Below, in pieces: positions 1 through 30,890 of a DNA stretch of 30,890 nucleotides (within the stretch, counting starts at the first letter, position 1; each line of letters starts with the position of its first letter). Under the pieces are notes generated by a model. That model saw only the letters and a program-made list of their open reading frames with translations. It was not told the origin of the DNA and did not search any database. The position numbers and the translations under genes are program-made. Source of the DNA: a virus; IMG/VR virus record IMGVR_UViG_3300048111_000139, positions 1 through 30,890 of that record; one strand, given 5' to 3'.

Positions 1-798
1 ATGGATTTATTCATGGACACTACGACAGCGCTTGAGAATGCGACTGATCTACTATTACAAGCTAATAATAGATACGCGAAGATTGCTGACAGATTAACTA
101 GTATTGAAAATGTTATTCTAGGTACTGCGCAAGCTGCACAATTAGAAGCAAGAATAAAAGAATTAGAAGATGACTTTACAGCTTCTTCATTACAATTACA
201 AGATTCAGATGCACTATTAACTTTAATTAATAATGCTCATGAAAAACTTAACCAATTAATAGATGGTACAATACCAGTAGAATTACAATATAATACAGAT
301 GTAATATTTTCAGGTAAAGGTACTACGGTTGATAAATCAATAGCTGGTAAAATTAAAATTAATAATGATGTTGAAGGGTATGTAGTATCTGATTTATATA
401 AATGGGATATTGCTTCTAAAATCACAACAGGTGTTTTAAACTCATCAAACTTATTCGATAATTCACAGGCTAATCAATATGGTGTATGGTCTAAATTAAA
501 CCTTTACACTAATAGATTAAGTCTAAATAACATATTAAACAACGAGCCACTAAATAGTAGCCTAGATATATACATTGATGATTCTACCAACGGATGGAAG
601 AAAGGTCAAGTATTTAAAATAGCGATAAATACTATTGATGTAAACGGTAACAACATAAAGGTTTTAACTAATAAATCTGGAGGTTGGCAAAACATCGTGG
701 ACATAGACCCATCACAGTTAATAACGACTAAACCTTACATTGAATTGGTTTGTATAGATCCAATCAACTATGTATTTGAAGTAGATATTTTAAGATAA
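1..798 (+). CDS. Hypothetical virion-associated protein with N-terminal coiled coil
   Basis: I do not recognise this 265-residue protein. Residues 1-90 are helical and rich in Ala, Leu, Glu and Gln, as in a coiled coil. The remainder looks beta-rich, with many Asn, Thr and Ile residues and no catalytic motif. It ends one base before the start of the 1220-aa structural gene, so the two are surely co-transcribed, and the context points to a tail or baseplate component. The frame is open to the window edge, so the ATG at base 1 may be the true start or an internal Met; a second ATG lies at base 13. The role is inferred from context alone. Confidence 0.7.
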   Translation: MDLFMDTTTALENATDLLLQANNRYAKIADRLTSIENVILGTAQAAQLEARIKELEDDFTASSLQLQDSDALLTLINNAHEKLNQLIDGTIPVELQYNTDVIFSGKGTTVDKSIAGKIKINNDVEGYVVSDLYKWDIASKITTGVLNSSNLFDNSQANQYGVWSKLNLYTNRLSLNNILNNEPLNSSLDIYIDDSTNGWKKGQVFKIAINTIDVNGNNIKVLTNKSGGWQNIVDIDPSQLITTKPYIELVCIDPINYVFEVDILR

Positions 799-799
799 T

Positions 800-3700
800 A
801 TGAACACTAACAATTCCATATCTAATTCCTTAAAGAAGCTTTTAGAAATTAATACTAATTCTCTAAAAACATTTGAAAGAATCAACGAAGCAGTAACTAC
901 TAATGCGAAATCTATTCCATTAGAGATACTAACAGACGAAGGGACTAAAATAGTATCAGTTCCTGGATTTGGTTATATGAAGCAAGAGCTAGAAAGATTA
1001 GATAGTAATCTTAAAGCACTAGCTGGATTAGGTAAGGGTAGTACAAAAGTGAAATTACCAGATGGTACTTTTCAAAACATTATTACTACTTCATTAAAGA
1101 CACCGGCAAATGATATTACTGCATTAGCCAGACCTACTGCATTCTCGTCTAAAGCAAACTATTTTGCTGAAGACTTTTTAAACCCGATGTTAACTACTTC
1201 GGTAGATGTAAGTGGTCAAATACCAAATGATACAGAAAGGATTCTTGTTAAAAGAATTTTATTCGATGGAACAAATCAAGTTGCTGTAGATTTCTTTAAC
1301 GAGAATTACAGAGACCAAGATGGCATCGATTACTTAACGGCAATTAGAGATATTGTCAATAACAATATAGCATATACTCTTGATGAAGAGATGAGAGATA
1401 TGCCTTACAGAACTACACAATATACTGGAAGATTTGATGTTCTTTCAATTTCTAATTCTAAAAGAGAAGTTATTGAAAATGGCAACACGGTAAAACAGTC
1501 TATTAAATTATATACATTAGATGGTTTAACATACTCAGATAATACTAAAGATTTAGATCAGACTGAATTATTACGCGTAGGAGATCAATTAATGGTGACT
1601 GGCGGTTCTAAAAACACTAGGTATATAATTGACAAGTTAGATGCTTCAACTAGACAGGTAGAGCTTAGATTAGTCGAAGGATATGAGTCAATTAAAATAG
1701 GCGGAGGTACTTTATCAATCTATAAATCAGAAGATAACAATTTAAGTATTGAGGTTCCTGTAGGATTTGATGAAAGAATATTGATGTTTGTAAAAGCAAT
1801 TGATCCTGAATCAAAAATCTTAGCTGAGAAATGGTCTCCAGGTGCTGCGTTCTATTCAAACGACTTAGAAGTATTACAAGAAGATGGTAGTATTATTTTC
1901 TTATCAGAATTCTATAAAGAGAATGTAGCTGATTTTGGTAAGTTTATCACTTCTATTAAAGAGGATAATATTCCTCCGGCAACAGTTGGTGTTACACCAG
2001 ATGCTCCGGAATTAAATGGTGAGAACTTTAAAGTAGTTCAAATCAATAAGCATTTAACTGAAAACGATGCTGCTGATAAAATTAAGAAATTATCTGCTGA
2101 TAAAATATCTGTACAAGAGGCTATTAAAAAGCTAGACGAAACGATTACTAAAAAGAGATCGGTTATTGCTAGTACTAAATACGCATCTCAAGTACAAAAA
2201 GATAAAGATAAAAATGAGTTAATAGCCTTAATCGAAGAAAGAGCTTCTGAGGCAAAATTATATAACTCTATTGTAACGCAAATACAGTCGTTATCATCTT
2301 CTTCAAATGCACAGAAGATAAATCCTAAATATAGAGTTAGAGGTTTTTGGAAAGTGCCTACAGCAAAACAAGTTGCTGATACATTAGATCAAGAGGTTGT
2401 ACAGTTTATTGTACAATATAGATACTTATCAACATCTGGTAAAGCTGCAGAGGCTTCACAACTTAAGTTTACGGTTGATGGTAGAGATAAATCTGCTATC
2501 TTCTCAAACTGGAATGAAAAGAAAGGTAAAATAAGACAAAGAGCAAAAACTCTTAATAGTGACGGCACGATTGCTAAAAAGTTTACATGGCAAGATAGTA
2601 AGATTGAAGATGGACAAGAAATTAACTTTAACCAATTAGACATTGCTATTAAACAAGGTGAACTAGTAGAAATTAGAGTTAAATCTGTTTCTGAGGCTGG
2701 ATTCCCTGCTAACCCAATAATTTCTGATTGGTCAGAACCGGTAACTATTTCATTCCCGGAAGAAGAGATTGATACAACCGATGTTGCTGCAGTAGTTCAA
2801 GTTAATACTGCTGAATTAGCAAAAGTACAAATTACGGAAGAATTAACTGGACAGGGTGTATTTACACACGTTAGTGATGCGTTTACAGCTAATGAAAATT
2901 ATTATGCTCACGTTGCAACTAATATTGCATCAGGGTTCTTATCTCCAGAACAAAAGCCAATATCTGTATATGACAAGATAGCGGAGCTTGAAGCTCAGAT
3001 CGCAGGTCTTAAAGGTACTGTTGAAGCTGAAGTTGGAGAGCTAGTTGTTAAGATCGTATCGGAAGATGGAACAGTAACAAATATTAATAAAGATACTACG
3101 ACTCAATTATTTGCTGGGTATTATGTTGATGAGGTTGCAGATTTAACAGTAAGAAAAGGACATATTGTTACTAAAACTTTTAAACTACAATTAGAGAATA
3201 GCAAATCAACTAAATTAGAATTAGTATCAAGACTGGTAGGTGATAGATCAAAACCCGTTTATAGATCTATTAATGCAAATACTGATGCATCTTCAAATAA
3301 GTTTGGAATCGAAAACGAAACAAACGCTACAAACTCAGCAGTTGATACTAAAGTTCAAAGAGATAATTATTATTTAGAAGAAGGTAACTACGATTTAGTT
3401 CCTGTTCAATATCAAAATATTTCATCTGAAGACTTCGAAAAAACTTCAGATGCTCCTTATCAATCTGCACAGAGAAGAGGTCAATTTATCTATAGTAGAT
3501 ATATGGATATTGCAAACCAAAATCCACATTACATGACATCTGCGATTGGAAATGAAGGTGATGGTAATATTGTTAATTATGAACATGGTCTTTCAAATGC
3601 AGGATCAGGTAGCGGTAATGGTGAATTTGGATCAAGTGCTCCTGCAACAGATGATAATAATAACTTTATATGGTCTGGTGATTTTAACAATAGTGATGCT

Positions 3701-4462
3701 TCTGGAGCTGGTGAATGGAGTAAAGATAAAGTAAATGTATCTCCTATTAGTGCAGTAACAGTTAATGACTATAACTCAGGATTATTTGTACATAAAGATC
3801 ATCCTAATTTAGCTAACTTATATGATGGCGCAATCGCGGGCAACTCTGATCTTACTAGTTATTCATTTATGAGTGTCGTAGATTCTATGATCTTTTCAAT
3901 GCCTAAAACTGCAACATTAGCAACTGGTGGAACTTTATTTAGTATTTTTGGTTCTGGTGCTGATAGTAATAATCAAGTTCAGGCTAAACAACAAATAGCA
4001 TATCACCAAGGAAGAGATTTATTTAGTAACGGCGTAGCAGAAAGACCTATTAAAATGTCTTTCGAAGCAAATGACCAATATATGTTAGGTGGTAAATCAT
4101 GTGGAGCATTCTTATTTATGTCTCCTGTAAATGCAGATACTCTTAAGGTAAGCGGTGAAACTAAAAGATCTGCTAAACAGATTAAAGCTAGAAAGGACAA
4201 TGAGTCAAATGCGGTTTCTGTAGATATTGTATTCCAATTTAGAATGACAGATTACTTCGGTAATGAAGATTCAATTGATACTGGAAGAGTTGGTGGATTT
4301 GCTAGACTTGCATACAATAACTTAACTTATACTAAGAAAATCGGCTTAGACATTTTTGACAAATACGGCGAGCAATTTTCGTTTGACTTAGAAGTATTCG
4401 CAAAGTATGGTCCAAAAGGAAGGAATTTAAATTCAGTTAAGGCAGCCAGATTATTTAGATAA
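800..4462 (+). CDS. Large virion structural protein with FN3-like domain (tail/baseplate candidate)
   Basis: This 1220-residue protein has no family I can name with certainty. Residues 1-100 are helical, followed by mixed alpha/beta. A strongly charged coiled coil lies at about 421-503, rich in Lys, Glu and Asp. A fibronectin-III-like part spans about 507-653, with a WKVP start and an ISDWSEPVTISFP end. A short second coiled coil lies at about 723-754. A flexible Gly/Ser/Asn/Asp-rich segment at about 916-973 precedes a C-terminal globular part with aromatic beta strands. It has no signal peptide or membrane segment. It starts 1 base after the previous stop and is followed by a 70-base hairpin-containing leader and the giant gene. 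Size, modularity and place suggest a tail fibre or baseplate part; this is inference. Confidence 0.8.
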   Translation: MNTNNSISNSLKKLLEINTNSLKTFERINEAVTTNAKSIPLEILTDEGTKIVSVPGFGYMKQELERLDSNLKALAGLGKGSTKVKLPDGTFQNIITTSLKTPANDITALARPTAFSSKANYFAEDFLNPMLTTSVDVSGQIPNDTERILVKRILFDGTNQVAVDFFNENYRDQDGIDYLTAIRDIVNNNIAYTLDEEMRDMPYRTTQYTGRFDVLSISNSKREVIENGNTVKQSIKLYTLDGLTYSDNTKDLDQTELLRVGDQLMVTGGSKNTRYIIDKLDASTRQVELRLVEGYESIKIGGGTLSIYKSEDNNLSIEVPVGFDERILMFVKAIDPESKILAEKWSPGAAFYSNDLEVLQEDGSIIFLSEFYKENVADFGKFITSIKEDNIPPATVGVTPDAPELNGENFKVVQINKHLTENDAADKIKKLSADKISVQEAIKKLDETITKKRSVIASTKYASQVQKDKDKNELIALIEERASEAKLYNSIVTQIQSLSSSSNAQKINPKYRVRGFWKVPTAKQVADTLDQEVVQFIVQYRYLSTSGKAAEASQLKFTVDGRDKSAIFSNWNEKKGKIRQRAKTLNSDGTIAKKFTWQDSKIEDGQEINFNQLDIAIKQGELVEIRVKSVSEAGFPANPIISDWSEPVTISFPEEEIDTTDVAAVVQVNTAELAKVQITEELTGQGVFTHVSDAFTANENYYAHVATNIASGFLSPEQKPISVYDKIAELEAQIAGLKGTVEAEVGELVVKIVSEDGTVTNINKDTTTQLFAGYYVDEVADLTVRKGHIVTKTFKLQLENSKSTKLELVSRLVGDRSKPVYRSINANTDASSNKFGIENETNATNSAVDTKVQRDNYYLEEGNYDLVPVQYQNISSEDFEKTSDAPYQSAQRRGQFIYSRYMDIANQNPHYMTSAIGNEGDGNIVNYEHGLSNAGSGSGNGEFGSSAPATDDNNNFIWSGDFNNSDASGAGEWSKDKVNVSPISAVTVNDYNSGLFVHKDHPNLANLYDGAIAGNSDLTSYSFMSVVDSMIFSMPKTATLATGGTLFSIFGSGADSNNQVQAKQQIAYHQGRDLFSNGVAERPIKMSFEANDQYMLGGKSCGAFLFMSPVNADTLKVSGETKRSAKQIKARKDNESNAVSVDIVFQFRMTDYFGNEDSIDTGRVGGFARLAYNNLTYTKKIGLDIFDKYGEQFSFDLEVFAKYGPKGRNLNSVKAARLFR

Positions 4463-4511
4463 TATATAACCTAATGTTAGGTGAATATATAATAGAGGAG
4501 TACATTCTCTA
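4463..4511 (+). promoter_or_regulatory. Two consecutive hairpins in the leader of the giant gene
   Basis: Hairpin 1 pairs TATATA-ACCTAA (4463-4474) with TTAGGT (4477-4482) and TATATA (4486-4491), with a GAA bulge at 4483-4485. Hairpin 2 pairs TAGAGGA (4493-4499) with TTCTCTA (4505-4511) around the loop GTACA, including one G-T pair. They fill most of the 70 bases between the 1220-aa gene and the ATG at 4533. No T-run follows, so a classical intrinsic terminator is unlikely. RNA processing, mRNA stability or control of the 9-kb gene are more plausible roles. The structure is seen; the role is inferred. Confidence 0.5.
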
Positions 4512-4532
4512 GGAAAAAGATATTAATAATTA

Positions 4533-7500
4533 ATGGCTAATTACCAATTTAGAAATACAAGTTATTCAGATTACGACTCGGCAGTTGATGCTGCTAGGTT
4601 AAACCCTAAACCTACAACTGGATTAGAAGATGTTAACGCAGCAAGTACTAATACATCTGAACCCGTTTACCAAGGCGTAGACCAGAATCAAACGTTTGAT
4701 GGTCAAGATCAATTCTGGATTGAAGACGATGGTCGTCAAATATGGCAAGTTGCTGCTGACGGTGGCATACTTAGTGTCCAGTCAATGCCGGCATGGGATT
4801 GTAGTGATCCGGATGATTTTGGATATATTGGTGCTAATCCAAGTGGATTGGGAGAGAATACCGAAGGAGATTTAATTACAATTACATACGGTACTAACGT
4901 TAAGGGTGGTAATATGCCATCACTGATTGAAGTTAGATTAAATGATGCTACGGGCCAGGTTGTACAAGACGCAACAACATCCACGGGCTTCGTTTATGGT
5001 GAAAACACGTATCGTGTTAAATTTTCACTACCAAGCGGTTGGAGCGGTGGAGATGTAGATGGTAATAAAGCATGTGTTCAAACTAATGTAACTGTAGTAC
5101 AGAATGACCCGCTATATGATTGTGATGTAGCTGGACCGACGATTAATTCTGGAACACACGGAGATCCTGTAGTGGTTCAATGGGCAGTAGCTCCTGCTGA
5201 TAATGATTGGGTAGTAACTCCAAACACTTTAATTCCAGGTAGTGCTTATACTATTACAGGAATCGAAGTTCCTGCTGGATATTCAAATAATGGCGGCGCA
5301 GCTATTCAATGTCAAATTGACGCAAATGAGGTAACTGTCGCGCAAACCACATTAGCACAGTTTGACTGTAGCGATGCTCAAATCGTTATTGCAGACGGAC
5401 CCCCAGGTGCAAATGTAGAAGCTAATACAACGGTCGCTGCAGGAGTAACAATATCTTCTATAAGCCCTGCTGTATTTGATGCAGCAACTGGAAGCAGAGA
5501 CTACGATGTAGTCATTAACATACCTAGTAGTGGATATAATAATTCAGGAGGACTATTATCATGTCCTACGCCCGGTGTTACTGTCGCAGTAGCAAAAACA
5601 ATTAGTCTTAATAATACTAATGATCTTGCATTTGATTCAACTGGTAATCCTATTCAAACTAAAATAGTTACCATTGAGGGTAATGCAACTGGGTTTAGCA
5701 CAGGAACTCATATTCAATATACAGCGGGTAGTAACTCTTGGCTTAATGTTTCGTTAGATAACTTTACTACTAGTGGTGGTAATTTACAGTTTTCAGCGAA
5801 CGCATACACAGGAGCACAACCTAGGAGTGTTGAAGTTCAATTAGAACACCCAGAAGATGATTCAATACAAACAACAGCGTTTACAATTACGCAATCAGCT
5901 GGTAATCAACCACCAATTGGAAGTAATTTAAGTAGACAAATTACATGGCAGTCTTCAGTAGCTGCTCTAGATTTAGATTTTAAGAGCCCAGTGGCAGCTA
6001 ATTGGACTGGAACTGCAATTAATGATCTTGAAGACGGTGATAACCCGGATGTAATAATAACTGATATTAGTGGATTAACCGTAGGTAATTTTAGCGCTAC
6101 ATTAAAAGATAGTTCAGATAGTTCATCTACAACTATTACTTCTAACGATCTTCCATATACATTAGTCGGACCTGCTAGAACTATAAAGTTAACACCTTAT
6201 AGTGAGTTAGGTGAAACGCAAGCTGGGAATATTAACTTTAAATATAAAGTAAAAGATTCCGGAGATTTAGAATCTCCAGAATATACTGTAACGTTATTAG
6301 TTTCACCTCCTGCAAATGAAGCACCGAACGCGATTGATAAGTCAATAAGTATTGTAGGTGCAGGAAATGGAGATACTACTGACCCGTTTGCGTTTGGTAG
6401 CGCTGGTTTAGCATCAGATGATAATGACGCACCTGCTGCTTTAATCTACAAGTGGGTAGATAATGCAAATGGTGCCAATGCAGTACTATTTACTGCTGGT
6501 GATAGAACTGGACTTCACGGTACGTTTACTGAAGCCAATGGTGTTTTACAATATACATATACCGGGAATACACTAACTCCAAATGATGATGATGTAGTAG
6601 ATGAGTTTTGGTTTACGGCTACTGATAGCGAAGGTGAATCTTCAGGTGGTGCTAGAATATTTGTAACTATGACGGCTGCTCTAAACACACCTCCGGTCAT
6701 AACGATTAACAATAACGCTAATACTGATACAATCAGTTTTAATGCACTTCAATACGAAGCAGTCACTCCAAATGTACCTATTTCTGCTACTGATGGAGAG
6801 GGACATACCCTTACATGGTCAGCAGAGTGGGATGCTAGTAGTAATAATTCGGTAAACGAAGAAAAGGGTAATTTTAGCATTAATGAAAACAATGGTGTTT
6901 GGTTCTATGAATCAGGCGATTGGGATATGCAACCAAACACGCCTTATGATACCTACTACATTATTAAAGTAAGAGATGAATTTGGTGGAGAAGACTCGTA
7001 TACACTACAATTAACAATAACAGGTGTATCATTTATTGGTGGAACTACTATATCTGCAAACGGGAAACTTACTTCGGCATCTGCATGTGATGAGAATAGA
7101 CCAACAGATGTTTTTTTAGATGCAGATGTTGCACAAAGTGTAAGCTTATTAGAAGCTGGTCATTTCCTTTACACTGAAAATACTTTACAAGATTCAGATA
7201 AATTTATACCCGGATCTGATGGTCCATGGCATTCTATTCAACAAGATGTTGCAGGCAATGTTGTAATAAGGGTGGTTAAGTTAGCGGCGGACGGTACAAT
7301 AGAACAAATATTTGATTGTGCACAGACTCTTGATTATGCATGGCCTATTGATATTAATTACTCTACTAATTCAAATGACCTATGTCAACCAGGACCCCTA
7401 GATTATACAGTAACTCAGGCTACTGTTTATCAAAACGTAATTAACCCGGATGATGCAGCTGTATCTTTACAAGCTGTAATAAATGCAGGAGGTCAATTAT

Positions 7501-10500
7501 TTACTAGTCAATATTATGCTAATCAACCTGAGTATCGAAATGATCCGACTAATATTGCAAACACGTATGCGCCGGCATCTTTATGTGTGGCTCCTGGATT
7601 CTATAATGATGATAATAGAGATGCGGATCCTAATCAGATAATTTATTATGAATTTACTACAAACGCAGAAGGCCAAGGTGTATGGAATCCTTCTAGCGTA
7701 AACGACACCCAAACAGTATACGAATGGAATTGTCCTATAGAGATTGAATATGGAACATATAAATTTAATGCGTTTTACAGTGAGTTAAATAGAGAATCTG
7801 TAGATGCTATATGTTCATTAGAAGATGATGACTTAACTAAAGTAGATTTATATGTTAGATTAGATCTTGCAACCATGGAGGGCTCAACTCCATTTTTTAA
7901 TACACATTACGGTGCATTAGAATATGTGATGAAAAATCAGGTTTTAGTATATAAGACTGAAGCTGATGCTAACTCTGTTAACTATAATGGGTTATGGGAA
8001 ACCACAGTGTTTGTTGCAATTAAGTCAGGAGTTGATTTAACTGAAACAGATCCAAACAGCTATATACCTGGAGTCGAAAGAAAGTTTGCTATATGGGATA
8101 ATGAAAATGATTCCGGATACGTTGATGGTATTCCGGCTAATAATTTTACGTATTCTTGGGTAGGCGCAGATGCAACTACGCTAAATTTAGAATATTCAAC
8201 AACTAATACTATATTAGGTAATTGTGTAGCTAACTTTGAACAACCAGACGGACATGAGAATTTCTGTTTAGGCCTTCCTAATAACGATTGTACGACTTCT
8301 GACCTAGACACATCTAGAACTAATGTATTTTATGCCTTTTATTCTTGCGTGTCTAAGATTGAGGGTGGTGATCCATACTGGAACCTTTATATAGTAGATG
8401 GGTTACATACGTTTGCTACTAATTCTACTTCATATATTAAAAAATTAATAGACGTAATAGAGCCTGGTGTGAATGCAGGAGTACGTTTAAAATTAAGTGG
8501 TGATACCATGTTGGAATGTGTAGCACTACAACATAAAATATTTGCAGTTAACTATAATGATGCTAGTACAATTGCATTAAATTTACCAGAGTATGGCAGT
8601 GATGTTAGAGTGGTAGAAATAAACCCGGTTGAATTAGGTTTTGCTAGTAACGCAGTAATTGAATATAGAGAGAACTGTATCGACTGTATACTTGATACTG
8701 GTGACGCAAACACATTTACATTAGATTCTATTAACGATGCTGATGTAATTAATAGATCACTTCCTAATTTTAATTTAGAGAAGAACTATGAGTTAGACAA
8801 TTTATCTAAACCTTTATTAAGAACAAATCCTAAATTATCCACTAATGCTAAGTTAGTTGTTAATAGTACTGATGCTATGTATATCGAGTCTATTGATGCT
8901 ACGAAAGAGTTAGCGTCAGTTGAATATAAGAAATGGCCTGTTAATAAATTAGGTAAATGGTCTTATGATTTAGCAAAATTCTTTAATAACAATAAGACTC
9001 CATCTGATATAGTATACTTTAGTAAATCTAGATTCTCAGACTTTACAGTACAAGAATCTTTTGAAAAACAAATAGAAGAAGATTACCATTATGGTACAAC
9101 ATATAACTATTCTAAACTACATAACGAAGACTTTAGAATGTTAGCTCCTATTTGGCTAGATAAAAATATTCCTTCTAATTTTGTAATATTTAGAGTTAGT
9201 GATCCAGCTGCAGTGCTAGACTTTGATACACAAAGTAACTTTAATAATATTAATGAAATTTTAAAGAATAGTGAATTAATTAAAACATTTGATTTAACTA
9301 GAGATTCTAACATAGGTACATATCTTAGAAATCATGTACAATCTGAATTATTTCCAAGCAATCCAATTAGTGTAAACTTTTCAGAGAATGAAAGAACAAA
9401 TTTTAATGGTATTGACTTAGTAAGAGGTGGGTTTACAAATAAAGGTGAATACTTATTTGATGATTTTGTAAAACAAGACCAGACTATTATTTCTGAAAAT
9501 GAATTAATTACTGCAGGTTTTGAAAGAAATAAATTAGCGTGTGCAAATCTTATTAACTTAGAGTTTTTGTTTGATGATGATGGAGCAGATGACTATGCTG
9601 TAAATAGATATTTCGGATTATATGTAAATGATGTTGATTCAGGGTATGGTACTTTAGAGTCTGCTAATAATGGATTACTTAAATTTAAAACATTAAACTC
9701 TTATATTAACGAAGATTCAGAATCAGCAATACCACCTGTTAAACTAATGTCGTCTACTCCTACTTTAGGATATGCTCATGTTTCTAATAATTTTTACAAG
9801 ATTTCAACAGACTCGTATTACGATACATCAAATTTAGAATTACGTGTTGAAGATTCTACTAACTTAATTTCTAATGAAATTAAACTAGCGGAAGTTGGAA
9901 CATCTATTGATATAATTAAGAACACACTTGCTGAAAGTGATTTTGTTAAACTTACTATTAATGAGACTCCTGCTAATAATGATAGAATATCTATATTCCC
10001 TTCTAAAGAACAGGATTATAGAATTAAGGTTGTAAGATATAATCCGGGAGATTTATATAATTTATCGCTTACTCTTAATACGTTAGATCAAAGCTCTAAT
10101 ACATGGAATAATGTAACTTATACGTTTGGGTTAGAGTTAAAAGATACTATGGAGCAAACTATATCTCATTTTATTGATTCAAACCCTGGTATATTTGATG
10201 CTAATTTAACTTTTAAAGCAGATGGTAATGATTTCTTAATATATGAGAAAAAAGTTACACTTAACTCAATTAATCCAATAATAGAACCTGTTGGTTCTAA
10301 CAATATATCAATCGCTAGAGTTGAATATACTCAAGTACCTTTTGATTTAGAAAACAATATGTATTTTGGATCCGATGCATTACCTGCTGGACATTTTAAT
10401 ACTACTGCGTTTTCAACACAGGGTACTAATGCTGAAATAGCACAGGCTTTAACAAAATCTATTAACTCAAAAGATAATGGGTTTACCGCACTAACATACG

Positions 10501-13500
10501 ATGGAGCTGATCATCTTTATATAAAAAATGATGTGGTAGGTTACAGGTTAATGCAGTCCGGAATTGCAGTACCTAATGGTAACGCTAATGACTGGGTACA
10601 TGTCGACAGCGCTAATGAAATTGAATATACTGAAAACAATAAACTTAGATTACAACTTACAGGTAGTACTTCTAATACATTTAGATTTAGTAAGATTTAT
10701 TTCTTTAACGGTGGAAATTCAGCAGGTAAATCAGTATTAGCGAGTTTAGATTCTGTTGCGGATATTAATGTTAACGATTATTTAGAAACTAGTTCTATAG
10801 GAGTTTACAATAAAGTAATTGATATTGTAGATGATATTGAAAGATTACCTTTAGAATACAAGAAACTAATTTTAGAAAAAACTAACACATTAGAAGACGG
10901 AGAAGTAAATGTATTTGCAGACAACTTAGTAAGGCTAGGTTTATTCTCAGCATTTGATATTCATGATATGAATTTTGATTTCTATGATACTGCTAATTCA
11001 GAACTAAAAGAATTACAATGGGAAGTAGCTAATAATATTAACTATGAACCTGAAATAGATAATCAAAGTGACATATATCCATTTGGAGATAGAGGTAGTT
11101 CAGATTATTTAAAAGCACCAGTAAGTTATTTTACTGGATTAAGTGATGTGTTAGAAGAGGAAAGAACTGATGAGGCAAACGAAAAGCAGGTACTAAGCGA
11201 GTATGATAGATTGCAAGAAAACTATTTAAAAGAGTATGCAATTCAATCTAGAGTTGTGCCTACAATTAATAAGTGGGTTTTAAAAGATACTTTAACCGTT
11301 AGAGAACAACCATATTATTTAAATGCTAATGAGGCATTTGGTAGATCTAACTTCTCGGCTGATCTTTCTGTTCGTGGAAGAAATAGAGTTGGTATGACCC
11401 ATGAGTGGTTTTATATTAATAACTTACCAAAGTATTTAAAAGAAAATCAAGGGGATTATACTAATCCAGAATATAGATTAAATGAATCATTTAGTTATCT
11501 TAACTTCATGGATGGTATTGAAATGTCTCCGGCAATGTTTAAGGATATTAACTATGATTATTTTGATAGATTCTTTGTTACTGAAGGATTTGAAACTTCG
11601 GGTGATAACAAATATAAGACATTTGTAAAAACTAATAGACAAAAGAAATACACGTTAGTAAATGGTGGTAATGATACTGCATTTGCAGATACAATATTTA
11701 AAGGTCTAAAAGTAATATTTAAAAACAGAAAAGAGTTTAACGCTTCAAGTCCAGTGGATTTCGTTAAATCTTCTGAATTTAATGGATATAGGTTTAGTAC
11801 TGTATTAAACGTAAAAACGTCTCAAGATTCTAATGGAATTGAGTATGAGGTTATACAAAATAAGAAATTTAAATACGTTGTATTCTTTATCTCTTTAAGC
11901 ATAGATGATTTATGGGCAGATCAAACTCTAACCAGAAAACTATTGTATGAATTAAATCATTCTTTAGTATGGAATAATGAGGAAGGTACTTTTAAATACT
12001 CTGATGTTAAAATTGATGGACATTTAGATTTAACAGGTGCTAATTTTACTCATCCGGATGGTGATGATTATTTAGTAATAAATGGACTAGAACACGCGGA
12101 TGGTAATCCACCTCAGTTCCTAGAACAAATTAATAAAAATACTGATGATGAATTTGGATCTTTAATCGTAGAGTATACTACATTATTTGGAACTAAAGTA
12201 ATAGAACTTGATATTTCTAACGTAGAAAGTCAAACACAAATAACTCTTGCTAGTCAGCCAAAAGATCTTTCAAACGGCGGTATTGCAACTGATTTAAGTG
12301 ACTTGCCTAGTTATGTACAATATAATGCTAGATATACGTATAAGGGCGGTGGTGTTAATGCATACAAATATATTTTAGAGTCTTTAGGTGCACAAGATAT
12401 GGCGGATATGCTATTAAGGAATCCAGATAATATTAAATATTCTACTGTAGAGTTAGATGGTAGTATCGGTTTAAGTAAATTTATTATCTTATTAGAAGAT
12501 GGTGTTGAATTTATTAAAAAGGCTGAGTTAGACACTAATGTGGATGATGATAAACCAGAATCTTTTAAATTATCTTCAGGTAATATTGGGTATAATTTAG
12601 GACTTACTAGAGTTTACTACCCATTCTTAATTAGACATAATGGAGGATATACTATTGACACAACACCGGTTGTAACTTTTACAGACGTGTATACTCACAT
12701 GAAAACAAATACTCTTCAAAATACTTCCGATATTATTGAATTAGAATTAGAAGAACAAATGTATAAACACTCTTTAACTAGTACAAAAGAGATTCAATTA
12801 GCTAAAGACTATTATAGAAGATATAATAGATGTGGTGTTGCATTTAACTTAGGATTTATTTATGATGGAGGTGCTCATGATGCTCAATGGGGTATTATTA
12901 AAAACCATTTCTATAGAAAAGTAAATGAATTTAAGTCTAGCGGTGTTATTAAACTATCAGTATCTTCTGATAAACCACCATTATACCCATTAATAGGAGA
13001 GATTGCTATTGATAAGAAAGATGTGAATGTATTCAAATCTTCATGGGATAAAAACTATTATACTAGATCTTTATCCGGTGGGATTAACGAAGAAGTTCCT
13101 GGTACATTTGAAACTAAAGAGGAAAGATCGTATTTAGCTTCTACTATTATGAAGATAAAAGACAGCTACACGATGTTGAACTTTGAAGTTGACCGAGTTA
13201 AAACAGAAGGAGAGCTAGATGATATTTTAGCTAATTCTACAAATAAGACAGATATTGTATTATTTGAAGATAAAAAAAGAGTTGTAATGGACTTTTACAT
13301 AGACTTTACAATTAATAAAAAATTAAGTGGTGATGGTGTTTTAGATACTATTAAGAAATATGTATTAGCTGTAAATTCAGCTGCTGACAAGACAACATTA
13401 ACTGATGATGCACAGCTTTATATTAGAAAGAATTTGATAAACGCTTTTAATATAGACCAGATTAAACTTTATACTAAAAGATTTAAAGGTAGCGATTCTA

Positions 13501-13670
13501 CTTTAGAAATTGTAGATACAATCAGTAATTTAGATGATAATAACTATAATTCAGATCAAAACTTTGAATTTTCATCACACGAACAAAAGCCCCTTAATTT
13601 TAGGTTGATATATAATAAAAGATTAGGTTATTCTTATAGAATTAGACCTATGGTAAAAATAACGTCATAA
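4533..13670 (+). CDS. Giant modular virion protein: Ig-like, BACON and cadherin-like N-half fused to large virion domain
   Basis: This is a 3045-residue protein. After an N-terminal leader (1-85) come three repeats that each start with an aromatic-Asp-Cys motif (Cys90, Cys197, Cys279) and carry a second Cys near the end (Cys181, Cys260, Cys344). A BACON domain follows at about 356-456 (SWLNVS, then strands ending TAFTITQSAG). Cadherin-like or Ig-like domains run at about 458-830, with NQPPIG, NEAPNA and NTPPVI linkers. Further Cys-ended beta modules occupy about 835-1400. From about 1420 to the end lies a long Asn/Asp-rich domain beginning LLRTNPKLSTNAKLVV, which I take to be the older virion part. 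BACON is a Bacteroidota carbohydrate- or mucin-associated fold also known from crAss-like phage tail proteins. The protein probably forms a tail fibre or receptor-binding baseplate appendage. The N-half is visibly richer in G+C than the C-half. Confidence 0.85.
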   Translation: MANYQFRNTSYSDYDSAVDAARLNPKPTTGLEDVNAASTNTSEPVYQGVDQNQTFDGQDQFWIEDDGRQIWQVAADGGILSVQSMPAWDCSDPDDFGYIGANPSGLGENTEGDLITITYGTNVKGGNMPSLIEVRLNDATGQVVQDATTSTGFVYGENTYRVKFSLPSGWSGGDVDGNKACVQTNVTVVQNDPLYDCDVAGPTINSGTHGDPVVVQWAVAPADNDWVVTPNTLIPGSAYTITGIEVPAGYSNNGGAAIQCQIDANEVTVAQTTLAQFDCSDAQIVIADGPPGANVEANTTVAAGVTISSISPAVFDAATGSRDYDVVINIPSSGYNNSGGLLSCPTPGVTVAVAKTISLNNTNDLAFDSTGNPIQTKIVTIEGNATGFSTGTHIQYTAGSNSWLNVSLDNFTTSGGNLQFSANAYTGAQPRSVEVQLEHPEDDSIQTTAFTITQSAGNQPPIGSNLSRQITWQSSVAALDLDFKSPVAANWTGTAINDLEDGDNPDVIITDISGLTVGNFSATLKDSSDSSSTTITSNDLPYTLVGPARTIKLTPYSELGETQAGNINFKYKVKDSGDLESPEYTVTLLVSPPANEAPNAIDKSISIVGAGNGDTTDPFAFGSAGLASDDNDAPAALIYKWVDNANGANAVLFTAGDRTGLHGTFTEANGVLQYTYTGNTLTPNDDDVVDEFWFTATDSEGESSGGARIFVTMTAALNTPPVITINNNANTDTISFNALQYEAVTPNVPISATDGEGHTLTWSAEWDASSNNSVNEEKGNFSINENNGVWFYESGDWDMQPNTPYDTYYIIKVRDEFGGEDSYTLQLTITGVSFIGGTTISANGKLTSASACDENRPTDVFLDADVAQSVSLLEAGHFLYTENTLQDSDKFIPGSDGPWHSIQQDVAGNVVIRVVKLAADGTIEQIFDCAQTLDYAWPIDINYSTNSNDLCQPGPLDYTVTQATVYQNVINPDDAAVSLQAVINAGGQLFTSQYYANQPEYRNDPTNIANTYAPASLCVAPGFYNDDNRDADPNQIIYYEFTTNAEGQGVWNPSSVNDTQTVYEWNCPIEIEYGTYKFNAFYSELNRESVDAICSLEDDDLTKVDLYVRLDLATMEGSTPFFNTHYGALEYVMKNQVLVYKTEADANSVNYNGLWETTVFVAIKSGVDLTETDPNSYIPGVERKFAIWDNENDSGYVDGIPANNFTYSWVGADATTLNLEYSTTNTILGNCVANFEQPDGHENFCLGLPNNDCTTSDLDTSRTNVFYAFYSCVSKIEGGDPYWNLYIVDGLHTFATNSTSYIKKLIDVIEPGVNAGVRLKLSGDTMLECVALQHKIFAVNYNDASTIALNLPEYGSDVRVVEINPVELGFASNAVIEYRENCIDCILDTGDANTFTLDSINDADVINRSLPNFNLEKNYELDNLSKPLLRTNPKLSTNAKLVVNSTDAMYIESIDATKELASVEYKKWPVNKLGKWSYDLAKFFNNNKTPSDIVYFSKSRFSDFTVQESFEKQIEEDYHYGTTYNYSKLHNEDFRMLAPIWLDKNIPSNFVIFRVSDPAAVLDFDTQSNFNNINEILKNSELIKTFDLTRDSNIGTYLRNHVQSELFPSNPISVNFSENERTNFNGIDLVRGGFTNKGEYLFDDFVKQDQTIISENELITAGFERNKLACANLINLEFLFDDDGADDYAVNRYFGLYVNDVDSGYGTLESANNGLLKFKTLNSYINEDSESAIPPVKLMSSTPTLGYAHVSNNFYKISTDSYYDTSNLELRVEDSTNLISNEIKLAEVGTSIDIIKNTLAESDFVKLTINETPANNDRISIFPSKEQDYRIKVVRYNPGDLYNLSLTLNTLDQSSNTWNNVTYTFGLELKDTMEQTISHFIDSNPGIFDANLTFKADGNDFLIYEKKVTLNSINPIIEPVGSNNISIARVEYTQVPFDLENNMYFGSDALPAGHFNTTAFSTQGTNAEIAQALTKSINSKDNGFTALTYDGADHLYIKNDVVGYRLMQSGIAVPNGNANDWVHVDSANEIEYTENNKLRLQLTGSTSNTFRFSKIYFFNGGNSAGKSVLASLDSVADINVNDYLETSSIGVYNKVIDIVDDIERLPLEYKKLILEKTNTLEDGEVNVFADNLVRLGLFSAFDIHDMNFDFYDTANSELKELQWEVANNINYEPEIDNQSDIYPFGDRGSSDYLKAPVSYFTGLSDVLEEERTDEANEKQVLSEYDRLQENYLKEYAIQSRVVPTINKWVLKDTLTVREQPYYLNANEAFGRSNFSADLSVRGRNRVGMTHEWFYINNLPKYLKENQGDYTNPEYRLNESFSYLNFMDGIEMSPAMFKDINYDYFDRFFVTEGFETSGDNKYKTFVKTNRQKKYTLVNGGNDTAFADTIFKGLKVIFKNRKEFNASSPVDFVKSSEFNGYRFSTVLNVKTSQDSNGIEYEVIQNKKFKYVVFFISLSIDDLWADQTLTRKLLYELNHSLVWNNEEGTFKYSDVKIDGHLDLTGANFTHPDGDDYLVINGLEHADGNPPQFLEQINKNTDDEFGSLIVEYTTLFGTKVIELDISNVESQTQITLASQPKDLSNGGIATDLSDLPSYVQYNARYTYKGGGVNAYKYILESLGAQDMADMLLRNPDNIKYSTVELDGSIGLSKFIILLEDGVEFIKKAELDTNVDDDKPESFKLSSGNIGYNLGLTRVYYPFLIRHNGGYTIDTTPVVTFTDVYTHMKTNTLQNTSDIIELELEEQMYKHSLTSTKEIQLAKDYYRRYNRCGVAFNLGFIYDGGAHDAQWGIIKNHFYRKVNEFKSSGVIKLSVSSDKPPLYPLIGEIAIDKKDVNVFKSSWDKNYYTRSLSGGINEEVPGTFETKEERSYLASTIMKIKDSYTMLNFEVDRVKTEGELDDILANSTNKTDIVLFEDKKRVVMDFYIDFTINKKLSGDGVLDTIKKYVLAVNSAADKTTLTDDAQLYIRKNLINAFNIDQIKLYTKRFKGSDSTLEIVDTISNLDDNNYNSDQNFEFSSHEQKPLNFRLIYNKRLGYSYRIRPMVKITS

Positions 13671-13673
13671 GGC

Positions 13674-16631
13674 ATGGCCATCAATATTCAAGAAATACTA
13701 CACCCTAGTGACTCTAACCAAATTAAGTGGGAAAAGGTTAACTATAACTTTGACCAAATTTTAGCAAATGGTGGTGGTCTTAAGGGAAATAAAGGCTCTG
13801 AAGGAGTACAAGGTTCTGTTGGACTTACAGGTCAAAAGGGACAAAAAGGTGATATAGGACCTCAGGGTGAAACTGGAGCAACTTCGTCTAGATGGAAAGT
13901 GATTCCTGTCAGCGAGAACTCTGGTAATGTTAACCAATATGTAATACTTAAACCTAAAGTATCTAATGACGTTTACCATCCAGTAATATTCTTAGGAGAT
14001 CAAGAATTTGATGAAGTTAATGGCCTTGATGGTTTTACAACGTCAAGAGCTACTTTAACTATAGGTAAACATGCAGTAGGCGGACCAAGCCCTTCTCATG
14101 AGCTGCTAACATATTGGCATGGTAGAAGAGGCGATACCACAAATGATATTTCTATTACAATTAGTACTTCTGAACAAACAGACGGTACAACCGATTGGAC
14201 TAGATTTGAATTAAACAAAACACTTGGAATAGATGCTAATGAAGTAGTTGAATATTTCGTAAACCTAGATAAGTATACATTTAAAAATACTAATGTTAGT
14301 TTTGGAGATAATTCTACAGGTAGTGTATTTAGATTACCTGAGACTAATGGTCCTGTTTTAGAAGGCGGAGAGCTTAGATATTTTGGAGATACTTTTTGGG
14401 GTGCTGTTAAAGATTCTAATGGAAATGTTTCATGGAAATCATTCTGTATGTCCCCTTGTGGACAAGGCGGAGGAGATCCTGTAAGTATTAGTATTACACC
14501 TAGTGACGATTTAAGCTTAAATCAATATGGTTACCCAATGGGTAACACAGTTGAGATAAGTCCAAGTGGCAATTTAGAAGTTGATAATCAAGGTGATTTA
14601 TGGAATGGTGAAACAACTACAACAACAACGACGCTAGCAACTACAACAACAACGCTAGCAACTACAACGCTAAGTAAGACTATTGCATTTGGACCAGATA
14701 GTGGTAATTACAATAACATATCTTATGCTGGAGGACAAGGATCAATTGATTATACAACTGGACCAGTAGACGGGCTGATTATTGAAAACGTAAGTGATGT
14801 TACAACACCTGAGTGGATCCAGATTTTAGGTACGATGGGATCTGATAATGAACCTGAACTTACAATGACAATAGAGGCTAATGCTGCAGGTATTAGAAAT
14901 GGGAGTATAATAATTAGACACCCACAACAAAATTCTGCAACAGCAACGTTAAATGTTACACAACAAGCGAATCCAAGTTACGGCGCAGGCTGTACAGACG
15001 CTAATGCTGATAACTACGATCCTAACGCTACGAGTGACGATGGAAGTTGTACATATTGTGCAAACTTTACTGCAATAGAAGTTGAGAAAAATAATCCTAG
15101 CGAATACGGTGGAACAGATGGTAGTTATATAATGACAGCATCGGGCGGTTCTGGAAACTATGATTTTAATGTGTATTTGAAACCTGATGGTATTCAAGCA
15201 AATCCATTTGCATTAGCTGCAGGAGAGTATTACGCGGTTATTGATGATTTGGGCACAAAGCCTAATGGAGACGTTATTGGTTGTACAGATCAAATTGATT
15301 TTACATTAAATAATCCAACAACTACAACTACTACCTCAACGACGACTGCAACACCAACATATACTACTACTTGGACTGCTGGTGAGACGGTAAGTAATGC
15401 AACGGTACATGTTAGTGATAACCCGAGTGCACCAGTAGATAATACTGATACTAGAATAGCAACTGCGGGTGTTAGCGTATCTAGAACTTTTTACATGAGG
15501 CCGACATCAGGTTATCAGTTTACAAGTACTAACCAGGTAAGTGTTTCTGTTTCACAGGGTAGTGCATCAGTAGATTCTATTACAGCTAACGGTAATATTA
15601 AAATTAATGTAACTCATACTACAAATACTTCAAACAATGGCATTGTGGTAACAATAACAGGTGGAGCAGTAAGCTCAGCGCCAGTTTATACTGCTATATC
15701 AGCAAACCCTAGTGGAACTGTAAATGAAGGACAACAAGTTACAGTAAATGTAACTAGTAATAACATACCTAACGGAACACGTGTATGGGTGAATATGAAC
15801 CTTGGACAAGTAACTTACTCAGATGTAACATCAGGCTGGTCTTCGGGCGCAGGCTCTGGTGATTCACCAAGTAATTCTTCTTGGGGTAGTTGGGTAACTA
15901 TGAATGGTAACACAGGTAGTCATACAATAACATTAAAGAATGATGAAATCCTAGAAGGTACTGAAACCCTTGTATTTAGCTTACTATCATACGATGAAGC
16001 TAATAACGCAACAGGGTCTTTACAGACTAGCGTGGATGTATTAGACACGTCATATCCTCAAACGTATACGGTTACGTTTATTAATGGTAATTACGATCAA
16101 TATAGTACGTGTCAACTGACTAGTAATACTAAAACCGCAGTATATGATGCTCCGTCCGTAGGCAAGGCAACGTTTACTACAGTTTGGAATGCAATTTCCA
16201 CAGACCCTGATTATACAGGCTCAGCCGGTGTCTGGTTTAAAATAGTAAGTAGTACTGAACCTGGATTCCTCCATGGAGACGGTACCGCTAATCATTCAGC
16301 TCCAATCACGTCGCAGCCGTGTAGTGGTGTAACTACGACGACAACGACAACGGGCGGCTCAGGTGATGGTTCTGGCTGTGGTGTTTACTATCTAGGTAAC
16401 ACTAATTACACGTTCCCTGTATCATTACAAGGTAATTATGGATGTGGCGGTTCATATATTAGTATCAATTCTACAGGTGCATCGTACCAGACTCCTCAAA
16501 ACACATTCTGTTCTGATCAGCCAATGTCTGTACTGCAGATGAACATAAACCAAGGTTTAGGTAATGGATTTGTATCAGCAGGTACAGGTACTGGATGTGC
16601 ACCGGGAGGTAGCTGGCCAGGAGCATCATAA
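13674..16631 (+). CDS. Collagen-like, poly-Thr-linked modular tail fibre
   Basis: This is a 985-residue virion fibre. Residues 1-34 are an attachment region, followed by 12 perfect G-X-Y triplets (35-70), a trimerising collagen-like stalk common in phage fibres. A beta-rich domain runs to about 305. Poly-Thr linkers lie at about 310-333, 549-566 and 886-893. Between them are a BACON-like domain (about 335-430), a GCTDANADNYDPNATSDDGS motif (about 439-459) as in secreted flavobacterial proteins, and an SprB-like repeat (about 463-545, TDGSYIMTASGGSGNYDF). A Calx-beta-like domain follows at about 673-793 (NEGQQVTVNV, then NDEILEGTETLVFSL). The tail end is rich in Gly and Cys. It starts 3 bases after the giant gene, so the two probably act together in host recognition. 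The receptor is unknown. Exact domain borders are estimates. Confidence 0.85.
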   Translation: MAINIQEILHPSDSNQIKWEKVNYNFDQILANGGGLKGNKGSEGVQGSVGLTGQKGQKGDIGPQGETGATSSRWKVIPVSENSGNVNQYVILKPKVSNDVYHPVIFLGDQEFDEVNGLDGFTTSRATLTIGKHAVGGPSPSHELLTYWHGRRGDTTNDISITISTSEQTDGTTDWTRFELNKTLGIDANEVVEYFVNLDKYTFKNTNVSFGDNSTGSVFRLPETNGPVLEGGELRYFGDTFWGAVKDSNGNVSWKSFCMSPCGQGGGDPVSISITPSDDLSLNQYGYPMGNTVEISPSGNLEVDNQGDLWNGETTTTTTTLATTTTTLATTTLSKTIAFGPDSGNYNNISYAGGQGSIDYTTGPVDGLIIENVSDVTTPEWIQILGTMGSDNEPELTMTIEANAAGIRNGSIIIRHPQQNSATATLNVTQQANPSYGAGCTDANADNYDPNATSDDGSCTYCANFTAIEVEKNNPSEYGGTDGSYIMTASGGSGNYDFNVYLKPDGIQANPFALAAGEYYAVIDDLGTKPNGDVIGCTDQIDFTLNNPTTTTTTSTTTATPTYTTTWTAGETVSNATVHVSDNPSAPVDNTDTRIATAGVSVSRTFYMRPTSGYQFTSTNQVSVSVSQGSASVDSITANGNIKINVTHTTNTSNNGIVVTITGGAVSSAPVYTAISANPSGTVNEGQQVTVNVTSNNIPNGTRVWVNMNLGQVTYSDVTSGWSSGAGSGDSPSNSSWGSWVTMNGNTGSHTITLKNDEILEGTETLVFSLLSYDEANNATGSLQTSVDVLDTSYPQTYTVTFINGNYDQYSTCQLTSNTKTAVYDAPSVGKATFTTVWNAISTDPDYTGSAGVWFKIVSSTEPGFLHGDGTANHSAPITSQPCSGVTTTTTTTGGSGDGSGCGVYYLGNTNYTFPVSLQGNYGCGGSYISINSTGASYQTPQNTFCSDQPMSVLQMNINQGLGNGFVSAGTGTGCAPGGSWPGAS
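14610..14672 (+). repeat. In-frame 21-bp tandem repeat coding for a Thr-rich linker
   Basis: Two full 21-base units (14631-14651 and 14652-14672) share the core ACGCTAGCAACTACAAC, and a partial third unit lies upstream (shared part 14614-14630). Each encodes Thr-Leu-Ala followed by a run of Thr. Because the unit is a multiple of three, gain or loss of copies changes linker length without a frameshift. Confidence 0.8.
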
Positions 16632-16666
16632 GAATCAGTAAGATAATATGTAACAAATAAAATAAT

Positions 16667-17473
16667 ATGGTAACAAAAATAAAAGATATACTTTCAAATA
16701 GAACTCTAGTGACATTTATCGCTGGAGCTCTTTTGTGTTTGTTTTTTCTTAGACAATGTAATAGTATTGAGAACTTAAAACAAGATGTTAAATTAGCACA
16801 AGAAGATGCTGGTAGACAACTTAATAACTTTAAGGCTGCTCAAGACTCAGTTACAATACTAAGAAACGATAATGGAGATCAGCTTGCTCAGATTAGATCC
16901 TATGAATTTGATTTATCAAATCTAGAATCTAGCCAAGCTAAGTTGACTAAAAAGTATAAGAAGGCGTTAGCACTTAATGATGACTTAAAAGAAGTTAACT
17001 CATTAATTTCAGCTAACTTAGAAATTACAGATAGTTTAGATGTAACTACTACAACTGAGACTATAGACACGACAACTACTAAAGTTACGTTTGCATCATC
17101 AGAAGATTTCGGTGATGGTAACTCTAGAAAACTAACAGGGTTTTCTACCTTTAAATATGAATTTGAAAAATTTAAAGTATTAGAAACTAAGTTTGAATTG
17201 ACACAAACTCTAAGCCTAATGGCAGCAATTGAAAATGTAAACGGAGCTGATAGATTAAAGTTATCAACAAGCTATCCTGGATTAGAGATTAAAGATATTG
17301 AAAATATAAACCTGGTTAATAGCAGATTAAATAGAAAAGATCAAAAGAAATCTAGATGGTTAGTTGGTTTTGGAGTTGGATATGGTATTAACTTAAACAA
17401 TAACCAAGTAATTAGTACTGGGCCATCAATTGGCGTAGGGCTTTACTGGTCACCTAAATTTTTACAATTTTAA
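16667..17473 (+). CDS. Membrane-anchored coiled-coil protein, spanin-like candidate
   Basis: This is a 268-residue protein. A hydrophobic segment at about 13-29 after a basic N-terminus predicts a single inner-membrane anchor with the remainder in the periplasm. Residues 33-115 form a coiled coil. A Thr-rich hinge (about 127-139) precedes a beta-rich part. The C-terminus (about 231-268) is a glycine/aromatic alternation ending in Phe, like strands of outer-membrane beta proteins. An N-terminal anchor plus periplasmic coiled coil is the general layout of phage i-spanins, and the beta tail could touch the outer membrane. It lies between fibre and structural genes, 3 bases before the next gene. 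No endolysin or holin is visible nearby, so the lysis role is only a hypothesis; a membrane-bound virion or assembly factor is the alternative. Confidence 0.75.
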   Translation: MVTKIKDILSNRTLVTFIAGALLCLFFLRQCNSIENLKQDVKLAQEDAGRQLNNFKAAQDSVTILRNDNGDQLAQIRSYEFDLSNLESSQAKLTKKYKKALALNDDLKEVNSLISANLEITDSLDVTTTTETIDTTTTKVTFASSEDFGDGNSRKLTGFSTFKYEFEKFKVLETKFELTQTLSLMAAIENVNGADRLKLSTSYPGLEIKDIENINLVNSRLNRKDQKKSRWLVGFGVGYGINLNNNQVISTGPSIGVGLYWSPKFLQF

Positions 17474-17476
17474 AAC

Positions 17477-19546
17477 ATGGCTGAATCTTCAAGATATTTT
17501 AGAATAGACCAAGATATATTACTTGAGTTTATATACCACGACCAGGGCGATCAAGAGAAGTATCGCATCGAGGTCGATGATAATGGTAGTGAGGTTAAAT
17601 TTTTGGACACTATAAAAGATAGTCCATTTAATACTAGACACTTGATTTCAGAATTAGGTAGCGCAGTAGTTAACTTTGACGTTACTATTATATCTGGGTA
17701 TCTTGCAGTTGAAAACTTTGCTGCTAGAACTTTACTAATGCAGAATGGTAAGACATATAAATTTGATTTAAATGGATTACCACAACCTGAATTATTTGAG
17801 ATTAGTGATAACTTAGGTGTTTATTCATTTTCGGCGATAACTAATATTGCAGAATATACTCCAGTTGTAAATGGTAACGTGAGTTATTCTTATCCTGGTT
17901 TAATTGGTGGTAAGGCAATTGTAGATACTAGAGCTAATCCTTTATTCGCTACACCTGATGAAGAAACAGGAAATGATATTAATCAAACAATTGGTAGATA
18001 CCATGCAGTAAACGTACCTGGAAATGATAAAACTAAATACGCTTTATTAGGCTACGATTCAACCGGTAATTACGAACAACAAAATTTTATTAATAATTCA
18101 TTAGAGTGGACTGGTGGTAGAGAAGATTCTTTATTAGACTATCAAACAGAAGCAACTGCTAATATTAACTTTATCTTATATGATACTGTAAGACTACACT
18201 TAAGATCTGGTTTTAGTTTTGCTGCTAGAGGATATGAAGGCTTTCTATTTGAAGTAGACGTTGAAAGAACTACTAGGATTAAAAACTTTTTAACACAAAT
18301 CGTTTATTTAAATCAAAGTAACTTTGAACTATCTAATCCTAAGCCTTTTATTTTAGGAGAAACCCTATGGTCTAAATATATTAATATTAAGATCCCAAGT
18401 TTAGTTGGACAGAATTCAGAATTCGAAGACAGATTTTATGGCGATGGTAGCATAGGCTCTAGTGACTTAAATCCATTTTCTAATTACGGAATTTCATTTA
18501 AACTTTTAGATAGATTAGAAACTAAAGGCGGTTACGATTATGTTTATACTGGAGAAGAGAATAAATTTAGCGTTGCTAGAGAAGATGAGTATGTAGACTT
18601 TACTGTTAATGTAGAAGATGCTGACGATGGAGATTACTTTAAGATTTACGGTGAAAAAGATAATTCTATAGCAGGCTTTGAAGGTCATATATTAAATAGA
18701 ATTCAAACTTCATCTGATGATATAGTTGTAATATTTGATGTAGATGTATTTGAACAAGTAGGTACTTCGTTTATTAAGACTACTCAAAACACATTTACAC
18801 AATATGAAGACTTTAGTACGCCAGTTACTTTTAGACCTGTTATTCAAAATGCAGGAGTCGCTGTAAACTTTTCAATTGATGTAACCATGAGAATTTACAA
18901 TCAAACAGATAATACTCAGATTACAAAGAAGGCTTCATTGACGGTAAATCAAGCTGCTAAATACGGTAAAAAATTACAGGCGCTTAAAATTGATAATCCA
19001 AATATTTTAACTGAGGTATACAATGTACTTCCTAGTTTAACTTCTAATAAAGTTATATCTGGGTTTATTACAGATAACCTGCCTAGAACTATTAAATATG
19101 TTCCTGCATTTGTTGAAAGATATAATGTTGTTGCATCATCTGCTAAAGTAGAACTTGTAGGTGCTGGTAATAATGATATGATTAAAGATGTTGAAGAATT
19201 AGATACTAGTGAATTTGTAAATGAGGGTGATTTAACTATTACTATTCCACCATTTGCTACATATATTAAATTTGTAATTAGCAAAAAGAAAGGTGATGAT
19301 TTCGAATTAATATCTTTTGAGAACGCCGAATTAGTTATCTTATCATTTAGTGATGGTAAGACTAAATTAAAATTTAACCACGTGTATAATAAAGATGTGG
19401 ATATGTCACAGGGAGAAGTATTATTTAAGATTAACGAGCAAAATGCAAACTCTATTAGAGGTATGAAATCCGATACATTTTATATTAGTATTGATAATGG
19501 TACTGACGAGACTATGGTAACAAAAGGTAAATTCATAAGCAACTAA
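17477..19546 (+). CDS. Virion structural protein, 689 aa, unrecognised
   Basis: I do not recognise a family. The protein is beta-rich throughout and starts MAESSRYFRIDQDILLEF. It has no signal peptide, membrane segment or obvious enzyme motif. A middle part (about 365-480) alternates Asp-rich turns with beta strands as in Ig-like domains, and the last 140 residues are Lys/Asp-rich beta strands. The ATG lies 3 bases after the previous stop. Its stop overlaps the start of the tail-tube-like gene by one base (TAATG), which suggests coupled translation and a shared place in the tail. A baseplate component is the best guess from context. Nothing in the sequence proves it. Confidence 0.75.
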   Translation: MAESSRYFRIDQDILLEFIYHDQGDQEKYRIEVDDNGSEVKFLDTIKDSPFNTRHLISELGSAVVNFDVTIISGYLAVENFAARTLLMQNGKTYKFDLNGLPQPELFEISDNLGVYSFSAITNIAEYTPVVNGNVSYSYPGLIGGKAIVDTRANPLFATPDEETGNDINQTIGRYHAVNVPGNDKTKYALLGYDSTGNYEQQNFINNSLEWTGGREDSLLDYQTEATANINFILYDTVRLHLRSGFSFAARGYEGFLFEVDVERTTRIKNFLTQIVYLNQSNFELSNPKPFILGETLWSKYINIKIPSLVGQNSEFEDRFYGDGSIGSSDLNPFSNYGISFKLLDRLETKGGYDYVYTGEENKFSVAREDEYVDFTVNVEDADDGDYFKIYGEKDNSIAGFEGHILNRIQTSSDDIVVIFDVDVFEQVGTSFIKTTQNTFTQYEDFSTPVTFRPVIQNAGVAVNFSIDVTMRIYNQTDNTQITKKASLTVNQAAKYGKKLQALKIDNPNILTEVYNVLPSLTSNKVISGFITDNLPRTIKYVPAFVERYNVVASSAKVELVGAGNNDMIKDVEELDTSEFVNEGDLTITIPPFATYIKFVISKKKGDDFELISFENAELVILSFSDGKTKLKFNHVYNKDVDMSQGEVLFKINEQNANSIRGMKSDTFYISIDNGTDETMVTKGKFISN

Positions 19547-20097
19547 TGATATTAAATAGCAGAAATAATTCATACGATTTTAGGTTCCCTAGAAATTTTA
19601 TACCACAAGAAGTTGCAGACAAATATAAAGCTTACTTAAATAAAACTCCAGGTAATCTGTTAGCAGAACCAGTTGATTTAATTAACTACTCTATTCAAGG
19701 ACTTAATATCCCAGGCTTATCTTTTGATCCAATTACTCAAGCGGATAACGATGGAACTACAAGATACCATAGAGGTGCAGTGCCAATTCAAAATACAATT
19801 TCTAGAGAATTCACAGTAACTATGCAGTTATTAGATGGCTTCATTAATTATTGGATTATGCAAGATACTCTTTTATACTACTATGCTAGATCTACTAAAG
19901 AGCCTTATATAGAACCAATGACTCTAAGAATTTTAGATGCAGAAGGAAGTTCAGTAGCCTATATGGAATTTAATAAAATAATAATGAACTCTATAAATGA
20001 GTTAAACTTAAATATGGCAGAGAATGTTGCTGACTTCAATACGTTTGAATGTACGTTCTTTTACAATAAGCTAGATTTAAGATTAGAAATAGATTGA
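19546..20097 (+). CDS. Tail tube-like protein (T4 gp19-like candidate)
   Basis: This is a 183-residue protein. The order of elements fits the T4 gp19 tube fold: a GLNIPGLSFDPI strand-loop (about 53-64), an insertion with RGAVPIQNTISREFTVTMQL (about 77-99), a helix with NYWIMQDTLLYYY, a strand PMTLRILDAEGSSV, a turn EFNKIIMNSINELNLN, and an aromatic terminal strand FNTFECTFFYNKLDL. T4 gp19 is 163 residues, so the size agrees. The start overlaps the previous stop by one base. A baseplate-tube protein of the gp48/gp54 type sharing the tube fold cannot be excluded. The assignment rests on pattern resemblance rather than a search. Confidence 0.55.
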   Translation: MILNSRNNSYDFRFPRNFIPQEVADKYKAYLNKTPGNLLAEPVDLINYSIQGLNIPGLSFDPITQADNDGTTRYHRGAVPIQNTISREFTVTMQLLDGFINYWIMQDTLLYYYARSTKEPYIEPMTLRILDAEGSSVAYMEFNKIIMNSINELNLNMAENVADFNTFECTFFYNKLDLRLEID

Positions 20098-20107
20098 TAT
20101 ATAAATC

Positions 20108-20488
20108 ATGAGAGATACTAAAACATTTAACGAGTACTTAGTTGAAACCCAACTAACAGATACTGACATGCAACTTTTACAAGAAGGCTTACAGTCAGAA
20201 TGGACTGAAGAATTAGAAGAAAAAGTGGACCATGCTTTGGAACAATTTGTACAACAATATCATAACGAAGAAACTGGCGCTTTTGATTTAGATAGATTAG
20301 AAGAAGATCTAGTAGAAGAAGGACTTTTAGGTTCTATCATCGGTGGTTTAACTGGTTTTGCTCTAGGTAAAGGTGTTGGTAAAATGATTGCCAGAGTTCT
20401 TGGTATTCAGAAAGGTATCTTTTACGATTTATTAACCTCCAGATTAGTCGGTGCTGCTTTAGGTGCTGCAATGGGTAAACGTTTCTAA
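20108..20488 (+). CDS. Small glycine-zipper protein with capsid-targeting-like leader
   Basis: This is a 126-residue protein. Residues 1-26 begin MRDTKTFNEYLVE and end LLQE, followed by Gly27. This resembles T4 internal-protein leaders (MKTYQEFIAE then A) cut by the prohead protease gp21 after [L/I]-x-E. Residues 30-75 are strongly acidic. Residues 73-126 form two hydrophobic GxxxG-rich segments separated by a short basic and aromatic linker, ending GAAMGKRF. This could be a membrane-active or core-packing peptide. It sits between the tail-tube-like gene and the RuvC-like gene. A prohead core or injected head protein is my inference. A holin-like function is a less likely alternative because of the acidic N-part. 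Confidence 0.7.
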   Translation: MRDTKTFNEYLVETQLTDTDMQLLQEGLQSEWTEELEEKVDHALEQFVQQYHNEETGAFDLDRLEEDLVEEGLLGSIIGGLTGFALGKGVGKMIARVLGIQKGIFYDLLTSRLVGAALGAAMGKRF

Positions 20489-21164
20489 ATTGAATCTAGT
20501 TACAGTTGACTTCTCGCTTAATTCCCCTGGTATTTGTGTCTGGCAATCTGACACGAATGAATATCACTTTATCTCATATATTAAAGCAGGTTCAGGTACA
20601 AAAGCCGAACAGCGAAGACAAGAAGAAATAAGTACTTTTTCTGATGTGACTCTAGTCCATCAACCCGATTGGAAATCTTCAGTTGGAGATTACTCTAAGA
20701 ACGAGTTCGCAAAAATCAAGAGATACATTAAGACAGCCGACGATATTATTAACCTAATCGTCAATATAACTAAGACAAAACAAGATTATCATATAGCATT
20801 CGAAGGTACGTCATACGGTTCTAAGATGGGAACTAATAATATGATTGACATGGCAGCAGGAGCTGCGATCCTTAAAGAACAAATGATAAATCAACTCGAG
20901 GTCAAAAATTTACTGACCGTTGCACCTACCACAATTAAGAAACATGCTGGTAAAGGGAATATGAATAAGTTAGCTCTTTGGGTTGCCTTCTTAAATAATA
21001 TAGTAGATAGTCCAGAGTTAGCTAAGACTTCTTTATTTAAGTATTGTGTAAATGATATAGGTGATGAGGTTAAGAAAGTCCCGAAACCATTTGATGATCT
21101 AGTCGATGCTTGGTTCCTTAATCATTATTTGCTTCAGCAACTTGGGGAAAATTTGCCAGACTAA
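20463..21164 (+). CDS. RuvC-like Holliday junction resolvase
   Basis: This 233-residue protein (from the longest start) has an RNase H-like fold with RuvC motifs. Asp16 lies in the first strand (VTVDFSLNSPGI), Glu114 in IAFEGTSYG, the basic motif PTTIKKHAGKGN is at about 155-166, and the acidic pair and last Asp lie in PFDDLVDAW (Asp211, Asp212, Asp215). It probably resolves branched DNA before packaging, a role played by endonuclease VII in T4. No ATG exists near the N-terminus. The candidates are GTG at 20463, overlapping the previous gene by 26 bases, and TTG at 20490, 1 base after the previous stop, which would start the protein right at the first strand. I think TTG is quite plausible. 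The function is strong; the start is not. Confidence 0.85.
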   Translation: MLQWVNVSKLNLVTVDFSLNSPGICVWQSDTNEYHFISYIKAGSGTKAEQRRQEEISTFSDVTLVHQPDWKSSVGDYSKNEFAKIKRYIKTADDIINLIVNITKTKQDYHIAFEGTSYGSKMGTNNMIDMAAGAAILKEQMINQLEVKNLLTVAPTTIKKHAGKGNMNKLALWVAFLNNIVDSPELAKTSLFKYCVNDIGDEVKKVPKPFDDLVDAWFLNHYLLQQLGENLPD

Positions 21165-21278
21165 CTAAATCTGCTTCAAACCGCGGGACTCCAAAACTGT
21201 CCTAATCTCTGCCTTCAGCCTAGTCTCTGCCCTCAGCCCTGGAATGGTACTTATCTTCCTTTGGCGTTAAAGACATAA
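21165..21278 (-). ncRNA. Candidate small RNA (or decayed micro-gene) from GC-rich island
   Basis: No convincing gene fills the gap between the convergent RuvC-like gene and the minus-strand genes. On the minus strand, a promoter-like sequence (21279-21310) points into a GC-rich, repeat-containing stretch. In AT-rich genomes such islands often mark structured RNAs. Two short minus-strand frames exist. One of 18 codons starts at the ATG at 21276. One of about 30 codons ends at 21165, lacks ATG, and reads the tandem units as LRAETR-LKAEIR. A transcript would run antisense into the end of the resolvase gene. The boundaries are guesses. Confidence 0.3.
21202..21237. repeat. Two tandem 18-bp units in a GC-rich island
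   Basis: Copies at 21202-21219 and 21220-21237 follow CTARTCTCTGCCYTCAGC, differing at two positions. They lie in a 60-base stretch (21181-21240) with 35 G+C by hand count, far above the AT-rich surroundings. Confidence 0.8.
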
Positions 21279-21310
21279 CTTATATGCGACTACCCAGAAA
21301 AGGTTTCAAA
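21279..21310 (-). promoter_or_regulatory. Promoter-like sequence TTTGAAAC-N18-TATAAG, minus strand
   Basis: On the minus strand TTTGAAAC (21310-21303) is followed after 18 bases by TATAAG (21284-21279). The same two blocks with the same spacing occur upstream of the gp32-like gene. The expected transcription start, near 21272, falls just inside a short ATG frame, which favours a non-coding transcript. Confidence 0.4.
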
Positions 21311-21337
21311 AAGGTTCAACAAATCTCAAACTATTTT

Positions 21338-21496
21338 CTAACCAGTAGTATACCAAGCAATTCTCATAGGGATTACCGTATTAGAATTACATGTGTCACA
21401 GCACTTACCATGATCTTTTACTGGCCATGGATTATTACCATGTGAATTTAGAATAAGCGTGTCACAAATACAGCACTTAAAAGTTTCTTTCTTCAT
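21338..21496 (-). CDS. Small zinc-ribbon-like phage protein
   Basis: This is a 52-residue protein starting MKKETFKCCICD. Two Cys pairs (C-C-I-C near the start and K-C-C-D-T-C later) flank GNNPWPVKDHGKC, and the C-terminal half carries NSNTVIPMRI. This matches a small protein widespread in phages with a CxxC, GNNxxPV, CCxxCN and VIPxRI layout, presumably binding zinc; its function is not known to me. I chose the ATG at 21496 because it comes 1 base after the stop of the upstream minus-strand gene (TAAGATG). A longer start at 21520 would overlap that gene. The pair is read opposite to all other genes in the window. Confidence 0.8.
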   Translation of the reverse strand: MKKETFKCCICDTLILNSHGNNPWPVKDHGKCCDTCNSNTVIPMRIAWYTTG

Positions 21497-21497
21497 C

Positions 21498-21830
21498 TTA
21501 ACAGTATGCTTTAATTTCATCCATTTGTTTCTTGATTTCTACACAAGCCAAAGAATATCTATCTACTTCAGGGTATTTAAAACCTAACCAAAGCATATCA
21601 ATATTAACTGGTCCTGCGCCTCCGATGATGTCATCAATCCATGTACAGAACGAATGGAGCGAGGCAGCCTCATCGATGTATAAACTTTCCTCTATATAAT
21701 AATAACCCTCTAGAAAGCTTCCAGTGGTCTTAGCCCCCATTAAAAGAAGGTCTTTGTTTCTTGACGACAATTTAGTATGTTTCTTCATAGCGTCTAATTT
21801 TAATTGATGTTCGTAGTGTGGATTACTCAT
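21498..21830 (-). CDS. Hypothetical protein, 110 aa, minus-strand pair
   Basis: I do not recognise this protein. Residues 1-40 are basic and helical. The middle (SFLEGYYYIEESLYIDEA) is rich in aromatic and acidic residues. The C-terminal part has CTWIDDIIGGAGPVN, and the protein ends EIKKQMDEIKAYC. It looks like a soluble alpha-helical phage protein. It is the first gene of the minus-strand pair and lies downstream of a divergent AT-rich gap that likely holds its promoter. Composition and gene spacing support a real gene. Its location in small-gene territory suggests early expression; that is inference. Confidence 0.7.
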   Translation of the reverse strand: MSNPHYEHQLKLDAMKKHTKLSSRNKDLLLMGAKTTGSFLEGYYYIEESLYIDEAASLHSFCTWIDDIIGGAGPVNIDMLWLGFKYPEVDRYSLACVEIKKQMDEIKAYC

Positions 21831-21939
21831 GTTTATTAGTTTTTAATTACAGTACTAATATACGAAATTTAATTGACATAAAAAAATATTTCGGCACTTA
21901 TTTTGAAACAAAGTTATTAACATATTATCTAGAAACAAA
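21831..21939. promoter_or_regulatory. Divergent AT-rich intergenic promoter region
   Basis: This 109-base gap separates genes pointing away from each other, so both strands need a promoter here. On the plus strand TTGACA starts at about 21883, with AT-rich TTATTTTG-type sequence about 20 bases on, and TTTGAAAC (21892-21899) is followed by TATTAT and TATCTA. On the minus strand, TATATTAG precedes the 110-aa gene. None matches a consensus exactly, so I mark only the region. Confidence 0.4.
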
Positions 21940-22176
21940 ATGGAATTCAGATATATAATAAGTATAATAAACAAAACATTGAATGGTATGTTAATTTCAG
22001 CAGATTACCTTCGTCTACAAGGAATCCTACAAAAAATGGTAGAGTTTAACCAGATTACGGCTCAAGACCGTGAGGCGTTACTCAACAAGTCAGGACTGAT
22101 TAAGTTAGAGGATAATAGATGGAAGGAACCGGATGGAGCTATATTAACATTCAATACTAGTTGTGATGCTGTGTGA
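21940..22176 (+). CDS. Hypothetical protein, 78 aa
   Basis: This is an unrecognised small protein. The N-terminal half is helical (SADYLRLQGILQKMVEFNQI) and may include a helix-turn-helix-like arrangement, followed by a short beta part with KLEDNRWKEPDGAILTF. No catalytic residues stand out. It is the first gene on the plus side of the divergent gap and overlaps the next small gene. It could be an early regulatory or accessory protein; that is a guess from size and place. Confidence 0.6.
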   Translation: MEFRYIISIINKTLNGMLISADYLRLQGILQKMVEFNQITAQDREALLNKSGLIKLEDNRWKEPDGAILTFNTSCDAV

Positions 22177-22387
22177 AGTATTTAAAATAACTAATATGTC
22201 TAAAGACGAAGTATTAGAAATTCAATATACTGCATGTAGTGATGGTTTATCAGATGGGCATGAACTTCCAGCTGGTGGATCCGCTTTAATTTGTTCGTAT
22301 TGTCACCCTTATACAACTAAGGGAATTGGCAAAATTGAAATCAAATACGATCACGCGTTGATTGGAATTGGAGCACCGAACAAATAA
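22166..22387 (+). CDS. Small Cys-containing beta protein, free-standing version of a virion-type module
   Basis: The protein is about 73 residues from the ATG at 22166. The pattern CEVFKITN, IQYTAC.DG, LPAGGSALIC resembles small beta modules in Bacteroidota phage tail proteins (x-Y-x-I-x-N, Y-T-x-C-x-G, L-x-x-G-x-S-x-x-I-C). Here it stands alone. Alternative starts are GTG at 22163 and ATG at 22196. The last has the sequence ATAACTAATATG seen at two other gene starts here but would remove the first beta strand, so I prefer 22166. The TGA of the 78-aa gene lies inside its first codons (11-base overlap). The function is unknown. Confidence 0.55.
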   Translation: MLCEVFKITNMSKDEVLEIQYTACSDGLSDGHELPAGGSALICSYCHPYTTKGIGKIEIKYDHALIGIGAPNK

Positions 22388-22490
22388 TTAGAACTAGTTT
22401 GAAACTATTGGTTATTGTACAACTATAAGGAACTGAAAGACAATTAAAGTATTTCATTATTAAACAATTTTAAACAACTAAAAGAAAATT
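22388..22490 (+). promoter_or_regulatory. Leader and promoter region of the gp32-like gene
   Basis: This 103-base AT-rich gap contains TTTGAAAC (22398-22405), an 18-base spacer and TATAAG (22424-22429), leaving a leader of about 60 bases before the ATG at 22491. The leader ends with A-rich sequence and has no clear Shine-Dalgarno site. T4 gp32 represses its own translation by binding its leader; a similar control is possible here, but I see no obvious pseudoknot. Confidence 0.45.
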
Positions 22491-23405
22491 ATGAGCGATT
22501 CATTTGACATTTTTAATTTAGGCGTGGAAGATGTGGAAACACACCAGCCTGAAAGAACAACCGTAAACGAGATTTACAAACCTACAGCCGACGACGGTAA
22601 AGACGGCACTTACAAAGCATTAATTCGTTTTGTACCAAACCCAGAGAACCCAAGAAAATCTCTGATCCAAAAGTACGTACACTGGTTAACTAACTCTAAT
22701 GGAGATGGTAAATTAGTAGACTCTCCACAAACAATTGGTGAACACTGTCCAATTGCAGATGTATTCTGGAAATTAAGAAAATCAGATTCTGCAGTAGACC
22801 GTAAGTCATCAGAGAAATTAAAGAGACGTCAGCAGTACTATTCTCTAATTAAGATCGTTAAGGACCCACAAAACCCAGAAATGGAAGGTACTTACAAAGT
22901 ATTCAAATTTGGATATAAGATTAAAGAGAAGATTGATTCTGAATTGAAGCCAGACTTTGGTGAGCCAACACAAGTATATGACCTATTCGAAGGTAAGAAC
23001 TTTGAATTAGTTATTACAAGACAGGGTGAATACAACAATTACGATAAGTCTAAATTCTCTTCAAGTAAATCTGCAATCTTAATGGGAGAAACTCCAGCAG
23101 AAAGATCTAAAGAAGCTATGGCAAGTATTAAAGAGGAATTGGAAGCAGCTCCATCACTTGCAGGCTATGACTATAAAGCATGGGACGAAGATACTCGTTC
23201 TTTTGTAAACAACGTTCTTAGAATGTATTTAAATCCAGGAGAATCTATTGCGGAAGTTACATCAACTCCAGCATCAAAGGCAACTCCAAAGGCAGAACCA
23301 GTAGCAGCAGCTCCAGTAGCAGCCGCAGCAGCAACTGCATCAGAACCAGCGAAAGCTAATACGGATGATGATTTAGATTCTTTCTTGAATGACCTCAACC
23401 TCTAA
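22491..23405 (+). CDS. 32: Single-stranded DNA-binding protein, T4 gp32-like
   Basis: This is a 304-residue protein (T4 gp32 is 301). It coats single-stranded DNA during replication, recombination and repair. The family core is clear: IRFVPNPENPRKSLIQKYVHWL (about 45-66), a YYSLIKIVKDPQNPEMEGTYKVFKFG block (about 116-141), and YNNYDKSKF (about 181-189). An Ala/Pro-rich linker (about 256-290) leads to the acidic tail DDDLDSFLNDLNL, which in T4 recruits partner proteins. The zinc site of T4 (one His, three Cys) is not kept: the protein has a single Cys (Cys86, in EHCPIAD). The primase gene starts inside its last codons. It is the first gene of the replication operon and has its own promoter-like sequence. 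Confidence 0.93.
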   Translation: MSDSFDIFNLGVEDVETHQPERTTVNEIYKPTADDGKDGTYKALIRFVPNPENPRKSLIQKYVHWLTNSNGDGKLVDSPQTIGEHCPIADVFWKLRKSDSAVDRKSSEKLKRRQQYYSLIKIVKDPQNPEMEGTYKVFKFGYKIKEKIDSELKPDFGEPTQVYDLFEGKNFELVITRQGEYNNYDKSKFSSSKSAILMGETPAERSKEAMASIKEELEAAPSLAGYDYKAWDEDTRSFVNNVLRMYLNPGESIAEVTSTPASKATPKAEPVAAAPVAAAAATASEPAKANTDDDLDSFLNDLNL

Positions 23406-24468
23406 TAACATACAATTAACTGAGGAGCTTAAGAGCAGAATAAAGAAAGCACTGAAACAAGTCTGTGTAGAACAACATTCTACTCCTAACAAGCAACTAC
23501 TTAAAGACATGCCAGGTCGAATAACCCTGGCATGTCCTTATTGTGGAGATTCACATACAGATGACACTAAAAAACGTGGCAACATGTATTGGGACACTCT
23601 TCAGTATCATTGTTACAATTGTTCACACCACACAAATCTTTATGGTATATTAAAAGACCATGAGATTCGTATGCCAAACTCTGGCGACTCATTTACTATT
23701 ATAGACTATATAAAAGCTAATAAGTCACAGGTAAGCCAAGAACAAGTATTACAGAATTCATCTCTTGCTAGCGTCCAAGAGTTGGCATTAACAGTATCTG
23801 AATTTAAACAGATATTTGGCGCTAAAGAAATAACACCAGGTGATTGGATATGGTTCCAACTTAAAGATAGGTTATTACACAATAAAGCGGATGAATTTCT
23901 TTTCTCCCAAAAAGGTAATCGACTTTGGATTTTAAATATGGGAATTGAAGGTAAAATTATCGGCGCACAATCAAGACGCATGAAAGGCTATGGGTCCAGG
24001 TATCTTACCTATGATTTACCTAAGCTCTATGAAGAATGGGGAAAGCCGCTTGAATTAGAACCGGAAACATTAACAAAACTTGCAAAGGCCTCAACACTAT
24101 TTGGTATTATGCAGGTTAATTTCCAACAGCCAGTCACTCTATTCGAGGGACCGATCGATGCAAAATTTATGCATAACTCTTTAGCACTAGCAACTGCCGG
24201 TAGATCTACAGAGGAATTTGATGAAATGGCAACTGTACGTTATATGTTTGATAACGATGCAACTGGTAAAAAGAAAATGGCAGAGAAATTAAAGAAGGGT
24301 AGACCGGTATTTATGTGGTCTAAATTTCTAACAGATTTTAAGCTAGATACATATAATATAAAAGATCTCAACGATTTGGTTAGAGTATGTTTCGAGCAAA
24401 AATCCAAAGCATGGAAAGAAATTGAAAACTATTTTACATCAAGCGAATTAGATCTATGGTATGTATAA
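23389..24468 (+). CDS. 61: DNA primase, T4 gp61-like (DnaG type)
   Basis: This is a 359-residue protein (T4 gp61 is 342). It makes RNA primers for lagging-strand synthesis with the replicative helicase. A zinc ribbon at the N-terminus has CPYC (Cys49, Cys52) and CYNC (Cys75, Cys78). The TOPRIM core carries Glu253 in TLFEGPIDAKF and the DND motif (Asp288, Asp290) in YMFDNDATG. The region WILNMGIEGKIIGAQSRRMKGYG (about 180-202) resembles the RNA-polymerase core of DnaG-type primases. The start overlaps gp32 by 17 bases, consistent with coupled translation. The helicase partner (gp41-like) is not in the window. Confidence 0.9.
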   Translation: MTSTSNNIQLTEELKSRIKKALKQVCVEQHSTPNKQLLKDMPGRITLACPYCGDSHTDDTKKRGNMYWDTLQYHCYNCSHHTNLYGILKDHEIRMPNSGDSFTIIDYIKANKSQVSQEQVLQNSSLASVQELALTVSEFKQIFGAKEITPGDWIWFQLKDRLLHNKADEFLFSQKGNRLWILNMGIEGKIIGAQSRRMKGYGSRYLTYDLPKLYEEWGKPLELEPETLTKLAKASTLFGIMQVNFQQPVTLFEGPIDAKFMHNSLALATAGRSTEEFDEMATVRYMFDNDATGKKKMAEKLKKGRPVFMWSKFLTDFKLDTYNIKDLNDLVRVCFEQKSKAWKEIENYFTSSELDLWYV

Positions 24469-24473
24469 CTGAT

Positions 24474-24668
24474 ATGGTAGAAGATAATCTAGAAGACTTT
24501 CTGAAAGATTCAGAGAGATTTAAAGGCAATAAGTTAATTATTGATTTTGACGTAGAAGAGTTTAACGTACAGAGTAATAACTTTGTTGTGGAGAAGCCTA
24601 AATTTAAAAAAGCTCAAAAAGCTGCTAAATTTATTAAGCCAAATCCAAACAAAAAGTCTCTGTTCTAA
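24474..24668 (+). CDS. Small protein with acidic head, basic tail and possible clamp-binding end
   Basis: This is a 64-residue protein from the ATG at 24474, 5 bases after the primase stop. A longer start at 24456 overlaps the primase and adds only MVCITD. The first half is acidic (MVEDNLEDFLKDSERF). The second half is very basic (KPKFKKAQKAAKFIKPNPNK) and the protein ends KKSLF. The last residues resemble sliding-clamp-binding tails, such as KKASLF near the end of T4/RB69-type DNA polymerases. It lies between primase and UvsY-like genes, so a small replisome or late-transcription accessory is possible. I recognise no family. Confidence 0.65.
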   Translation: MVEDNLEDFLKDSERFKGNKLIIDFDVEEFNVQSNNFVVEKPKFKKAQKAAKFIKPNPNKKSLF

Positions 24669-24678
24669 TATAACTAAT

Positions 24679-25101
24679 ATGAGCAAAGAAAAGATTCAAG
24701 CGTTAGATCAAAAGTTATCTGCACAAAGAAACCAATGGTCTGACACAATAAGAGGACTCGCAAGAGGACTTAAAAAAGTAGACGGTATGGAACAAGTGAT
24801 AGCAGAAGTGTTATCATCAAGACAGACCTGTGTAGATCAGATTGCATACTTAAACGTAAAAATAAAAGAACAGAAGACAGGAATTAGTTTAAGATATAGG
24901 GAAGCCTATATTAGATACTATGAATATGACTATAAGTTAGGTGAAAAACAAAAAGAAAAGTTTTTAGAAGGAGACCTAGCGGATGACAATATGATACTAT
25001 CTCATCTTGAAAACCAATTAGAATTCTTTGCAAGTTCAGTTAAGACTTTAGATAACATGGGCTTTGCAATTAGAAACAGACTGTCTTTGAACGGACTATA
25101 A
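24679..25101 (+). CDS. uvsY: UvsY-like recombination mediator
   Basis: This is a 140-residue protein (T4 UvsY is 137). UvsY loads the UvsX recombinase onto gp32-coated DNA. The protein is all-helical. Shared features with T4 UvsY are a basic middle helix with LRYREAYIRYYEYDYKLGEK and a C-terminal block NQLEFFASSVKTLDNMGFAIRNR, where T4 has a similar helix ending RGFAIKH. It sits directly before the UvsW-like gene and in the same operon as gp32, its functional partner. The ATG at 24679 follows ATAACTA in the same arrangement as two other starts; an upstream frame start at 24583 lies inside the previous gene and is rejected. The similarity was judged by eye. Confidence 0.7.
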   Translation: MSKEKIQALDQKLSAQRNQWSDTIRGLARGLKKVDGMEQVIAEVLSSRQTCVDQIAYLNVKIKEQKTGISLRYREAYIRYYEYDYKLGEKQKEKFLEGDLADDNMILSHLENQLEFFASSVKTLDNMGFAIRNRLSLNGL

Positions 25102-25104
25102 TAA

Positions 25105-26613
25105 ATGGAACTAAGTTTAACAGAAAATAAACAGTTTCTACGTGTTGATGAAGCTAGCGATTTAGAGCTAGAACAATTAAATATTACATTTAATCGTAGA
25201 ATTGATAATTGGCGATTTCACCCTTTAGTAAAGAAGGGTCTATGGGATGGCTATATCTCTTATATAAAAGATGATAAGTGGATTCCATCTGGACTTTGGA
25301 AAGAAGTGGTGGATATGGCTAAAACATATAAGTATGATTTAAAAATGAATGGTGTTACTTCACTATTCGATCCGAGTGTAAAGCAAGATGAATTTACACA
25401 ATGGGCAAATGAATATTTTGAAGGCCATGAAATTACACCAAGAGACTATCAAATTGAAGCCGCATATAATATCTTAAAATTTAGAAGATGTTTAAGTGAG
25501 TTAGCAACTTCAGCTGGTAAAACTCTTATCTCGTATATGGCAGTTGCGTATATATTAGATAAAGGCAAAGCAGGTAGAATACTATTCATTGTACCAAATG
25601 TTTCGTTAGTTGTACAAGCCTCTGAGGACTTTATGGACTATAACTGGAGAAACGGAACTAATATCAAAATACAACAAATATATTCTGGACAAAAGATTAG
25701 AGCAGGTAGAAACGTAGTAATAGGTACGTATCAATCACTAGTTAAAAAGGATAAAGAATACTTTGAGCAGTTTGATGCAGTAATTATTGATGAGACACAT
25801 AAGGCTAAATCAACTTCTATTAAAACTATCCTACAGAAATGTACAGCAGCCAACTATAGGTTTGGTCTTTCAGGTACAATTCCAAAGGCAAAGACTTTAG
25901 ATCGACTAACCTTAATGGCTCACACCGGACCGGTGATTACAGAAATTACAGCAGCACTATTACAAGATGAAGGCCATATTGCTGGTTGTAATGTAAAGGT
26001 AATAAAAATGGATTATGCTCCACAAAGTACTAAGAACGCTTTTTACGAGATGTCCCAAAATAGATATGAGAGCAAAGATGTATACAAATTTGAAAGCAAT
26101 TATGTTATTAATTCAACAGGGCGTCTTGCTTTCATTACAAACATTATTTCCAGAGTACGGGGCAATAGTCTTGTTCTTTTCCACAGGATTGAACACGGTA
26201 AAAGAATATATGAAAAGCTACGCCAAGATAGTGATAAACCAATATACTACGTGGATGGAAATACCGACAAAGACATTAGAGAAGAATACAAGAAAAAGAT
26301 GGAAGCAGGCGCTCAAGTGGTTATTGTTGCCTCTTATGGTACCTTCTCGACCGGTATTTCGATTAATAAAATCCACAACATATTCTTTACAGAATCGTTT
26401 AAATCGGAAGTCATAATTAGACAATCAATTGGTAGAGGTTTAAGAAAACACCATACTAAATCAGAGGTAAACATTATTGATTTTGTAGATGACTTATCCT
26501 CCCCTGATTGGGATAATTATTTAATTCGACACTCAAAAGCACGCCAAAAGATCTATAAGGAACAGAAGTTTCCGTTTGAGGTAAAAAATGTGCAATTTGA
26601 TGGAGATATATAA
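25105..26613 (+). CDS. uvsW: UvsW-like DNA/RNA helicase (superfamily 2)
   Basis: This is a 502-residue protein, almost the same length as T4 UvsW (503). It unwinds branched DNA and R-loops, rescues stalled forks and shifts the phage from origin- to recombination-dependent replication. An N-terminal DNA-binding part (1-100) has FNRRIDNWRFHPLVKKGLWDGYI. The helicase core shows a Q-motif-like RDYQ (113-116), Walker A ATSAGKT (134-140), DETH (229-232), SGT (256-258) and motif VI RQSIGRGLRKH (439-449). It starts 3 bases after the UvsY-like gene. All catalytic residues are present. Confidence 0.93.
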   Translation: MELSLTENKQFLRVDEASDLELEQLNITFNRRIDNWRFHPLVKKGLWDGYISYIKDDKWIPSGLWKEVVDMAKTYKYDLKMNGVTSLFDPSVKQDEFTQWANEYFEGHEITPRDYQIEAAYNILKFRRCLSELATSAGKTLISYMAVAYILDKGKAGRILFIVPNVSLVVQASEDFMDYNWRNGTNIKIQQIYSGQKIRAGRNVVIGTYQSLVKKDKEYFEQFDAVIIDETHKAKSTSIKTILQKCTAANYRFGLSGTIPKAKTLDRLTLMAHTGPVITEITAALLQDEGHIAGCNVKVIKMDYAPQSTKNAFYEMSQNRYESKDVYKFESNYVINSTGRLAFITNIISRVRGNSLVLFHRIEHGKRIYEKLRQDSDKPIYYVDGNTDKDIREEYKKKMEAGAQVVIVASYGTFSTGISINKIHNIFFTESFKSEVIIRQSIGRGLRKHHTKSEVNIIDFVDDLSSPDWDNYLIRHSKARQKIYKEQKFPFEVKNVQFDGDI

Positions 26614-26652
26614 TACTATAGTACAAGAAAGTATAAAATAAACTTAATAAAA

Positions 26653-27846
26653 ATGAGTTCACACAAACTACAATCCTTTCAAGACTTTGCTAAGTCTAAT
26701 TTAGCTGTAAAAGCAGCAAAAGTAGAAGAGGAACAATCAATCGCAAGAGACACTGCTGCAAATCAATTTAAATCTTTATTAAGCGAATTCGGAGTAACTT
26801 CTGTTAAAGAGCTTAAAGAAGAGGATAAAACTAAATTCTATGAAAAGCTAGGTGCTTCAGAAATTTCAGAAGCAATAGCAATTATTGAAGAAGGCACACG
26901 TTCTCAAATAGGTATTATCAATAAAAGAGGTAAGATTTCTGCAGTATACATGCATTACGACGGTTATCCAGACCACATGCTACCTACTATTAAAAAGGGT
27001 TACAAAGATGGATCTGGCGTTAGCGCTTTATTAAAGAAAGGTGGGGCTTCTGGTTTAGAAGCTGACCCAAGTAAGATTAACTTTTACGGAGATAAAACCA
27101 CACTAGATGGTGATGCTAAAAAAATAAATGATTTTTTAAGAGATGCGTCTGAGAAAGGGGGTGCTGAATTTGTCTATTTATTTGACCAAAGAGATGGCAG
27201 CTGGTATATGGCAGATGTTTACGCTGAAACTGGACTTTTACCAGCATTCGAGTCGCTTACTGTTAGCGAATCTGCAGTTAATGAAGCATTCAAACCAAGT
27301 AAAGGTAATGCAAGAGATGCTAAGAAAGTAAATAAATCAATAGAGAAATTCTTTATGGAGCACCCTGCGTTAGCAGCACCTGGCGTTATTTTAGGAGTAT
27401 GTAAATATATGATGGCAGAGGCTTTAACAGATGCTAACTTCCACTCTTATAGAGATCCAGTAAGTAAAGCAATCAAAGGTAAGATCACAACCGTAATGGT
27501 AGAACTTGATAGCCTTGGTGGTATGTCAGTTCCAGTTGGTAAAAAGACAATCATTAATTTATTAGATGATAAAGGAGCATTCATGGCAAACGCTGCAGGA
27601 TGGTCAGGTATCGGTATTGTTGAAGGTATGGCTTTATTCTTAGACGGATTCGGACATAGTGATACTGCTCAAAAAATTGTAGATGCATTTGAATTAATAT
27701 GGGCTAATGAGTCTGTAATGAATGAAGGTAATGCATTTTTAGCAGCAAGAGCAAAAGCAATTGAAGAAGATGCTGAAGAATTTGAATTTAACGGAAAGAA
27801 CTTCCCAGTAATAAAAGAAGAAGTTGAAGAAACTGAAAAAGCCTAA
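26653..27846 (+). CDS. HYDGYP-domain phage protein with long processed-looking leader
   Basis: This is a 397-residue protein. The first 80 residues are helical and charged, begin MSSHKLQSFQDFAKSNL, and end IIEE before Gly81. From about 82 to 190 lies a domain (SQIGIINKRGKISAVYMHYDGYP, LLKKGGASGL, YLFDQRDGSWYMAD) matching a widespread small phage protein of unknown function whose free-standing forms carry an xIYCHWDGYP motif. The C-terminal half (about 200-397) contains Gly/Ala-rich helices and an acidic tail; I do not recognise it. The IEE-Gly border right before the conserved domain resembles a T4 prohead-protease site, so the leader may direct the protein into the head. It is 39 bases after uvsW and heads the ligase/NMNAT genes. 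Confidence 0.75.
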   Translation: MSSHKLQSFQDFAKSNLAVKAAKVEEEQSIARDTAANQFKSLLSEFGVTSVKELKEEDKTKFYEKLGASEISEAIAIIEEGTRSQIGIINKRGKISAVYMHYDGYPDHMLPTIKKGYKDGSGVSALLKKGGASGLEADPSKINFYGDKTTLDGDAKKINDFLRDASEKGGAEFVYLFDQRDGSWYMADVYAETGLLPAFESLTVSESAVNEAFKPSKGNARDAKKVNKSIEKFFMEHPALAAPGVILGVCKYMMAEALTDANFHSYRDPVSKAIKGKITTVMVELDSLGGMSVPVGKKTIINLLDDKGAFMANAAGWSGIGIVEGMALFLDGFGHSDTAQKIVDAFELIWANESVMNEGNAFLAARAKAIEEDAEEFEFNGKNFPVIKEEVEETEKA

Positions 27847-27854
27847 GACTTCTT

Positions 27855-29126
27855 ATGAAGATATACACTAATTTTACAGAATTTTTAAACGAGAAACTCC
27901 AGGTGAACAGCTTGGAGGATTTCATATTTGAAGGTGGAGCAGCAGGACACATGATGCACCCTTTCGATGACCACTCATTAACTTTTGCAGATTTCAAGAT
28001 TATTGTTAAATCTTCATTACAAGGTGGGTTAGATTTCGAAGAGGCTGCAACTGAAAAGACTGATGGTCAAAACCTATTTGCAACTGTAAAAGATGGTCAA
28101 GCAATGTTTGCCAGAAATAAAGGGCAAATGATAAATCCACTAGACCTAAATGGTATCATTAAGATGTTTACTGGCCACGCGTCAAAGCTGGTTGAAGAAA
28201 CATATATCTTTGCTGCTAAAGATCTAGCAGAGGCGCTCCCAGCGCTTAAGGATCAATCAATGTTCGCCAACGGATTGAATTTCGTTAATATGGAACTAAT
28301 TTACTCTAAAAATCCTAATGTTATCTATTATGACAGAGATGTTATACAATTTCATGGTATTGTAGAGACTGATGGTGAAGGTAATCAAACTGGAAAGCAA
28401 AATGTTGCTGGTGATTTAGTTAAAGCTCTTAAAGAATTAAAGTCAGATGTTCAAAAGACGTTTACAATAATTCCCCCTCAAATTTTAAAGTTAGGAAAAG
28501 ACATTAACTTTGATGAGAGAGTCGGCTATTACGAAAAGGCAATAAATAAACTGAGAGATACTTATAGTCTATCAGATCAAGATGAGGTTAAAATGTATCA
28601 CGAGATGTGGTGGAGAAGCCAAATCGAAGAGAATTTTGCAGACCTAGACCCTGCACATAAAGAGGGTTTACTTTTAAGATGGGCTTACTTAGATAAGAAG
28701 ACACTTAAGTTAACTGCATTAAAGAAGGAATTAACACCGGAACAAAATAAGGCTGTTAAAGATTTTGATGGTCAAAGAAATAAGAAGTATAAAGAAAACA
28801 TTTTACCTTTTGAGAATCTATTTTTAGAGTTAGGTGCAGATGTTTTAAAGAACGCTTCTAATTTTGTAGCTGCTAATCCAGATGCTGAGAAAGCAAGATT
28901 ACATAATCAGATTAGAACTGAAGCTGGCAAGATTAAAAAGAATGGCGACCTTACTCAAATTGAAAAGGTTGAAAAAGAACTAAAAAGACTAGAGGGAATT
29001 GGTGGTATTGAGTCTATCATCCCAACAGAAGGAGTGGTCTTTAAATTTAAAGGAAAAACCTTTAAACTAACAGGTACTTTTGCTGCGATCAACCAGCTAA
29101 TGGGTATCATAAAATACGGAAGATAA
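27855..29126 (+). CDS. ATP-dependent RNA/DNA ligase-like nucleotidyltransferase with capsid-targeting-like leader
   Basis: This is a 423-residue protein of the covalent nucleotidyltransferase superfamily (ligases, capping enzymes). Motif I is TEKTDGQ with Lys68 as the likely adenylated residue. A middle strand NGLNFVNMELIYSKNPNVIYY carries the motif III region. Motif IV is TEGVVFKF (Glu392) and motif V is TFKLTG (Lys404) near the C-terminus. A large helical insertion lies before motif IV (about 255-385). Residues 1-26 (start MKIYTNFTEFLNEKL, end DFIFE before Gly27) resemble T4 head-targeting leaders with an [L/I]-x-E cut site. The stop overlaps the next start (TAATG). It probably seals RNA or DNA nicks; which substrate cannot be told from the sequence. 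Confidence 0.8.
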   Translation: MKIYTNFTEFLNEKLQVNSLEDFIFEGGAAGHMMHPFDDHSLTFADFKIIVKSSLQGGLDFEEAATEKTDGQNLFATVKDGQAMFARNKGQMINPLDLNGIIKMFTGHASKLVEETYIFAAKDLAEALPALKDQSMFANGLNFVNMELIYSKNPNVIYYDRDVIQFHGIVETDGEGNQTGKQNVAGDLVKALKELKSDVQKTFTIIPPQILKLGKDINFDERVGYYEKAINKLRDTYSLSDQDEVKMYHEMWWRSQIEENFADLDPAHKEGLLLRWAYLDKKTLKLTALKKELTPEQNKAVKDFDGQRNKKYKENILPFENLFLELGADVLKNASNFVAANPDAEKARLHNQIRTEAGKIKKNGDLTQIEKVEKELKRLEGIGGIESIIPTEGVVFKFKGKTFKLTGTFAAINQLMGIIKYGR

Positions 29127-30890
29127 TGGCACTACATAATTTAAAAACATATTTTGAAGGAGCTAATATTTCAGACATTGATACATTATTAAGTAACAAA
29201 TGTATTGTAACTGAAAAAATTAATGGTTCATCATTTCATGTTCAAAGAAATGGTAATGGTTTTTTATACTATAAATCAGGATCTAAAGATCCTATGAATG
29301 TAGTAGATCGTACTATTGTTAGATATTATGAAAATGCAATTAGACACTTTAAATCTGTATCAAAAGACTCTGTTGATGATATGCCATTTGATTGGAAATT
29401 TGGATTTGAATATGTTGGTGATAGTAAAACAATGGATATAGAATATGACATATTACCTAAATCCAATTTAATCTTAACACATATACAAGTAATGCAGCCT
29501 TCTAATCCTAATAAGGTTAGAAAGGTAATTAGAGATAGTAAAGTACTTATGAAGTGGGCAGGCATATTAGAAGTTGGTCCACCTCCAGTAATATTTGAAG
29601 GTCAATTACATTCAGGCCAAAAAGATGCGCTTAAAAGAATGTTATCAATGTCAATCAATGAATTTGAACAGACGTTTGAAGATAAAGATAAGCCTTCATT
29701 TACAAGAGCTGTATTTAGTATATTTAATGAGAACATGAAGCAATCTACTTTAATGAATAATCTTTCAAAGGATGTTGCAGGATTTATAGTTAATTTTCAT
29801 GATGGCAAATCTTTACAATCATTTAAACTAGAGAAGTTTAATAAAAAACCAAGCGAAGATAGAAAACCATCTGACATGTATCAAATTACAATATTAGATA
29901 TTGTAGAACACTTAACTCAATTTGAATTTGAAGATATTAAATTAACAGAAGAGGAAACTGACAAAAGATATTTAGAATTAATGTCAGAAGTTTTTAATAA
30001 CTATATTGAAAAGAACGCAACTAAATATATTGGTGCTAAATTTGATTCTGCAGATTTTTCAGAATCACCTATGTTTGAATTAAATCATAAGTTTTTACAG
30101 AACGAAAAAACACTAACTCTAGTACAAGATAAAATACTTTCCGAATTATTTAAAATAACATTAGGTAGTTTTAGAAAGAAAAGAAATAAAGAGACAGATC
30201 TTATTAATGCAGATCTAATGAATAACATTAATTCAATTATAGAAAAGATAGACTCTTTAATCATGGCAGAAGCTAACGAAAATGATGTCATGAATTTTAA
30301 TCAATATTTACTTAATAAGAAAATTAGCACTCAAGTAAGTCCAATTACTGAAGCGTTAAAAGTAGATTACCCAGAACAAGGTAAGAAATTAGTTAATATG
30401 TTTGTTGGTAGATTCCAACCATTTACACTAGGCCATGCTAAAGTAGTCGAAACTATTCATAAGCAAAATGGACACCCGGTAGTAATCTTATTAGTAAAAG
30501 CTAAGAACAAGAAAAAAGAGGATGCATTTAAAAGACCTTATGATGAGGCAACTCAAGTAGCAATGATTAACTCTTTAAAATCTAAATATCCAATTGAAGA
30601 AGTTTTCGTAATTCCAACTGGAGGTATTGACACTATGTTTAATGCAATGAGACCAAAATACGAACCAGTATTATGGGGAACAGGAAGTGATAGAATGAAG
30701 ACTTATGGTTATCAAGTAGATAAGCAAGAATATAGAGATGACTTAGGAGTTAGAGATGATTTTGGTTTATTTGAAATCCCTAGAACAGGTAAGAATATTT
30801 CAGCAACTCAAGTAAGAAATGCAATGTTAGATGGTGATGAGAAACTCTTTAAGAAGTTAACGCCAAAGGCATTACATAATATGTATGCTG
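29126..30890 (+). CDS. Fusion of ligase-like domain and NMN-adenylyltransferase-like domain (partial, runs off window)
   Basis: I translated 588 codons by hand without a stop; the gene continues past the window end. Residues 1-240 are a second ligase-like domain: motif I TEKINGSS (Lys31), motif III FGFEYVG (92-98), motif V SFKLEKF (about 232-238). At motif IV the usual Glu-Gly is Ala-Gly (AGFIVNF, 218-224). A helical link (about 250-385) leads to a segment MNFNQYLLNKK (389-399) and SPITEAL (405-411). From about 422 a nucleotidylyltransferase domain begins: GRFQPFTLGH (428-437, ATP-binding HxGH type) and ISATQVR (558-564), as in NadM/NadR-type NMN adenylyltransferases that make NAD from NMN and ATP. 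It overlaps the previous stop by one base. The enzyme substrate is inferred. Confidence 0.85.
   Translation, partial: MALHNLKTYFEGANISDIDTLLSNKCIVTEKINGSSFHVQRNGNGFLYYKSGSKDPMNVVDRTIVRYYENAIRHFKSVSKDSVDDMPFDWKFGFEYVGDSKTMDIEYDILPKSNLILTHIQVMQPSNPNKVRKVIRDSKVLMKWAGILEVGPPPVIFEGQLHSGQKDALKRMLSMSINEFEQTFEDKDKPSFTRAVFSIFNENMKQSTLMNNLSKDVAGFIVNFHDGKSLQSFKLEKFNKKPSEDRKPSDMYQITILDIVEHLTQFEFEDIKLTEEETDKRYLELMSEVFNNYIEKNATKYIGAKFDSADFSESPMFELNHKFLQNEKTLTLVQDKILSELFKITLGSFRKKRNKETDLINADLMNNINSIIEKIDSLIMAEANENDVMNFNQYLLNKKISTQVSPITEALKVDYPEQGKKLVNMFVGRFQPFTLGHAKVVETIHKQNGHPVVILLVKAKNKKKEDAFKRPYDEATQVAMINSLKSKYPIEEVFVIPTGGIDTMFNAMRPKYEPVLWGTGSDRMKTYGYQVDKQEYRDDLGVRDDFGLFEIPRTGKNISATQVRNAMLDGDEKLFKKLTPKALHNMYA

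Follow-up and report, generated by a model that had tools for sequence, protein, structure and literature searches.

A giant phage protein with a graded N-terminal extension of Ig-like modules and an exchangeable tip

Optional, exchangeable Ig-like modules reportedly decorate otherwise conserved virion proteins of phages, as Fraser et al. are said to have described in 2006 (J Mol Biol 359:496). In phage T4, Hoc carries its Ig-like domains outward from a C-terminal anchor on the capsid, while gp37-like tail fibres combine a conserved attachment part with a variable, exchangeable tip. In the jumbo phages of Bacteroidota, most of which are uncultured, host recognition is poorly known. A tail-associated protein with BACON tandem repeats is described for crAssphage, with horizontal transfer and duplication of domains (PMC6949934). 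The giant protein analysed here resembles each of these proteins in some respects and departs from each in others. It is encoded by an uninterrupted reading frame of 3045 aa (4533..13670, + strand) in the window, i.e. the whole stretch of viral DNA analysed, which is an IMG/VR record of 30,890 bases (a 30.9 kb fragment). The frame is intact in other contigs too, e.g. L002 (3046 aa) and L003 (3065 aa).

Like the Ig-decorated structural proteins, the giant protein has β-sandwich modules, as judged from a fold model, on a protein that also exists without them; it differs in that a stack of ~1400 residues lies N-terminal to a large core, is graded in length along the tree, and ends in an exchangeable tip. 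The likeness to the crAssphage protein lies in the carriers (phages of Bacteroidota), the BACON domain, and the transfer and duplication of domains (PMC6949934), whereas the giant protein has a single BACON domain mixed with cadherin-like and Cys modules, and its core is common to contractile-tailed jumbo phages. The C-terminal anchor and N-terminal Ig-like domains of Hoc offer an analogy, although the giant protein is far larger and a search confined to PDB sequences detected no sequence relation, leaving room for one at the level of the fold. Compared with gp37, its polarity appears reversed, with the conserved part C-terminal and the variable tip N-terminal. Homologous cores are found in phrog_31887, in the Tenacibaculum phages pT24 and PTm1, in PAU gp265 and in MA9V-1 ORF15; the pT24, PTm1, PAU and MA9V-1 homologues begin at the LLRTNP domain and lack the extension. 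New relative to the Ig-decorated and BACON proteins are the polarity, the scale and the resolved series of lengths. No published description of the giant protein was recognised by title or abstract opening, in literature that covers subscription journals thinly.

In the reading that we consider likely, the C-terminal ~1600 residues are old and anchor the protein in the virion, and an Ig-like stalk of ~1400 residues was added N-terminally, ending in an exchangeable contact tip. The locus provides an ordered series, in which one core occurs with no, short and long extensions, together with a mapped cassette exchange, and thereby opens two matters to testing: the way in which phage adhesins grow, and the part of them that is altered when specificity is swapped between lineages.

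Modules of the extension and of the neighbouring fibre

From its outer end inwards, the N-terminal half comprises a tip cassette (residues 1 to ~195, 4533..5118), exchanged between lineages, as its DNA identity pattern shows; two Cys-containing Ig-like repeats (residues 193-269 and 275-353, 5109..5591), recognised by an iterated HMM built here; a BACON domain (residues 387-455, 5691..5897); three cadherin/Ig-like β-sandwich domains (residues 456-832, 5898..7028), taken from the fold model, with the limits between them drawn by eye; proximal Cys modules (residues 833-1395, 7029..8717), delimited with alignment A3 and the HMMs M9 and M10; and a joint (residues 1396-1419, 8718..8789) with the consensus PNF.LE.NY.LDN.S, which borders the core on its N-terminal side (all + strand). 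The preliminary description of this DNA had named BACON and cadherin-like modules. The former stands in part, since the Pfam match in the window (E=0.0047, residues 398-454) falls below the cut-off, while the domain is recognised by an iterated HMM and lies above the Pfam cut-off in the relative L035. The cadherin/Ig-like modules are backed by the fold model and by Big_9 matches above cut-off in the relatives L010 and L049.

The innermost proximal Cys modules are the part commonest among Ig-type relatives, and cysteines number 19 in the N-half and 2 in the C-half. In alignment A3, which has 26 rows and is in part trimmed at the outer end, the rows with Pfam matches at E<=0.01 were those to Big_9 (10), BACON (7), Cadherin_4 (7) and Calx-beta (1). 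An AlphaFold2 model of residues 230-1425 has a mean pLDDT of 80.9 and a pTM of 0.39, i.e. confident domains with a low score for overall arrangement, as expected for beads on a string. The best Foldseek and VIA-align matches of the N-half model are cadherin ectodomains and the tandem RTX adhesin stalk 6xi1, while phmmer searches of the N-half against PDB sequences gave no match up to E=1. At the outer end of the L130 and L149 extensions, where the window has BACON or Cys-Ig modules, inspection by eye found Calx-beta-like stretches and surface-Ig stretches, the latter presumably akin to HYR/DUF5011.

Some of these modules recur in the gene directly downstream, which encodes a collagen-like fibre of 985 aa (13674..16631, + strand; collagen and tail-fibre matches, the Pfam one below cut-off). 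Its residues 369-431 (14778-14966, + strand) form a BACON domain by iterated HMM. By Pfam and iterated HMM, there is one BACON domain in the giant protein and one in the next gene, and no tandem BACON array was found. Iterated HMMs place BACON in the giant proteins of the window's sub-clade and, apart from these, in downstream genes, and a BACON tree (67 columns, with 6 of 29 branches starred) separates the copies in giant proteins from those in downstream genes, 16 distinct ones of each, as two groups with support 83. In L032, L036, L039, L044 and L049, the downstream copy resides in a small gene of its own. Iterated HMMs found no BACON in the giant proteins of L039 and L049 or in the extension ORF of L032, where downstream copies are present, a hint, no more than suggestive, that the neighbouring gene had BACON first. 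The Cys-Ig repeat likewise occurs in the downstream fibre genes of L009, L014, L015, L018 and L026.

The core, its extensions in relatives, and their origin

The conserved C-terminal core (residues 1420-3045, 8790..13667, + strand) contains LLRTNPKL at residues 1428-1435 (8814-8837, + strand), and matches phrog_31887 over residues 1422-1704 (E=2.3e-43; E=1e-41 in the short relative L050). Searches with the C-half found 30 phage records, one of them matching across >80% of the C-half, and at least 76 IMG/VR loci, the 76 being drawn from the best 80 of 103 matching stretches. The N-half had no match among phage records; in IMG/VR it matched 2 loci with a single-sequence query and 68 with an alignment query, many of them on already known contigs. 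The fold model of the core is partly poor (mean pLDDT 64.4), with a best Foldseek match in the PDB at E=8.5e-4 (TM-scores 0.04-0.05) and weak VIA-align matches to one domain (~1827-1933; Z up to 8.4, rmsd 2.7, 89 residues), sheath domains among them. Against a viral structure library, it retrieved the homologues from PTm1, pT24 and PAU (H9NCE2, equated with PAU gp265 on the basis of its length, 1262). Searches of both halves against the sequences of solved structures gave no convincing match (best E 0.06). No function was assigned to the core from these comparisons.

Among 56 distinct closed ORFs, 36 carry an Ig-type extension of 679-1606 residues (among them L007, which in this part does not differ from the window), 6 a TSP3-type extension of 310-362 residues, and 8 none, with the remainder consisting of 4 frame-broken ORFs (L030, L032, L036, L055) and 2 without ATG at the expected start (L076, L077). 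The name TSP3 follows a Pfam match in L048 (E=1.6e-06), and the repeats are visible in L045 and L072. The alignment-based N-half scan added Ig-type members with 486 to 1232 residues. A comparison of relatives for a shorter protein starting near residue 1420, which the preliminary description had proposed, did find such forms: the 8 distinct IMG/VR genes begin 13-16 residues before it. The genes of PAU, pT24, PTm1, MA9V-1, LR756500, LR756501, LR756502 and LR756504 start within ~25 residues of the LLRTNP motif. Extensions are absent from 8 of 10 outgroup loci, the two exceptions being Lak-C1 and Lak-B6, whose extension shows by eye no likeness to the Ig type (no Pfam match in Lak-C1). The relatives hence do not all keep one N-half, but have an Ig-type, TSP3-type or Lak-type extension, or none, at the joint. 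By sequence comparison, this one joint appears to have taken up at least three unrelated kinds of extension, namely TSP3 repeats, the Ig-like stack and the Lak extension.

In Lak-C1 (L082) and Lak-B6 (L087), read in code 15 (TAG = glutamine), the N-terminal extension measures ~740-806 residues and meets the core at the same joint. The ORF from 9980 in L089 (LR756504.1) is an unextended core form of 2458 aa, the other outgroup forms having 1020-1527 aa. A programmed frameshift at the joint was considered for L032, in which the reading frame changes exactly between extension and core (L032:9998-10011), but a sequencing error is likelier, since L030, L036 and L055 are frame-broken elsewhere (L036 not at the joint) and the contigs stem from two neighbouring metagenomes, all four being named from IMGVR 3300046167 and 3300046170.

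In an outgroup-rooted core tree of 45 rows, in which the distant outgroups sit on long branches in unsure order, the four extension labels require 3 changes, which is the minimum; a tree of 51 rows without the distant outgroups requires 2, again the minimum. L076 was labelled ‘none’ because its open frame fits at most ~18 codons before the match, with no ATG there. The Ig class forms one clade with support 100 (25 rows of the 45-row tree, 40 rows of the 51-row tree), and the TSP3 class a single clade nested among unextended genes. The unextended genes, which include every outgroup but Lak, are basal. This bears out the earlier proposal that the N-terminal modules joined an older protein, the short relatives beginning at the LLRTNP domain and branching basally.

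Within the Ig clade, the first branches have extensions of 685-910 and 486 residues and the later ones 877-1606, a series that is not strictly monotone, as L143/L144 (486) branch after the 685-910 members and, inside the window's clade, L010 has a short one of 1037. Over 51 relatives, with near-copies kept and no phylogenetic correction, a higher core identity goes with a larger alignable share of the window's N-half (Spearman 0.93) and with a longer extension (0.84). Alignment to the N-half of the window starts at its residue ~1254-1264 in L038, L147 and L149, at 663 in L049 and at 460 in L010, and covers all of it in L002 and L006. Because alignability also falls with divergence, the length series is the firmer argument. 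Between L004 and L035, whose cores are 91% identical, the outermost ~177 residues are 73% alike and are followed by ~140 extra residues in L035.

The preliminary description had placed a composition break near residue 1400, using hand counts of G+C that are exactly reproduced (28+26+20=74/180 in the N-half, 7+18+16=41/180 in the C-half). The ORF is in two parts by composition (GC 0.377 for residues 1-1419 vs 0.294 for the C-half), and none of 500 shuffles, whether codon-wise or in 50-codon blocks, gave a one-break statistic as strong. The break is real, but the best single GC break lies at codon 1283 (window 8382), and the profile, which is not smooth, is nevertheless graded, GC falling stepwise rather than at one point (0.423 for residues 1-352, 0.359 for 353-456, 0.379 for 457-832, 0.359 for 833-1260, 0.327 for 1261-1419, and 0.28-0.30 in the core). 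The GC gap of 0.083 consists of 0.067 from amino-acid make-up and 0.015 from synonymous choice, and the step is for this reason mainly a signature of protein type. In 45 relatives whose extension measures at least 250 residues, near-copies kept, the gap averages 0.082 (0.026 to 0.160). Synonymous usage differs little between the two halves (chi2/df 1.37, p=0.07), and that of the C-half differs more from the fibre gene (chi2/df 2.01) and the helicase (2.53) than from the N-half. The fibre gene has a GC of 0.394 and a synonymous usage indistinguishable from that of the N-half (chi2/df 0.89), and the composition of the N-half is ordinary for this phage. The suggestion that the break marks foreign DNA is not supported, ~80% of the gap being due to the amino-acid make-up of the Ig-like modules and not to codon usage. 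Foreign DNA was accordingly rejected as the main cause of the GC break, while a small synonymous residual, which breaks at codon 1422, i.e. at the joint (as strong in 6/500 block and 11/500 codon shuffles), remains. A GC step within one gene can reflect amino-acid composition instead of foreign DNA, which calls for caution in similar cases.

Surface proteins of Bacteroidota often contain BACON and bacterial Ig/cadherin-like domains, a circumstance that, together with the residual at codon 1422, favours seeing the N-half as recently imported from a gene for such a protein, with the GC break as donor signature. Such an import is nonetheless improbable, given the largely amino-acid origin of the gap, the mean amino-acid share of 0.98 in the 45 relatives, the presence of two extension module types in a neighbouring phage gene, and the divergence of the extension across a whole clade, which shows that it is not recent as a unit. 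A single scan of genome contigs for a bacterial donor with the N-half alignment, a weak test whose sole pattern lay at the joint, also confirmed no relative, and neither did a likewise weak scan with a core alignment (two patterns). The direction of change could also be turned around, the long form being ancestral and the short relatives having lost their extension; parsimony counts alone cannot separate gain from loss, and squared-change reconstruction gives an intermediate root value (273, not 0, because the method averages). Against loss stand the eight non-Lak outgroups examined, all without extension, the two Lak phages with an unrelated one, the rise of the TSP3 class within an unextended clade, and the need for several independent losses that each ended near the same joint, which together make it very improbable.

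Exchange of the outermost cassette

Over the first ~590 nt of the gene, the window shares 93-96% DNA identity with L006 (and L033), the figures beyond this stretch being 45-78% for what is left of the extension and 79% for the core. Between L006 and its sister L003 the order is inverted: identity is 33-47% over nt 0-600 but reaches 76-97% across the remainder of the extension, and the cores are 90% identical. Site patterns unite L006 with the window at 336 sites and with L003 at 11 over nt 0-600, a count that, in distinction to the identities, is inflated by the barely alignable tip of L003; the corresponding figures are 184 and 1286 over nt 600-4200, and 114 and 325 in the 3000 nt upstream of the gene. 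The right breakpoint lies between +587 and +597 of the L006 CDS, at a domain boundary where the next Cys-Ig repeat starts, and the left one at the start codon or within the leader before it, with 15 sites (window) vs 7 (L003) in the last 150 nt before the start. In the downstream fibre, L006/L033 side for the most part with L003, indicating that the tip of the giant protein was not co-transferred with the fibre. The well-resolved exchange concerns one recipient lineage only (L006 and L033, with near-identical genes). In a second, weaker case, the tips of L014/L016 (residues 1-94) match L024 at 63-64%, with cores at 56%. By these identity patterns, the outermost ~195 residues are a cassette exchangeable between related phages, and it is for these residues that an origin ‘from other phages’, as first suspected, is seen directly, in an exchange between two phage lineages.

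The leader of the giant gene (4463..4532, + strand) contains AATATATAAT at 4484-4493, which includes the motif [GA]ATATATA. This motif precedes the start by 36-57 nt in 53 of 56 distinct giant leaders, with all three extension classes represented. The count left out 5'-open ORFs, starts <90 nt from the locus end, and L030, L032, L036, L055, L076 and L077 together with the copies L007, L078 and L079. The leaders without the motif belong to L119, L138 and L140, the frame-broken contigs of L030, L055 and L036, in which the ORF start is not the true gene start. As a control, the motif was counted before other + strand ORFs (>=150 aa, same loci), where 48 of 310 leaders carry it; inside the window alone it is not over-represented. 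It is possibly a promoter element. Since one leader motif precedes all three classes, the extensions would have been added inside the coding sequence, with the leader retained.

Gene neighbourhood and placement in the virion

The gene upstream of the giant one encodes 1220 aa (800..4462, + strand) and matches phrog_29329 (E=3.4e-153). In L048, L050, L053 and L063, the four relatives read, the next upstream gene has 1174-1212 aa and the order of gene sizes around the giant gene is that of the window; the phrog_29329 match was confirmed in L050, the sole relative checked. Beyond the fibre gene lie a weak Rz-spanin match and, further downstream, replication genes. The baseplate-wedge family phrog_6 was matched in 5 of 5 long contigs of relatives, and a homologue of the MA9V-1 tail sheath in 4 of 5, with no match to the Pfam sheath model PF04984 in any of the five. 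Two relative contigs measure 204,977 and 212,342 bases. In MA9V-1, the core homologue is ORF15, and ORF16, directly downstream, is called a short tail fibre (PMC10537231). The virus is probably large and its host probably a member of the phylum Bacteroidota, by the named relatives, which are phages of Tenacibaculum, Chryseobacterium and Prevotella; Sphingobacterium is given as the host of PAU in the title of a paper cited in PMC10537231.

The gene neighbourhood suggests that the core has long been part of the virion in contractile-tailed jumbo phages of Bacteroidota, where its gene lies close to those for tail/baseplate and fibre proteins. DNA for extracellular β-sandwich modules would have been inserted in frame between the gene start and the LLRTNP domain, and on the outer, N-terminal side additional modules would have come in or taken the place of others, which gave rise to a stalk of ~1400 residues that, in order from the core, comprises proximal Cys modules, three cadherin/Ig-like domains, BACON and Cys-Ig repeats. 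Tips would probably be swapped by homologous recombination, with one crossover in the conserved leader and the other at a repeated Ig boundary. Context, fold and analogy lead us to infer a chain that is fixed in the virion through its core, extends outward as the stalk and meets the host surface with its tip, such that a tip swap may retarget or tune adsorption. The stacking of front modules on an old rear part, with the outermost piece swapped, suggests a growing, exchangeable surface-contact arm, and a role of the N-half modules as host-range determinants, as first supposed, is plausible. The more specific proposal of a reversed-polarity adsorption fibre, which is C-terminally anchored, lengthens at its free N-terminal end and is retargeted by swaps of the ~195-residue tip through recombination at leader and Ig boundary, has in our estimation an even chance of being correct.

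Instead of an exchange, the likeness of the window and L006 tips might reflect slow evolution of a constrained tip, as the 88% protein identity between the tips of the window and L002 could suggest. Such constraint is contradicted by the tips of L003 and L004, sisters of L006, which have 34-54% DNA identity per 150 nt to that of the window, and by L035, whose alignment to the window begins at residue 190; furthermore, the affinity of L006 flips from the window to L003 within 10 nt, and slow evolution is scarcely credible as the explanation. An exchanged tip suggests selection on specificity. This speaks against a different placement, in which the protein is a head or neck whisker or fibre instead of a tail adhesin, and its stalk aids diffusion or polysaccharide binding instead of receptor choice. 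Several observations lend that placement some weight: PTm1, whose homologue has no extension, bears head fibres (PMC7824862); the pT24 homologue lies near portal and DNA-end-protector genes; and epithelial binding increased when Ig-like-domain proteins of phages were displayed on a phage scaffold (PMC13370021). In the window's group, by contrast, a baseplate-wedge match lies ~10 kb upstream and the collagen-like fibre directly downstream, and in MA9V-1 the ‘short tail fiber’ gene adjoins the core homologue downstream. A whisker is on this evidence rather unlikely beside the preferred tail adhesin.

Scans of the window for tRNAs and Rfam families gave no match. Sequence variation extends to both neighbours of the giant gene. 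In the phrog_29329 gene, DNA identity to L006 drops to 65-78% over window positions 3183-4082, vs 84-96% before; this variable stretch lies in the C-terminal part of the protein, the best matching stretch to phrog_29329 being residues 1-812. In the fibre gene, the C-terminal part of the ORF (window ~15320-16520, ~1200 nt) is 88-97% identical to that of L002, while the middle is 51-80% alike between the two, suggesting that the downstream fibre may have an exchangeable C-terminal tip of its own, in the ordinary polarity.
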